Assembly (NCBI GenBank): GCA_035622275.1
Contig: DASPVQ010000003.1
Coordinates: forward strand, 1 to 48,800
Origin: Thermoplasmata archaeon
GTDB lineage: Archaea; Thermoplasmatota; Thermoplasmata; Lutacidiplasmatales; UBA184
Length of the DNA: 48,800 nt
Direction of reading: 5' to 3'
Below are positions 1 to 48,800 of this stretch, in pieces. The notes beneath the pieces are model-generated. The model saw only the letters and a program-made list of their open reading frames with translations. It had not been told where the DNA came from and did not search any database. How positions within the stretch are numbered: the first letter of the stretch is position 1; the number at the start of each line of letters is the position of its first letter. Both the position numbers and the translations under genes were made by a program.

Positions 1-365
1 CGACGTCCGGTCGGACCGCACGCTCCGCCGGATCATCCGGCAAGCGGGGAGGCTGGCGCGATGGGTGGGGCCGAACCTCGGGCCGCGCACCCGACGCGGT
101 GCCCTGCGCCGATGTTCCAGCTGGCCGCGACCACGGTCATCGCGGTGCTCCCCCTCGTGCCCTCGGTGGAAGAACGGGAGCACCTCTCCTCTGTCTGCGC
201 GTCGACGCCGAAGGAGCCGGGCTCGCTGGGAGTAGCGGCGAAGGGGGGAAAGTGGAGGCTGCAATGCCCATTCCACCTGGGGCGGGAAGGAGATCCCGGG
301 CGACTCGAGCCGTGGGTCGATGATGCGCGACGATTATGTCGGCGAGTCGGATATCTCCGGCGACG
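1..365. other. Left-edge region without a supported gene
   Basis: Several overlapping open frames exist here on both strands, but their translations are Arg/Pro/Ser-rich and show no recognisable domain, as expected of chance frames in GC-rich DNA. The only signal seen is a TATA-like box near 333-339 that fits the small gene beginning at 366. The 3' end of a gene lying left of the window could be included, but nothing supports one. Confidence 0.5.
333..339 (+). promoter_or_regulatory. Putative archaeal TATA box for the small membrane protein gene
   Basis: The AT-rich ATTATGT stands out in GC-rich DNA and lies about 30 bp before the ATG at 366. This is the spacing expected for a leaderless archaeal transcript, and it favours 366 over the upstream in-frame start at 336. 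Confidence 0.4.
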
Positions 366-647
366 ATGGAGCCGGGTCGTGACGGCATCGCATCGCAACT
401 CGCGAAGACGCGGCGGGACCTTCGTCTGAGCCTCTACATCCTCGTCGTGGGACTCCTCGTAATCTCGGTCGCCGTCGCGCTGGAAATGACGGGCGGCAGT
501 GACACCGCAATCGCGCCGGGCGCGTATCTCTCGCTGATCACGGTGATCCTCTACAACGGCGGGGGCACCGCCGCCTTGGCGGGTGCGCTCTTCGCCTTCC
601 ACAACTGGCAGATCCTGGAGCGTGCCCAGACCATCGTGGCGCCCTAA
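366..647 (+). CDS. Small two-helix membrane protein, unknown function
   Basis: This is a predicted 93-residue protein that I do not recognise. A short charged N-terminus (residues 1-19, rich in Arg, Lys and Asp) is followed by a hydrophobic helix (LYILVVGLLVISVAVAL), a short loop with Gly, Ser and Asp, and a second hydrophobic stretch (about residues 45-75) ending near FHNWQILERAQ. Two membrane passes are therefore likely, with a short tail. The ATG at 366 was chosen over 336 because a TATA-like box sits about 30 bp upstream of it. It converges with the DUF1801 gene, and no operon partner is visible. Function cannot be inferred from context. Confidence 0.55.
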   Translation: MEPGRDGIASQLAKTRRDLRLSLYILVVGLLVISVAVALEMTGGSDTAIAPGAYLSLITVILYNGGGTAALAGALFAFHNWQILERAQTIVAP

Positions 648-730
648 AGGTGACCTGGCGCCCGTCGCCAGTCCGCAGCGCCCCGACCTGCTACGAGGCG
701 CAGCGCGTCCTCGGCGGGGTCTGCCGCTGC

Positions 731-1186
731 TCAGGTGAGTGCGCGCTTCAGGAGCGCGGCGATCCTCGCTTCTTCGGCGGGAGAGAGCGCGGTGAGCGCG
801 AAGGCGGTCGGCCACATCTTGTCCTCGTCCAAGTTCGCCTCGTCGCTGAATCCGAGCGTGGCGTAGCGAGTTTTGAACTTACCCGCGGCCTGGAAGAAGC
901 AGAGTATCTGTCCGTTCTTCGAATACGCCGGCATCCCGTACCACGTCCGGGCCGAGAGATCGGGGGCGTGGGCACGGACCAGGGCATGGAGCCGTTCGGC
1001 GAGGTCGCGATCCCCGGGAGCCATCGTGGCGATCTTCGCGAGCACTTCGGCCTCTCCGGTCGTTGCCCCCGCCGGCGCACGAGATCGTAGCTCACGGGCG
1101 CGTTCTTTCATCGCCGCGAGTTCTTCGCTGGTGAACCTGGCGCCCGACCTCGCCCCCGGCTTTCTCGCGCTCTTCTTCGCGGCCAT
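731..1186 (-). CDS. DUF1801 (YdhG-like) protein
   Basis: This is a 151-residue soluble protein of the DUF1801 family, a small alpha/beta fold related to bacterial YdhG-type proteins of poorly defined role. The diagnostic part is the C-terminal half: a GMPAYSKNGQILCFFQAAGKFKT segment typical of the family (key residues Gly-Met-Pro, Tyr, Phe-Phe, Lys), then a Phe-rich strand and a closing helix, AEEARIAALLKRAL. The N-terminal 25 residues are Lys/Ala/Arg-rich. The ATG at 1186 is preferred to the start at 1249 because a CATAAC box (GTTATG on the coding strand) lies about 28 bp upstream. It stands alone, convergent to the gene at 366 and divergent from the cyclase gene. The family call is fairly secure; function is unknown. 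Confidence 0.72.
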   Translation of the reverse strand: MAAKKSARKPGARSGARFTSEELAAMKERARELRSRAPAGATTGEAEVLAKIATMAPGDRDLAERLHALVRAHAPDLSARTWYGMPAYSKNGQILCFFQAAGKFKTRYATLGFSDEANLDEDKMWPTAFALTALSPAEEARIAALLKRALT

Positions 1187-1210
1187 CGCGCAAGCGAGCC
1201 CGGCGGCACC

Positions 1211-1216
1211 CATAAC
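1211..1216 (-). promoter_or_regulatory. Putative TATA box of the DUF1801 gene
   Basis: The coding-strand sequence GTTATG lies about 28 bp upstream of the ATG at 1186, fitting leaderless transcription and deciding between two candidate starts. Confidence 0.3.
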
Positions 1217-1315
1217 GGCCTCGACCGTCGGCGGTTCATGTCGGTTCATCGGGTCGTCGTGGGCGGGGTTTCGGCCCCGGCGGAGGGCCCATCGAACGCA
1301 ACCGGGCGCCCAAGG

Positions 1316-1325
1316 TCTAATCTAA
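1316..1325 (+). promoter_or_regulatory. Putative TATA box of the cyclase-TPR gene
   Basis: TCTAATCTAA lies about 30 bp ahead of the ATG at 1351 in otherwise GC-rich DNA, consistent with a leaderless archaeal promoter. Confidence 0.4.
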
Positions 1326-1350
1326 GACGACTCGATTTCGGCGGTCGACG

Positions 1351-3453
1351 ATGTCGCGGCGGCTCGCCGCCATCATGTTCACGGACGTCGCTGGGTATAC
1401 TCAGCTCGCCCAGACCGACGAAGCCGGTGCCCTTCGGCTTCTCGAGGAACAGGAGCGCGTCGCCCGGCCGCTCCTCGCGACCCACCGCGGCCGGAAGGTG
1501 AAGTCGATGGGGGACGGGCTCTTGCTCGAGTTCCCGAACGCGCTGGACGCCGTCGAGTTCGGCGTCGGATTTCAGCGAGCCCTCCACGAGCGGAACGCGC
1601 GGACGGGCGCTCTCCCGCTGCGCCTCCGCGTCGGGATCCACCTCGGTGACGTCCAGGCCAAGGGCGCGGACATCCTCGGAGACGCGGTCAACGTCGCCTC
1701 CCGGGTCGAGCCGCTCGCGGACCCCGGGGGCGTCGCGCTCTCCGTGCAGGTCTATGATCAGGTCCACCGCAAGGCGAACTGCACCTTCGAGCGGCTGGGT
1801 CCGCGCAAGCTCGAAGGGGTCGTCGAACCGATCGAGATCTACCGGGTCGCGTTTCCGTGGTCGCCGCCGGCGAACGTCGTGCTCCCGTCGGTCGTGCCCC
1901 GGGTGGCGGTCCTTCCGCTGGCGAACATCAGCCCGGATCCGCACGACGAGTACTTCGCCGACGGCCTGACCGAAGAACTGATCTCCGTCCTCTCGCGGAT
2001 CGGCGGGCTCCGCGTCCTCGCTCGGACGTCGGTGAACCAGTACAAGGGCACCTCGAAGCCGATCTCGGTGATCGGGGCGGAGCTGGGCGCCCAGGCGGTG
2101 CTCGAGGGAAGCGTCCGCAAGGACGGTGACCAGCTTCGCATCACGATGCAGCTCATCGACGCCGACACCCAGGAGCACCGGTGGGCGCAGACCTACGATC
2201 GGCGGCTGGAGAACGTCTTTGCGATCCAGGCCGAGGTGGCCGAACGGACCGCCGAGGCGCTCAAGGTCCAGCTCCTGAGCTCGGAGCGCAAGGCGATCGA
2301 GGAACAACCCACCGCGAACTTCCGCGCGTACGAGCTCTACTTGCGGGGCGTGCGCGCCGCGCAGACGGCGCTCGGGGGCATGGCCAGCGCCGAGGGAGCC
2401 CGGGCGGATCGCGCGGCGGAGGAGTACTTCGAAGCCGCGATCCGAGAGGATCCCGCGTTCTCGGCCGCCTACTCTCATCTGGCAAATCACCTGATCGCCG
2501 CCAGCGGCGAGACGCGTCCCGCCCGCCTCGCACTCGCGCGGGCCCGGGTCCTCACCCTCCACGCGCTCGAGCTGCATCCGAGCTCGTCCGACGCGCATAC
2601 GGCCCAGGGGAACCTGGCGATGCAGGCCGACCACGACTGGCCCCGGGCCGAGGCGGAGTTCCAGCAGGCGATCGCGCTCAACTCGAGCAGCTCCGCGGCC
2701 CACGTGTGGTACGGCCACCTCCTCACCGTGCTCCAACGGTACCGGGAGGCCGACAAGCAGTTCGCCGCCGCGATCGAGCTCGATCCGCTCTGGTTCTATC
2801 CTCAGTTCCTGCGCGCGTGGAACCAGGCGTACGCGGCCGACTACGAGCGCTTCCTCGCGCTGAGCGAGAAGCTCCTGGCCGACTTCGGGGACCGTCAGTG
2901 GTCGCGCGGTACGCTGGCCTGGGCCTACGCCTTCGCGGGGCGCGTGCAGGAGGCGGTCCGGCTCTTGAAGCCCCTCGTCACGCCCTTCGGCCTCCCGCTG
3001 CGGCACATCCAAGGCGAGCTGAACGCGTTCCTCGGGAGGCCGCAGCAGCTGCGGTCCTGGCTCGCCACGCTGGAACGGAACACGAGCGCGAGCGGCCCGA
3101 GCCCGGTGCTGGTGGCCTCCGCCTACGGGATGTGCGGCGAACGGGAGAAAGCGCTGGGCCTCCTGGAGCGAGATTGCGCCACCGGCGAGGGCTTCCTCTG
3201 GAACCATTACCAGTGGGTCGGCTTCGATCGGGTTCGCGATGACCCCCGGTTCGCGGCCCTGGTGCGGGCGATGGGTCTGCCTCCCGGGCTCACCCGTCCG
3301 CTCTGGGACGGACGTGGCCCCTTCCCGGCGGCGGTTTCCGGAGGAGAGTGCCCAACGACCCCTCGCCAGGGTGGGCGAGCGATGCGACCATCGCGGCGAG
3401 CCGCCCCGCGGCGTTTCAGGACCCCCCGGCAAGCCAGAAAGCGCCCCCGGTGA
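1351..3453 (+). CDS. Class III adenylate/guanylate cyclase with TolB-like and TPR regions
   Basis: The protein has 700 residues. Residues 1-165 form a class III nucleotide cyclase domain. Metal-binding Asp12 lies in FTDVAGYT and Asp55 in KSMGDG. Lys51 sits where adenine-selective cyclases carry Lys, and GDAVNVASRVE carries the transition-state Asn and Arg, so cAMP synthesis is the likely reaction. Residues about 185-310 (VAVLPLANISP, FADGLTEELISVLSRI, VLEGSVRKDGDQLRI) match the TolB/FlgO-like module often joined to these cyclases in bacteria. Residues about 320-640 are TPR-like helical repeats (SDAHTAQGNLAMQADHDW, SSAAHVWYGHLL). The last 50 residues are Arg/Pro-rich and may be disordered. No membrane helix or signal peptide is seen, so it should be cytoplasmic. 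This architecture is common in bacteria and seems unusual in an archaeon, so horizontal transfer is plausible. The VOC gene follows 10 bp downstream. Confidence 0.88.
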   Translation: MSRRLAAIMFTDVAGYTQLAQTDEAGALRLLEEQERVARPLLATHRGRKVKSMGDGLLLEFPNALDAVEFGVGFQRALHERNARTGALPLRLRVGIHLGDVQAKGADILGDAVNVASRVEPLADPGGVALSVQVYDQVHRKANCTFERLGPRKLEGVVEPIEIYRVAFPWSPPANVVLPSVVPRVAVLPLANISPDPHDEYFADGLTEELISVLSRIGGLRVLARTSVNQYKGTSKPISVIGAELGAQAVLEGSVRKDGDQLRITMQLIDADTQEHRWAQTYDRRLENVFAIQAEVAERTAEALKVQLLSSERKAIEEQPTANFRAYELYLRGVRAAQTALGGMASAEGARADRAAEEYFEAAIREDPAFSAAYSHLANHLIAASGETRPARLALARARVLTLHALELHPSSSDAHTAQGNLAMQADHDWPRAEAEFQQAIALNSSSSAAHVWYGHLLTVLQRYREADKQFAAAIELDPLWFYPQFLRAWNQAYAADYERFLALSEKLLADFGDRQWSRGTLAWAYAFAGRVQEAVRLLKPLVTPFGLPLRHIQGELNAFLGRPQQLRSWLATLERNTSASGPSPVLVASAYGMCGEREKALGLLERDCATGEGFLWNHYQWVGFDRVRDDPRFAALVRAMGLPPGLTRPLWDGRGPFPAAVSGGECPTTPRQGGRAMRPSRRAAPRRFRTPRQARKRPR

Positions 3454-3463
3454 TAGTCCGGGC

Positions 3464-3835
3464 ATGGATCCCATGATGAAGCCGAAGTTGGCGCCGTACC
3501 TCGTCGCGCGGGATGCTGCCGGGCTCGCCACGTTCATCGAGAAGGGCCTCGGCGGCCTGCGGGGCTTCCAAGAGCTCGACGCGAGCGGCAAGTTCCAGCA
3601 TCTCGAGATGAAGGTGGCGGATGCGGTCGTGATGCTGGCCGACGCGCCGAGCGGTCGACCGCCGTTCCCCGCGATGCTCCACCTGTACGTGGCGGACGCC
3701 GACGCGGCGTTCCAGCGGGCACTGAAGGCCGGGGCCCTCAGCGTGCGGGAACCGAGCGACATGCCCGACGGGCGTCGCGGCGGGGTCCGCGATCTCTGGG
3801 GCAACGAGTGGTGGTTCACCCAGCCGAAAGCCTGA
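3464..3835 (+). CDS. VOC (glyoxalase/bleomycin-resistance) family protein
   Basis: The start at ATG 3464 gives 123 residues, the length of a single two-module VOC domain protein. The pattern is typical: an N-terminal strand (KPKLAPYLVARDAAGLATFIEKGLG), HLEMKVADAVVMLAD, MLHLYVADADAAFQRALKAGA, and the C-terminal DLWGNEWWF, where family members read D-P-x-G-N-x-W. This subgroup resembles the PhnB-like proteins that bind or modify small molecules; the substrate is unknown. Candidate metal ligands are the His in the FQHLEM and MLHLYV strands, but the set is not clearly complete. An upstream in-frame start at 3239 would overlap the cyclase gene by 215 bp and adds only low-complexity sequence. Translation may be coupled to the cyclase 10 bp upstream. 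Confidence 0.8.
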   Translation: MDPMMKPKLAPYLVARDAAGLATFIEKGLGGLRGFQELDASGKFQHLEMKVADAVVMLADAPSGRPPFPAMLHLYVADADAAFQRALKAGALSVREPSDMPDGRRGGVRDLWGNEWWFTQPKA

Positions 3836-3970
3836 GCCGCCGTCACCCGGCCCGCGCCCGCCCTCGTCGCGTGGGTGGGGTCGTGCGGGGCCAAGGCCAG
3901 GTAAGCACCTTTCCTGCGGCGGACGTCCCGATTAAGTAGCGTCCGACCCCATCGCACGTTCGAGGGCGCG

Positions 3971-4546
3971 ATGCCGCGCGTGGGGATCGTTCTGGGAAGC
4001 ACCCGGCCCGGACGGGTCGGGGAGGCGGTGGCGCGCTGGGTGCTCGAGATCGCCCGAAAGCGGACCGACGCGGAGTTCGAGCTCGTCGACCTCAAGGACG
4101 TCAACCTCCCGCTGCTGGACGAGGCGGTCCCACCCTCGGCGGGGAAGTACGCCCAGCCGCACACCCAGGACTGGTCGAAGGTCATCGGCTCCTTCGACGC
4201 ATTCGTCTTCGTGACCCCGGAGTACAACCACAGCGTGCCGGCGGGGCTGAAGAACGCGATCGACTACCTGTTCGCCGAGTGGAACCACAAGGCGGCGGGC
4301 TTCGTGAGCTACGGCAGCTCGGGAGGCGTGCGAGCCGTCGAGCATCTCCGCCTCATCCTGGCGGAGGTCATGGTGGCGACCGTCCGAATGCAGGTCCCGC
4401 TCCCGATCTCCACCGACTTCGAGAACTTCCGGGTGTTCAAGCCGCTGCCCATCCGAGAGCCGCAGCTCAACACGATGCTCGACCAGCTGATCGCCTGGGC
4501 GAACGCGCTGCGTCCCGTCCGGGAGCATCCACCGCCGAGGCGCTGA
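3971..4546 (+). CDS. NAD(P)H-dependent FMN reductase (flavodoxin-like fold)
   Basis: The protein has 191 residues, the usual length of the NADPH-dependent FMN reductase family (chromate/azo/quinone reductases). GSTRPGR (residues 9-15) is the phosphate-binding loop for FMN. FVTPEYNHSVPAGLKNAID is the hallmark second flavin-binding segment, and VSYGSSGGVRAVEHLR lines the isoalloxazine site. Enzymes of this family pass two electrons from NAD(P)H through FMN to quinones, metals or azo compounds; the natural acceptor here is unknown. It is cytoplasmic. A TATA-like CGATTAAGTAG lies near 3929-3939, leaving roughly a ten-base leader. The gene converges on the pirin gene with a 7 bp gap. Pirin and flavin reductase genes together would fit an oxidative-stress role, but that is inference. 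Confidence 0.88.
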   Translation: MPRVGIVLGSTRPGRVGEAVARWVLEIARKRTDAEFELVDLKDVNLPLLDEAVPPSAGKYAQPHTQDWSKVIGSFDAFVFVTPEYNHSVPAGLKNAIDYLFAEWNHKAAGFVSYGSSGGVRAVEHLRLILAEVMVATVRMQVPLPISTDFENFRVFKPLPIREPQLNTMLDQLIAWANALRPVREHPPPRR

Positions 4547-4553
4547 GCTCGCC

Positions 4554-5261
4554 TCAGCCGGGCGCGGGAGCGGTGGCGACGAGGGCGCGCAGGCCCGGCG
4601 TGCCCTGCAGCGCGAAACCGGACGTCCGTTCGATGAGCACGGCCTCGCCGACCTCGATCGGCTGGGCGTCGACGGCGCCCCGGCCCGCCAGGACGTAGAC
4701 GATCCCTCGGCGGGCCCGCCCGACCCGCAGGAACGCCGTTCCTCGCTCCGCGAACTGGATCTCCTTTGCCTCCAGCCCCGCCGACGAAGTGACCGGGGTC
4801 CCTGGACCCACGAGCGGACGGATGCGGGCGCCCTCCGCCTGGACCGGGGACAGGGCGGGGAGCGCGGACTGCAGCCGGTTCTCGCCCTTCGTCCCACCGC
4901 TCAGCGCGAGCACCAGCGAGAACCAGCGGATCGAACTGCCTTTCCCGGGGCTGATCCGGTGCGCCGTCTTGTCGTAGACCGTGAACAGTCGCACCGAGCC
5001 GGGACGCATCGACTCGGGCGGGCCGCCCTCGAGTTGGTACGACGCGAATCCCTCGAGCACGTAGGTGAGCACCTCCTCCTGCTCGTGACTGTGGGCCGGG
5101 TACTGCCGGGCGCCCGCCGCCATCGACTCCACGGCGCGGACGTACGGCGGCCACACGTCGACCTTGGCGCTCGGGATGATCCGGCGGACCGTCGCGACCT
5201 TCGCCGCCACCTCGCCCGAAACCCACTGGAGCGATGGACCTGTCCCGACGGGCGCGGCCAC
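4554..5261 (-). CDS. Pirin family protein (bicupin)
   Basis: This is a 235-residue bicupin of the pirin family. The first cupin carries AHSHEQEEVLTYVLEG, equivalent to the family's HPHRGFETVTYVLEG metal site (two His and a Glu), followed by the usual GSVRLFTVYDKTAHRISPG strands and RWFSLVL. The second half, EIQFAERGTAFLRVGR through LIERTSGFALQG, is the partner cupin with few metal ligands, as in other pirins. Bacterial and archaeal pirins bind iron, and some act as quercetinases or redox-sensing cofactors; which applies here cannot be told. The start is GTG at 5261, chosen because AATCTTATG (coding strand, 5288-5296) lies about 30 bp upstream, giving a leaderless transcript. Confidence 0.82.
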   Translation of the reverse strand: MAAPVGTGPSLQWVSGEVAAKVATVRRIIPSAKVDVWPPYVRAVESMAAGARQYPAHSHEQEEVLTYVLEGFASYQLEGGPPESMRPGSVRLFTVYDKTAHRISPGKGSSIRWFSLVLALSGGTKGENRLQSALPALSPVQAEGARIRPLVGPGTPVTSSAGLEAKEIQFAERGTAFLRVGRARRGIVYVLAGRGAVDAQPIEVGEAVLIERTSGFALQGTPGLRALVATAPAPG

Positions 5262-5287
5262 GGTGGCCGTCCACCCGCGTCCGGGCT

Positions 5288-5296
5288 CATAAGATT
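5288..5296 (-). promoter_or_regulatory. Putative TATA box of the pirin gene
   Basis: The coding-strand AATCTTATG lies about 30 bp upstream of the GTG at 5261 and supports that GTG as a leaderless start. Confidence 0.4.
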
Positions 5297-5315
5297 GCCA
5301 CGGCGCCCGGACGCT

Positions 5316-5990
5316 TCAGACGGGCGCGGCGTAGCGGACGACCGGGTTGTCGATGTACTCGAGGACCTTGGGCACGCCCGCCTCGAGCGCGATGTGTCGG
5401 GCCTCGCGCAGGAGCTCGGTGCGATCGGCCGCCTCGGCCGCCGGGATCTCCGAGATGTGGACGGTCACCGGTCTCGCGTGCCGATCGAACGCGGCGAGGA
5501 AGCCACGACACTCCGGGAAGCCGAGCTGGAAGAGCCGGAGCTGGAGCTCGACGTCGGGTGGGACCGGGTCGGCCCGGTAGCTCTTCATCTCGAAGAAGCG
5601 AGCGCGGCCGTCCCAGTAGTCGGGCTGGGCGTAGATGCCCGCGTCCTCGCCGATGAGGATGAGGCGGCTGCGGGGCCGGGGGAGGCCCATGAGCTCGCTG
5701 CCACGGAACGCTCGAAGGACCCCCGCGATCTCCTCCAGCTGGCGTGCGCGGTCCGTGGGCGGGAGCGACACCGCCGCCTCCTCGATCGCGCGGTCGAGCT
5801 CCTCCGCGCTGAACCGGTCCATCGCCGCAAGGGAGGGACGGCGGCCCATCCGGAACTCATGACTGAAGCGGGAGAGGGCGCCGTCGATCGCCTTGCCGAC
5901 CGCCATCGCGATCTCGTCGCGTTCGGTCACCGGTCGCGGAAAGAGCGCGCGGACGATCTCGTGGCTCGCGACGGTACGAACGGTGGTCAC
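5316..5990 (-). CDS. PD-(D/E)XK nuclease-like protein
   Basis: The protein has 224 residues if begun at the GTG at 5990, which has a GGGAGGG ribosome-binding sequence just upstream. The longer frame to 6311 adds only low-complexity sequence. Residues 1-100 are helical (DEIAMAVGKAIDGALSRF, AEELDRAIEEAAVSL). The core has Pro123-Asp124 in AQPDYWDGRA, Glu134-x-Lys136 in RFFEMKSY and Gln150 in VELQLRLFQLGF. That spacing fits a complete PD-(D/E)XK active site with the downstream Q motif seen in RecB- and Cas4-type nucleases. No Fe-S cysteines and no helicase domain are present. I do not recognise the specific family. Neighbours (pirin, glycosyltransferase) do not suggest a defence island. A DNA repair or processing role is inferred from the motif only. 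Confidence 0.62.
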   Translation of the reverse strand: MTTVRTVASHEIVRALFPRPVTERDEIAMAVGKAIDGALSRFSHEFRMGRRPSLAAMDRFSAEELDRAIEEAAVSLPPTDRARQLEEIAGVLRAFRGSELMGLPRPRSRLILIGEDAGIYAQPDYWDGRARFFEMKSYRADPVPPDVELQLRLFQLGFPECRGFLAAFDRHARPVTVHISEIPAAEAADRTELLREARHIALEAGVPKVLEYIDNPVVRYAAPV

Positions 5991-6131
5991 GCCGGTCCCT
6001 CCCTCGCGGTGCCACCCGGCACTTGGACCAAGGTTCAAAGGCTCATGGGGGCAGACCGGGTGGTACGCGATGCCCCGGCGGGGAGGGCCGCTGCGGCTCG
6101 GCCCCCGGCGCCTCGGGGCCGCTGCCGTCAC

Positions 6132-6139
6132 GCATATAG
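6132..6139 (+). promoter_or_regulatory. Putative TATA box upstream of the glycan island
   Basis: GCATATAG is a strong TATA-like match, but it lies about 115 bp before the GTG at 6250. If used, it gives a leader of roughly 85-90 bases. The leader ends in GGAGGT (6236-6242), well placed for the GTG at 6250. Confidence 0.35.
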
Positions 6140-6249
6140 CCCATGGACGGCGTGGGTACGAGCGGTCGTCCCGGTGCGTCGGACCGTGGCGTTCCCGCTG
6201 ACGGGCTGTGCCCGGCTCGCGGCACGGCGATCGGTGCGGAGGTCGGGTG

Positions 6250-7419
6250 GTGAAGGTCGCGGTCGTGGTCCCCAGTTTCTCGCGCGTCCTCCCATCGGAT
6301 CCGGAGTGCATCGCGCGGGGCCTCGCCGAGGCCGGGGCCGAGGTCCACGTCTTTACGACCCGATCGTCCTCCGGACGGGACGCCGACTATCTCGGGCTGC
6401 CGGTCCGGGACCTGCGGGACTCGCCGTTCGAGATCCACTGGTGCCGCCACCTCGGCGTGGTCCGCCAGTTCGTCGTCTCCCTGCCGCCCTCGCCGCCCTT
6501 GGACTCCTCCTTCCAGGGCGCGATCATCTTCGAGGACTACCCGATGCTCTCGCGTCAAGCGGCCCGCCAGCTCGCCCACGCGTCGGTGCCGGTCGTGCTC
6601 GCGGTGGAGCGGTGCTACTATCCCTCGGACCGCCTCGCACGTTCCGCGCTGGGCTTCGTCGACCGGGCCCTCGCGCCCCGCCTCTGGCGTCGCGCGGAGG
6701 CGATCGCCTGCCACTCGCGGGAGTCGATGCGATTCTACACGAACCTGGGCGCGCCGCGCGAGCGGCTGGCGTACCTGCCCGGCTGCATCGATGCCGAGTA
6801 CTTCCGTCGCGAGAGCGCCCTCGCGAACGGCCATGTCCGCACGGCGCGGGATCCGCCCACGATCGTGTGCGTGGCCCGGTTGCATCCGTACAAGGGCATC
6901 CCCGTGCTGCTGGAGGCCGCCGCGGGCCTGCGGGCCCGGGGTCGGGACTTCCGCCTGCGGATCATCGGCCGCGGGCCGATGGAGGCGGAGTATCGGGGGT
7001 TGGCGACGCGGCTCGGCCTCGGCGCCTGGGTCAGCTTCGAGCCCACGCCGATCCCGAACCCCGCCATGCCGGCGGTGCTCGGTGCGGCCGACATCTACGT
7101 CCAGCCCAGCCTGATCGAGCCGTTCGGACGCGCCGCCGCGGAGGCGATGGCCTCGCGACTGCCGGTGGTGGCGTCCGCGGTCGGGGGCCTGCGCGACACG
7201 GTCTCCGACGGAGAGACCGGTGCGCTGGTCGCTCCGGGCGACGCGGGAGGCCTCGCCCGGGCGCTGGAGACCCTCGCCGAGGATCCCGAGCTCGCCCGGC
7301 GGATGGGGCGCAGCGGCCAAGCGCGGGCGATCGAGCGCCTCGACTATCGGCGGGTCGCGCGCTGGTACCTCGACCGGTTCTCGGGCCGGGGGCCGCGCGC
7401 TCCCGGGCTCGCGAGTTAG
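6250..7419 (+). CDS. Family 4 glycosyltransferase
   Basis: The protein has about 389 residues with a GT-B fold of the GT4 type. The N-terminal Rossmann half begins VKVAVVVPSFSRVLPSD. The C-terminal half holds the donor site: RLHPYKGIPVLLEAAAGL, then GRGPMEAEYRGLATRLGL, and the retaining-enzyme EX7E signature in LIEPFGRAAAEAMASRLP followed by VVASAVGGLRDTVSDGETG. It should transfer a sugar from a nucleotide donor at the cytoplasmic membrane face; the sugar is unknown. The GTG at 6250 is chosen because GGAGGT lies about 8 bases upstream and the Rossmann strand starts there; GTG 6247 is an alternative. It heads a pair with the polytopic gene 63 bp downstream and fits the glycan island that extends to 21.5 kb. 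Confidence 0.88.
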   Translation: MKVAVVVPSFSRVLPSDPECIARGLAEAGAEVHVFTTRSSSGRDADYLGLPVRDLRDSPFEIHWCRHLGVVRQFVVSLPPSPPLDSSFQGAIIFEDYPMLSRQAARQLAHASVPVVLAVERCYYPSDRLARSALGFVDRALAPRLWRRAEAIACHSRESMRFYTNLGAPRERLAYLPGCIDAEYFRRESALANGHVRTARDPPTIVCVARLHPYKGIPVLLEAAAGLRARGRDFRLRIIGRGPMEAEYRGLATRLGLGAWVSFEPTPIPNPAMPAVLGAADIYVQPSLIEPFGRAAAEAMASRLPVVASAVGGLRDTVSDGETGALVAPGDAGGLARALETLAEDPELARRMGRSGQARAIERLDYRRVARWYLDRFSGRGPRAPGLAS

Positions 7420-7482
7420 CCCGGGGATGACCGGAGCGCCGTTCGCGGGAGGCGAGCCCGACGGGTTCGGGGCCCGCGCGCC

Positions 7483-9846
7483 ATGATCCCGCTACCGCAG
7501 TTCACGCTCCTCCTGCTGCCACTCTGGGCGCTCGGCCTTCCCTTGATCGGGGAGTCGGTGCTGTGGCTGGTCTCCCTCCTGCCGGGCGACCGGGCCCGCC
7601 TCGGCGCGCTGTCGCGGCTGTCGCTCGCCGAGCGCGCGATCTGGGACCTCGCGATCGGGACCGCGGCCCTCGTCATCGCCGGGCTCGCGATCGCGGTCTT
7701 CGGGCTCGTGCTGACGGCCGCCGTCGCCTTCGGGCTGGTCCTGGTGCCCGCCGCCCTCGCGGTGGTCCGCCTGGTTCGGGGGCGCGGCACGCTCCTGAGG
7801 CGGCTCCTGGCGCGCGTGCGCGCCGAGCGTTGGGAGATCCTGGGCCTCGCGGGGCTCTTCGCCGTCACGCTTGGGGTCCGCCTGTGGGTGTACAACGGAC
7901 TCTACCTGTACGCGGGACCGGACATCCGCTTCTACACCTTCTACACCCAGCAGATCCTCGCCACCGGCCACCTGTTCCCCTCGCTCCGGTCGATCGTGTT
8001 CCCGGGCTGGATGGTCGCGTCCGACCTGCACCAGTGGTTCAGCGGCGCGGAGGACGTCTTCGCCGTCATGAACCTGTGGTGGTCGACCGACACGCCGCAG
8101 CTGGCCTCGGGCGCCACCCTGCTGTTCAGCAGCGCGATCCCGCTGTCGGTATACGCGCTCGGGCGCGCGCTGTTCCGGGATCGCGGTCGCGGGCTACCCC
8201 TGATGGCCGGGTTCGTCATCGGGCTGGCGACCAGCTACCCGTCCTACTTCCTGAGCTGGGGCGGGATCGACGAGACGGTCATCTGGGTCGTCTTCCCGAT
8301 CGCGGTCGCGGTCACGCTGCTTCTCCTGGACGAGACACGCGCCTCCTTCGGCATGCTCCTGCTCGCGACGCTGCTGGTGGCCGGCGGCGTGTTGATCTCG
8401 CCCCTGTCGCTCGTCTACGTGACCACGCTGACGATCGGCATCGGGCTGGAGGTGATCGTCCGCCGTCGGTCGGTGGGGCCCGCATTGGCGCGCCTGTTCG
8501 TGCCGATCGCCGGCGGGGTCGCGCTGGCCTCGCCGGCCCTGGTCCGCGCGGCCGCCGCCTGGCAGGCCAACCAGGCGGCCCAGGCGCCCGGCGCCATCGG
8601 CTGGGGCACGTTCGCGACCGCCCCGATCATCCGCTACGGCCCGGCGGTCGGCTCGCTGCAGCGCTTCCTGACCAATTCGACGCCGCTCGACGTCGTCGCC
8701 GTCGTCGTGGTGCTCGGGTACCTCGGGCTCGCGCTCAGCGTCCGACGGGTCCGCTGGGTCCCGGCGCTCCTGGTCTGGATGGCGATGCTGTTCGCGTTCA
8801 ACGAGAACGGCCCCTACGGCCTCTACTGGGTCCGGTTCCCCGGCTGGACGGCCGTCTTCCCCGACCGACCCGCGGACCTGTTGTTCGTTCCCCTCAGCCT
8901 GGGCGTCGGCCTGTTGACGGCCCGGCTCCACTCTCTCGCCCGGGGGCCGCCGGCGTTCACCCGGAGTCCTGAGGGCTCCTCGCCCCCGTCCGCGGGCCAC
9001 CCGCGGTCGGGCCCGCCGAGCGCCGCCGGCCGCCCGGGGCCGCTGCGCGTGGCGGGCGCGATCGGGCTCGTCGCGGTCGTGGCGCTCAGCGGCGGGGTCT
9101 CCGTCAGCGTGGCCCAGACCAACCAGGTGAACGTCGACTGGGCGAACGGATTCTCGCCGGCCGACCTCGAAGGGTTCGCCTGGCTCCAGGCCCACGAGCC
9201 CGCGGGTTCGACGGTCCTGGTGACGGATGTCGACGCCGGCAACTGGCTGCCCGCGTTCACCGACCTGCGCGAGTTCCCGGACGCCGCGATCGTGAACAAC
9301 GCGAGCCTCCTCGCCGAGTACGCCACGATGGTCGAGCAGATCACGGACTCGAACTACACCGCCTACTCCGAGCTCGCGAGGGCCTACGACCTTCGCGCCG
9401 CGTACTTCGGATCGCAGATCGCGTACACTCAGCCGGTGGTCCTCGCTCCGCCGCCGCTCCTCCAGCCGCCGTTCATCTTCTACTTCGTCTCGAGCTACCA
9501 CCTCTGCCTCCCGCCGACCGCCCCGTGGATCGCCCGGCTCGCCTGCAACAACGACACGCTGTCGCTCGTCGGTCCGATCGCCTTCTCCGAGACCGTCTAC
9601 GACAACGGCGCGGTCGTCGGGACGTTCAACGGCAGCGTGCCGATGGGCGACAACCTCACCTTCGTCCTGCACGAGTACACGGCGCAGTTCCCGGGCAACT
9701 GGGACGCGGCGATCGTCAGCCAGCCGCTCGCGGCCGTCGCCTATCAGGTCCCCGGCAGCTCGGCCGAGGTGCTGTCGCTGAACCCGGAGTTCGCTTCCAC
9801 GACCTGCACGATCGTGCCGTTCTCCTCCTGCGCGCCGGTCGGGTGA
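7483..9846 (+). CDS. Large polytopic membrane protein, GT-C-like, with external C-terminal domain
   Basis: The 787-residue protein has a hydrophobic N-terminal two-thirds with roughly ten or more membrane helices. A Ser/Pro/Gly-rich linker (about 485-520), one more helix (about 525-545) and a soluble C-terminal domain of some 240 residues follow. Between early helices lies YAGPDIRFYTFYTQQ with Asp147, placed like the acidic first-loop motif of GT-C glycosyltransferases that use polyprenyl-phosphate sugars. FNENGPYGLYWVRFPGW and FAWLQAHEPAGSTVLVTD are shared with the convergent gene at 9866-12226, showing a paralogous pair. The C-terminal domain has several N-x-S/T sequons (for example NNAS, NYTAY, NGS). 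A role in lipid-linked glycan or protein glycosylation fits the setting; catalysis is inferred and I do not recognise the exact family. Confidence 0.72.
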   Translation: MIPLPQFTLLLLPLWALGLPLIGESVLWLVSLLPGDRARLGALSRLSLAERAIWDLAIGTAALVIAGLAIAVFGLVLTAAVAFGLVLVPAALAVVRLVRGRGTLLRRLLARVRAERWEILGLAGLFAVTLGVRLWVYNGLYLYAGPDIRFYTFYTQQILATGHLFPSLRSIVFPGWMVASDLHQWFSGAEDVFAVMNLWWSTDTPQLASGATLLFSSAIPLSVYALGRALFRDRGRGLPLMAGFVIGLATSYPSYFLSWGGIDETVIWVVFPIAVAVTLLLLDETRASFGMLLLATLLVAGGVLISPLSLVYVTTLTIGIGLEVIVRRRSVGPALARLFVPIAGGVALASPALVRAAAAWQANQAAQAPGAIGWGTFATAPIIRYGPAVGSLQRFLTNSTPLDVVAVVVVLGYLGLALSVRRVRWVPALLVWMAMLFAFNENGPYGLYWVRFPGWTAVFPDRPADLLFVPLSLGVGLLTARLHSLARGPPAFTRSPEGSSPPSAGHPRSGPPSAAGRPGPLRVAGAIGLVAVVALSGGVSVSVAQTNQVNVDWANGFSPADLEGFAWLQAHEPAGSTVLVTDVDAGNWLPAFTDLREFPDAAIVNNASLLAEYATMVEQITDSNYTAYSELARAYDLRAAYFGSQIAYTQPVVLAPPPLLQPPFIFYFVSSYHLCLPPTAPWIARLACNNDTLSLVGPIAFSETVYDNGAVVGTFNGSVPMGDNLTFVLHEYTAQFPGNWDAAIVSQPLAAVAYQVPGSSAEVLSLNPEFASTTCTIVPFSSCAPVG

Positions 9847-9865
9847 CGCCGGCGCCCGATGGGGT

Positions 9866-12226
9866 CTAGGTCTGCGGCAGCTCGCCCGCGACCACCGTGA
9901 TCGTCACGCCCGGCGGCGCGGTCTCGAGCGCGGTCCACTGGGGATCGAGCATCGCGAGCTCGGCGTTCCCGCTGTAGTAGGCCCAGGTGCCGAGCGGGTG
10001 CTCCTCGAACGACGCGCTCCAGTCCCCGGGGAACGGCGGCGTGCCCGAGGCGAGCGTGAAGGTCCAGCTGGTCCCGTTCGCGATCGCCACGAGGCCCATC
10101 CCGATCGGCTCGAGGTCGTGGTACTCGGTCAGGTTGACGACGACCGGTCCGCGGAAGGTCACCGAGTCGCCGTTGCACAGGAGGAACAGCGGCAGGTTCT
10201 CTTCGGGGCTCTCGCAGACGCTGTAGCGCGAGGCGAAGTCGAGGATCGGGCGCGGCGCCACCCACTTCGCCGGGTCGAACGACGGCACGCTCGAGTAGCC
10301 GTTGCGGGCACCCCAGTAGGCGCCGCTGATGTTGAAGGCGTGGAGGAACGAGAGCGTCGGGGCGTACTCGCTCGTGTTGAACAGCGCCGGGATCTCGGTC
10401 GACGCTTCGTAGACGGACGGGCTCGAGATGAGCTCGGGGTACGGGAAGACCTTGAGGTCGGTGAACTGGGGGATCCAGGTGCCCGCATCCGCGTCGGTGA
10501 CGAGGAGCGTGGCGTTCGCCGGCAGGTGGCTCTGCATCCAGGCGAAGGCCGCGAGGTCCGCGGGCGTGAGCTCGGTCCCCCAGCCGACGGTCTCCGCGTT
10601 GTCGATCACGACCTGGACGGACGCCGCGGTGCCGAGCAGCAGGAGCGCCACGAACGCGACCTGGCGCTTCGATAGCGGACGCCCGTCGCTGCGCGGGAGG
10701 CTCCAGGCGCTGCGACGCGGCACCGGCGCGGTGGCCACCGACGCGGGGGGTCCTCGCTCGAGCAGGGTCGCGAGCAGCCAGCCGGTGCCGGCTGCCAACG
10801 GAAGGAACATCCACTCGAGGGGCCGGTCGGCATAGAGGAACGACCAGCCGGGGTACTGGACCCAGTACGGTCCGAACGGACCGTTCGAGTTCAGGAGCAA
10901 CAGTCCGATCCCGAGCCCGAGGAGGGTGAACGCATGCCGCTCGCGGTAGCGCACAAGCGCGAGGGCGAGGCCGAGCCAGCCCAGCACGACGACGACGCCG
11001 GTTCCGAGGATCCCGGTGTGGAGGAAGAGCAGGTTGCGGGCGGTGGCCAGCGGCTCGCCGGGCACGAGGATCACGTCGCTCTGGAAGACCCCCCAGCCGG
11101 CGTAGCCCGGAGGGCTGAGCGCGTTCGCCGTGGAGAGGTCGGCGATCTCGGCGTACAGGATCGGCGACGCGATGGCGACCCCGAAGAGGTAGAAGACGGC
11201 GCCCCGGGCCAGGGCCCGCACGGCCCCCGAGCGCAGGGCGAACGCCCCGAGCACGGCCGCGACGACGAAGACGCCGACGTAGGCGAACGGGTACGGGTTG
11301 ACGATCACGGCCCCGCCGAAGACGAGGCCGGCGAGCACGAGCTCGGCACTGAGGAACCGGGGCGAGCGCAGCGCGGCGAGGAAGAAGGCGAGGGCGACCG
11401 GGACGAGCAGCCAGTTGACCTGCTCGTCGATCCCTCCCCAGTCCTGGTAGAACAGCGGGTAGGCGGAGAACATCCCGAGGGCGAGCGCCCCGAGGGTGGC
11501 GGTCCAGGGGCTGCGCGTGGGGAATGCCGCGCGGAAGAGCACGAACCCGGCGAAGGGGATCAGGATGCCGACGTCGATCACCGCCGCCGAGACGAGCTGG
11601 GGCGCGTTCCACGGCACCCAGGCGTTCACCGTCGCGAAGATCGCCTCGCTACCGGCGAAGCGCAGATGCGGAGCCACCACGGGGTTCCACGACGGCTCGG
11701 CGTAGGGCGCCCAGGAGGTGACGAAGTGCCCGTGGGCCTCGACGAGCTGGGTGATCAGCGTGAACATGCGGATGTCGTCGCCCGCGTAGACGAGGTACGG
11801 GACGTAGGAGGCGATCCGGGCGACCACCACGACCACGACGACGCCGAAGAGGAACCACTCCACGCGCGCGGGCGGCGCGGGCCGCCGGCCGAGCGGCGCT
11901 CCGAAGCGCTTGCGCGCGAGGAACCCGCGAACGAGGAAGATCGCGGCCGCGAGGAGGAGCAGTGCCCAGGCGACGTCCGTCCCGATCGAGAGGCCCGCGA
12001 TCGTGGCCACGAGGTAGAGGATCGGCACGACCGAAAGTCCGAGCGCGGCGTCCTCGATCAGCCGTCCGAGGATCGCGGCCCAAGTGGCGGGCGGATCCGC
12101 CGACGCCGGCGGCAGGAGCGCGGAGACCGCCCAGCGGATCATCGAGCCGATCAGCGCGCTGGCGAGGACCAGGATCGGCAGCAGCCCGAGCGCGAGCCAT
12201 CCGACCGGAATCATGGTCGGCTCCAC
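9866..12226 (-). CDS. Large polytopic membrane protein, GT-C-like paralog
   Basis: The 786-residue product is almost the same length as its convergent neighbour at 7483-9846 and shares its plan of many membrane helices and a soluble C-terminal domain. The first-loop motif is YAGDDIRMFTLITQLVEAHG, with adjacent Asp150 and Asp151 as in many GT-C enzymes. WGGIDEQVNWLLVPVALA, LNSNGPFGPYWVQYPGW and DLAAFAWMQSHLPANATLL mirror the neighbour (WGGIDETVIWVVFPIAVA, FNENGPYGLYWVRFPGW). The external domain has several sequons (NTS, NIS, NLT, NGT). The two stop codons are 19 bp apart, tail to tail, which suggests inverted duplication or a common ancestor that diverged in place. It is likely a membrane glycosyltransferase or glycan-handling protein, by inference. 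Confidence 0.72.
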   Translation of the reverse strand: MEPTMIPVGWLALGLLPILVLASALIGSMIRWAVSALLPPASADPPATWAAILGRLIEDAALGLSVVPILYLVATIAGLSIGTDVAWALLLLAAAIFLVRGFLARKRFGAPLGRRPAPPARVEWFLFGVVVVVVVARIASYVPYLVYAGDDIRMFTLITQLVEAHGHFVTSWAPYAEPSWNPVVAPHLRFAGSEAIFATVNAWVPWNAPQLVSAAVIDVGILIPFAGFVLFRAAFPTRSPWTATLGALALGMFSAYPLFYQDWGGIDEQVNWLLVPVALAFFLAALRSPRFLSAELVLAGLVFGGAVIVNPYPFAYVGVFVVAAVLGAFALRSGAVRALARGAVFYLFGVAIASPILYAEIADLSTANALSPPGYAGWGVFQSDVILVPGEPLATARNLLFLHTGILGTGVVVVLGWLGLALALVRYRERHAFTLLGLGIGLLLLNSNGPFGPYWVQYPGWSFLYADRPLEWMFLPLAAGTGWLLATLLERGPPASVATAPVPRRSAWSLPRSDGRPLSKRQVAFVALLLLGTAASVQVVIDNAETVGWGTELTPADLAAFAWMQSHLPANATLLVTDADAGTWIPQFTDLKVFPYPELISSPSVYEASTEIPALFNTSEYAPTLSFLHAFNISGAYWGARNGYSSVPSFDPAKWVAPRPILDFASRYSVCESPEENLPLFLLCNGDSVTFRGPVVVNLTEYHDLEPIGMGLVAIANGTSWTFTLASGTPPFPGDWSASFEEHPLGTWAYYSGNAELAMLDPQWTALETAPPGVTITVVAGELPQT

Positions 12227-12274
12227 GACTGCTGCGGGCAGGCGCCCGGGCCCCTCAGGCGAGCCCGATCGCCG

Positions 12275-13477
12275 TTAGCTTCGAGCAAGGGACGCGATCT
12301 CCTGCGCCACTCGATCGAGGTCGGCCGACTCCGTGTACCGGCGCACGAACTCCGGATCCGGTCGCGGCGGGAGCGCCGGGCCCCTCGAGGCCCGTACCTC
12401 GGCGCAGAGCGCCTTGAGGCGGTCGGCGAACTCCGAGCACGGGGCGACCTGGACGCTCGCCGCGGCATCGATGCCCGCGGCGGCCTCGGGCGTGGCGAGG
12501 ACCCGCAGCCCGTGCAGCACGTAATCGACCATCTTTCCGCTCGTTCCCCCGGCGACGTCCATCGGCGCGAGCCCGATCTCGCAGGCGAACAGCAGGCCGT
12601 CCAGGTCCGATACGGTCCCGAGCACCCGAAGATTGGCACCGCTCTGAGGGACGTACGGCTCGGAGTCCAGCCCGCCGACGAGGATCAGCAGGTCCGGATC
12701 CGAGCGACCGAGGGCCGGCGCGAGCTCGTCGCGGAGGAAGTGGAAGGCACGCACGTTCGGCGCGTACTGGAACGAGCCGACGAAGACGGCCGGAACGCGG
12801 CCCGCCAGGCCGAGCTCGGCCCGCCACCGCGCGATCGCCACGGGGTCCGGGACCGGCCGGGTCCGCTTGAGCGTGCAGACGCGTAGTTTCTCCGCGGGCA
12901 CGCCGCCCTCGCGCAGCGAGCGCGCGACCTCCTCGGACGGGGCGATGACGATCCGCGCGATGCGCAGACCGAGCGCGTTGAGCGGCCGACGGGTCAGGCC
13001 GAACAGGATCCCGCCCCGGTAGCCCGCTTTGCGCCAGTGCCGGCTGACCGCGGTGTTCGCATCGAGCGGGTAGTAGACGAGCGGCACCTGCCGGATCCAG
13101 CTCCAGACCGCGGCGAGACCGGCGACGTACACGTCGACGGGTACGATCACACGGGCCCGCTGGGCTCGGGGCGAGCGAGCGTCGCGCACGATGAACCGGA
13201 GCTCCTCGGCCACGGCCGCGAGCAGGTAGCGGAACCCGACCAGGAGGGGACCGCTCGACTCCCGCGCGCGGTCCGTGCCCACGGTGGCATGCTCCCCCGG
13301 GGCGACGACCTCCACCGGAACGACCCGCCGCAGTCCCTCCACGAACCCTCGAAAGTGGAGCGAGCTGCCGTGATAAGCCGCGTTCAGCGCACGGTGATAC
13401 AGTGCGACCACGCGCGCGAGGCTCGGGGTGCCCGCCGGCGCCGGCGTCCCCGTCGGTGGGAGGTCAGGCGCTGCCAT
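12275..13477 (-). CDS. GT4-like glycosyltransferase
   Basis: The protein has about 400 residues. The N-terminal half (ARVVALYHRALNAAYHGSS, HFRGFVEGLRRVVPVEVVAP) is the acceptor Rossmann domain. The C-terminal half shows GRVPAVFVGSFQYAPNVRAF, LLILVGGLDSEPYVP, NLRVLGTVSDLDGLLFACEI and GGTSGKMVDYVLHGLRVLAT. The last is the GT4 donor-site region where the EX7E glutamates normally sit; here it resembles the subgroup reading GTSGKMVDYL and the classic first Glu is not obvious. The ATG at 13477 is preferred: it overlaps the upstream gene's stop (13464) by 14 bp, while the longer start at 13591 would overlap by 128 bp. It is the third gene of a minus-strand GT2-GT4-GT4 operon. Sugar and acceptor are unknown. 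Confidence 0.8.
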   Translation of the reverse strand: MAAPDLPPTGTPAPAGTPSLARVVALYHRALNAAYHGSSLHFRGFVEGLRRVVPVEVVAPGEHATVGTDRARESSGPLLVGFRYLLAAVAEELRFIVRDARSPRAQRARVIVPVDVYVAGLAAVWSWIRQVPLVYYPLDANTAVSRHWRKAGYRGGILFGLTRRPLNALGLRIARIVIAPSEEVARSLREGGVPAEKLRVCTLKRTRPVPDPVAIARWRAELGLAGRVPAVFVGSFQYAPNVRAFHFLRDELAPALGRSDPDLLILVGGLDSEPYVPQSGANLRVLGTVSDLDGLLFACEIGLAPMDVAGGTSGKMVDYVLHGLRVLATPEAAAGIDAAASVQVAPCSEFADRLKALCAEVRASRGPALPPRPDPEFVRRYTESADLDRVAQEIASLARS

Positions 13478-14654
13478 CGCCTCCTCGGGGCGCGGCGAGC
13501 GCCGCCGCCTCCGACGGGACGGACGTTCGCTCAAGGATCTCGCGGTAGCGCCGATCGAACTCGCCGGCGACCTCCCGCCATCCGATGACATCCCGGGGCC
13601 GCGCGAACGGTCCCAGCCCGGCCGCCCCTTCGATCGCTACGGCGAGCGCGTCGGCGGAGAGGTCCGCGGCGAGCCAACCGTTCTCGCCCGTCCGGATCCG
13701 CTCGCGCAGCGCGCCGACCGGGAAAGCGGCGACCGGCTTGCCGCGCGCCCAGGCCTCGCTGACGACCAGGGAGAATCCCTCGACGAAATCCGCGCGGCTC
13801 GGCACCACGACCACGTCGGCGGCGTCGAGCGCGCCGACCCGCTCCCGTTCATCGACGGGTCCGAGGACCTGGACGTGGTCCGCCACCCCCAGCTCGGCGG
13901 CGAGCCGGCGGAGACGATCGAGCGAGCCGTCCACGTCGGGGCCGACGATCACCGCGCTCGCGTCCGGCAGCGCCCGCCGGACGGCCGGCATCGCGCGGAC
14001 CAGCCACTCCGGCCCCTTCAGCGGGTGGCACCGGCCGAGGAACAGCAGCACCGGACGTCGTCCCGCGAGGGCGTGCGCCGCGCGGAATGACGCGCCGAGG
14101 GGAGGGGAGGTCAGCACCGAGTCCGGTACCCCGCCGGGGATGTAGCAGACCCGGGGGCTCCACTGGCGCGCGACCCGTTCCTCCTCGCGGCTCTGGACAT
14201 GCACCAGCGCGGCCCGCCGCAGCGCGCGGTGAACGATCCCGTCATCGACGCGACCGGCCCAACGAACCGGCCGTCGGGGGTGACGCGCCAGGCTCGAGAC
14301 CACGGGCGTCGAGAGGACGAGCGGCCGGCCCAGTCGTAGCGCGAGGCCGATCCCGATGAGGTTGAACACCTCCTGCGGGTTCCATACATGGACGATCTCG
14401 GCCCACGTCACCGTGTCATGGAGCGCGCGGTAGGAGGCCGGCGAAGGGATCTGGATCCAGTTCGAGATCGCGCCGACCGGCACGCCGAGGAACTCGACGA
14501 GGTCCAGGACGAGCCGTCGGGGCTCGGGCGACGGCGCGACGACGCGGACGTCGGCGCCGCGCCGGGCCTCGTCGCGGGCCACCTCGTAGATCGAGAGTTC
14601 GACGCCACCGAGGGGAGGGACCGGAAACGCTCCGAGCAGGTAGAGAACCCTCAC
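13464..14654 (-). CDS. Family 4 glycosyltransferase
   Basis: The 396-residue protein has the GT-B fold. The start is the GTG at 14654 (VRVLYLLGAFPVPPLGGVE), because the longer frame would run into the GT2 gene, whose stop is at 14680. PPLGGVELSIYEVARDEARRG is the usual Gly-rich N-terminal loop of GT4 enzymes. RPVLLFLGRCHPLKGPEWLV and VQVLGPVDERERVGALDAAD belong to the donor domain. The signature lies in DFVEGFSLVVSEAWARGKP, where the two glutamates (VEG and SEA) match the EX7E motif. Cytoplasmic, probably peripheral to the membrane. It lies between GT2 and a second GT4-like gene in one transcript, consistent with stepwise assembly of one oligosaccharide. Confidence 0.86.
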   Translation of the reverse strand: MRVLYLLGAFPVPPLGGVELSIYEVARDEARRGADVRVVAPSPEPRRLVLDLVEFLGVPVGAISNWIQIPSPASYRALHDTVTWAEIVHVWNPQEVFNLIGIGLALRLGRPLVLSTPVVSSLARHPRRPVRWAGRVDDGIVHRALRRAALVHVQSREEERVARQWSPRVCYIPGGVPDSVLTSPPLGASFRAAHALAGRRPVLLFLGRCHPLKGPEWLVRAMPAVRRALPDASAVIVGPDVDGSLDRLRRLAAELGVADHVQVLGPVDERERVGALDAADVVVVPSRADFVEGFSLVVSEAWARGKPVAAFPVGALRERIRTGENGWLAADLSADALAVAIEGAAGLGPFARPRDVIGWREVAGEFDRRYREILERTSVPSEAAALAAPRGGDGSA

Positions 14655-14679
14655 ACGACCCCTCGACCGGGCCGGCGGG

Positions 14680-15495
14680 TCACTGCTGGGTCGCGGTGCC
14701 GGAGCTGTGCGTGTCGGACGGGCAGGCGAGCGGGCTCGGGACCGTTCCGAGGGCACGGAAGCGGAGCCCGACCATGCGGGCCAGGATCAGGAAGCCGTGG
14801 CGGAACCGCAGCTTCTTCGTTCCGACCCGCGCGCGGTACGGCACGGCGACCTCGGAGATCTCGAGCCCCTTGACGTTGTGGACGTAGTCGTTCAGCTCGC
14901 ACTCGATGTCGAAGCCGCGCGAGCGCGGATTCCAGTCGCGGACGACGTCGGCGCGGAAGAGTCGAAGACCCGAGAGGGGATCGTCCAGCGGGATGCGGTT
15001 CATCGCCCGGTGGACCTGGGCGAGCACCCGGTTGCCCCAGGCGAACGCGTGGGAGGTCGCGCCGTTGTTGGCGATGTTCTCCCGACGGGCAATCACCATG
15101 CCGACGTCCGGGCGGTGGTTCAGGATCGAGCGCATCGGGTGCATGGCGTACGAGGGATAGGTGCAGTCGGCGTCGATCATGCCGATGAATCGGGCCCGCT
15201 CGAAGTGATCCCGGACGTACTCGAGGCCCAGACGGACCGCGTCTCCCTTGCCCTTGCCGGCCTGCTCGACGACCTCGGCCCCGGTCGCGCGCGCGACCAC
15301 GCCGGTCGCGTCCCCGTCGGGCCGGTGGATGACCACGATGCGCGGGTTCAGGCTCCGCCGCACCTCTTCGATCACCGGAGCAATGCCCTGGGCCTCCCGG
15401 TACGCGGGGATCAGCACCACCGTGTCGTCGAGGGGGGGAGGCAAGCGCCCGAACGCAGCCGCGTTCGAGCCGCCCGACCCGTCACTGAATGCCAT
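14680..15495 (-). CDS. Family 2 glycosyltransferase (dolichyl-phosphate sugar synthase type)
   Basis: The 271-residue protein is an inverting GT-A enzyme. After an unusual 24-residue Ser/Gly/Ala-rich N-terminus come VVLIPAYREAQGIAPVIEEV, GKGKGDAVRLGLEYV and the metal-binding DxD in IGMIDADCTYP. DDPLSGLRLFRADVV and the ECELNDYVHNVKGLEISEV segment are typical of dolichyl-phosphate mannose/glucose synthase relatives. No C-terminal membrane helices are evident, so it should act at the cytoplasmic face and charge a polyprenyl phosphate, which would supply the polytopic GT-C-like proteins nearby. GGGAGG lies about 7 bases before the ATG. It is first in its operon, with a promoter and inverted repeat in the 227 bp divergent gap upstream. 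Confidence 0.86.
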   Translation of the reverse strand: MAFSDGSGGSNAAAFGRLPPPLDDTVVLIPAYREAQGIAPVIEEVRRSLNPRIVVIHRPDGDATGVVARATGAEVVEQAGKGKGDAVRLGLEYVRDHFERARFIGMIDADCTYPSYAMHPMRSILNHRPDVGMVIARRENIANNGATSHAFAWGNRVLAQVHRAMNRIPLDDPLSGLRLFRADVVRDWNPRSRGFDIECELNDYVHNVKGLEISEVAVPYRARVGTKKLRFRHGFLILARMVGLRFRALGTVPSPLACPSDTHSSGTATQQ

Positions 15496-15513
15496 GCGGC
15501 TGCCTCCCTAACA

Positions 15514-15538
15514 GTACTTACCCGCCCCTCCGAAGTAC
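15514..15538. promoter_or_regulatory. Inverted repeat in the GT operon leader (possible operator)
   Basis: GTACTT at 15514-15519 and AAGTAC at 15533-15538 form a perfect 6-bp inverted repeat with a 13-base spacer. It sits between the TATA-like box at 15537-15545 and the GT2 start at 15495, where a bound protein would block transcription. No regulator is identified. Confidence 0.3.
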
Positions 15539-15545
15539 ATATAGG
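15537..15545 (-). promoter_or_regulatory. Putative TATA box of the GT2-GT4-GT4 operon
   Basis: The coding-strand CCTATATGT is the best TATA-like match in the divergent gap, about 45 bp before the ATG at 15495. That would leave a leader of about 20 bases, which agrees with the ribosome-binding sequence GGGAGG near the start. Confidence 0.45.
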
Positions 15546-15692
15546 TAGGTATTGGCCCGCAGGACGAGAAATCGTGGCGTGCGACTCCCACGCGCGGAGC
15601 AACCCGGGTCGACGCAACGGTCGGCACGACGGGCCCAGCGTACCGGGCCCGTGATTCGCCGAACGGACGCACGGACCCCGATGCCGCACGGC

Positions 15693-15701
15693 CATAAGTA
15701 A
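15693..15701 (+). promoter_or_regulatory. Putative TATA box of the polytopic gene at 15723
   Basis: CATAAGTAA lies about 26 bp before the GTG at 15723, fitting leaderless transcription and supporting that start. Confidence 0.4.
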
Positions 15702-15722
15702 CCTCAGCCTCTCCCAGCGCCG

Positions 15723-17801
15723 GTGGCCGTCTCGGCGATCGACGCCTATCTCGGAGCCCTCGCGCTGCTGGCCGCGCTCGCACCGCTCGGCCTCGTCCTG
15801 ATCCGCGGGGCCGAGCGGGCGTTCGGGCTCCGCGGATTCCTGACGGTCCCCGAGCGAGCGATCGTCTCGATCTTCGCCGCGAGCACGCTGTTCTTCCTGG
15901 TCGCCTCGATCCCGTTTCCGATCTTCTGGCCGCCGGTGATGTGGGGCATCCTCGGCGCGGGCGGGATCGCCCTGGCCGTCCTGTGGTCGCACGAGCGCTG
16001 GCTCGGCCTGCGCGCAGGGGCGGCCTGGGTGAGCACGCCGACGGGGGCGCTGGTCGTCCTCGTCTCACTCGGCCTGATCGCCGTCGAGATCGTCGGCGGG
16101 GGAACCTCGGCCTTCCCGAACGTGTACGACGGCGCCTTCCAGAGCCTGCTCGCGAACCTGATCGTCGCGAACCATACCGCGGTCTGGACGCTCCAGCCGT
16201 ACGCCACCGCCGGGGTGATCTACCCGCAGGGCGCGGCCGTCTGGTTCGCGTTCCCGAACTACCTGTTCGGGTGGAGTACGATCACCGCCGCGGTGGTCGT
16301 GCCTCCGTTGTTCCTCGCGCTGTCGGCCCCCGCGGCCTTCTGCTGGGGCCAGCGTCTCGGGGGCGTCTCCGGGCCGCGAGCGGCCCGCACGGGCCTCGTC
16401 TTCCTGGGCTTCTTCGCGCTCGTCGCGAGCTGGCCCCGCCTGTTCATCGGCGGGTCGTACGACTTCGCGCTCTCGCTGCCCCTGTTCCTGGTGGCGCTCG
16501 GATGGTTGCGCCCGTACGCCGAGCGGGGCGCAACGAGGTGGGGCCCGACAGCGGCGTTCGGGCTGCTCCTGGGGGGACTGACCTCGCTCAGCGTGGCCTG
16601 CGGGGATCTCCTGCCGATCCTGCTGATCGCTTTCCTGGTGCTCTACGCCCCTCGCCTGCGGCTACGATGGCGCGCCTGGGCCGCGAGACTGCTCGCGGCG
16701 ATCGCCATCGGGACCGTGTTCGTGGCACGGAGCATCGCGGGGGTCGTCGTGTGGTGGCACTACCCGCAGCACGTGCTCGGGGCGACCGGCAGCCCCCCCT
16801 ACGCGGCGCAGGGCGGCCTGCCGTCCCTGACCTGGGGCCTGTTCGTGACCTACGTGTACCCGTTCCCGCCGCTGCGGCCCAAGATCTCCCCGTTCCCGAT
16901 CATGGCTGGCCTCATCGTGGTCCTGCTCGCGGCCGGGGTGATCCTGTGCCTGTTGTGGTTCCTGCGTCCGGCCGGCACCGAGCGTCGCCTGCTGTCGGCC
17001 GACGTGGTCCGGCCGCTCGTGGCGATCACGATCCTCGCGTTCGCCTGGACGCTCGCGCTGTTGTTCGCGAGCGCGAGTCCCTTCACCGCCACCTTCGCGA
17101 ACAACCTCGCCTCGGTCTACGAGTCGTCGTACCTGCTGTTCATCCTCTACGGCGCACTGACCGCGATCCCGACGCTGGCCGCTGTCGAGTACCTCGCCGG
17201 GCGTGCGGCCGGCGACGCGACCGACCGCGGAGGCGACCGACCGGCGCGCCGTTGGTCGCTCGAGCCGGCCGCGGCCCGGGGGCGAAGTGCGGCGACCGCC
17301 CTCGCGGTCGCCCTCGTGGTCGTGCCGATCGGCGTTGGAGGCGTCACGACCGTGACCGAGGTCCCCGGCTATCTCGGCGGCCACCTGGCGATGTTCGCGA
17401 ACGTGAGCGCCGGGGACGCCAACGGGCTGCGCTGGGCCGGAGCTCACCTCCCCGCGTGCTCGCGCGTGCTCGTCGCCCCGGGCTCGGCCGCCATGTTCCT
17501 ACCGCTCTTCGCTCGGCTGGGTCTCGTCTTCCCGATGTACCCGATCTCCGTCAACCTCTCGTACAACAACGCGGTGAACGACCTGATCGCCGGGACGTAC
17601 ACGGCCGGAACGCGGGCCGACCTGCTCGAGCTCAACGTCACCGAGGTCTTCGTCACCGGCCAGAGCTCGGTGAGCTACCTGCCGTTCGACCCGGCCGTCT
17701 TCGCGACGTCCCACGACTTCGTCACGCTGTTTGCCCAGGGCGACGCGCAGATCTATGCCTTCGCTCCCGGCGAGGCCGCGACCGACTGCGTCTTCGCCTA
17801 G
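15723..17801 (+). CDS. Large polytopic membrane protein, distant GT-C-like relative
   Basis: The 692-residue protein has many membrane helices over residues 1-480 and again near 520-545, ending in an external domain of about 140 residues. The first external loop reads NVYDGAFQSLLANLIVANH with Asp136 in the place of the acidic GT-C motif. NANGLRW-type sequence in the tail (DANGLRWAGAHLPACSRVLV) echoes the FAWLQAHEPAGSTVLVTD region of the two proteins at 7.5-12.2 kb, so it is probably a third, more distant member. YPQGAAVWFAFPNYLFGW is a further conserved-looking loop. It starts at a GTG with a TATA-like box 26 bp upstream. Likely role: lipid-linked glycan transfer at the cell surface, by inference. 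Confidence 0.68.
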   Translation: MAVSAIDAYLGALALLAALAPLGLVLIRGAERAFGLRGFLTVPERAIVSIFAASTLFFLVASIPFPIFWPPVMWGILGAGGIALAVLWSHERWLGLRAGAAWVSTPTGALVVLVSLGLIAVEIVGGGTSAFPNVYDGAFQSLLANLIVANHTAVWTLQPYATAGVIYPQGAAVWFAFPNYLFGWSTITAAVVVPPLFLALSAPAAFCWGQRLGGVSGPRAARTGLVFLGFFALVASWPRLFIGGSYDFALSLPLFLVALGWLRPYAERGATRWGPTAAFGLLLGGLTSLSVACGDLLPILLIAFLVLYAPRLRLRWRAWAARLLAAIAIGTVFVARSIAGVVVWWHYPQHVLGATGSPPYAAQGGLPSLTWGLFVTYVYPFPPLRPKISPFPIMAGLIVVLLAAGVILCLLWFLRPAGTERRLLSADVVRPLVAITILAFAWTLALLFASASPFTATFANNLASVYESSYLLFILYGALTAIPTLAAVEYLAGRAAGDATDRGGDRPARRWSLEPAAARGRSAATALAVALVVVPIGVGGVTTVTEVPGYLGGHLAMFANVSAGDANGLRWAGAHLPACSRVLVAPGSAAMFLPLFARLGLVFPMYPISVNLSYNNAVNDLIAGTYTAGTRADLLELNVTEVFVTGQSSVSYLPFDPAVFATSHDFVTLFAQGDAQIYAFAPGEAATDCVFA

Positions 17802-17886
17802 CGCAGCCGACCCTGAGCGTCGATGTAACACGTAAACACCCGAAATCGCAAGGTTCACAAACCCCGAGCCTCTCCGTTTCTGTCCC

Positions 17887-18396
17887 ATGAAGGGACCGCG
17901 CCCCAACGTGAAGGCCCGCGTGGTCGCGAAGGCCGCGGTGTTCCGCGACCACCAAATCCTCTTGCTCCATCGCTCGTTCGACGCGGCAGATCCCGGCATG
18001 TGGGACCTGCCCGGCGGCCAGGTCGAAGAGGGCGAGACCCTGGGCCGCGCCGTGCGGCGCGAGGTCCGCGAGGAGACCGGCATCGCGACGCGGCTGGGCC
18101 CGATGTTCCACGCCGACCTGTTCGGATCGTTCTCGCGGCACGGCAAGATCCGGCCGACCGTGGGGGTCTACTTCCACTGCGTCGCGGCCAACCCGAAGGT
18201 CCCGCACCTCGACCCCAAGGAGCACACCGAGTACGCCTGGGTCAGCCTCGAGGACATGCGCAGCTATCCCACCGTGCCGCACCTCGCGCGCGCGGTCGAA
18301 CTCGCCTTCCGCACGCGCAAGGGCGTCCGGCCGCGCGGGCGCGTGCCATCGCCCGAGGACCAGCCCCCGATGGTCCATCTACCCGTGCCGACGTAG
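17887..18396 (+). CDS. Nudix hydrolase
   Basis: The 169-residue protein is a single Nudix domain with extra C-terminal tail. The Nudix box begins at GGQVEEGETLGRAV and ends with RREVREETGI; the GX5EX7REUXEEXGU pattern is complete, including the REVREE glutamates that bind Mg2+. It should hydrolyse a nucleoside diphosphate linked to another group. The WDLPGG lead-in and HRSFDAADPGMW suit a general dinucleotide or sugar-nucleotide hydrolase, but the substrate cannot be read from sequence. The C-terminal 35 residues (RKGVRPRGRVPSPEDQ) are basic and Pro-rich. It follows the polytopic gene after 85 bp and converges on the SDR gene with a 7 bp gap. Confidence 0.9.
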   Translation: MKGPRPNVKARVVAKAAVFRDHQILLLHRSFDAADPGMWDLPGGQVEEGETLGRAVRREVREETGIATRLGPMFHADLFGSFSRHGKIRPTVGVYFHCVAANPKVPHLDPKEHTEYAWVSLEDMRSYPTVPHLARAVELAFRTRKGVRPRGRVPSPEDQPPMVHLPVPT

Positions 18397-18403
18397 GCCG
18401 GGG

Positions 18404-19360
18404 CTACGCCCCGGGAGCGCGCGCGACCGTGGCGCGCCAGGCGTCCAGCGTCTCGCGCAGCGTCTCCTCGAACGAGATCTCGGGGGACCATCCGAGCGCC
18501 CGCAATCGCCGCACGTCGGCGAGGTGGACGGGCTCGTCGACCCGGCGGACACGGCTCGGGTCGACCTCGACCTCGATCGGCGCGGCCGCGAAGCCGCGGA
18601 GGGTGTCGAGCGTCGTGCGAACGGTCCGGGGAACGCCGCTGCCGATGTTGTAGGCGGTCCCCGCTTCCCCGCGTTCTGCGACCGCGATCATCGCCCGCGT
18701 CGCGTCTCGCACGTCGGTGACGTCGCGCGCCTTGTCGAGGTTCCCCACCCGCATCACCCGGGGCGCGGGTTGGTGCTCGAGGCGGGCGATCTGGCTCGCG
18801 AAGTCGTTGATCGAGTCGCCGACCTTTCCGACGCCCGTGGTCCCGAAGATGCGGTAGCGCACCACGGGGATCCCGAAGCTGCGGAAGTACTGGTAGCAGA
18901 GGAGGTCGGCGGCTGCCTTGCTGGAGGCGTAGGGGCTCGTGGGCCGCATCGGGGCGTCCTCCGGGGTCGGCACCTGCTCCGGGTCGCCGTACTGGGTGCC
19001 GCTGCCCGCGAAGGCGAAGCGGGCGTCGGGGCGGTGGCGCCGCAGCGACTCCAACAGGTGCAGCGTGCCGAGCACGTTGGTCCGGAACGTTCCCTCCGGG
19101 TCCTGCCAGGATGGGATCACGAACGCGAGCCCGGCAAAGTGGTAGACCACGTCGGGCGAGAACTCCCGCACGGTACGATCGACCGCCTCCGCCTCTCGGA
19201 CATCGAGCGCGGTCCACCGGGGAGCGTCGGCGGTCGCCGGGATCGCCCCCGGTGCCGCCCCGGGCAGCGACGTCGCGAGCACCTCGATGCCACGTTGCAC
19301 GAGCTCCCGGGTCATGTAGGAGCCGAGGAAGCCCGCGGCCCCGGTCACCAGCGCGCGCAT
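18404..19360 (-). CDS. Extended SDR sugar-nucleotide epimerase/dehydratase
   Basis: The 318-residue protein starts at ATG 19360 (MRALVTGAAGFLGSYM); the longer frame begins with a TTG only two codons earlier. TGAAGFLGS is the NAD(P)-binding loop of extended SDRs, and SPYASSKAAADLL supplies the YxxxK catalytic pair. VYHFAGLAFVIPSWQDPEGT, NVLGTLHLLESLRRHRPDAR and GSGTQYGDPEQVPTPEDAPM match the GDP-mannose 4,6-dehydratase / GDP-4-keto-sugar reductase group. It is the third gene in a row after a sugar kinase and a nucleotidyltransferase, so it probably edits the nucleotide sugar those enzymes make. The precise sugar is uncertain. Confidence 0.85.
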   Translation of the reverse strand: MRALVTGAAGFLGSYMTRELVQRGIEVLATSLPGAAPGAIPATADAPRWTALDVREAEAVDRTVREFSPDVVYHFAGLAFVIPSWQDPEGTFRTNVLGTLHLLESLRRHRPDARFAFAGSGTQYGDPEQVPTPEDAPMRPTSPYASSKAAADLLCYQYFRSFGIPVVRYRIFGTTGVGKVGDSINDFASQIARLEHQPAPRVMRVGNLDKARDVTDVRDATRAMIAVAERGEAGTAYNIGSGVPRTVRTTLDTLRGFAAAPIEVEVDPSRVRRVDEPVHLADVRRLRALGWSPEISFEETLRETLDAWRATVARAPGA

Positions 19361-19424
19361 CGCCAACGGGCCGACGGACGAGAGCCAAAGGGGTTAAGCG
19401 TGCCGCCCGCGCGGGCGCCTCGAG

Positions 19425-20339
19425 CTACTCGGCGGCCGCCCGCGTCGCCCGGAGCGCACGGTAGAACCCGTCGGGCGAGCCCACGGACCTCCAGCGCGCC
19501 GGCGCCGCCGCGACGAGCGCGGCGATCCGCCCGCCGCTCCCGAGCAGCTCTTCGATGCCGGCGGTCACCTCGAGCTCCGCCGAGGGGCGCCGGGCGTGGA
19601 CCTGACGCAGGGCGCCGAAGAGCCGGGGCGAGAAGGCGTAGACGGCGGTCGCGGCCCAGTTCGACCGGGGCCGGGCGGGTTTCTCTTCCATGCGCTCCAC
19701 CTCGAGGCGGCGCCACTGCCGGTAGCGCCCGGCGGCCCGGGCCTCGACCACGCCGTAGCGTCGGGGGTCGCGCACGCGTCGGACGAGCAGCACGGCATCG
19801 AGCTCCTCGGTCCGCAGCAGCTCGGCCATCGCCCGCGGCAGGGCACCGCGATGCGGCTCGTCCAGGACCGCGTCGCACGCGTGGAGCAGGAACGGCGCCG
19901 ATCCGACCTCGGGCGCCGCGCACAGGACCGCCGCGCCGAAGCCGCTCGGACGCGGCTGGAGGGCGAAGCGGAGGCGCAGCCGACGCAGTCGGTCGTAGAA
20001 GGCTCGGGTCTCGGCGAGGCGGTCGGAGTGACCGGCGTGCCGGGCGAGGAACGCCCGATCGATGCGGAAGTAGTTCTCGACCGTCGCGCGGTCGCGCGGC
20101 TGCACGACTAGGGTGACGTCGGTCACGCCGGCGCCCATCATCGTCTCCAGCACGATGTGGGCGACCGGTTTGAGCACGGGCTCGTGGTCCCGACCGACGT
20201 CGAAGAGCGGCAGGAATTCCTTGCGCAGGCCGCGGGACCACGGCAGCATCCGGGTCCCTTCTCCCGCGAGGGTGAGAACCGCGCGCAGCGGCGCCTCCCG
20301 CGATCGCCCCGACGCGCGGAGCGCCTTGCGTCGTTCCAT
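19425..20339 (-). CDS. Sugar-1-phosphate nucleotidyltransferase
   Basis: The 304-residue protein has the nucleotidyltransferase signature in LTLAGEGTRMLPWSRGLRKE followed by FLPLFD (G-x-G-T-R, then K-E-x-L-P). LKPVAHIVLETMMGAGVTDV, PFLLHACDAVLDEP (sugar/metal site), RRYGVVEA and VERMEEKPARPRSNWAATAVY are all in the order of GalU/RmlA-type enzymes. It joins NTP and a sugar 1-phosphate to give a nucleotide sugar. The HACDAV segment replaces the common LGDxL, which may affect nucleotide or metal preference. The substrate is probably the product of the adjacent GHMP kinase (36 bp upstream), so an HddC-like role in activating a heptose or related sugar is possible. Confidence 0.84.
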   Translation of the reverse strand: MERRKALRASGRSREAPLRAVLTLAGEGTRMLPWSRGLRKEFLPLFDVGRDHEPVLKPVAHIVLETMMGAGVTDVTLVVQPRDRATVENYFRIDRAFLARHAGHSDRLAETRAFYDRLRRLRLRFALQPRPSGFGAAVLCAAPEVGSAPFLLHACDAVLDEPHRGALPRAMAELLRTEELDAVLLVRRVRDPRRYGVVEARAAGRYRQWRRLEVERMEEKPARPRSNWAATAVYAFSPRLFGALRQVHARRPSAELEVTAGIEELLGSGGRIAALVAAAPARWRSVGSPDGFYRALRATRAAAE

Positions 20340-20375
20340 CCGGATCCCCGACGGTAGCGATAGCGGTGGTTCGCC

Positions 20376-21488
20376 CTATTTGTGCGTTCGGCCCAGCGCC
20401 CGTCGGGGGCGCGCGGCCCCCCGGGCCGCCGGGGCCGGCGCGCCCGCCTCGGCGCGGACGCTCCAGGTCTGGAGTCCCTCGGGCTCCAGCGCGAACTCCG
20501 TGACGCGACCGCCCGCGTCCTGGACCGCGCGGGCCACCTGGGCCCGGCGCGCGAAGTCGCAGAACAACAGGATGAAGCCGCCGCCTCCCGCGCCGACGAG
20601 CTTGCCGCCGAGCGCTCCCGCCGCCCGCGCCCGGGCGTAGAGCGCGTCGACGTGCGGGTTCGAGATCCCCTCGGTGAACCGCTTCTTCAGCTCCCAGCCC
20701 TCGTCCAGGAGGCGGCCCATCTCGTCGATGTTGCCGCGGAGCAGCTCGTTCTTCATCGCGATCGCAAGCTCCTTGGTCGCGTCGAGCGCCTCGACCGTCT
20801 CGGGCCGCTTCTCGGTGAAGCCCCGCTGCTGCCGGTCGAGCAGCTCGTTGGAGAAGTGGCCGCCCCCGACGTACGCGAGGAGGAGTCGATAGGCGAGCTC
20901 GTTGGCTACCTCGCGCCGGATCTTGAGCGGGTTGACGATCGTGCGGTCGCGGAAGAACTCGATGAAGTTGAAGCCCCCGAATGCGGCCGCGTACTGGTCC
21001 TGTCGGCCCCCCGTGATCCCGAGCTCCGTGCGCTCGATGCGGTAGGCGAGCTCGGCGATCTCGTAGCTCGTCCAGGCCTGCTTGAGGTAGTGCTGGAACG
21101 CCCCCACCAGCGCGACGCACATCGCGCTGGAGCCGCCGAGCCCCGAGCCCGGCGGCGCGTCGGAGTGCAGGAACAGGTGCAGCGACTCCTCGGGGCCGGA
21201 GGGCGCGCCGGGCGGTCGCAGCACCCGCAGCCCGGCCTTGACGAGGTCGAGCTCCCCGTTGTAGAGGAGATCGGAGGGGCGTGCGTAGTTCGCGCGCAGC
21301 CCGAAGTCGAGGGACTCGACGCTGGTGCCGCGGCCGGCGTGGTTGCCGGCCTCGAGGGTGACGTAGGCGTACTTGTCGACCGTGCAGTTGAGCACCGCGC
21401 CCCCGCGCTCCTCGGGGTACGGCGAGACATCGGTCCCCCCGCCGGCGAAGCTGATGCGCAGCGGCGCCTTGCTGCGGAGGATCTGCAT
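20376..21488 (-). CDS. GHMP-family sugar kinase, HddA-like
   Basis: The protein has 370 residues from ATG 21488 (MQILRSKAPLRISFAGGGTD). The frame extends further upstream to 21998, but that part is antisense to the Nudix gene. GHMP motif 1 is APLRISFAGGGTDVSPYPEE, motif 2 is SDAPPGSGLGGSSAMCVA (ATP phosphate loop), and motif 3 is GGKLVGAGGGGFILLFCD. The length and motif wording resemble D-glycero-D-manno-heptose 7-phosphate kinase (HddA), which makes the 1,7-bisphosphate; fucose/galactose-type kinases are alternatives. A TATA-like GGATTAAG lies about 30 bp upstream of 21488. It leads a kinase, nucleotidyltransferase, SDR operon. The tail after residue 345 is Ala/Arg-rich and probably disordered. 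Confidence 0.83.
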   Translation of the reverse strand: MQILRSKAPLRISFAGGGTDVSPYPEERGGAVLNCTVDKYAYVTLEAGNHAGRGTSVESLDFGLRANYARPSDLLYNGELDLVKAGLRVLRPPGAPSGPEESLHLFLHSDAPPGSGLGGSSAMCVALVGAFQHYLKQAWTSYEIAELAYRIERTELGITGGRQDQYAAAFGGFNFIEFFRDRTIVNPLKIRREVANELAYRLLLAYVGGGHFSNELLDRQQRGFTEKRPETVEALDATKELAIAMKNELLRGNIDEMGRLLDEGWELKKRFTEGISNPHVDALYARARAAGALGGKLVGAGGGGFILLFCDFARRAQVARAVQDAGGRVTEFALEPEGLQTWSVRAEAGAPAPAARGAARPRRALGRTHK

Positions 21489-21516
21489 CGCGGAGGCCGA
21501 CGACCGGGACCAGCGA

Positions 21517-21524
21517 CTTAATCC
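21517..21524 (-). promoter_or_regulatory. Putative TATA box of the sugar-activation operon
   Basis: The coding-strand GGATTAAG lies about 30 bp upstream of the kinase ATG at 21488 and supports that start over upstream in-frame codons. Confidence 0.4.
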
Positions 21525-21621
21525 TTGCCTCCGCCGCGCGGACGCGCCCGAGCCCGGAACCCTTAGGAACCGGGGCCGCTCCTCGGAGCCGGAACCGCGG
21601 GGCGGCGGGAAGGGGTGGGAC

Positions 21622-22035
21622 GTGGGGCGCCGGTACCAGAATCCCGCGCTGACCGTGGACGCCGTGTGGATCGATCGGGGCCGGCTGCTGCTGGTCCGGC
21701 GTGCCCGGCCCCCGTTCCGCGGAATGTGGGCGCTGCCCGGTGGGTTCGTCGAGCTCACCGAGACCGTCGAGGACGCGCTGCGACGCGAGCTCGCGGAGGA
21801 GACCGGGCTTCGGGCGGGACGTCTCGAGCTCCTCGGCGTGTACTCCGGCCCCGATCGCGATCCGAGGAAGCCGACGACGTCGGTCGCCTTCCTCGTCCAC
21901 GGCCGCGCCCGCCCGCCGCGGGGCGGCGACGACGCGGGCGAGGCCCGGTGGGTCCCTCTCCGCGAGGTCGGAAGGCTCGCCTTCGACCACCGCCGCATCC
22001 TGGGCGACGCGGTGCGGCGTCGCGCCCGACGCTAG
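21622..22035 (+). CDS. Nudix hydrolase, archaeal ADP-ribose pyrophosphatase type
   Basis: The 137-residue protein starts at GTG 21622 just after GGAAGGGGTGGG, a good ribosome-binding region. YQNPALTVDAVWIDRGRLLL is typical of the small archaeal ADP-ribose pyrophosphatases. The Nudix box is complete: GGFVELTETVEDALRREL followed by AEETGL, matching GX5EX7REUXEEXGU. Expected reaction: ADP-ribose to AMP and ribose 5-phosphate; other nucleoside diphosphate sugars are possible. Cytoplasmic. It lies divergent from the sugar-activation operon and converges with the MFS gene, 7 bp apart. Confidence 0.86.
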   Translation: MGRRYQNPALTVDAVWIDRGRLLLVRRARPPFRGMWALPGGFVELTETVEDALRRELAEETGLRAGRLELLGVYSGPDRDPRKPTTSVAFLVHGRARPPRGGDDAGEARWVPLREVGRLAFDHRRILGDAVRRRARR

Positions 22036-22042
22036 CGCAATC

Positions 22043-23554
22043 TCACTTGCCGTCCGCGAGCGGCGCCGGCTCCGCGGGCGCCGTCGTCGAGATGACCGCC
22101 GGGGCGACCTTCGAGACCTCGCGTCCCCGCGACCAGGAGAGCAGCGCCGCGACCAGCAGGATCGCCGCCGAGCCCCACAGCGCCGCGTGGATGCCGGTGA
22201 GGAACGCGGAACTCAGCCCGCCGACGAGGTTGGTCGTGCCGAGGAACACCTCGTAGGCGACCGCGCGCGGGATGCTCGCGCTCGCGATCGTGAGCGCCAG
22301 GACGAAGCTGAGGAGGGTCCCGAGGTTCATCAGCGTGGTGCGCACGCCGCTGATCGCGCCGAACGTCGACGGCGTGGCCTGGCTCATGATCGCGGTCGTG
22401 TTCGCCGGATAGAACATCCCCGTGCCGATCCCCGAGACGAGCGAGATCATCGGGATGAAGCCGAGCCAGCTGCTGAGGTCGAGCAGCGAGTAACCCAGGA
22501 CGGCGGCGCCCATGCACAGGATCCCGAGGGTCGCGAACGTGCGCGCGCCGCGCTGGTCGACGCTGCGCCCCATCACCGGAGCGAGCAGCGCCCCGATGAG
22601 GTAGCCGGGCACCAGGAGCAGCGAGGCGTCGAGCGGCGAGAGCCCGCGCAGGCCCTGGAGGTACATCGTGAGCAGGAAGACGACGCTGAGGTAGCCCAGG
22701 CTCTGGAACAGGCCGGCGACGAGCGAGAAGGCAAGCAGCCGATTCTTGAGCTGGTGCAGGTTCAGCATCGGCTGGCGGCTGCGCAGCTCGAGCGTGATCC
22801 AGGGGACGAGCAGCAGGCCGCCGAGGACGAGGTAGCTGACGTTGAGGATCGACACGCCGTAGACCGCGAGCTCGATCAGGCCGTAGCAGACGAGGCTCAG
22901 GATCGCCGAGAACAGAACGAAGCCCGGTAAATCGAAGCCGACCTTCTGGGGCGTGTCCTTCGGCAGCGAGCGCAGCCCGAGGTACGCCGCGAAGATCCCG
23001 ATCGGGATGTTGATGAAGAAGATGTACCGCCAGCCGATGTCGGTCGTGATCACGCCGCCGAGGAGGACCCCGAGGATCGCGCCCACGCCCCAGCCGAAGG
23101 CGAGGAACCCGAACGCCCGGCCGCGACGCTCGGGCGGGTAGACCGCGGCGATCAGCGCCCCGCCGTTCGCGAACACGAGCGCGCCGCCGACGGCCTGGAT
23201 GCCGCGGGCGACGATCAGGAAGATGTCGGTCGGCGCGAACCCGCTGAGCGCGGAGCCGACCGTGAAGATCGCGAAGCCGAGGTTGTAGACCCGGCCCCGG
23301 CCGAGCAGGTCGCCGATCTTCCCGGCCTGCGTCGTGAGGGCCGCGGTGATCAACAGGTAGATCAGGATCGTCCAGATGATCGTCGAGAGCGGCGAGGCGA
23401 GGTCGCGCGCCATCGTGGGGAGCGCGAGGATCACGATGGTGCTGTCGACCGCGACCATCAGGGTCCCGATCGCGGTGAGGAGCGTGACCGCCCGCTCCCG
23501 GGCCGGCTGGCTCAGGCCGCGGCTTCCGCTGGGCGGGTTGACCGGGGTCGACAT
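22043..23554 (-). CDS. MFS transporter, DHA2 (14-helix EmrB/QacA-like) family
   Basis: The 503-residue protein has about 14 predicted membrane helices. The family landmarks are present: VDSTIVILALPTMARDL at helix 1 (motif D1 region), the loop GKIGDLLGRGRVYNLG (motif A), ARGIQAVGGALVFANGGALI, and RRGRAFGFLAFGWGVGAILG (motif C area). Transporters of this group use the proton gradient to expel drugs, lipids or metabolites; the substrate cannot be predicted. The C-terminal tail carries a short Ala/Pro stretch. AT-rich sequence near 23590-23608 may hold its promoter. It is divergent from the VIT1 gene across about 130 bp. Confidence 0.9.
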   Translation of the reverse strand: MSTPVNPPSGSRGLSQPARERAVTLLTAIGTLMVAVDSTIVILALPTMARDLASPLSTIIWTILIYLLITAALTTQAGKIGDLLGRGRVYNLGFAIFTVGSALSGFAPTDIFLIVARGIQAVGGALVFANGGALIAAVYPPERRGRAFGFLAFGWGVGAILGVLLGGVITTDIGWRYIFFINIPIGIFAAYLGLRSLPKDTPQKVGFDLPGFVLFSAILSLVCYGLIELAVYGVSILNVSYLVLGGLLLVPWITLELRSRQPMLNLHQLKNRLLAFSLVAGLFQSLGYLSVVFLLTMYLQGLRGLSPLDASLLLVPGYLIGALLAPVMGRSVDQRGARTFATLGILCMGAAVLGYSLLDLSSWLGFIPMISLVSGIGTGMFYPANTTAIMSQATPSTFGAISGVRTTLMNLGTLLSFVLALTIASASIPRAVAYEVFLGTTNLVGGLSSAFLTGIHAALWGSAAILLVAALLSWSRGREVSKVAPAVISTTAPAEPAPLADGK

Positions 23555-23659
23555 CGTCGTCGGGAGGAGACGGCGGTATCGACCCGGGTCGCGGATTTAG
23601 CGATTTGCTGGCGCGGCGGTCATCGGGCGTGGTCGACGGGAGCCGCGCCGCCCCACAGG

Positions 23660-23667
23660 CTATAATC
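23660..23667 (+). promoter_or_regulatory. Putative TATA box of the VIT1/CCC1 gene
   Basis: CTATAATC is centred about 25 bp ahead of the ATG at 23688, a good leaderless arrangement. Confidence 0.45.
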
Positions 23668-23687
23668 GCAAGCTCGGTGGCCCGGCG

Positions 23688-24389
23688 ATGATGAAGGGGC
23701 AGATCCACGAGTCCCACCCCCATCCGGGGCTCCTCTCCGACTTCATCCTCGGCAGTCAGGACGGCCTCGTCAACGTCCTCGGGATCCTGCTCGGGCTCTC
23801 GGCCGCGACCGGTGACACCCGCATCATCATCATCGCCGCCCTTGCGGCGCTCGGCGCCGAGTCGGTCTCGATGGGCGCCGTCGCCTACACGTCGACCCTG
23901 GCTCGCCTGCGCTTCTACCAGGCCGAGACCCAGCGGGAGCTCCACGAGATGCGCGAGGTGCCCGACATGGAGCGCGAGGAGGTCCGCACGGTCTTCCGCA
24001 AGTGGGGCTACGAGGGCGAGGAGCTCGAAGAGCTCGTCCGCAAGATCGAATCGAAGCCCAAGGCGATGCTCGACTTCATGATGGCCTTCGAGCTCAACCT
24101 CGCGCCGGTCGGCCCGCTGCAGCCGCGCAACAGCGCGCTCGTGGTCTTCGCGGCGACCGTGCTCGGCTCGTTCATCCCGCTCGTCCCGTTCCTCGTCGCG
24201 GGGCACGCGATCGTCACCGCCGCCTTCGCGTCGATCGGGCTCAGTGCCGCGGCGCTCTTCGGCATCGGCTGGTACGAGGCGACCACCACCGTGGGCTCGC
24301 TCTGGAAGAGCGGGCTCCGCATGCTCGTGATCGGTCTCGGCGCCGGCTTCGCCGGATTCCTGATCGGGCACTTCGCGGGAACGCTGTAG
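23688..24389 (+). CDS. VIT1/CCC1-family iron/manganese transporter
   Basis: The 233-residue protein opens with LSDFILGSQDGLVNVLGILL, the first-helix signature of the VIT1/CCC1 family, and continues with AALGAESVSMGAVAYTSTLA. A cytoplasmic acidic helical insert (about residues 80-145: ETQRELHEMREVPDMEREEV, EGEELEELVRKIESKPKAML) corresponds to the metal-binding domain between helices 2 and 3, rich in Glu and Met as in plant VIT1. Helices 3-5 follow (VVFAATVLGSFIPLVPFLVA and later). Members move Fe2+ or Mn2+ out of the cytosol in exchange for protons. ATG codons at 23688 and 23691 are both possible. Confidence 0.9.
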   Translation: MMKGQIHESHPHPGLLSDFILGSQDGLVNVLGILLGLSAATGDTRIIIIAALAALGAESVSMGAVAYTSTLARLRFYQAETQRELHEMREVPDMEREEVRTVFRKWGYEGEELEELVRKIESKPKAMLDFMMAFELNLAPVGPLQPRNSALVVFAATVLGSFIPLVPFLVAGHAIVTAAFASIGLSAAALFGIGWYEATTTVGSLWKSGLRMLVIGLGAGFAGFLIGHFAGTL

Positions 24390-24414
24390 CGCGAGCGCTC
24401 GGCCCGCGCTCCGA

Positions 24415-24645
24415 TCACGCGACGCCGGTGAATCGGCGCCGGCGCGCCGCGACGTCCGAGCCGCGGCGCAACCAGGCGAATCGGCGGGGGGTGCGCCCGA
24501 CCTCGTGACGGCGGCAGGCGGCGCACCAGACGACGATCTCCTGGCGGGCCGCGAGCTCGGGGGTGGGGATGTGGTCCGAGGGGGGGTGGGGGCATCGACG
24601 GTCGAGGCAGGCGGGGTCGTTCGGTCCGTCCGGAGCCGGGCGCAT
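24415..24645 (-). CDS. Small Cys/His-rich protein, possible zinc ribbon
   Basis: This is a 76-residue basic protein that I do not recognise. Cys13 and Cys18 with nearby His20 and His25 (CLDRRCPHPPSDH) and a later CAAC pair followed by His (WCAACRRHE) could bind a zinc ion. The C-terminal third is strongly Arg-rich and might contact nucleic acid. Support for it being real is the coding-strand TTTAATA at 24672-24678, about 30 bp before the ATG, giving a leaderless promoter. It converges with the VIT1 gene. It could still be a chance frame. Confidence 0.45.
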   Translation of the reverse strand: MRPAPDGPNDPACLDRRCPHPPSDHIPTPELAARQEIVVWCAACRRHEVGRTPRRFAWLRRGSDVAARRRRFTGVA

Positions 24646-24671
24646 CGCTAAGAACGATGCGCACCCATGTG

Positions 24672-24678
24672 TATTAAA
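24672..24678 (-). promoter_or_regulatory. Putative TATA box of the small Cys/His-rich gene
   Basis: The coding-strand TTTAATA is a clear AT-rich island about 30 bp before the ATG at 24645; it is the best evidence that the small gene is transcribed. Confidence 0.4.
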
Positions 24679-24711
24679 CCTGGCGACGGGAGCCGTCGTC
24701 CGGTCGGGCGC

Positions 24712-24951
24712 CTACGGCGCGAGCGCTCTCAGTTCCTTCTGCACGCGGGCCTGCTTCTCCTTGTCGGTGAGCTCGCGCAGGTGGACCGAGACCGAGATCG
24801 TGCCGTTCAGCTCGAGGCTCTCGCGGATCAGGGGAAGGCGCAGGGACAGATGCTCGAGTCGGATCTCCATCTGACCGTGCCGGTCCGCGATCGCTTCGAC
24901 GAAGTCGAGGAACAGGTTGGAGTCGCCCGAGCGGGCGCCGGCCACCGCCAT
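24712..24951 (-). CDS. Small conserved-looking protein, unknown function
   Basis: The 79-residue protein begins at ATG 24951 (GTG 24963 is an alternative). It is amphipathic with low Arg/Pro bias, unlike chance frames here: NLFLDFVEAIADRHGQMEIR, EHLSLRLPLIRESLELNG, TISVSVHLRELTDKEKQARV. One helix, two strands and a charged C-terminal helix are suggested. No cysteines, signal peptide or membrane helix. It follows the HsdR-N-like gene by 65 bp on the same strand. That gap contains a perfect palindrome at 24974-24987 near where its promoter should be, so it may have its own regulated promoter. I do not recognise the family. Confidence 0.6.
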   Translation of the reverse strand: MAVAGARSGDSNLFLDFVEAIADRHGQMEIRLEHLSLRLPLIRESLELNGTISVSVHLRELTDKEKQARVQKELRALAP

Positions 24952-24973
24952 GCCGACCCCCACGGCGTCCGAG

Positions 24974-24987
24974 GATAGGAACCTATC
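24974..24987. promoter_or_regulatory. 14-bp palindrome ahead of the small gene (possible operator)
   Basis: GATAGG and CCTATC form a perfect inverted repeat separated by two bases. It lies about 23-36 bp upstream of the ATG at 24951, overlapping the expected TATA position, so a dimeric regulator could bind here. Confidence 0.35.
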
Positions 24988-25016
24988 GTCGGCGGGCCGG
25001 CGGCGCGGGCGCCGGC

Positions 25017-25940
25017 TTACTTGCCGAGACCGGCCCGGTGGCGCAGGGCGTGGTAGAAGCCCCCGAAGCTCGTCGCGGTCGGGGTCCTGAGGCCCTGCAG
25101 CCGCAGCTGCTCGCGGACCTCCTTCGCACCCTGGCGGAGGTCGAGGATCTTCGCGGTGTCGTACTTGTACTGGAACGTGCCCGGCGGGCCGCGCGGGAAC
25201 GGCTCCCAGTCCCGCGGGGTCGTCGTCCGCAGCTCGTGGGCCCGCTTGCCCTCCTTGGGCTGGAACGCCGGCAGCGTGAGGTGCTCCTCGGTCAGCCAGA
25301 TCATCGTCGCGTCGCGGATCGCCTGCTCGGTGACGTCGTCGAGCGCGCCCGGCGCGACCTGGCCCTGCACCCACTGGACCATCGCGTCGAACGTCTTCTC
25401 GGCGTTCTCCTCGAGCATCACGAGGACCGCGATGCGGATCGCCGCGCGGCGCAGCTGCTGGATCCCCGTGTCGCTGAGCCGGTAGTCGGCGGTGAGGCCG
25501 AGCATCGCTTCGGAGTTGTCCGCGAGGTCGGACAGCGGCAGCACGAACAACGGACCCGGCGCCTCGTCCTTCGTGATCGACCAGAGGGAGAACTCGCGAC
25601 CGTTCGTGAGCAGGGCGAGCGGCACCTTCGCGTCCCGCGCCTGGCTCGCGAGCTTGCCGAGGTCGCTCACGTTCGCCGTCCGCTCGCGCACGTCGAGGAA
25701 CAGGCGCGGCTGGCCCTCGTTGTTGAACAGCGCGTAGTCGATCGGGCCGTCGCCGCCCGGGACCGGGTAGTCGAGGAACACCTGCTTCTTGTCGTCGGGG
25801 TTCCAACCGAGGGCGACGAGGAACGGATTGACGATCCAGTGACGGATCTGCGCCTCGGTGACGTCCTCGACGTCCCGGAGCACCTCGCCGGCCACCTGGC
25901 TGAAATCGCTCAATCGGCGACTGAGATCCGTCGCTTCCAT
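25017..25940 (-). CDS. Type I restriction HsdR-N-like protein with degenerate active site
   Basis: The 307-residue protein has an N-terminal region (about 25-120) with the layout of the type I restriction HsdR N-terminal nuclease fold. It contains TEAQIRHWIVNPFLVALGW (Glu29), GPIDYALFNNEGQPRLFLDV (Asp68 then Asp83) and LASQARDAKVPLALLTNGRE before FSLW, a typical closing strand. The catalytic E-x-K is replaced by Asp83-Val-Arg85, so nuclease activity is doubtful. The rest is helical (RRAAIRIAVLVMLEENAEKT, VTEQAIRDATMIWLTEEHL) and ends in a segment I do not recognise. No helicase, HsdS or HsdM gene is adjacent, so it is not part of a restriction operon. TTTTTAAT at 25965-25972 lies about 28 bp upstream, indicating its own promoter. 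Confidence 0.68.
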   Translation of the reverse strand: MEATDLSRRLSDFSQVAGEVLRDVEDVTEAQIRHWIVNPFLVALGWNPDDKKQVFLDYPVPGGDGPIDYALFNNEGQPRLFLDVRERTANVSDLGKLASQARDAKVPLALLTNGREFSLWSITKDEAPGPLFVLPLSDLADNSEAMLGLTADYRLSDTGIQQLRRAAIRIAVLVMLEENAEKTFDAMVQWVQGQVAPGALDDVTEQAIRDATMIWLTEEHLTLPAFQPKEGKRAHELRTTTPRDWEPFPRGPPGTFQYKYDTAKILDLRQGAKEVREQLRLQGLRTPTATSFGGFYHALRHRAGLGK

Positions 25941-25964
25941 CGGCGACTACACGAAGCCTCGACC

Positions 25965-25972
25965 ATTAAAAA
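25965..25972 (-). promoter_or_regulatory. Putative TATA box of the HsdR-N-like gene
   Basis: The coding-strand TTTTTAAT, about 28 bp before the ATG at 25940, overlaps the stop codon of the preceding SDR gene. The HsdR-N-like gene is therefore probably transcribed separately from the lipoate operon. Confidence 0.45.
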
Positions 25973-26892
25973 CTGCCGTAGCGCGCGCCACCGGGCCCTC
26001 GGTAGCGGGCCGCCTCCGACTCGAGGAACGGAGCGACGGTCTCGAGCGGACGGTCGAGCCCCGAGTAGGCGGGAACGCCGAGGAGATCGGACAGCAGCCA
26101 TTCGACCTCGTAGGCGTAGAGCCGGCGCGAACCGAGCGCCTCGAGCAGGCGGGCGAGCCGCACGGAGCCGGTGGGACTGAACCGGACGTAGCGCGGCGCC
26201 CGGCCCAGGCTGGCGAAGAGGCGGTCGGTGAGCTCGCGGTAGCGCCAGCGCTCGGGTCCGCCGGCCTCCACCGTGTGCGAGGCGTCCAGCGCGAGCTCGT
26301 GACGCAGGATGCGGGCCACGTCGCGCGCGCTGATCGGGCTCAGGTGGTACCCTCCCTCGCCGAACATCGGGAAACGGTGGTAGCGCGCGATCGTGGCGAG
26401 CATCACGGTGAGGAGCTTGTCCCGCGGGCCGAAGAGCATGGAGGCGCGCACGACCGAGAAGGAGAGGCCGCTGTTCGCGAGCGCGCGGTCCACGGCCCGC
26501 TTCTCGATGAGGTAGGGCAGCCCCCGCTCGAGCGGCTCGGGCGCGGCCGGCACGCTCAGCTGCACCCAGCGACGGACCCCGAGTTCGCGCGAGGCGCGGA
26601 TCAACCGCTCGAGGCCCTCCCGGAGCCGCCGGAATCGGGACCGGGACGCCTGGCGGTACCAGGCGAGGTTCACGACGGCGTCAACGCCGTCCAGGATCGA
26701 CTCCCAGTCGGCGAGCTCGGCGGCGTCCGCCCGGATCCACTCGACGCCCGCCGCGGCTTCGCCCGGGTCGGGGTGCCGGTGCACGGACCGCAGGCGGTGG
26801 TCCCCCCGGAACTCCTCGAGGACCGCCCGGCCGGCGAGCCCGCCGCAACCTCCGACGACGAGCAGCCGCGGGCCGTCGGTCGCCCCCGTCAT
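25966..26892 (-). CDS. NDUFA9-like NAD(P)-binding SDR
   Basis: The 308-residue atypical SDR begins RLLVVGGCGGLAGRAVLEEF, a Gly-rich nucleotide loop. DAVVNLAWYRQ, RRWVQLSVPAAPEPLERGLP, YLIEKRAVDRALANSGLSFS and VVRASMLFGPRDKLLTVML follow. HLSPISARDVARILRHEL and AGGPERWRYRELTDRLFASL are typical of the NDUFA9-like / NmrA-related group that binds NAD(P) and a small or lipid ligand. The YxxxK pair is YLIEK. Its ATG overlaps the lipB stop by four bases (ATGA), so it is translationally coupled at the end of the dehydrogenase-lipoate operon. A role in lipoate or branched-chain metabolism is possible by context only. Confidence 0.8.
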   Translation of the reverse strand: MTGATDGPRLLVVGGCGGLAGRAVLEEFRGDHRLRSVHRHPDPGEAAAGVEWIRADAAELADWESILDGVDAVVNLAWYRQASRSRFRRLREGLERLIRASRELGVRRWVQLSVPAAPEPLERGLPYLIEKRAVDRALANSGLSFSVVRASMLFGPRDKLLTVMLATIARYHRFPMFGEGGYHLSPISARDVARILRHELALDASHTVEAGGPERWRYRELTDRLFASLGRAPRYVRFSPTGSVRLARLLEALGSRRLYAYEVEWLLSDLLGVPAYSGLDRPLETVAPFLESEAARYRGPGGARYGSF

Positions 26893-27554
26893 GCGGGGGC
26901 CAGGCCGGGGCGGTCGGGCGCGGCGACCTCGGCCGCCGGTCCTCCCGGAGCGAAGCGCCCGAGCCAGGCGTCGACGACCGGTCGCTTCGCGCCCGCGAGC
27001 GGCACGGGTCGGCCGATCTCCCGTGCGATGGACGTCATCCGCGCCCCGCTCATCCCGCACGGCTGGAAGCGCTGGAACGGCGCGAGATCGAGATCGACGT
27101 TCAGGGCGAAGCCGTGGAACGTGACCCAGTGATCCACCGCGATCCCGATCGAGGCGATCTTGCGGGCCCCGTCGACCCAGACGCCTCGCTGGCCGGCGAC
27201 GTGGCCCGCCCGGACGCCCCACGTGGCGAGGGCCTCCACCAGGCCGGCCTCGAGCTCCTGCACGAACCGCCGGACGTCCCGGCCCCGGGGCGCCAGGTCG
27301 ACGATCGGGTAGCCGACGAGCTGGCCCGGACCGTGGTAGGTCGCGTGCCCGCCCCGCTCGACCGACACGACGGGTAGGCCGCTCGCCGCTGCGCCGCCGT
27401 CGTCGCCCTGGACCCCGACGGTCACGACCGGTGGGTGCTCGACCAGGATCAGCGTGTCGGGGATCCGCCCGGCGCGTCGCTCGAGCACGAGCGCCCGCAT
27501 ATCGGTGAGCGACGGCCCGTAGTCGCGTCGTCCCCAGTCACGGACCGCGGGCAT
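26889..27554 (-). CDS. lipB: Lipoyl(octanoyl) transferase LipB
   Basis: The 221-residue protein has the full LipB pattern. RGGHATYHGPGQLVGYP (67-83) is the signature loop, Lys132 lies in ARKIASIGIAV and Cys166 in FQPCGM; these are the catalytic Lys/Cys pair. GFALNVDLDLAPF precedes the cysteine as expected. LipB moves octanoyl from acyl carrier protein to the lipoyl-domain lysine, which lipoyl synthase then sulfurates. The gene overlaps the E3 gene by 17 bp, so the lipoylation step is coupled to production of the enzyme that needs it. No lipA is in the window. Length is usual for the family. Confidence 0.93.
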   Translation of the reverse strand: MPAVRDWGRRDYGPSLTDMRALVLERRAGRIPDTLILVEHPPVVTVGVQGDDGGAAASGLPVVSVERGGHATYHGPGQLVGYPIVDLAPRGRDVRRFVQELEAGLVEALATWGVRAGHVAGQRGVWVDGARKIASIGIAVDHWVTFHGFALNVDLDLAPFQRFQPCGMSGARMTSIAREIGRPVPLAGAKRPVVDAWLGRFAPGGPAAEVAAPDRPGLAPA

Positions 27555-28980
27555 CCAACCTCCGCTGCGCCACGTGCATCGGCTCGCCGAGCCAGAGGAG
27601 CGCGGCCTCCCCGAGGGCCTCGCTGAACGTCGGGTGCGGGTGGATCGTCAGCGCGACGTCGCGCACCGTGGCCCCCATCTCCAGCGCGAGCGCGGCTTCC
27701 GAGACGAAGCCGCCCGCGTCCTCGCCCGCCGCTTGGACCCCGAGGAGTCGACCGGTGCCGTCGTCCCCGACGATCTTGAGCCAGCCGCCCGTGGCGTGGC
27801 TCGCGTGGGCCCGGCCCAGCGCGGCGTAGGGAAAGCGGGCGTCGCGCGCGGCCATGCCGTTCGCGGCGGCCTCCGCCTTCGTCCAGCCGACGGTCGCGAG
27901 CTCGGGCGTCGTGAAGACGACGCTGGGCATCGCGCGAAAGTCGAAGCGCGTGGCCCGACCGGCGAACGCCTCGGCGGCGACGATCCCCTCCCGGTAGGAC
28001 TTGTGGGCGAGCATCGGGGGCCGCGCCACGTCCCCCGCCGCGAAGATGTGCGGAACGTTCGTGCGCAGCTGCGCGTCGACCCCGATGAACCCGGTCTTCG
28101 GGTCGGCCGCCACCCCCGCGTCCTCGAGGCCGAGTTCGCGGCTCGCCGGGCGCTTGCCCACCGTGACGAACAGCCGCTCCGCCGTCAGCCGCTCGGTCCC
28201 CTGGGCGCCCTCGACCGTCAGCTCGACCGAGTCCGCGGACCGGGCGAGACCGGTCGCCCTCGTCGCGACCCGCAGGCCCACCCCGAGCCGGCCCAGCGTG
28301 CTCGCCAGCTCGCGCGCGAGCTCCGGGTCGATGCCCGGTAGGATCTGGGGCATCAGCTCGACGATCGTGACCGCGACGCCCACGCGCGCGAGGAACTCGC
28401 CAAGCTCGCAGCCGCTCACGCCGCCGCCGAGGATCAGCATCGAGCGCGGCAGGGAGTCGAGCTCGAGCAGGTCCCAGGCGTTGACGACCTGGCGGCCGTC
28501 CGTCTCGAAGCCCGGTAGGCTCGCGTGGACCGCGCCGGTCGCGATCAGCGCGCCGTCGAAGTCGACGCGCTCGTGGCCGCCGTCCGGCGCCGTGACGTCC
28601 GCGGAGTGGGGTCCGGTGAAGCGGGCCTCGCCGGGGAGCACCGCGACGCCCGCGGCCTTGAGGAGCGTGGCGACGCCCTGTCGCTCCTTCGCCACGACCG
28701 CCTGCTTCCAGCGCATCGTCGCCGCGAGGTCGAAGCGCGCGTCGGGCGCGATGACGCCGACCTCCGGTCCCTCGTTCCGGACCGCGTCGTAGAGGAGGGA
28801 GGCGTGGATGAGGGCCTTGGAAGGGATGCAGCCGCGGTTGAGGCATTCGCCGCCGAGATCGCGCCGCTCCACCAGGACGACCTTCTTTCCGAGCTGACCG
28901 GCGCGGATCGCGCCCATGTAGCCGGCGGGACCGCCGCCCACGACCAGGAGCTCGGCCTTGCGCGCGTAGGTGCCGGCCAC
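27538..28980 (-). CDS. lpdA: Dihydrolipoyl dehydrogenase (E3)
   Basis: The 480-residue protein starts at GTG 28980, directly after GGTAGGGAC and 4 bp past the upstream stop; the longer frame to 29121 overlaps the E1alpha gene. FAD-binding GGGPAGYMGA, redox disulfide Cys46/Cys51 in GGECLNRGCIPSKALIH, the second nucleotide loop LILGGGVSGCELGEFLARVG and the C-terminal HPHPTFSEALGEAA carrying the proton-accepting His are all present. It reoxidises dihydrolipoyl groups on E2 and gives NADH. It is fifth in the operon and overlaps lipB. Complete and apparently functional. Confidence 0.94.
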   Translation of the reverse strand: MAGTYARKAELLVVGGGPAGYMGAIRAGQLGKKVVLVERRDLGGECLNRGCIPSKALIHASLLYDAVRNEGPEVGVIAPDARFDLAATMRWKQAVVAKERQGVATLLKAAGVAVLPGEARFTGPHSADVTAPDGGHERVDFDGALIATGAVHASLPGFETDGRQVVNAWDLLELDSLPRSMLILGGGVSGCELGEFLARVGVAVTIVELMPQILPGIDPELARELASTLGRLGVGLRVATRATGLARSADSVELTVEGAQGTERLTAERLFVTVGKRPASRELGLEDAGVAADPKTGFIGVDAQLRTNVPHIFAAGDVARPPMLAHKSYREGIVAAEAFAGRATRFDFRAMPSVVFTTPELATVGWTKAEAAANGMAARDARFPYAALGRAHASHATGGWLKIVGDDGTGRLLGVQAAGEDAGGFVSEAALALEMGATVRDVALTIHPHPTFSEALGEAALLWLGEPMHVAQRRLDARGP

Positions 28981-28984
28981 GTCC

Positions 28985-30046
28985 CTACCTCCTAGCGGCT
29001 CCCGCCCGATCGGGGGACGCCTCCGCCGCATAGACGTCTTCGGTGAGGGAGGCCGGCGCCGGAGGACCGGTCGCTTCCGCCGCGTCGATCGCCGCCCGGA
29101 TCTCAGCGTCCACTTCCTCACGGACCCGGTCGATGGCGGCGTCGTCGAGCAGCGCGTTCGCGCGCATCCAGTGCTCGAGCCGGGCGACCGGGTCGTGCGC
29201 GGCGGCCCGGGCCGACCAGTCGGCGGGCTGGTAGCGGCTCGGGTCGTCGGAGCTCGAGTGCGGCGTCATCCGGTAGAGCACGAACTCGAGCAGCGTCGGG
29301 CCGGCACCCTCCCGGGCCCGCCGGAGCGCCCCCGCGAGCGCGGCGTACGATGCCACGAAGTCCGTCCCGTCCACACGGCCGCCGCCGAACCCGTACTCGG
29401 CGGCCTTGCCCGCGAGCGTCGGGGCCGCGGTCTGGTGGCTCACGGGCACCGAGATCGCCCATTGGTTGTTCGTGCAGCAGAAGACGACCGGCACCCCGAG
29501 GACGCCCGCGAAGTTCAGCCCCCCGTGGAAGTCGTTCGAGCTCGTGGCGCCGTCGCCGAAGAAGGCGAGCACGGCGCCGGGCGCACGCCCCCGCCGCAGC
29601 GCATAGGCGAGCCCTACGGCCTGGGAGATCTGGGTGCCGATGACCGAGGACATCGACACGTAGTGGACCTCGCGCGCGGTCGGGTGGCAGGGCATGTTGC
29701 GACCGCGACCGGGGTCGGCGTCGTCCGCGAAGAGGTGGTGGGCGTACGCGAGCAGCGGGTGCCCGCGCACGAGCGCCACCAGCTGCTCGCGCAGCCCCGG
29801 GAACACCCAGTCGTCCCGCACGCTCGCGAGGCCGGCGGCGACGTTGACGGCCTCCTGGCCGGTCGCGGCGCCGTAGAAGCCGACCCGTCCCTGGCGCTGG
29901 AGCGCCTGCATGCGTGCGTCGAGCGTCCGGGCGAGCCGCATCCAGCGGTAGGCGAGGTGGAGCGTGTCGACCCAGCCCGGGCCGAGCTCCTGCTCGACCG
30001 CTGGCGGGCCGTACGGCAGCGGCTCGAGTTGCGGAGCGCCGCTCAT
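28985..30046 (-). CDS. 2-oxoacid dehydrogenase E1 alpha subunit, second copy
   Basis: The 353-residue protein is thiamine diphosphate-dependent. GDGATSSNDFHGGLNFAGVL followed by the distal Asn-Asn in CCTNNQWAISVP is the TPP motif. RQGRVGFYGAATGQEAVNVA and SVIGTQISQAVGLAYAL are typical of E1alpha. The loop MTPHSSSDDPSRYQP resembles branched-chain 2-oxoacid dehydrogenases. Its ATG overlaps the E2 stop by four bases. It is clearly related to, but well diverged from, the E1alpha-1 subunit encoded at 32312-33397 (different N-terminal arm, CHPTAREVHYVSMSS in place of NHFGFREFHFVVASS). It may pair with the single E1beta as an alternative partner with other substrate preference; that is inference. 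Confidence 0.9.
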   Translation of the reverse strand: MSGAPQLEPLPYGPPAVEQELGPGWVDTLHLAYRWMRLARTLDARMQALQRQGRVGFYGAATGQEAVNVAAGLASVRDDWVFPGLREQLVALVRGHPLLAYAHHLFADDADPGRGRNMPCHPTAREVHYVSMSSVIGTQISQAVGLAYALRRGRAPGAVLAFFGDGATSSNDFHGGLNFAGVLGVPVVFCCTNNQWAISVPVSHQTAAPTLAGKAAEYGFGGGRVDGTDFVASYAALAGALRRAREGAGPTLLEFVLYRMTPHSSSDDPSRYQPADWSARAAAHDPVARLEHWMRANALLDDAAIDRVREEVDAEIRAAIDAAEATGPPAPASLTEDVYAAEASPDRAGAARR

Positions 30047-31326
30047 CGCATGTCGGCGAACAGCTGGTGCGGATCCTCGAGGCCGGCCCTCACCGTCTGC
30101 AGGAACTCCGCACCGGTGATCCCGTCGAGCACCCGGTGGTCGAGGGTCAGCGACAGGTTCATGAGATCCGCGGGCCCGAGCGATCCGTCCGCGCGGTAGA
30201 TCGGACGCCGGCGGATCTTGTGGACCCCGAGGATCCCCACCTCCGGATAGTTGAGGATCGGCGTCGCGAGCACCCCGCCCAGCGCGCCGAGGCTCGTGAT
30301 CGTGAACGTGCTGCCGGTCAGCTCCGCGCGGGCGAGCTTGCCGGCGCGACCCCGCTCTCCGAGGTCCTGGATCTCCCGGGCCAGCTGGGCGAGGCTCTTC
30401 TGGTCGGCGTTCCGGACCACCGGTACGATCAGACCGTCCGGGGCGGCCGTGGCGATGCCGATGTGGTAGGCCGATCGGACGACCAGCTCGCCCCGCGCAT
30501 CGTCCATCGTCGCGTTCAGGGTCGGATGGGCGCGCAACCCGGCGATCACGGCCTTGACGATGAACGGCAGGTAGCGCAGTTGGACGCCGTCGCGCTCGAT
30601 GTGCTTGGCCATGCGGTCCCGCAGCAGGATCAGCTCGGTGACATCGATCTCCTCGACGTAGGTGAACGGTGCGGGGCGATGGCTCGCTTCCGTCATGTGC
30701 TCGGAGATCGCGCGACGCATCCCTCGGATCGGGATGCGCTGCGCCACGTCGGGCAGGTCTGCGGGCATCGGGGTCGCGGGCGGCGCGGGCGATGCGGACG
30801 GCGGCGGAGTCGCAGCGAGCGCGGTAGGCACAGGACCGGCCGCCGCAACACCGGTGGCGCCGGCGAGGTCTGCCTCGACGATCCGTCCGCCCGGTCCGCT
30901 GCCCCGGATCTGGGAGAGATCGATCCCCCGCTCGAGCGCGAGGCGGCGCAGGTACGGCGAGGCCGCCACAGAGGTCCCTGCCGTGGCGGCTGCGGCGGTG
31001 GTGGCGGGGGTGGGGGCCCTCGCGCCGGCGGCGACCGCGTGCGCCGGGCTCGGCCCTGCCGCCGGGCTGGCGCGGGGGGACGCCCCGGGCGCCTCCTCGA
31101 TCGTGACGAGCAACCCGCCGACCTTCACCTTCTCGCCGACCTGGGCGTGGAGCCGGGCGATGCGACCGGCGCGCGGCGAGGGGATCTCGACGTTCGCCTT
31201 GTCCGTGAGCACGCTGACGAGCGGCGCGTCCTCCGCGATCGAGTCGCCCTCCTTCACGAACCACTGGACGACCTCGCCCTCGGCGACCCCCTCGCCGATG
31301 TCGGGGAGGCGGAACTCGAACGCCAC
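30043..31326 (-). CDS. 2-oxoacid dehydrogenase E2 (lipoyl acyltransferase)
   Basis: The protein has 427 residues from GTG 31326, which has GGGAG in front. Residues 1-80 are one lipoyl domain (FEFRLPDIGEGVAEGEVVQW, lipoyl Lys43 in LTDKANVEIPS). An Ala/Pro/Thr-rich linker follows, then the peripheral-subunit-binding domain (SPYLRRLALERGIDLSQIRG, GPGGRIVEADL). A second flexible linker leads to the catalytic domain with IPIRGMRRAISEHMTEAS and the active-site LTLDHRVLDGITGAEFL. The architecture equals a short E2 with a single lipoyl domain, as in branched-chain complexes. It forms the core holding E1 and E3. The start lies 11 bp after the E1beta stop, and the end overlaps E1alpha-2. Confidence 0.94.
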   Translation of the reverse strand: MAFEFRLPDIGEGVAEGEVVQWFVKEGDSIAEDAPLVSVLTDKANVEIPSPRAGRIARLHAQVGEKVKVGGLLVTIEEAPGASPRASPAAGPSPAHAVAAGARAPTPATTAAAATAGTSVAASPYLRRLALERGIDLSQIRGSGPGGRIVEADLAGATGVAAAGPVPTALAATPPPSASPAPPATPMPADLPDVAQRIPIRGMRRAISEHMTEASHRPAPFTYVEEIDVTELILLRDRMAKHIERDGVQLRYLPFIVKAVIAGLRAHPTLNATMDDARGELVVRSAYHIGIATAAPDGLIVPVVRNADQKSLAQLAREIQDLGERGRAGKLARAELTGSTFTITSLGALGGVLATPILNYPEVGILGVHKIRRRPIYRADGSLGPADLMNLSLTLDHRVLDGITGAEFLQTVRAGLEDPHQLFADMR

Positions 31327-31337
31327 GTTCGCTCCCG

Positions 31338-32315
31338 TCAGCCGGCCCGCACCGCGGTGCGCGCAGCGTGGGCGATCGTCTCCGGGTTGGGCAGGTACAG
31401 CTGCTCGAGCGCGTAGGGGAAGGGCGTATCGTAACCCGTGACGCGCGTGGGCGGCGCCTTCAGCGAGTAGAACGCCTTCTCCGCGACGAGCGCGGCGATC
31501 TCGCCGCCGACCCCGCAGAAGCGCGCGGCCTCGTGCACGACGACGAGGCGTCCGGTCTTCTCGACGGACGCGACGAGGGCCGCCTCGTCGAGCGGCACGA
31601 GCGTGCGCGGGTCGATCACCTCGGCCCGGATCCCCTCCTGGGCGAGCGCCTCCGCCGCCTCCAGCGTCGGCGGCACCATCGCGCCGTAGGCCACGAGCGT
31701 GACGTCCGAGCCCTCGCGGACCAGGCGCGCGCGGCCGAACGGCACCCGGTGGTCGCCGTCCGGCACCTCCCCCGTCACCGACCGGTAGATCCGCTTGGGC
31801 TCGAGGAAGATCACCGGGTCCTCGTCGTGGACGGCGCTCAGCAACAGCCCCTTCGCGTCGGCCGGCGTCGACGGTATCGCGACCTTGAGGCCGGCGGTGT
31901 GGCAGAAGTAGGCCTCCGTGCTCTGCGAGTGGTAGAGGCCGCCCTTGATCCCGCCGCCGTACGGCGCGCGGATCACGACGTGGCAGGGGAACTGCCCGCC
32001 CGACCGGTACCGGAACTTCGCGAGCTCGCTGACGATCTGGTCGAAGGCCGGATAGATGAAGTCCAGGAACTGGATCTCGGCGATCGGCTTGAGGCCGTAG
32101 AGCGCCATGCCGATCGCGGCGCCCACGATCCCGGTCTCCGACAGCGGCGTGTCGATGACCCGCTCCTCGCCGAACTCCTTCACGAGCCCCTCGGTCGCGC
32201 GGAACACGCCGCCGTTCACCCCCACGTCCTCGCCGAGCAGCAGGACGTCCGGGTCGGTGCGCATCGCCTCCTGAAGGCCCCGGTTGACGGCCTGGACCAG
32301 CGTGAGCTCGCTCAT
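31338..32315 (-). CDS. 2-oxoacid dehydrogenase E1 beta subunit
   Basis: The 325-residue protein has the standard E1beta layout: LTLVQAVNRGLQEAMRTDPD, LLLGEDVGVNGGVFRATEGL, DTPLSETGIVGAAIGMALYG, EIQFLDFIYPAFDQIVSELA, RAPYGGGIKGGLYHSQSTEA (with the conserved His) and VIDPRTLVPLDEAALVASVE. GLKPIAEIQF and YHSQSTEAYF fit both pyruvate and branched-chain enzymes. It works as an alpha2beta2 unit with E1alpha. It is the only E1beta here though two E1alpha genes exist. The start overlaps the E1alpha-1 stop by four bases. Cytoplasmic. Confidence 0.94.
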   Translation of the reverse strand: MSELTLVQAVNRGLQEAMRTDPDVLLLGEDVGVNGGVFRATEGLVKEFGEERVIDTPLSETGIVGAAIGMALYGLKPIAEIQFLDFIYPAFDQIVSELAKFRYRSGGQFPCHVVIRAPYGGGIKGGLYHSQSTEAYFCHTAGLKVAIPSTPADAKGLLLSAVHDEDPVIFLEPKRIYRSVTGEVPDGDHRVPFGRARLVREGSDVTLVAYGAMVPPTLEAAEALAQEGIRAEVIDPRTLVPLDEAALVASVEKTGRLVVVHEAARFCGVGGEIAALVAEKAFYSLKAPPTRVTGYDTPFPYALEQLYLPNPETIAHAARTAVRAG

Positions 32316-33397
32316 GCCGGCGACGGACCTCCGCGGCCGAGCGCCTCGAACTCCGCCCGCTCCGACGCGAGGCGCGGCGTCGGCGTGGCAAACACGTCGT
32401 CGAACAGCGTCGACGGCGCGACCGCTCGCCCGCGCTCCGCCGCGTCCACCGCCGCACCGACCTGAGCGCGCGCGGCCTCCCACAGCTTGGCGTCGGTGGC
32501 CTCGTCGAGCCGACCGGACCCGAGAAGCTCGCCGCGGAGCCGAGCCACCGGGTCCTTCGCCCGCCACGCGGCGACCTCCGCGTCCGTGCGGTAGCGCTTG
32601 GGGTCGTCCGAGGTCGAGTGGGGCCCCAGCCGGTAGACCTGGGCTTCGATCAGGGTCGGGCCGTCGCCGTGCAGGGCCCGGGCCCGTGCCTCGGCGACCG
32701 CGCGATGGACCGCGGCGAGGTCGAGGCCGTCGACGACGACGCCCGGGAAGCCGTACGCCTCGGCCTTCTCGGCGAGGGTCTTGCTGCGCGTCTGCTTGTC
32801 TCGGGGCAGCGAGATCGCCCACTGGTTGTTCTGGCAGAAGAAGATCGTCGGGGCGCGAAACACCCCGGCGAAATTGAGCCCCGCGTGGAAGTCGTTCGAG
32901 CTCGTGGCGCCGTCCCCGAAGAAGGCGACGGTGACGAGCGCATCGCGCCGCCGCCGGGCGGCCATCGCGGCCCCCACCGCCTGCGAGATCTGGGTGCCGA
33001 TCGGGCTCGACGCGACGACGAAGTGGAACTCGCGGAAGCCGAAGTGGTTCGGCATCTGGCGGCCCTTCGTCAGGTCGTCGGCGTTGGCGAAGAGCTGGTC
33101 GACGATCGCCGGCAGCGGTACGCCGCGGGCGAGCGCCACGGCGAGCTCGCGGTACGCCGGGAACAGCCAATCCTCGGGCCGCAGGGCGAGCGCGCATCCG
33201 ACCTGCGCCGCTTCCTGTCCCATGAGCGGCACGTAGAAACCGATGCGTCCCTGGCGCTGCAGGGTCAGGCACCGCTCGTCGGTCGCGCGCGCCAGCACCA
33301 TGAGCCGGTACGCGTCGACCACGCGATCGTCAGCGAGGTCGGTCGGGGCGGCGGCCGCGTCGGACGCCGCGCGGGCCGGAGGAGCCGCGGAGCCCAT
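32312..33397 (-). CDS. 2-oxoacid dehydrogenase E1 alpha subunit, first copy
   Basis: The 361-residue protein carries the TPP motif GDGATSSNDFHAGLNFAGVF with the distal Asn pair in FFCQNNQWAISLP. The phosphorylation-loop-like RLGPHSTSDDPKRYRTDAEV is characteristic of branched-chain 2-oxoacid dehydrogenase E1alpha. LQRQGRIGFYVPLMGQEAAQ and SSPIGTQISQAVGAAMAAR are typical. It heads the seven-gene operon E1alpha-1, E1beta, E2, E1alpha-2, E3, lipB, SDR. The coding-strand GTTATAT at 33421-33427 lies about 27 bp ahead of its ATG. Expected role: oxidative decarboxylation of branched-chain or related 2-oxoacids to acyl-CoA with the downstream subunits. Confidence 0.93.
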   Translation of the reverse strand: MGSAAPPARAASDAAAAPTDLADDRVVDAYRLMVLARATDERCLTLQRQGRIGFYVPLMGQEAAQVGCALALRPEDWLFPAYRELAVALARGVPLPAIVDQLFANADDLTKGRQMPNHFGFREFHFVVASSPIGTQISQAVGAAMAARRRRDALVTVAFFGDGATSSNDFHAGLNFAGVFRAPTIFFCQNNQWAISLPRDKQTRSKTLAEKAEAYGFPGVVVDGLDLAAVHRAVAEARARALHGDGPTLIEAQVYRLGPHSTSDDPKRYRTDAEVAAWRAKDPVARLRGELLGSGRLDEATDAKLWEAARAQVGAAVDAAERGRAVAPSTLFDDVFATPTPRLASERAEFEALGRGGPSPA

Positions 33398-33420
33398 CGG
33401 CGGTGCGACCGTTGGTTCCG

Positions 33421-33427
33421 ATATAAC
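33421..33427 (-). promoter_or_regulatory. Putative TATA box of the 2-oxoacid dehydrogenase operon
   Basis: The coding-strand GTTATAT lies about 27 bp upstream of the ATG at 33397. It is one of the best TATA matches in the window and would drive all seven genes as a leaderless transcript. Confidence 0.5.
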
Positions 33428-33519
33428 GCTACGGCCGTCCGCCTCGCTGGGCCCGCGGGTGTAACGGCTGCGCGCCGAGCGTTCCAGCCGGACTCCGGGG
33501 GGAGTTCACCTCGGTGCGA

Positions 33520-33528
33520 GTATTTGTA
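33520..33528 (+). promoter_or_regulatory. Putative TATA box of the ABC exporter operon
   Basis: GTATTTGTA is centred about 35 bp before ATG 33559 and supports that start rather than the in-frame start at 33514, which lies upstream of the box. Confidence 0.4.
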
Positions 33529-33558
33529 CCGGCGCCGGAGTCGGCGAGCCTTCGTTCC

Positions 33559-34542
33559 ATGCCGAGCGCGCCCGCCATCGAGGTCCGTGACGTCACGCGG
33601 GTCTTCGAGAGCCGCAAGGGGTTCCTCTTCCGCGAGGTCACGCGCACCGAGGCGCTCAAGGGCGTCGACCTGCGCGTCGACACCGGCGCGATCTTCGGCC
33701 TCCTCGGTCCGAACGGCGCGGGCAAGACGACCCTCGTCAAGATCCTCGCGACGCTCTTGCTGCCGAGCGGCGGACATGCCGCCGTGCTCGGCCACGACGT
33801 GGTCGACGAGGCGGACTGGCTGCGGCCGCGCATCGGCCTCGTCCTCGGTGGGGAGCGGGGCCTCTACAACCGGGTGAGCGCGCGGGAGAACCTGCGCTAC
33901 TTCGCCGACCTGTACGGGATACCCATCGCCGAACGGGACGCGCGGATCCTCGAGGTGCTCGAGCGCGTCGGCCTAACGGAGGCGATCGACCGGCGCGTCG
34001 AGGAGTACTCCCGCGGCATGAAGCAGAAGCTGCACATCGCCCGCGGCATCCTGCATCGCCCGCAGGTGCTCTTCCTGGACGAGCCGACGATCGGCCTCGA
34101 CCCGAAGAGCGCGCGGGAGACCCGCAAGCTCGTCCGCTCGCTGATCGCCGACGGGGTCACGATCTTCCTGACGACGCACTACATGTTCGAGGCGGAGGAG
34201 CTGTGCCCCGAGCTCGCGATCCTGTCGAAGGGGAGGATCGTCGCGCGCGACACGGTGCCCGGGCTCCGCCAACTGGTGGGAGGCGACCGGACCCTCGAGG
34301 TCGAGGCCTACGGCTTCGAGGACCGAGAGCTCGACGTGCTCAAGCGCCTGCCCGGCGTCTCCAAAGTCGTGAGCGAGGAGTTCGGCCCGCGCACCCGGCT
34401 CACCCTGCGCGCCCGGACGGGCGAGATCCGCCCGGAGGACGTCGTCGGCCAGCTCCCGGGTCACCCGGAGCTCGTCGTCCGCGAGCGACCGACCGTCCTC
34501 GAGGACGTCTACCTCGACCTCGTCGAGGAGGAGCAACCGTAG
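33559..34542 (+). CDS. ABC-2 exporter ATP-binding protein
   Basis: The protein has 327 residues from ATG 33559. Walker A is GLLGPNGAGKTTLVKIL, the signature is EEYSRGMKQKLHIARGILH, Walker B is VLFLDEPTIGLDP and the switch His follows in TIFLTTHYMFEAEELC. The signature SRGMKQK is the form common in DrrA/NatA-type ATPases. The C-terminal 100 residues (EVEAYGFEDRELDVLKRLPG to RERPTVLEDVYLDLVEEE) match the accessory domain of that group. The stop codon abuts the first permease ATG with no gap, so the pair is coupled. Together with two permeases it should export a lipid, drug or polymer; the substrate is unknown. Confidence 0.91.
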   Translation: MPSAPAIEVRDVTRVFESRKGFLFREVTRTEALKGVDLRVDTGAIFGLLGPNGAGKTTLVKILATLLLPSGGHAAVLGHDVVDEADWLRPRIGLVLGGERGLYNRVSARENLRYFADLYGIPIAERDARILEVLERVGLTEAIDRRVEEYSRGMKQKLHIARGILHRPQVLFLDEPTIGLDPKSARETRKLVRSLIADGVTIFLTTHYMFEAEELCPELAILSKGRIVARDTVPGLRQLVGGDRTLEVEAYGFEDRELDVLKRLPGVSKVVSEEFGPRTRLTLRARTGEIRPEDVVGQLPGHPELVVRERPTVLEDVYLDLVEEEQP

Positions 34543-35349
34543 ATGGCCGCGCCGACCGCCCAGGTCTCCTGGGCCCGGGCGACGGCCGCCTCGCTGCGCC
34601 TGTCGTTCCTCGAGTTCATGGCCGACCCGCAGTGGCTGATCCCCTCGATGATCGCCCCGGTGATCTTCGGGCTCGTCTCCTTCGAGCTGTTCCGGGACGA
34701 GGGTCGCTACTTCCTGACCTACGCGATCCTGGGCGCCGCCATGATGAGCATGTGGGGTCAGACCCTCTACGGCAGCGGATGGGCGACCGGCCTCGACCGG
34801 GAGTACGGCACGCTCGAACCGACGATCCAGTCCCCGACCCCGTACCTCTTCGTGATCCTGGGCCGGATCGTATGGAACGTCGCCAGCGGTCTCATCGGCG
34901 GGGCGATCGTCTACGTCGTGATCCTCGTCGCCGCCGGCGGCCCGCCCGCGCTGCCCGATCCGATCGGCTTCGTCGCGCTGTTCGTCTTCGTGATGCTGAC
35001 GCTGGCCGCGGTCGGCGTCCTGCTCTCCGCCGCGTTCGTCTACACGCGCTACGCGGGGGTGATCCAGAACGTCGGGGAGTTCGCGTTCTACGTCGGCACC
35101 GGCTGCATGTTCCCGGTGGTCCTCCTGCCGTTCTGGACGAACCCGGTCGCGCTGGTGTTTCCCGCGACCTGGGCGCTCGACGCGCTGCGCTACCTGGCGA
35201 TCCCCGGCTACGTCGGTTTCGGCTGGGGCTTCTGGGTCGACCTCGCCGGCGCCGTGGTGACCACCGTCGTCTACCTCGCGATCGCCGGGACGGTCTACCG
35301 CTACGTCGAGCACCACGTGCTCGAGCAGGGCAACCTGGGCTGGTGGTGA
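34543..35349 (+). CDS. ABC-2 type permease, first
   Basis: The 268-residue membrane protein has about six predicted helices and the ABC-2 layout: an N-terminal coupling helix (SFLEFMADPQWLIPSMIAP), VIFGLVSFELF, LTYAILGAAMMSMWGQTLYG, a Glu-rich EYGTLEPTIQSPTPYLFVIL loop and the final helices IAGTVYRYVEHHVLEQGNLG. RDEGRYFLTYAI is external. Its ATG immediately follows the ATPase stop. It probably forms a heterodimeric channel with the second permease. Substrate unknown. Confidence 0.88.
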   Translation: MAAPTAQVSWARATAASLRLSFLEFMADPQWLIPSMIAPVIFGLVSFELFRDEGRYFLTYAILGAAMMSMWGQTLYGSGWATGLDREYGTLEPTIQSPTPYLFVILGRIVWNVASGLIGGAIVYVVILVAAGGPPALPDPIGFVALFVFVMLTLAAVGVLLSAAFVYTRYAGVIQNVGEFAFYVGTGCMFPVVLLPFWTNPVALVFPATWALDALRYLAIPGYVGFGWGFWVDLAGAVVTTVVYLAIAGTVYRYVEHHVLEQGNLGWW

Positions 35350-35400
35350 CGGGTCCTGAGCGCGCTCGTATCGACGCCCGCGAGCGTCCCCCGGCCGTCG

Positions 35401-36186
35401 GTGTGGCGGACGTTCTGGACCAACGCCTGGCTGGCCCCGCGCACGAGCCTCGGCCTGATGCGGATCGACTTCGTCGTCGGCACGATCTTCGTGATCCCGC
35501 TGACCCAGATGGTGTTCTTCGCCTACGTCGTCGAGCTCGGCGGCGGCGGGGCGAGCGAGGTCGCGTTCACGGCGCTCGGGAACGCGATCGCGACGGTCAC
35601 CTACTCCAGCGTCTTCTCCGTCTGCCTGACCACGGACAACGAGAAGCACGGCGGCACGATGGAGCACCTGCTCGTCTCGCCCGCGAGCCGATTCGCACTG
35701 TACGTCGGGCGGGGCTTCATCCCGATCCTGATCTCGATCGCGAGCGCCGCCGTCGGGATCGCCTACGCGGTCGCGTTCTTCGGCGTCGTCCTGCCGCCCG
35801 CCCAGATCCCGGAGCTCGCGGTCTCGGTCGTGCTCACGGCGTTCGCGATGGTCGGCTTCGGCCTGCTGCTCGGGGCGGTCGCGCTGTACCTGCGCACGGC
35901 GCTGATCCTGGGGAACATCTTCCTGTTCCTCGGGCTCCTGCTCTCCGGCGTGAACTTCCCGCTCGCGGCGCTGCCGGTCCCGCTGCAGTGGGCCGGGGAC
36001 GCGCTGCCCCTGACCTGGGGTCTATCGGCCGTGCGGGCCGCCGTGGCCGCGGATCCGATCGGGACCGTGGCGCTGTTCTGGGGCGCCACGGCGCTCGCCG
36101 GCGCCGCCTGCTACGGCCTGTCGCTCGGCCTGTGGAAGACCTTCGAGCGGCGAGCGCTGGCGACCGGCAGCATCGCGCGGTACTGA
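35401..36186 (+). CDS. ABC-2 type permease, second
   Basis: The 261-residue polytopic protein has the same general plan as the previous permease (WTNAWLAPRTSLGLMRIDF, TIFVIPLTQMVFFAYVVEL, TDNEKHGGTMEHLLVSPASR, then four more helices). The TMEHLLVSPASRFALYVGRG loop is the typical coupling segment of ABC-2 permeases. The start is GTG 35401; seventeen sense codons separate it from the preceding stop, so an unusual upstream start is possible but unsupported. It ends the operon, 60 bp before the IS630-like gene. Confidence 0.86.
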   Translation: MWRTFWTNAWLAPRTSLGLMRIDFVVGTIFVIPLTQMVFFAYVVELGGGGASEVAFTALGNAIATVTYSSVFSVCLTTDNEKHGGTMEHLLVSPASRFALYVGRGFIPILISIASAAVGIAYAVAFFGVVLPPAQIPELAVSVVLTAFAMVGFGLLLGAVALYLRTALILGNIFLFLGLLLSGVNFPLAALPVPLQWAGDALPLTWGLSAVRAAVAADPIGTVALFWGATALAGAACYGLSLGLWKTFERRALATGSIARY

Positions 36187-36189
36187 CGA

Positions 36190-36206
36190 TTATCCGATAC
36201 GTATCC
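36190..36206. promoter_or_regulatory. AT-rich shared motif upstream of IS630-like paralog 1
   Basis: TTATCCGATACGTATCC contains the perfect palindrome GATACGTATC. A near copy (14 of 17 matches), TTATCCGACACGAATAC with a final C-equivalent, lies at 41779-41795 between paralogs 2 and 3. It sits just above the TATA-like box of paralog 1, as an operator or activator site would. Confidence 0.35.
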
Positions 36207-36217
36207 GCGCGAAACGC

Positions 36218-36225
36218 AATTTAAA
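36218..36225 (+). promoter_or_regulatory. Putative TATA box of IS630-like paralog 1
   Basis: AATTTAAA lies about 24 bp before the GTG at 36246. This is a strong AT-rich box with leaderless spacing and supports that GTG start. Confidence 0.45.
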
Positions 36226-36245
36226 GGGAACCCCCTCTCGTCCGC

Positions 36246-37277
36246 GTGCCCGCCGGACGCGCGCTCACGCTCCATCCGGACGAGGCCCGCCAGCTGCGCG
36301 AGTGGGCGGCCGACGCGGCGAACGCGCCCCGCCGCGCGCTGCGGGCCCGCATCGTGCTCGAGCTGGCCCGCGGCGCGAGCGCCCGGGAGGTCGCCGAGCG
36401 CATCCAGGTGCATCCGGAGACCGTCCTGCGCTGGTGGCGCCGCTTCGAGGTGAACCGGCTCGACGGGCTCGTGCGCGACGCCCCGCGCGTGCGGGTGCGG
36501 GGCGTCACCGACCCGGCGCTCGTCGACCGGATCCTCCGCGCGACCTGGGAGGAGCGGCCGGCCAGCGGCTCGCGCTGGACGACGCGCTCGCTCGCGCGGA
36601 CGCTGCACGTCAACCACATGCTCGTCCACCGGGTCTGGCAGGCGCACGGCGTCTCCTTCGCGACGACCCCGGGCGAGCTCGAGCGCCGCAGCGAGCGCCC
36701 GCCGGTCGAGGTGCTCGGGGTGTTCCTGGACGGGCCCGCGGCGCTCGCGGTCCGGGTCTTCCTCCCGCACGAGACGGCCGGACACGCGCGCGACACCGGC
36801 CCGGCTCCGCCGCCGACGGCGACGAGCCGGTCCGGCGCCTACACGCTCGGCCGGAACGTGCGCACGTCGCTCGGCCTGAGGGCCGCGCTCGATCGCGCCT
36901 ACGAGGTCGCCGCGCCGTCCTCGAGCGAGGTGCGCTGGTCGTCCCCCGAGCTGTTCGTGTTCCTCCGTTCGATCGACGAGCGGACCCCGCCGCCCGCCGA
37001 GATCCACATCTTCTTCGACCGGGCGCCCCCCGAGGCCGAGCCGCGCCTCGAGGCGTGGGGGGCCGCCCATCCCCGCTTCCACTTCCACAACCCAGCCCCG
37101 GGCGAGCCGTGGGTCACCGCGATCGACCGCTGGCTGCGGACCGGCCCGCTGCGCACGGCCCTCGAGGACCGCGTGCGCGTGGCCGCGGCGTTCGATGCGG
37201 CGATCGCGCGCGTCTTCCAGACGCGCGGCGAGCGGCCGGGCCGGCTCAGTCGACGAAGTGGTGGCACGGCCGAGTGA
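36246..37277 (+). CDS. IS630-transposase-like protein with degenerate DDE site, paralog 1
   Basis: The protein has 343 residues. The N-terminal half is an IS630-type helix-turn-helix pair: RALRARIVLELARGASAREV, HPETVLRWWRRFEVNRLDGL (residues 31-75) and a second HTH, WTTRSLARTLHVNHMLVHRV (111-130). The second half keeps the order of the RNase-H-like core (EVLGVFLDGPAALAV; ELFVFLRSIDERTPPPAEIH; LEAWGAAHPRFHFHNPAPGE). The first-Asp motif (usually VDEKSQ) is replaced by VFLPHE, the DN-x-x-x-H motif by FFDRAPPE, and SWLNQVE by EPWVTAID. Transposition is therefore unlikely; DNA binding may remain. It overlaps the 3' end of aprA by 32 bp, convergently, leaving no room for an IS end. Function unknown; a transcription factor role is inference. 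Confidence 0.72.
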   Translation: MPAGRALTLHPDEARQLREWAADAANAPRRALRARIVLELARGASAREVAERIQVHPETVLRWWRRFEVNRLDGLVRDAPRVRVRGVTDPALVDRILRATWEERPASGSRWTTRSLARTLHVNHMLVHRVWQAHGVSFATTPGELERRSERPPVEVLGVFLDGPAALAVRVFLPHETAGHARDTGPAPPPTATSRSGAYTLGRNVRTSLGLRAALDRAYEVAAPSSSEVRWSSPELFVFLRSIDERTPPPAEIHIFFDRAPPEAEPRLEAWGAAHPRFHFHNPAPGEPWVTAIDRWLRTGPLRTALEDRVRVAAAFDAAIARVFQTRGERPGRLSRRSGGTAE

Positions 37278-39084
37278 ACAGGCGCCAGGCCCCCGTCGCG
37301 GGGTCGCGGACCGAGTTGACGAAGCAGTGCCAGCGCTCGTCGTCCAGTCTCGGGAAGTCCGAGCGGTAGTAGTAGCCCGGCCAGCGCGTCTCGGTCCGGT
37401 GGCGGGTGTGCCGCAGGACCGCCTCGGCGGTCAGCAGGCGGTGCGCGAGCTCCCAGGCGCGTCCGAGCTCGTGCAGCGAGCGGGCGCCGAGGCTCGCCGC
37501 GTCCTCCGAGAGGTGCCCGAGCTGTCGGAGACCGCGCTCGAGCAGCGCCTCGTTCGTCGCGTAGCCGGCGCCGACGCCCCCGCCGTACTCGTCCATGATC
37601 TTCTCCAGGCGGTGGAGCCCCTGGTCCGGGTACAATAGGTCCGGGTGCACGGAGCCGTGGGTCACCCGGTCGCCGCGCTCGGCGACGCGCGCGAGGGGGG
37701 CGAACACCTCGGCGCGCCGCTTCCCGAGCGCGGAGTCCTCGATCCCGACCGACCCGGGGTGGTCGGTGAGGAACCGGACGGCCGCCTTCGCGGCGAGCCG
37801 TCCCTCGGTGAACGAGCCGCTCGAGAACTTGTGCGCGCAGCCCCCGACGGTGTCGCCGGCGCCGAACAGACCGGCGATCGTGGTCATCCGGTTGTACCCC
37901 CAGCGGTACTCGTCGGGCCCGACGTCGGAGGGACCGCTCGTCCAGGCGCCGGCGCAGACCGCGTGCGAGCCCAGGACGTACGGCTCGGAGAGGATCAGCT
38001 CGGAGGGCTCCCGCGCCGGGTCGATCCCCTGGGCCGCCCACGTCACGGCCTGGCCGACCGTCATGTTCAGGAACGCCTCCCAGGCGATCGTCTCCTTCTC
38101 GGGCGAGTCGATGACGCGCTCGGTGTGCATCAGGATCGGCCCGCGGCCCTCGACGATCTCGCGGAACATCAGGTGGTTGCGCAGGCAGGTCGGCAGCGGC
38201 TTCGCGTCCGCGTACTCGCCGACCGTCTCGCGCAGCCCGGCCCGTCCGGTCACCTCGTAGTTGTCGCCGGCGGCGTTGGTCGCGATCGCCTTGAGGTACA
38301 GGAAGAAGGCCCCCACCGGCCCGTAACCGTCCTTGAAGCGGGTGACGACGAGCCGGTTCTCCATCTGGGTCATCTCGGCGCCGAGCCCGATGAGCAGGGC
38401 GTAGGCCGAGCCGGTCGACCAGGGAGGGTACCAGGTGCGGCCCCAGCCCTCGCCGGCCGAGCGCGGGCGGAACAGGTGGGAGGCGCCGCCGGCCGCGACG
38501 ACCACGGCGCGCGCCCGGTAGACGTGGAACCGTCCGTCCCGCAGGTTGACGCCCACCGCACCGGCGACGCGGTCGGGCGACGCCGCGGACGGCACGAGGT
38601 GGGTGATGAGCACGTGCTCGTCGACCTGGCTCGCCGCGGCCCGGGCCGCCTCGGCGACGATCGGCTTGTACGACTCGCCGTGGATCATCACCTGCCAGCG
38701 CCCCTCGCGCACGTAGCGTCCGGAGGACGGGTCGGTGAAGATCGGCAGGCCCCACTCCTCGAACAGGTGGACCGACGAGTCCACGTGGCGCGCGACGTCG
38801 TAGACCAGGTCCTCGCGCACGAGGCCCATCAGGTCCGAGCGCACGTAGCGAACGAAGTCCGGCGGGCGGTTCTCCTCCCAGCGCATGCCGAGGTAACAGT
38901 TGATCGCGCTGAGGCCCTGGGCGACCGCGCCCGAGCGCTCGATCGCCGCCTTCTCGACGAGGACGATCTTCAGCTCCCGTCCCCAGTAGCGCGCCTCGAA
39001 GGCGGCCCCGCAGCCGGCGAAGCCGCCGCCGACGATCAACAGATCGCAGTCGACGACCCGCGGGCTCCCGGTGCCGTCCTCCAT
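37246..39084 (-). CDS. aprA: Adenylylsulfate (APS) reductase alpha subunit
   Basis: The 612-residue flavoprotein matches AprA along its whole length. FAD loop IVGGGFAGCGAAFEARYWG, ERSGAVAQGLSAINCY (Asn62), the substrate-channel WQVMIHGESYKPIVAEA, GEGWGRTWYPPW, RFKDGYGPVGAFFLYLKA, VLGSHAVCAGAWTSGP and KFSSGSFTEGRLAAKAAVRF are each AprA-specific wordings and distinguish it from succinate dehydrogenase or fumarate reductase. ETRWPGYYYRSDFP near the end is also diagnostic. The enzyme reversibly reduces APS to sulfite and AMP, with electrons supplied via AprB. The gene lies 13 bp after aprB, in the usual order. No sat, qmo or dsr gene is in the window, so the direction (sulfate reduction or sulfite oxidation) is undecided. 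Confidence 0.93.
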   Translation of the reverse strand: MEDGTGSPRVVDCDLLIVGGGFAGCGAAFEARYWGRELKIVLVEKAAIERSGAVAQGLSAINCYLGMRWEENRPPDFVRYVRSDLMGLVREDLVYDVARHVDSSVHLFEEWGLPIFTDPSSGRYVREGRWQVMIHGESYKPIVAEAARAAASQVDEHVLITHLVPSAASPDRVAGAVGVNLRDGRFHVYRARAVVVAAGGASHLFRPRSAGEGWGRTWYPPWSTGSAYALLIGLGAEMTQMENRLVVTRFKDGYGPVGAFFLYLKAIATNAAGDNYEVTGRAGLRETVGEYADAKPLPTCLRNHLMFREIVEGRGPILMHTERVIDSPEKETIAWEAFLNMTVGQAVTWAAQGIDPAREPSELILSEPYVLGSHAVCAGAWTSGPSDVGPDEYRWGYNRMTTIAGLFGAGDTVGGCAHKFSSGSFTEGRLAAKAAVRFLTDHPGSVGIEDSALGKRRAEVFAPLARVAERGDRVTHGSVHPDLLYPDQGLHRLEKIMDEYGGGVGAGYATNEALLERGLRQLGHLSEDAASLGARSLHELGRAWELAHRLLTAEAVLRHTRHRTETRWPGYYYRSDFPRLDDERWHCFVNSVRDPATGAWRLFTRPCHHFVD

Positions 39085-39097
39085 CCGGCCGTCTCCC

Positions 39098-39547
39098 TCA
39101 GAGCGGCCGCGGCGCCGGAGCGCCGGGCGACGGGAGCGCGTCGACGGCGAGATAGTCCGGTTCGAAGGCGAGCAGCTCGCTGCCGAGGTCCCCCGGCGCC
39201 GGCGCTGGCGCGCTCGCCGGCGAGGGGATCGTCCCCCAGCGCGTCCGTCGGATCGGGAAGTCGAACTGTCGGGTCCCGCCGCCGCGCAGCTGGATCGTCC
39301 AGAAGATCCGGTCGGTCGTCCGGTTCGGCACGACGCGATGGCCGAGGGGCGCGAAATCCGCGTAGCCCCGGACGTCGATCGCGCCCTCGGGACATGCCTT
39401 CACGCAGGCGTAGCACTCCCAGCACATGGCCGGCTCGAGGTTGTAGGCGCGGCCCCGGTCCGGGTCGATGTGCATGATGTCCGACGGGCAGATGTCCACG
39501 CACTGCATGCAGCCGCGGCACTTCTGAGGCGAGACGAACGTCGGCAC
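39098..39547 (-). CDS. aprB: Adenylylsulfate reductase beta subunit (ferredoxin-like)
   Basis: The 149-residue protein starts at GTG 39547. Two [4Fe-4S] motifs are visible: Cys10, Cys13, Cys16, Cys20 (KCRGCMQCVDICP) and Cys42, Cys45, Cys48, Cys52 (MCWECYACVKACP), with Trp43 beside the second as in known AprB. AIDVRGYADFAPLGHRVVPN and the C-terminal arm FPIRRTRWGTIPSP that wraps AprA are typical. In the classical Archaeoglobus-type protein, eight residues separate the second and third Cys of the first cluster; here only two do, so that insertion is missing. The tail is Ala/Pro-rich. It carries electrons to the AprA flavin. The pair is complete, but electron partners are not in the window. Confidence 0.92.
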   Translation of the reverse strand: MPTFVSPQKCRGCMQCVDICPSDIMHIDPDRGRAYNLEPAMCWECYACVKACPEGAIDVRGYADFAPLGHRVVPNRTTDRIFWTIQLRGGGTRQFDFPIRRTRWGTIPSPASAPAPAPGDLGSELLAFEPDYLAVDALPSPGAPAPRPL

Positions 39548-39611
39548 GAGAACTCGACCGGTCCGCGGCGCCGACTCCGCCCCTCAAGAAAACGGTTGCG
39601 AGCGCGCCCGG

Positions 39612-39791
39612 TCACGCCGGCCGGAACGCGGCCTCGATGCGGGAGCGCAGCGCGTCGTCCGGCGACGCGACGGCGTGCGCGCACCGCAGGTGCTCGGCGA
39701 GCCGCTCGTCCGCGGCCGCGCGCGAGGGCGACCGCACGGCCCACTCGCAGGCGAACCCGAGGTCCCGGCACGCGAGCGCGACGGCCGCCAT
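39612..39791 (-). CDS. DUF1059 small protein
   Basis: This 59-residue frame starts at ATG 39791 and stops at 39612. Its translation begins MAAVALACRDLGFACEWAVR and continues with AEHLRCAHAVAS and RSRIEAAFRP. The CRDLGFxCxxxV opening, AEH...H and C-terminal helix are the full pattern of DUF1059, a family of short Cys-containing proteins of unknown role, often near stress genes. Here Cys8 and Cys15 with His34 and His39 could bind metal. It follows the SDR gene by 9 bp on the same strand and is probably co-transcribed with it. A member of about 60 residues is normal for this family. Confidence 0.78.
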   Translation of the reverse strand: MAAVALACRDLGFACEWAVRSPSRAAADERLAEHLRCAHAVASPDDALRSRIEAAFRPA

Positions 39792-39800
39792 CCCGAACTC

Positions 39801-40442
39801 CTACGCCGACGCCACCGTGAAGCGGCGGCGCACGTGCCGCGGCGTCTCGAGCTCGTCGACGACGGCCACGGCATAGTCCTCCGCGGAGATCCGGCTCTGG
39901 CCGCTCGCGTCGACGAGCAGCTGCTCGCCGCCCGCGCGATACCGCCCGGTGCGGACGCCGGGCTCGACCAGCTCGGCCGGGCTGACGACCGTCCACTCGA
40001 CCTCCGGCTCGTTGCGATAGGTCTCGAGCGCCTGGCGGTGCGCCTCGGCGATCGTCTTCCCGGCCGCCGGGAACCGCTCGGTCTCGGCGAGCCGGACGCC
40101 GGGCGACACCTCGAGACCGCCGGCCCCCCCGACGACGATCAGGCGGTGGACACCGGCCTGCCGGAGCCCCGCCAGCAGTCCCGCGGCCGCCCCCTCGACC
40201 ACCGACGCGTCGTCGCCGGCACGCGGTCCGACCGCGGAGATGACGGCGTCCGCGCCGCGCACGGCCTCGGCCACGCGGGCCGGGCTCGTGACGTCCGCGA
40301 TGACGGTCGGCCGGCCCGAGACGGAAAGGCCGGCCCCCCGGCCCGGCCGCGCCACCTCGCGGACCGTGTGCCCGCGTCGGAGCAGCTCGTCGGTGATGCG
40401 GCTGCCGATGCGACCGCCGGCCCCGAACACCACGACGCGCAT
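39801..40442 (-). CDS. NAD(P)-binding SDR (NmrA/YhfK-like)
   Basis: The 213-residue protein starts at ATG 40442 with the nucleotide loop VVVFGAGGRIGSRITDELLR. VIADVTSPARVAEAVRGADA, VISAVGPRAG, VHRLIVVGGAGGLEVSPGVR, EVEWTVVSPAELVEPGVRTG and ISAEDYAVAVVDELETPRHV follow the atypical SDR (BLVRB/YhfK-like) plan. These bind NAD(P) and are often reductases of flavin or biliverdin-like compounds, or redox sensors. The coding-strand CTCAAATAC at 40475-40483, about 36 bp upstream, suggests a short leader. It precedes the DUF1059 gene. The longer frame reaching 41684 runs through the next gene and is rejected. Confidence 0.8.
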   Translation of the reverse strand: MRVVVFGAGGRIGSRITDELLRRGHTVREVARPGRGAGLSVSGRPTVIADVTSPARVAEAVRGADAVISAVGPRAGDDASVVEGAAAGLLAGLRQAGVHRLIVVGGAGGLEVSPGVRLAETERFPAAGKTIAEAHRQALETYRNEPEVEWTVVSPAELVEPGVRTGRYRAGGEQLLVDASGQSRISAEDYAVAVVDELETPRHVRRRFTVASA

Positions 40443-40474
40443 CGGCGTCCCCGCACGGTCCCAGGAATCGGTCC

Positions 40475-40483
40475 GTATTTGAG
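40475..40483 (-). promoter_or_regulatory. Putative TATA box of the SDR-DUF1059 pair
   Basis: The coding-strand CTCAAATAC lies about 36 bp before the ATG at 40442, inside the 62 bp gap after IS630-like paralog 2. The SDR is therefore probably transcribed independently. Confidence 0.35.
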
Positions 40484-40504
40484 GGCGGCCCACACCGGCG
40501 GCGT

Positions 40505-41590
40505 TCAGGCGGCCGGGGGGCCCGCGCTCCCGTCCCGAGCCGGACCAGGGGCCGGACCCTCGGGACGGTAGGGCACGGCCGACCAGCTGAAGCCGATCGG
40601 TGCGGCCGGTCCTCGGGCCGCCTGTCGAACGAACGCTTCGACCAGCGGCTCGACGCCCCGGTAGCTCGATCGGCTCACCGCGCGGGGCCCCCACTTGCCG
40701 AGGAAGCGCCCGACCGCGGGGGGCCAAGCGTCCGGCCCCGTGACGGCTTCGTGGGTGAACTGGGGGCGACGATCGAGCCAGGACCGGAGTTGGCGCTGCA
40801 TGCCGGCCTCGGGGCAGTAGACGATCAGGTGGAATCGAACGCGCGAGGACCAGGCGAGCTCGATCGAGCGCAGGAAGATCAGGAGATCGTAGCGATCCGC
40901 GACCGGCGTCGTCCGGTCCCCGGTCGTCTCGTTCAGCCGCGATGCGCTCCAGAACAGCTCGCCGGTCCCGGGCGCCGGCGCGTAGATGAGCGGGAGGCCG
41001 CGGCCCGCTCGGTCGTCGGCGGCCGTCCAGGACGGCGGCTCGCGGCCGGCGCGACCCGTCAGGTCGAAGGCGAAGACGATCGCGGTCACCGGAGGACAAC
41101 GGAACGCGCCGACGACCTCCACCCACGGCTCGCTCGCGACGCGAGCCGACGGCACCGCCGTCGCGCCCGGCGAGAGCCCGTGCTTGCGCCACACCCGGTG
41201 AACCTGCATGTGGTTCAGGCCCAGCCGGCGCGCCAGCGTTCGCGCGGTCCAGCGGCCCCGCGGAGGCGGGGGCAGCTCCCGGGTCGCGCGGAGAATCCGC
41301 TCCTCGTTCTTGAGGGGTAACGGATACGGTTGCAGCGGATGCGGCGCGATCAGGCGGATCCCCTCGAGTCGGTGGACGGCGAATCGTCGACGCCAGAGTC
41401 CGACCGTGGTGTCGGTGACCCCGAGCTCCGCGCCGATCGTGCGGTTGGTCCGCCCCTGGGCGGCCCGGAGCACGATGCGCGCGCGCAGCCGTAACCTCGG
41501 GGAGGAGCGGGCTTCCCCGCTCCACGCCTCGAGAACGGCCCGCTCGCGGGTCGACAGCGCGATCGCGGGCGCGTGCCTCACGGTCCTCAT
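40505..41590 (-). CDS. IS630-transposase-like protein with degenerate DDE site, paralog 2
   Basis: The protein has 361 residues from ATG 41590; the frame extends upstream to a TTG at 41656 with no support. HTH units are RLRLRARIVLRAAQGRTNRT, GVTDTTVGLWRRRFAVHRLE and WTARTLARRLGLNHMQVHRV, which closely match those of paralog 1 (WTTRSLARTLHVNHMLVHRV). The core keeps the order of IS630 transposases: EVVGAFRCPPVTAIVFAFDL, DLLIFLRSIELAWSSRVRFH, RSWLDRRPQFTHEAVTG and a final APIGFSWSAV resembling the usual PF-x-W end. The second catalytic motif (normally LILDNYGTH) reads LIVYCPEAG, lacking the Asp, and SWLNQVE is DAWPPAV, so it should be inactive as a transposase. The C-terminus is Pro/Ala/Gly-rich. 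Confidence 0.72.
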   Translation of the reverse strand: MRTVRHAPAIALSTRERAVLEAWSGEARSSPRLRLRARIVLRAAQGRTNRTIGAELGVTDTTVGLWRRRFAVHRLEGIRLIAPHPLQPYPLPLKNEERILRATRELPPPPRGRWTARTLARRLGLNHMQVHRVWRKHGLSPGATAVPSARVASEPWVEVVGAFRCPPVTAIVFAFDLTGRAGREPPSWTAADDRAGRGLPLIYAPAPGTGELFWSASRLNETTGDRTTPVADRYDLLIFLRSIELAWSSRVRFHLIVYCPEAGMQRQLRSWLDRRPQFTHEAVTGPDAWPPAVGRFLGKWGPRAVSRSSYRGVEPLVEAFVRQAARGPAAPIGFSWSAVPYRPEGPAPGPARDGSAGPPAA

Positions 41591-41778
41591 CGCAGGCCCC
41601 CGTGTCACGCTCCCGGCCGGGGCGCCTGCGGGCCGGCCACCCCAAGCGACGTACAAGAATCTTCCGACGGGGCCACCGAGGCACGCCTGCCCCCCGAGGG
41701 CGCGGGCGAAGCGGCCGGCGATCGCCCCGGGTTAGTCAGCGGAGGAACGTTTCTCTGACGAGAGATTCGCGCTTCGGG

Positions 41779-41795
41779 TTATCCGACACGAATAC
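41779..41795. promoter_or_regulatory. AT-rich shared motif between IS630-like paralogs 2 and 3
   Basis: TTATCCGACACGAATAC resembles the motif at 36190-36206 upstream of paralog 1 (14 of 17 positions over the aligned stretch). It lies next to a 7-bp inverted repeat at 41794-41812. It may be an operator used by this protein family, or a relic of a common ancestral element. Confidence 0.35.
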
Positions 41796-41820
41796 CACTC
41801 GCCGCGGGTGGTCGGGTGGT

Positions 41821-41828
41821 TCATATAC
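41821..41828 (+). promoter_or_regulatory. TATA-like box, distal
   Basis: TCATATAC is a good TATA-like match about 125 bp before paralog 3. If used it would give a structured leader containing the GGAGG/CCTCC hairpin. Confidence 0.3.
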
Positions 41829-41914
41829 TGGAACCGACGGAGGTATCACCCTCCTCGAGCGGCTCCGCGCCACATCGCGCGTTGCAAAATGCTAGCCGAG
41901 CCCGTTACAGAGGA

Positions 41915-41925
41915 GTATAACTAAA
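41915..41925 (+). promoter_or_regulatory. Putative TATA box of IS630-like paralog 3
   Basis: GTATAACTAAA is centred about 30 bp before the TTG/GTG codons at 41948 and 41951, so it is the likely main promoter and supports a start at one of these. Confidence 0.45.
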
Positions 41926-41950
41926 CCACCGATTCCGATGCCGCTCCTTG

Positions 41951-42979
41951 GTGCGGCGGGCGCTTCCGATCGTGCTGGACGAGGGCCAGCGCGAGCATCT
42001 CGTACGCTGGAGCCGGGGCGGATCCACCCCCTTCCGGCTGGTGATACGCTCGCAGATCGTCCTCCTCGCCTCGTACGGTCACAGCAACCGACGGATCGCG
42101 CGTCTGCTCCGCACGAATCCGATCACCGTCGCTCGCTGGCGATCGCGGTTCGCTCTCTTCGGCATCGAGGGGCTGCGTCGCGAGGCCCCGCGTAACGCGT
42201 CTCCCCCGCGGCTCCCCGAGGCGGTGGTGCAGCGGATCCTGCAGAAGACCCTGTCCGAGCGACCGCCGAATCGCGAGCACTGGTCCACGCGTACCATGGG
42301 CCGCGCGGTCGGCGTGAGCCACTCGGCGGTCCGCCGGGTCTGGAAGATGTACGGGATCCGCCCGAACCGTTCGCGGGTCGCGCTGCTCGCCGAGGACTCA
42401 CCGTTCCGGCCCAAGACGATCGACCTGCTCGGGGTCTACGTCAACCCCCCCCGCCGGGTCGTCGCGCTCTCGTTCTCCGATGGGTCGAACTCCGCGGCGA
42501 CCGGACTGGCCCCCCTGCGGCAGCCCCCGTCGGATCCGCCACCCGGCCCGAGCCGTCCTTGGATGAAGGACCTCGTGACGACCTTGGGGCTGCTCGATCG
42601 ACCCGGCGAGGCTCGGACGACCCACCGCCACGTCGACCAGGAGTTCCTCGCCTTCCTCCACTCGGTACAGTTACAGCGAGCGGGCAACGAGAAGGTCGCC
42701 CTGCTGTCCGATGCGGGCGACTCCGACCTCTCCGCCAGCGTGGCCCGGTGGCTCAGCCGGCACCCTCAGATCATGACCCAGGTGCGCGGCGACTCGGAGT
42801 CGTGGGAGCAGATGGTGCTGAGCTGGATCCGAGGATTGTCGGCGGGAGGCGCGACGGAGAGCCCGCCCCGCAACCTTCCGAAGCTGGCGGCCGCGCTCGC
42901 CCGCTGGAAGAGGACGGGCGGCGGGATCGACCGGCCCTTTGCCTGGACGCCCGAGCGAGCGGGCGAAAGCCCTCGCTAG
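41951..42979 (+). CDS. IS630-transposase-like protein with degenerate DDE site, paralog 3
   Basis: The protein has 342 residues from GTG 41951 (TTG 41948 is one codon earlier). HTH units are VIRSQIVLLASYGHSNRRIA, TNPITVARWRSRFALFGIEG and WSTRTMGRAVGVSHSAVRRV. The C-terminal half keeps the IS630 order: DLLGVYVNPPRRVVALSFSD, QEFLAFLHSVQLQRAGNEKV, ARWLSRHPQIMTQVRGDSES and the end RPFAWTPERA. Of the acidic triad, an Asp remains in LLSDAGDSD and a Glu in DSESWEQM, but the first motif (CVDEKSQ) is SFSDGSN and the DN-x-x-x-H context is lost. It is the copy nearest to a standard transposase. No inverted-repeat ends were found around it. It is co-oriented with the S53 protease gene 135 bp downstream, and its function is unknown. 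Confidence 0.72.
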   Translation: MRRALPIVLDEGQREHLVRWSRGGSTPFRLVIRSQIVLLASYGHSNRRIARLLRTNPITVARWRSRFALFGIEGLRREAPRNASPPRLPEAVVQRILQKTLSERPPNREHWSTRTMGRAVGVSHSAVRRVWKMYGIRPNRSRVALLAEDSPFRPKTIDLLGVYVNPPRRVVALSFSDGSNSAATGLAPLRQPPSDPPPGPSRPWMKDLVTTLGLLDRPGEARTTHRHVDQEFLAFLHSVQLQRAGNEKVALLSDAGDSDLSASVARWLSRHPQIMTQVRGDSESWEQMVLSWIRGLSAGGATESPPRNLPKLAAALARWKRTGGGIDRPFAWTPERAGESPR

Positions 42980-43114
42980 GCCGTTACCGGGCCCGTCGCC
43001 GTGTGATACCCAAGCCGCTTCCAGTCGCCTTTCACTCGCTTGATTAGGCGCACTCCATTCCCTCCTCTGGACCGCTCTGCCTGACGGCAGCGGTTCGAAC
43101 AACCGGGAGAACGA

Positions 43115-46100
43115 ATGAGAGACAAAGACTGGAAAGCGGCGCTGGCCCTGCTAGTGGTGCTGGCCGCCGTTGCGGGATTTTCACTAGCGTCCCTACCGGG
43201 CTCGGCGTTCGCGGCGCCTCCGTCGGGACAGGCGACTACGCCCGCGAGCGCTGCGGCCGCAGCGGCCCCTGCGAATATCGCCACGGGACCGCTACAGCAG
43301 GTCGCGCCCGCCTCGCAGTACAATGCGGTCGGGCCGTCGACCTTGCCGCCGACTCTGGCGAGCTATTATTCGCTCGCTCCAGACCCGAGCGCCTTCAGCT
43401 CGAGCGCGCAGGTCCAGATCGAAGTGGGCCTGACGCCGCAGAAGAGCTTGAACTCGATCGAGACGGCGATCAGCAACCCGGCGAGCACGAGCTACCACGA
43501 CTTCCTGACCCCGAGCGAGATCGCTTCGCAGGCGGGAGTGCCGGCGTCGACCTACGCGTCGATCGTCGCGTACTTCTCGAGCTTCGGCCTCACGGTCGAG
43601 ACTCACCCTGACCTGCTGTCGGTCAGCCTGTCCGGTACGCCCGCGCAGCTCCAGAAGGCGTTCCACACTCAGGTGGACTCCTTCGCGCTGTCCTACAGCA
43701 ACCCCGACTACTACAACCCGGTGTTCGACAAGGTCACCGGTGAGCAGGAAGTCACCGTCGGGGGACAGCCGTTCGAGACGCCGATCTGGACCTCGGAGCC
43801 GTACACGTTCTACGCGAACGTCGGGGACCTTTCGCTCCCCGCGGGCATCGCGAAGTACGTCGACGCGGTCACGGGCTTCGGTATCCAGCTGGCGCAGCCT
43901 CAAGTCCAGGCCATGTACGCCACCAGCCCCGGAGAGCTGACCTCGAGCACGCAGGTGTTCAACACCACCAACGGCTCGTGGAGCCAGACCTACGGCGACG
44001 ACTGGGGCGAGGGCGGCTACCACTACCAGGACCCGTTCTCTCTGAACGGCAACTGCGCAGCGAACTACTCGTGGTTCTATGAGGGCGACGAGGCCACCCA
44101 GCTGTTCTTCCCGAGCACGATGCCGACGCTCGAGGGAGCGTGCACGCTCTTCACCGGGGCGGACACGATCCTGAGCGAGCGCGACTACGGCCAGGGGATC
44201 ACCATCGCGGTGGTCGAGGTCGGCGCGGTCGACCCGGCCCAGCTGGCGGCATTCAGCGCGCTCACGTTCCCGAGCGGGACGTACCCCAACGGGCTCACCA
44301 CGAACCTCCTGGACCGGCTGACCTACATCGACCTGGGCGCGTCGAGCCTCTCCGAGGCGATCGACCAGGGAGCCGACTACGGCTGGTACATCGAGACCGC
44401 GCTCGACATCGAGTACGCGGCGACGATGGCCCCCGAGGCCCACATCGATCTGGTCTCCGTACCGGACCCGAACTTCTCGGCGTTCGATGAGGCGTACAGC
44501 TTCATCAGCGCGAACCTCGTGGGCAAGCAGGTCTGCGACATCCCGTCGACGGACCCGGTCTTCGGGCCGGTCTTCGTCTACGGCGCGACGTCGGACTCCA
44601 ACGGAGGCAGCGCGTGCCAGGTTTCGATCACCTCGAACAGCTACGGCTCGGGTGAGACGTACACCACGTACTTCGGCTCGCCGATGTACGTGACGTACAC
44701 GAGCCAGCTCCTCGAGGAGCTGTCGATCCAGGGCGTGACGAGCTTCTTCGCGAACGGCGACAGCGGCGGTGTCTACGCCGTGGTCGAGGACTTCATGCCG
44801 GCCGACTCCCCGACGACGATCTCGGTGGGCGGCGGGCAGATGACCGCCGACGATCAAGGTGTGCTGTTCCCCAACACGAACAAGTACGCCTTCCTCGAGG
44901 ACTTCAGCGAGGAGTTCTGCTACGAGTACTGCTGCTACAGTTACGAAGAGGGTAACTGGGTGGAGGTCGCGCCGGTGACCAGCCTGTACAGCTACACGTA
45001 CTGGGCGTACCCATCGTACGACGGAACGTTCAGTGGCGAGGTCGGTGGCGGATTCGGTCAGTCGATCGAGTCGCCGCAGGCCTGGTACCAGGCCGGCAAC
45101 GGCACGTACGTGGACGGCGCGCGCATTGACCCGACGATCTCGAACGCTGCGGCGTTCAACGAGAGCATCTACTACAATGCGTGCGGTCCGACCTACTTCC
45201 TGCCCGAGGGCTGGTGCGAGGGGCCGTGGAACTACCTCTACGGCGGAACCTCGTTCGCGACGCCCATCAGCGCAGGCGGGTGGGCGCTCATCGAGGAGCA
45301 GGTCGTGCAGAAGTACGGTGCGGGTAGCCAGTACATGGGCGACATCGGTCCCCTCCTTGCCGAGACGTCGAACGCTTGGCAGGCGGGCGCGACCACGGTC
45401 AACCCGTGGGTCCCGATGACGAACATGGGCGTGGACAACGGCGACATCGGCGACTGGGCGCCGTTCAACTCGTTTACCTGGTACTACACCAACCTGTCCA
45501 TCGAGGTGCCCAACTCCGTCGACCACCCGTGGTTCGCGGACAGCATCTTCAACCCGGCGATCCCGCCGGGCTGGACGGACGGCAAGTTCTTCGGCGGCGC
45601 CTCGGTCTGGAACAACCTCCAGGGATGGGGCGTCTGGGACTTGGACGTCTTGGACGGACTGCTCGTTGGAGCCACGGACTCGCAGCACGCGCTGATCACG
45701 GACCCCTGGTTCGTGGAAGTCGTCACCCCCACCGGTCTCCAGGACATCTCGGAGCTGTGGTGCGGTGAGACCTACACGTTCGAGATCGTGAGCACGGCCG
45801 CGCTCGGCAACGCACCGTTCAGCGTGATCGCGTACTCGGGAACCCCCGAGGACGGGACCGCCTACGGTGGCGGGACGACCCAGGTCATCTCCGTGACCGG
45901 ATCGCCCTGGACGTTCGAGTACACGCCGCTCGCGCCTCCGTCGTCGGTATCCGGGCCCAACGCGCTGAACAACAGCGGTTGGCACTACGGCTACTTCCTG
46001 ACGATCCAGGAGGGCTCGAACCCGATCCTGGGCGGCAACGCGTGGAACTTCCAGCAGTTCGCGTGCAACGTGCAGCCGGTGGGCTCGCTGAACCTGTGTA

Positions 46101-48154
46101 TCTCTGACGTGGAGGACATCTGCCAGACGTCCGTCGCCGAGGAGACCATGTTCAACACCTACGACCTCGAGGGCGAGTACAACCTCCAGGGACAGGCGAA
46201 CGCGCTCGTGACGCTGACGGAAACCGACGGCCTGACCACCCCGGTCGAGTCGGCGAGCGTGGTCCAGACCTCCGTGGTCACGGACTACTACTCGCAGGAC
46301 CCGACGCTGAACCCCGCGACCTACGCTCCGGGCGTGGTGATCGGTAACTACCTGACGGACTCGAAGGGGACCGCCGACATCTGGGACAACGCGTTCATCG
46401 CGGAGGCCAGCTGTCAGACCCCGGCGACCGGACTCGACAACGAGTACGGCCTCGACACCGACGGATCCCAACCGGTGATCCCGCCGGTCTGTCTCGAGAC
46501 GCAGGTCTACACGATCACGGCGTACTTCAACGGCCTTGTCTCGAACACCGTGACGGTCTACGTGGAACCGCAGATGGGCTCGTTCTATCCGCAGTTCAGC
46601 TTCTCCGACACGACCGTGACGGGCTTCGTGGAGTTCGCCGGCATGACCAACGTCCAGTGGGTCAATGTCTCGGTGGGTGGCGCTCCGGGCGAGTTCGACA
46701 ACGTCAGCTTCCTGCCCGCGTGCGCGTGGCCGGGTATCGTCTCGACGACCGGCAGCGATGGGCTCACGTTCTTCCCGGAGGACCCCGGGAACTACTGTGC
46801 CACATCGGGTGCGAGCGTGCCGCCGACCGGCGACACTCCGCAGCAGGTCTGCCAGACGGGCGACCCGTCCGCGTTCTACAACCAGGAGGACTGGCTCTGC
46901 GGCAGCGGTGTTCGTGAGGGCGTGATCGAGATCGATCTCGCGCTCCCGACCTCCGGCCCGGTGACGGTCTCGATGGTGGCGGTCGGATGGAACGACCTGT
47001 CGATCAACGAGGGCTGTTTCGAGGAAGAGTGCTTCGTCTTCCCCGATGTCCAGTACGGCATCTACTGGTCGGACCCGTACACCTACGTGCCGTCGGGCCT
47101 GTCGCTCTCCGCCACGGGAACCGTGACGGGCATCGACACGGTCTCCTGGCACGGCTCGGCGTTCGCGGGTGCGGTCGGCACGCTGTCGCTGGTCTCGGGA
47201 GGGACCTCGCAAGTGCTCGCCTCCTACGCGCTCTCGCCCGGTGACGCGACGAGCGGCACCTACGCGCTGAACACGGCGAACCTCCTCGACGGGAGCTACT
47301 CGGTGGTCTTCACCGAGAAAGCGCCCGGCGCGGTGGCCTCCACCAACTCGGTGACCATCTACGCGGCCAACCAGGCCGCGGACGCCAGCGCCCTGGTCGC
47401 CCAGCTGGAAGCCGAGCTCAGTGCGGACGCGACGACGATCGCCTCGCTGAACGCCGAGGTGGCCTCGCTGCAGGCGAGCCTGTCGGCCGACAACGCGACG
47501 ATCGCCTCGTTGCAGTCGCAGGTCTCGTCCCTCCAGGGCCAGGTGTCGACGCTGTCGGGCCAGCTCGCAGCCGCCCAGGCGCAGGTGACGTCGCTCAGCG
47601 CACAGATCTCCGCCCTCCAGGCGCAGAACAGTGCGGACGCCGCCCAGATCGCCCAGCTGCAGAGCGCGCTCGCGGCCGCGCAGGCCACGGTCAGCTCGGA
47701 CCAGACGCAGATCGCCCAGCTCCAGTCGACGATCAACACGTTGCAGGCGGAGCTCAACCAGAAGAAGGGCACGATCGCTCCGGCGTGGTACGACACCTCG
47801 CTGGGCGGCGGGCTCATCGTCGGGTTGATCGCTCTGGCCGCGATCGTGGGCGTCGTCGGGACCTACGCGGTCATGCGCCGGGGACGCCGGGTCGAGGAAC
47901 CCTCGATCCAGGCGCCCGAGCAGCCCGCGGCGGCGCCGTACGGTTTCGCACCGAGTTCGGGGAGCGGCCCGTCCCCTCGCGGGGACGAGGTCGACCAGAA
48001 CCTCGAGCAGGTGCGCCGCGCGGTGGCCCGGTCGATCAGCCAGTCGGTCGCGGTCCAGCAGCGCCTGGTCGAGCGTGGACAGTTTGAGAGGGCGGCCCAG
48101 CTGAACGCCGCCTCTCGGGAACTTGCGGACGCCTACAAGGACCTCTACCGGTAG
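43115..48154 (+). CDS. Membrane-anchored S53 (sedolisin/kumamolisin-like) peptidase with coiled-coil stalk
   Basis: The 1679-residue protein starts with a signal peptide (ALALLVVLAAVAGFSLASLP, then AFAAP). About residues 80-195 are a pro-kumamolisin domain. The catalytic S53 set is present: Glu427 and Asp431 in YIETALDIEYAAT, Asp549 in FANGDSGGVYA and Ser713 in YGGTSFATPISAGG, so an acid-active endopeptidase is expected. GWGVWDLDVLDGLL near 850 resembles the calcium-site region. About 500 further residues of Thr/Ser/Asn-rich beta-type sequence follow, then a long coiled coil (about 1421-1550, repeats like TIASLNAEVASLQASLSAD), one membrane helix (about 1565-1588, GGLIVGLIALAAIVGVVGTY) and a cytoplasmic tail ending in a helical segment. 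It should stand out from the cell surface to digest peptides. GGGAGA precedes the ATG. Confidence 0.92.
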   Translation: MRDKDWKAALALLVVLAAVAGFSLASLPGSAFAAPPSGQATTPASAAAAAAPANIATGPLQQVAPASQYNAVGPSTLPPTLASYYSLAPDPSAFSSSAQVQIEVGLTPQKSLNSIETAISNPASTSYHDFLTPSEIASQAGVPASTYASIVAYFSSFGLTVETHPDLLSVSLSGTPAQLQKAFHTQVDSFALSYSNPDYYNPVFDKVTGEQEVTVGGQPFETPIWTSEPYTFYANVGDLSLPAGIAKYVDAVTGFGIQLAQPQVQAMYATSPGELTSSTQVFNTTNGSWSQTYGDDWGEGGYHYQDPFSLNGNCAANYSWFYEGDEATQLFFPSTMPTLEGACTLFTGADTILSERDYGQGITIAVVEVGAVDPAQLAAFSALTFPSGTYPNGLTTNLLDRLTYIDLGASSLSEAIDQGADYGWYIETALDIEYAATMAPEAHIDLVSVPDPNFSAFDEAYSFISANLVGKQVCDIPSTDPVFGPVFVYGATSDSNGGSACQVSITSNSYGSGETYTTYFGSPMYVTYTSQLLEELSIQGVTSFFANGDSGGVYAVVEDFMPADSPTTISVGGGQMTADDQGVLFPNTNKYAFLEDFSEEFCYEYCCYSYEEGNWVEVAPVTSLYSYTYWAYPSYDGTFSGEVGGGFGQSIESPQAWYQAGNGTYVDGARIDPTISNAAAFNESIYYNACGPTYFLPEGWCEGPWNYLYGGTSFATPISAGGWALIEEQVVQKYGAGSQYMGDIGPLLAETSNAWQAGATTVNPWVPMTNMGVDNGDIGDWAPFNSFTWYYTNLSIEVPNSVDHPWFADSIFNPAIPPGWTDGKFFGGASVWNNLQGWGVWDLDVLDGLLVGATDSQHALITDPWFVEVVTPTGLQDISELWCGETYTFEIVSTAALGNAPFSVIAYSGTPEDGTAYGGGTTQVISVTGSPWTFEYTPLAPPSSVSGPNALNNSGWHYGYFLTIQEGSNPILGGNAWNFQQFACNVQPVGSLNLCISDVEDICQTSVAEETMFNTYDLEGEYNLQGQANALVTLTETDGLTTPVESASVVQTSVVTDYYSQDPTLNPATYAPGVVIGNYLTDSKGTADIWDNAFIAEASCQTPATGLDNEYGLDTDGSQPVIPPVCLETQVYTITAYFNGLVSNTVTVYVEPQMGSFYPQFSFSDTTVTGFVEFAGMTNVQWVNVSVGGAPGEFDNVSFLPACAWPGIVSTTGSDGLTFFPEDPGNYCATSGASVPPTGDTPQQVCQTGDPSAFYNQEDWLCGSGVREGVIEIDLALPTSGPVTVSMVAVGWNDLSINEGCFEEECFVFPDVQYGIYWSDPYTYVPSGLSLSATGTVTGIDTVSWHGSAFAGAVGTLSLVSGGTSQVLASYALSPGDATSGTYALNTANLLDGSYSVVFTEKAPGAVASTNSVTIYAANQAADASALVAQLEAELSADATTIASLNAEVASLQASLSADNATIASLQSQVSSLQGQVSTLSGQLAAAQAQVTSLSAQISALQAQNSADAAQIAQLQSALAAAQATVSSDQTQIAQLQSTINTLQAELNQKKGTIAPAWYDTSLGGGLIVGLIALAAIVGVVGTYAVMRRGRRVEEPSIQAPEQPAAAPYGFAPSSGSGPSPRGDEVDQNLEQVRRAVARSISQSVAVQQRLVERGQFERAAQLNAASRELADAYKDLYR

Positions 48155-48196
48155 GCGGGCAGCAGCGCAGCGACAACCCTTTCCCTAACCCTTTTC

Positions 48197-48229
48197 CGGG
48201 CGGGGGAGGCCGGGACCTCCCCCGTCCCG
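48197..48229 (+). terminator. Strong hairpin after the S53 protease gene
   Basis: Arms 48197-48209 and 48216-48229 pair almost perfectly (one bulged base) around a six-base loop. T-rich runs lie on both sides (CCCTTTTCC before, ATTTCT after). It sits 43 bp past the stop codon and is a likely transcription end. Confidence 0.5.
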
Positions 48230-48324
48230 ATTTCTCCCTACGAGCCGAAAGCGGGTCGCGTAGGTCGAATTGGTTTAGTAGGAGGCTCGTGCTGGGGCCG
48301 CCGTCTCGAGGCGCCGGTCGCCAT

Positions 48325-48399
48325 GGGCCCATAGCTTAGTTTGGCTGGAGCACCCGGCTGATAACCGGGAGGTCGTCGGTTCAAATCCGACTGGGCCCA
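48325..48399 (+). tRNA. tRNA-Ile (anticodon GAT)
   Basis: A complete cloverleaf can be folded. Acceptor GGGCCCA (48325-48331) pairs with TGGGCCC (48392-48398), with discriminator A at 48399. The D arm is 48334-48351. The anticodon stem CCCGG/CCGGG (48353-48357, 48365-48369) holds loop CTGATAA with GAT at 48360-48362. The T stem GTCGG/CCGAC (48375-48379, 48387-48391) has loop TTCAAAT. There is no intron and no encoded CCA, as is common in archaea. Confidence 0.96.
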
Positions 48400-48438
48400 T
48401 CCCCCGTCAGAGAGTCGGACCTCCTGCGCGACCTGGTC

Positions 48439-48455
48439 CGGCCCGAATTGGGCCG
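48439..48455 (+). terminator. Hairpin downstream of tRNA-Ile
   Basis: CGGCCC and GGGCCG form a perfect 6-bp stem with loop GAATT, followed by TATTTC. It lies 40 bp past the tRNA and may end its transcript. Confidence 0.4.
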
Positions 48456-48539
48456 TATTTCGGGCACGCGCGCCGCGAGGATTCTCCGCCGCCAAATTGC
48501 CCTGCTCTCGGAACTGCCAATCGAGCGTCCAACCCGTTC

Positions 48540-48559
48540 GGCCCCGGGACACCGGGGCC
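48540..48559 (+). terminator. Perfect 8-bp hairpin with T-rich tail
   Basis: GGCCCCGG and CCGGGGCC enclose a four-base loop and are followed by ACCTTTCTTTC. It resembles an intrinsic terminator, though no gene directly upstream explains it. Confidence 0.4.
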
Positions 48560-48800
48560 ACCTTTCTTTCACGCTTCTTGAGGCCGCCCAACTCCCCTCG
48601 GTGCCCGGCCACGTGCCGCGGCAGGTGCCAGGAGATCCCCCAACCGAGAGGGCAGCGCGCGCCTCGAGTTCCAACCCGCGGGGGAGGAGGCCCCCTACCG
48701 ACAGGCCCGTACGACGCGCGGCGGCGAGAGGATCTCACCGCGACGTCGGGGCCGACCCCTGATGGGCCGTCCACGACGCCTAAGCCCCGAGCTCGGAGCT

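Follow-up and report, generated by a model that had tools for sequence, protein, structure and literature searches.

The genes of the locus

The window, that is, the whole stretch of 48,800 nucleotides analysed here, contains three open frames that a preliminary description, based on the letters alone, had taken for IS630-like paralogues clustered around aprBA and an S53 protease. The three frames are confirmed, with that at 40505-41590 assigned to the minus strand, and aprBA and the protease, supported by AprB and S53 domain matches, both flank them. The genes of this region are as follows.

33514..34542, plus strand: ABC transporter ATPase, partner of P0001 (PF00005)
34543..35349, plus strand: ABC-2 permease 1 (PF01061)
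35401..36186, plus strand: ABC-2 permease 2 (PF01061), 59 nt before P0001
36246..37277, plus strand: P0001, dead IS630-derived protein, triad L/D/D
37246..39084, minus strand: aprA, convergent with P0001
39098..39547, minus strand: aprB (PF12139, E 1.6e-24; APS-reductase C-terminal domain)
39801..40484, minus strand: NAD(P)H-binding protein (PF13460, E 3.4e-26; start codon approximate)
40505..41590, minus strand: P0003, dead IS630-derived protein, triad D/Y/G, ATG at 41590, divergent from P0002
41951..42979, plus strand: P0002, dead IS630-derived protein, triad S/D/L, putative regulator of the protease gene
43115..48154, plus strand: S53 (kumamolisin-like) secreted protease, 1679 aa (PF09286, E 3.4e-14; GGTSFATP motif)

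P0001 is the fourth gene after the ABC-2 transporter trio, and its 3' end overlaps aprA by 32 nt. P0002 may start at TTG 41948 or at GTG 41951. The S53 protease is of the pro-kumamolisin type, with a coiled coil and a C-terminal membrane segment. The presence of aprBA, encoding a dissimilatory-type APS reductase (37246-39547, minus strand), in a Thermoplasmata genome is an observation of its own.

P0001, P0002 and P0003 are homologous to one another over their full length (27-31% identity in 315-347 columns, E 9e-27 to 2e-31 by pairwise BLASTP), and each has two HTH units detected by Pfam HTH models. They match only IS630 and HTH families in Pfam and NCBIfam, and searching PDB sequences with them gives weak HTH matches only. 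The NCBIfam IS630 model NF033545 scores 86 bits with P0002, 70 bits with P0001 and 59 bits with P0003, all below its curated cut-off of 100 bits. On sequence grounds, the IS630 relationship is thus far beyond chance, yet none of the three is a curated IS630 transposase. The proposed paralogy therefore holds, while the proposed motif plan holds in part: the two HTH units and the order of the motifs are retained, VxGxxxxPP is represented by GP in P0001, and the WLxRHPxF and PFxW motifs are kept loosely.

The host genome (1.73 Mb, 97% complete) has exactly three IS630-type relatives, which are diverged from one another and all lie in the cluster within the window. No intact IS630 was found in the 1.73 Mb searched, nor were there scattered or near-identical copies of P0001, P0002 or P0003 that would indicate mobility. 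Scattered decaying copies, which the preliminary description had named as evidence against domestication, were likewise not found in this genome.

Catalytic site, dead relatives and partner genes

The catalytic triad was examined by aligning the window proteins with relatives sampled at the level of genus, family and class, some of them live transposases, defined as open frames with D, D and E, the DN..H motif and SWLNxVE. At the positions of the triad in live relatives, P0001 has L/D/D, P0003 has D/Y/G, and P0002 has S/D/L with a D one residue after the S and L at the position of E. None of the three retains the E, the WLNxVE motif or an intact D/D/E triad in this alignment, and the alteration differs from protein to protein, as had been read from the letters. 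The AlphaFold2 model of P0002 (pLDDT 77, pTM 0.48) has HTH helices mostly above pLDDT 90 and an RNase H remnant made of strands 155-165, 168-177, 248-253 and 274-278, residues 179-200 being disordered before the next confident helix; the model of P0001 is poorer (pLDDT 62). Judged from such models, the window proteins appear to follow the plan of two HTH units and an RNase H-like part, the latter being partial. A Foldseek search with the P0002 model gave no match at E <= 0.001; the top match is a TnsB transposase (E 0.016), followed lower down by Pax paired domains and the archaeal HTH protein Cbp1, none of them significant alone.

The end pair CTAGTG...CACTAG is present at 16 of 23 live elements and at none of 74 dead members. 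It is absent at P0001, P0002 and P0003, which thus lack the terminal inverted repeats with CTAG/TA ends of IS630. This end test was used in place of local alignment of the two flanks, a weak method that recovers only some live elements and that detected nothing at the window genes.

IS630-type relatives are found in 54 of 78 genomes of the genus and in six of the seven genera of the family, all draft metagenome genomes with approximate start codons. A careful tree places the live transposases apart from three dead groups with starred support, A (96/97), f (100/99) and g (100/100). Group A includes all three window genes and is divided into the P0002 lineage (100/98) and a lineage of P0001 and P0003 (100/100), P0003 being joined with its relatives of genomes G187 and G033 (99/90). 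A single origin of all dead groups is compatible with the data (p-AU 0.36) but unproved.

Close dead pairs are under purifying selection, with dN/dS of 0.12 (L084/L147), 0.17 (L072/L073), 0.25 (L088/L089) and 0.17 (L092/L163); these values were taken from pairs other than the window genes, whose best relatives, at 48-49% identity, are too distant for such an estimate. Frames remain open in dozens of diverged dead members. Within the P0002, P0001, P0003, trio-linked and g lineages, 100% of pairs show stronger conservation of the HTH half than of the C-terminal half, the mean identities of the two halves being 0.52 and 0.31 in the P0002 lineage and 0.53 and 0.32 in the P0001 lineage. Live transposases show the reverse (0.57 and 0.61), with the HTH half more conserved in only 41% of pairs. 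In the P0001 lineage, two proteins consist of the HTH part alone, with two HTH units in about 159 aa. They are 73% identical to each other, and their best matches are P0001-type proteins (56-61%).

L093, 5410-6126: HTH-only P0001-lineage protein, convergent with aprA, as is P0001 in the window
L167, 263-1153: HTH-only P0001-lineage protein, convergent with aprA, as is P0001 in the window

The dead genes also keep their neighbours. At 12 loci, including the window, a P0002-type gene immediately precedes an S53 gene in the same orientation, although the S53 proteins of these loci are mostly only 31-39% identical to that of the window. At L147, the partner is thermopsin (PF05317, E 5.7e-42), another secreted acid protease, while the contig of L084 is too short to show the partner gene. 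P0001-type genes directly follow the same ABC-2 trio in five other genomes (L063, L066, L068, L148 and L150), in which the trio is about 70-80% identical, and the more distant genes of L072, L073 and L198 follow it likewise. The trio is present in 66 of 103 genomes of the family, most of those examined being without P0001, and the carriers of P0001 are scattered on the tree of the trio; judged from this distribution, P0001 is either dispensable or moving with the locus. In G009 and G205, permease 2 is followed immediately by aprA, P0001 being absent between them. The head-to-head pair of P0003 and P0002 is also found in G187 (L143), and one P0003-related group has a putative signal peptidase/DUF5305 trio as its partner. 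The partners of other dead groups are pst phosphate transporter genes, a TauE-type exporter and a dual-specificity phosphatase.

Several further arrangements were observed among the relatives. The trio stands straight against aprA at L212 and L220, as empty counterparts of the arrangement in the window. The P0003 relatives of L067, L149, L153, L190 and L091 (inverted in L183) precede three conserved genes, for a small protein without a Pfam match, an Rce1/S26-like membrane protein and a DUF5305 protein. Lineage f consists of dead IS630 relatives whose RNase H region is shortened; its members L092, L163, L079, L096 and L172 adjoin an operon for a pst-type phosphate transporter (PBP and permease domains), and others (L080, L162, L185 and L186) are divergent from a TauE-type exporter. 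Lineage g (L076 7910-10189, L161 1012-3297 and about a dozen relatives) encodes fusion proteins of 740-760 aa, in which two HTH units and a dead RNase H part are followed by an added C-terminal part that weakly resembles peptidase M29 (E 2e-4 to 3e-4, below the cut-off); these genes are divergent from a gene for a dual-specificity phosphatase. L078 and L095 form a diverged dead IS630 pair beside a putative surface protein of very large size (about 3000 aa). A relative with the triad S/D/K (L043 1851-3128) lies on a contig titled Phycisphaerae bacterium, reflecting either transfer or a misbinned contig.

Three inactive IS630 copies drifting toward loss would share the IS630 origin of the window genes, and relatives do have IS630 copies in genuine decay, which carry frameshifts and stops and still show ends (e.g., L178, L102 and L081). 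For the window genes, simple decay is hardly credible, as it is already contradicted by purifying selection and conserved synteny: dN/dS is well below 1 in close dead pairs, dozens of diverged members have open frames, the partners are conserved, the orthologue clades have starred support, live-type ends are missing from all 74 dead members, and the host genome holds no further copy. The long retention and domestication suggested in the preliminary description are borne out by orthologue clades in six of seven genera with starred support, by partners conserved together with their orientation, by dN/dS of 0.12-0.25 between clade mates, and by the contrast in live-type ends (0/74 vs 16/23).

Inverted elements of the P0002 lineage

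Three copies of a conserved DNA element lie around P0002.

41818..41845, minus strand: left element TACCTCCGTCGGTTCCAGTATATGAACC, upstream of P0003; 10.3 bits, outside the training set; fossil left end or operator
41893..41920, plus strand: additional element TAGCCGAGCCCGTTACAGAGGAGTATAA, before P0002; 12.3 bits, outside the training set
43007..43034, plus strand: right element TACCCAAGCCGCTTCCAGTCGCCTTTCA, between P0002 and the S53 gene; putative operator of the protease gene

Between P0002-type genes and the protease, the conserved form is TACYCAANCGGTTMCA followed by TTCG-like letters. A motif search on 14 loci gave 290 bits, against 105-120 bits for shuffles; the motif was found after looking, and the left copies provide an independent test. 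In the window, only the sites at 43007 (plus), 41893 (plus) and 41818 (minus) exceed 9 bits on either strand, of which the first belongs to the training set and the other two do not. The best genome-wide match is the junction site in 13 of 13 genomes, G000 included; the junction sites trained the model, and the scan is informative for the absence of other sites, no other match in the 13 whole genomes falling below E 0.17.

An alternative is that this element is a promoter, an RNA or a protease-specific cis element, which travels with the protease and is not bound by the IS630-derived protein. Its position upstream of the protease gene near a TATA-like sequence and the relatedness of the S53 genes to one another fit such a view. 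However, in leave-one-out scoring, linked loci have 8.4-29 bits, whereas the 12 S53 loci lacking a P0002-type gene have at most 3.1 bits, and the motif scan finds no right element there. Some of the unlinked loci are second S53 genes in genomes that also have a linked one, and the S53 genes linked to P0002-type genes do not form one clade; from its distribution, the element therefore appears to follow the regulator gene and not the protease. It is also kept with the thermopsin partner at L147, and it has a second, inverted copy across the regulator gene at all 14 loci and none elsewhere in the 13 genomes. A cis element belonging to the protease is therefore quite unlikely.

The second copy was found with a profile learned from the right-hand elements and applied to the untouched left flanks. 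A minus-strand copy lies upstream of 14 of 14 P0002-type genes, mostly 105-160 nt before the start, a few copies being individually weak, and hence an inverted pair of CGGTTMCA-type elements flanks every gene of the lineage. The summed left core score is 147 vs 54 ± 9.5 for shuffles, none of 200 shuffles being as high; z is 10.8 when learning on the right and testing on the left, and 5.3 in the opposite direction. Of the 14 left flanks, 13 have the hexamer TGGAAC, which in either form is present in 7.3% of random windows of 180 nt. In the window, the left element contains GGTTC-N8-GAACC around a TATA-like stretch, and the additional element TAGCCGAGCCCGTTACAGAGGAGTATAA directly precedes the TATA-like GTATAACTAAA (41915) of P0002. 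For the clade as a whole, plus-strand copies before the gene do not reach significance (p 0.08-0.11 among 14 P0002-type genes).

By the same right/left test, no comparable inverted pair was found for the P0001, P0003 and f lineages, nor did element searches give a comparable operator for them. Candidate operators from a motif search in the P0001 lineage (before the ABC ATPase and before P0001) and in the trio-linked, f and g lineages were discarded, because the high scores were mostly coding sequence or TATA-like boxes. The sole candidate kept from that search is the TGGAAC half-site of lineage g, which in the form TGKAAC stands at almost the same upstream position in 11 of 13 left flanks. A VSHxTVRR-type second HTH is common to lineage g and P0002.

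With one inward copy at either flank of a transposase-derived gene, the elements are arranged as terminal inverted repeats are. The live right ends of one subgroup, CAGTTACRGCCCACTAG, have the same place and orientation and share the RGTTAC core, and six of the eight strongest control hits of the element profile fall in IS630 elements. The similarity to live IS630 ends is short (the RGTTACA core), and with the element profile only 14% of 36 live ends score above the 95% level of the shuffles. Derivation of the P0002-lineage elements from ancestral terminal inverted repeats is therefore regarded as probable but unproved, as most live ends score no higher than shuffles, and the resemblance is suggestive only. 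Flanking inverted repeats had been expected to speak against domestication. Degenerate inverted elements do flank P0002, whereas the CTAG tips are missing; these elements look like fossil ends kept as binding sites, which would extend the idea of domestication.

A protease gene and a dead transposase gene might instead form a mobile cassette, with the inverted elements used in trans by a related live transposase. An inverted pair does flank the gene, the P0002-type tree and the S53 tree are not fully congruent, and the locus is missing in many genomes. The right element, however, lies before the S53 or thermopsin gene, so that the pair encloses the transposase-derived gene alone, and the absence of CTAG tips, the single site per gene per genome and the lack of near-identical copies make such a cassette very unlikely.

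Proposed function and comparison with known systems

The three genes are best explained as domesticated IS630-type descendants that have lost transposition and would now act as DNA-binding, locus-specific transcription regulators, a reading to which we assign a probability of about 0.78. A DNA-binding or regulatory role, previously offered as an inference, gains support from the reversed conservation of the HTH and catalytic halves, the HTH-only members and the gene-linked DNA element. As expected of regulators, catalysis is lost while the DNA-binding domain is retained under constraint, the association with host genes is stable across species, and, in the P0002 lineage, a specific site precedes the partner gene at loci that have the protein gene and is missing from those that lack it.

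For P0002, in whose lineage the site, its linkage to the gene, the constraint and the loss of catalysis are all observed, we propose that the protein would bind two or three elements through its bipartite HTH domain and regulate the adjoining genes. From the right element it would control the S53 protease gene, and from the left elements itself and P0003. The placement of the sites speaks for either sign: right elements are followed by a TATA-like box, as expected if P0002 activates, and the left palindrome overlaps such a box, as expected if it represses. The ancestral terminal inverted repeats were probably exapted as these elements, their CTAG cleavage tips having decayed while the recognition core stayed. 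P0001 probably has a similar role at the ABC-2 transporter operon.

Retained HTH units and lost catalysis would also fit DNA-binding proteins with an architectural role (nucleoid or site protection), or with a role in defence against IS630, as dominant-negative repressors competing for transposon ends. The element core does resemble the tips of live IS630 ends (RGTTACA), and the genome of the window has no live IS630. Nevertheless, locus-specific partners and a single site per gene before the partner fit local regulation better, and genomes G002, G022, G033 and G199 carry live elements beside dead members. Architecture or defence in place of local regulation is thus unlikely.

Extended beyond the window, local regulation by these proteins would mean that a radiation of dead IS630 proteins within one archaeal family provides private regulators of neighbouring operons, for secreted acid proteases, an ABC-2 exporter, phosphate uptake and a TauE-type exporter, and that at least one lineage kept both transposon ends as operators, the immobilised element becoming a switch in place. 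We would give this wider picture about an even chance. It has long been asked how a new transcription factor and the sites that it binds can arise together, and a transposase supplies both at once, in the form of a protein whose own gene lies between two copies of its site. In the present case, the protein is a dead transposase that persists with its inverted sites next to a protease in many species, and the live relatives in the same genus make the passage from jumping gene to regulator testable step by step.

The window proteins resemble the IS630 family (NF033545; IS630-Tc1-mariner group) in having two N-terminal HTH units and an RNase H-like remnant in the same order, and they can be aligned over their full length with live IS630 members of the same archaeal genus. 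Unlike these, they lack the triad and CTAGTG ends, score below the cut-off and are locus-specific, and the HTH half of the dead lineages is more conserved than the catalytic half. The Pax paired domain is an example of a transcription factor derived from a transposase in eukaryotes. FHY3/FAR1 are also eukaryotic transcription factors of transposase origin (PMC6000157). Common to these cases and to the proposal made here is the reuse of a transposase DNA-binding domain for the control of host genes, although FHY3/FAR1 and Pax are eukaryotic and involve other transposase families or the domain alone, whereas the window has archaeal IS630 descendants beside the target gene. In the literature searched, domestication within the IS630-Tc1-mariner group is represented by eukaryotic cases only, and no earlier report was found of a bacterial or archaeal regulator derived from a DDE transposase, IS630 included. 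The accessible part of a review of prokaryotic exaptation describes Cas1, Cas9, phage repressors, antitoxins and Ner/SfsB (PMC8987985), and a DDE transposase turned regulator is not among the cases given in that part. As described there, Ner/SfsB and the antitoxins are likewise DNA-binding proteins of mobile elements recruited as host regulators, but they were repressors already before recruitment. Newly observed here is the inverted CGGTTMCA-type pair at all 14 genes of the P0002 lineage.

The closest concept is that of the TldR proteins described in PMC13418256 (citing Wiegand et al. 2024), in which TnpB has lost its nuclease activity and become an RNA-guided repressor strongly linked to partner genes. 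On that description, TldR, like the proteins proposed here as regulators, is a prokaryotic transposon protein that was catalytically inactivated several times, is strongly associated with non-transposon partner genes and has a regulatory role. TldR derives from TnpB and is guided by RNA, whereas the window proteins derive from a DDE transposase with recognition by HTH units; and where TldR uses a guide target, the putative operator of P0002 looks like a transposon end.
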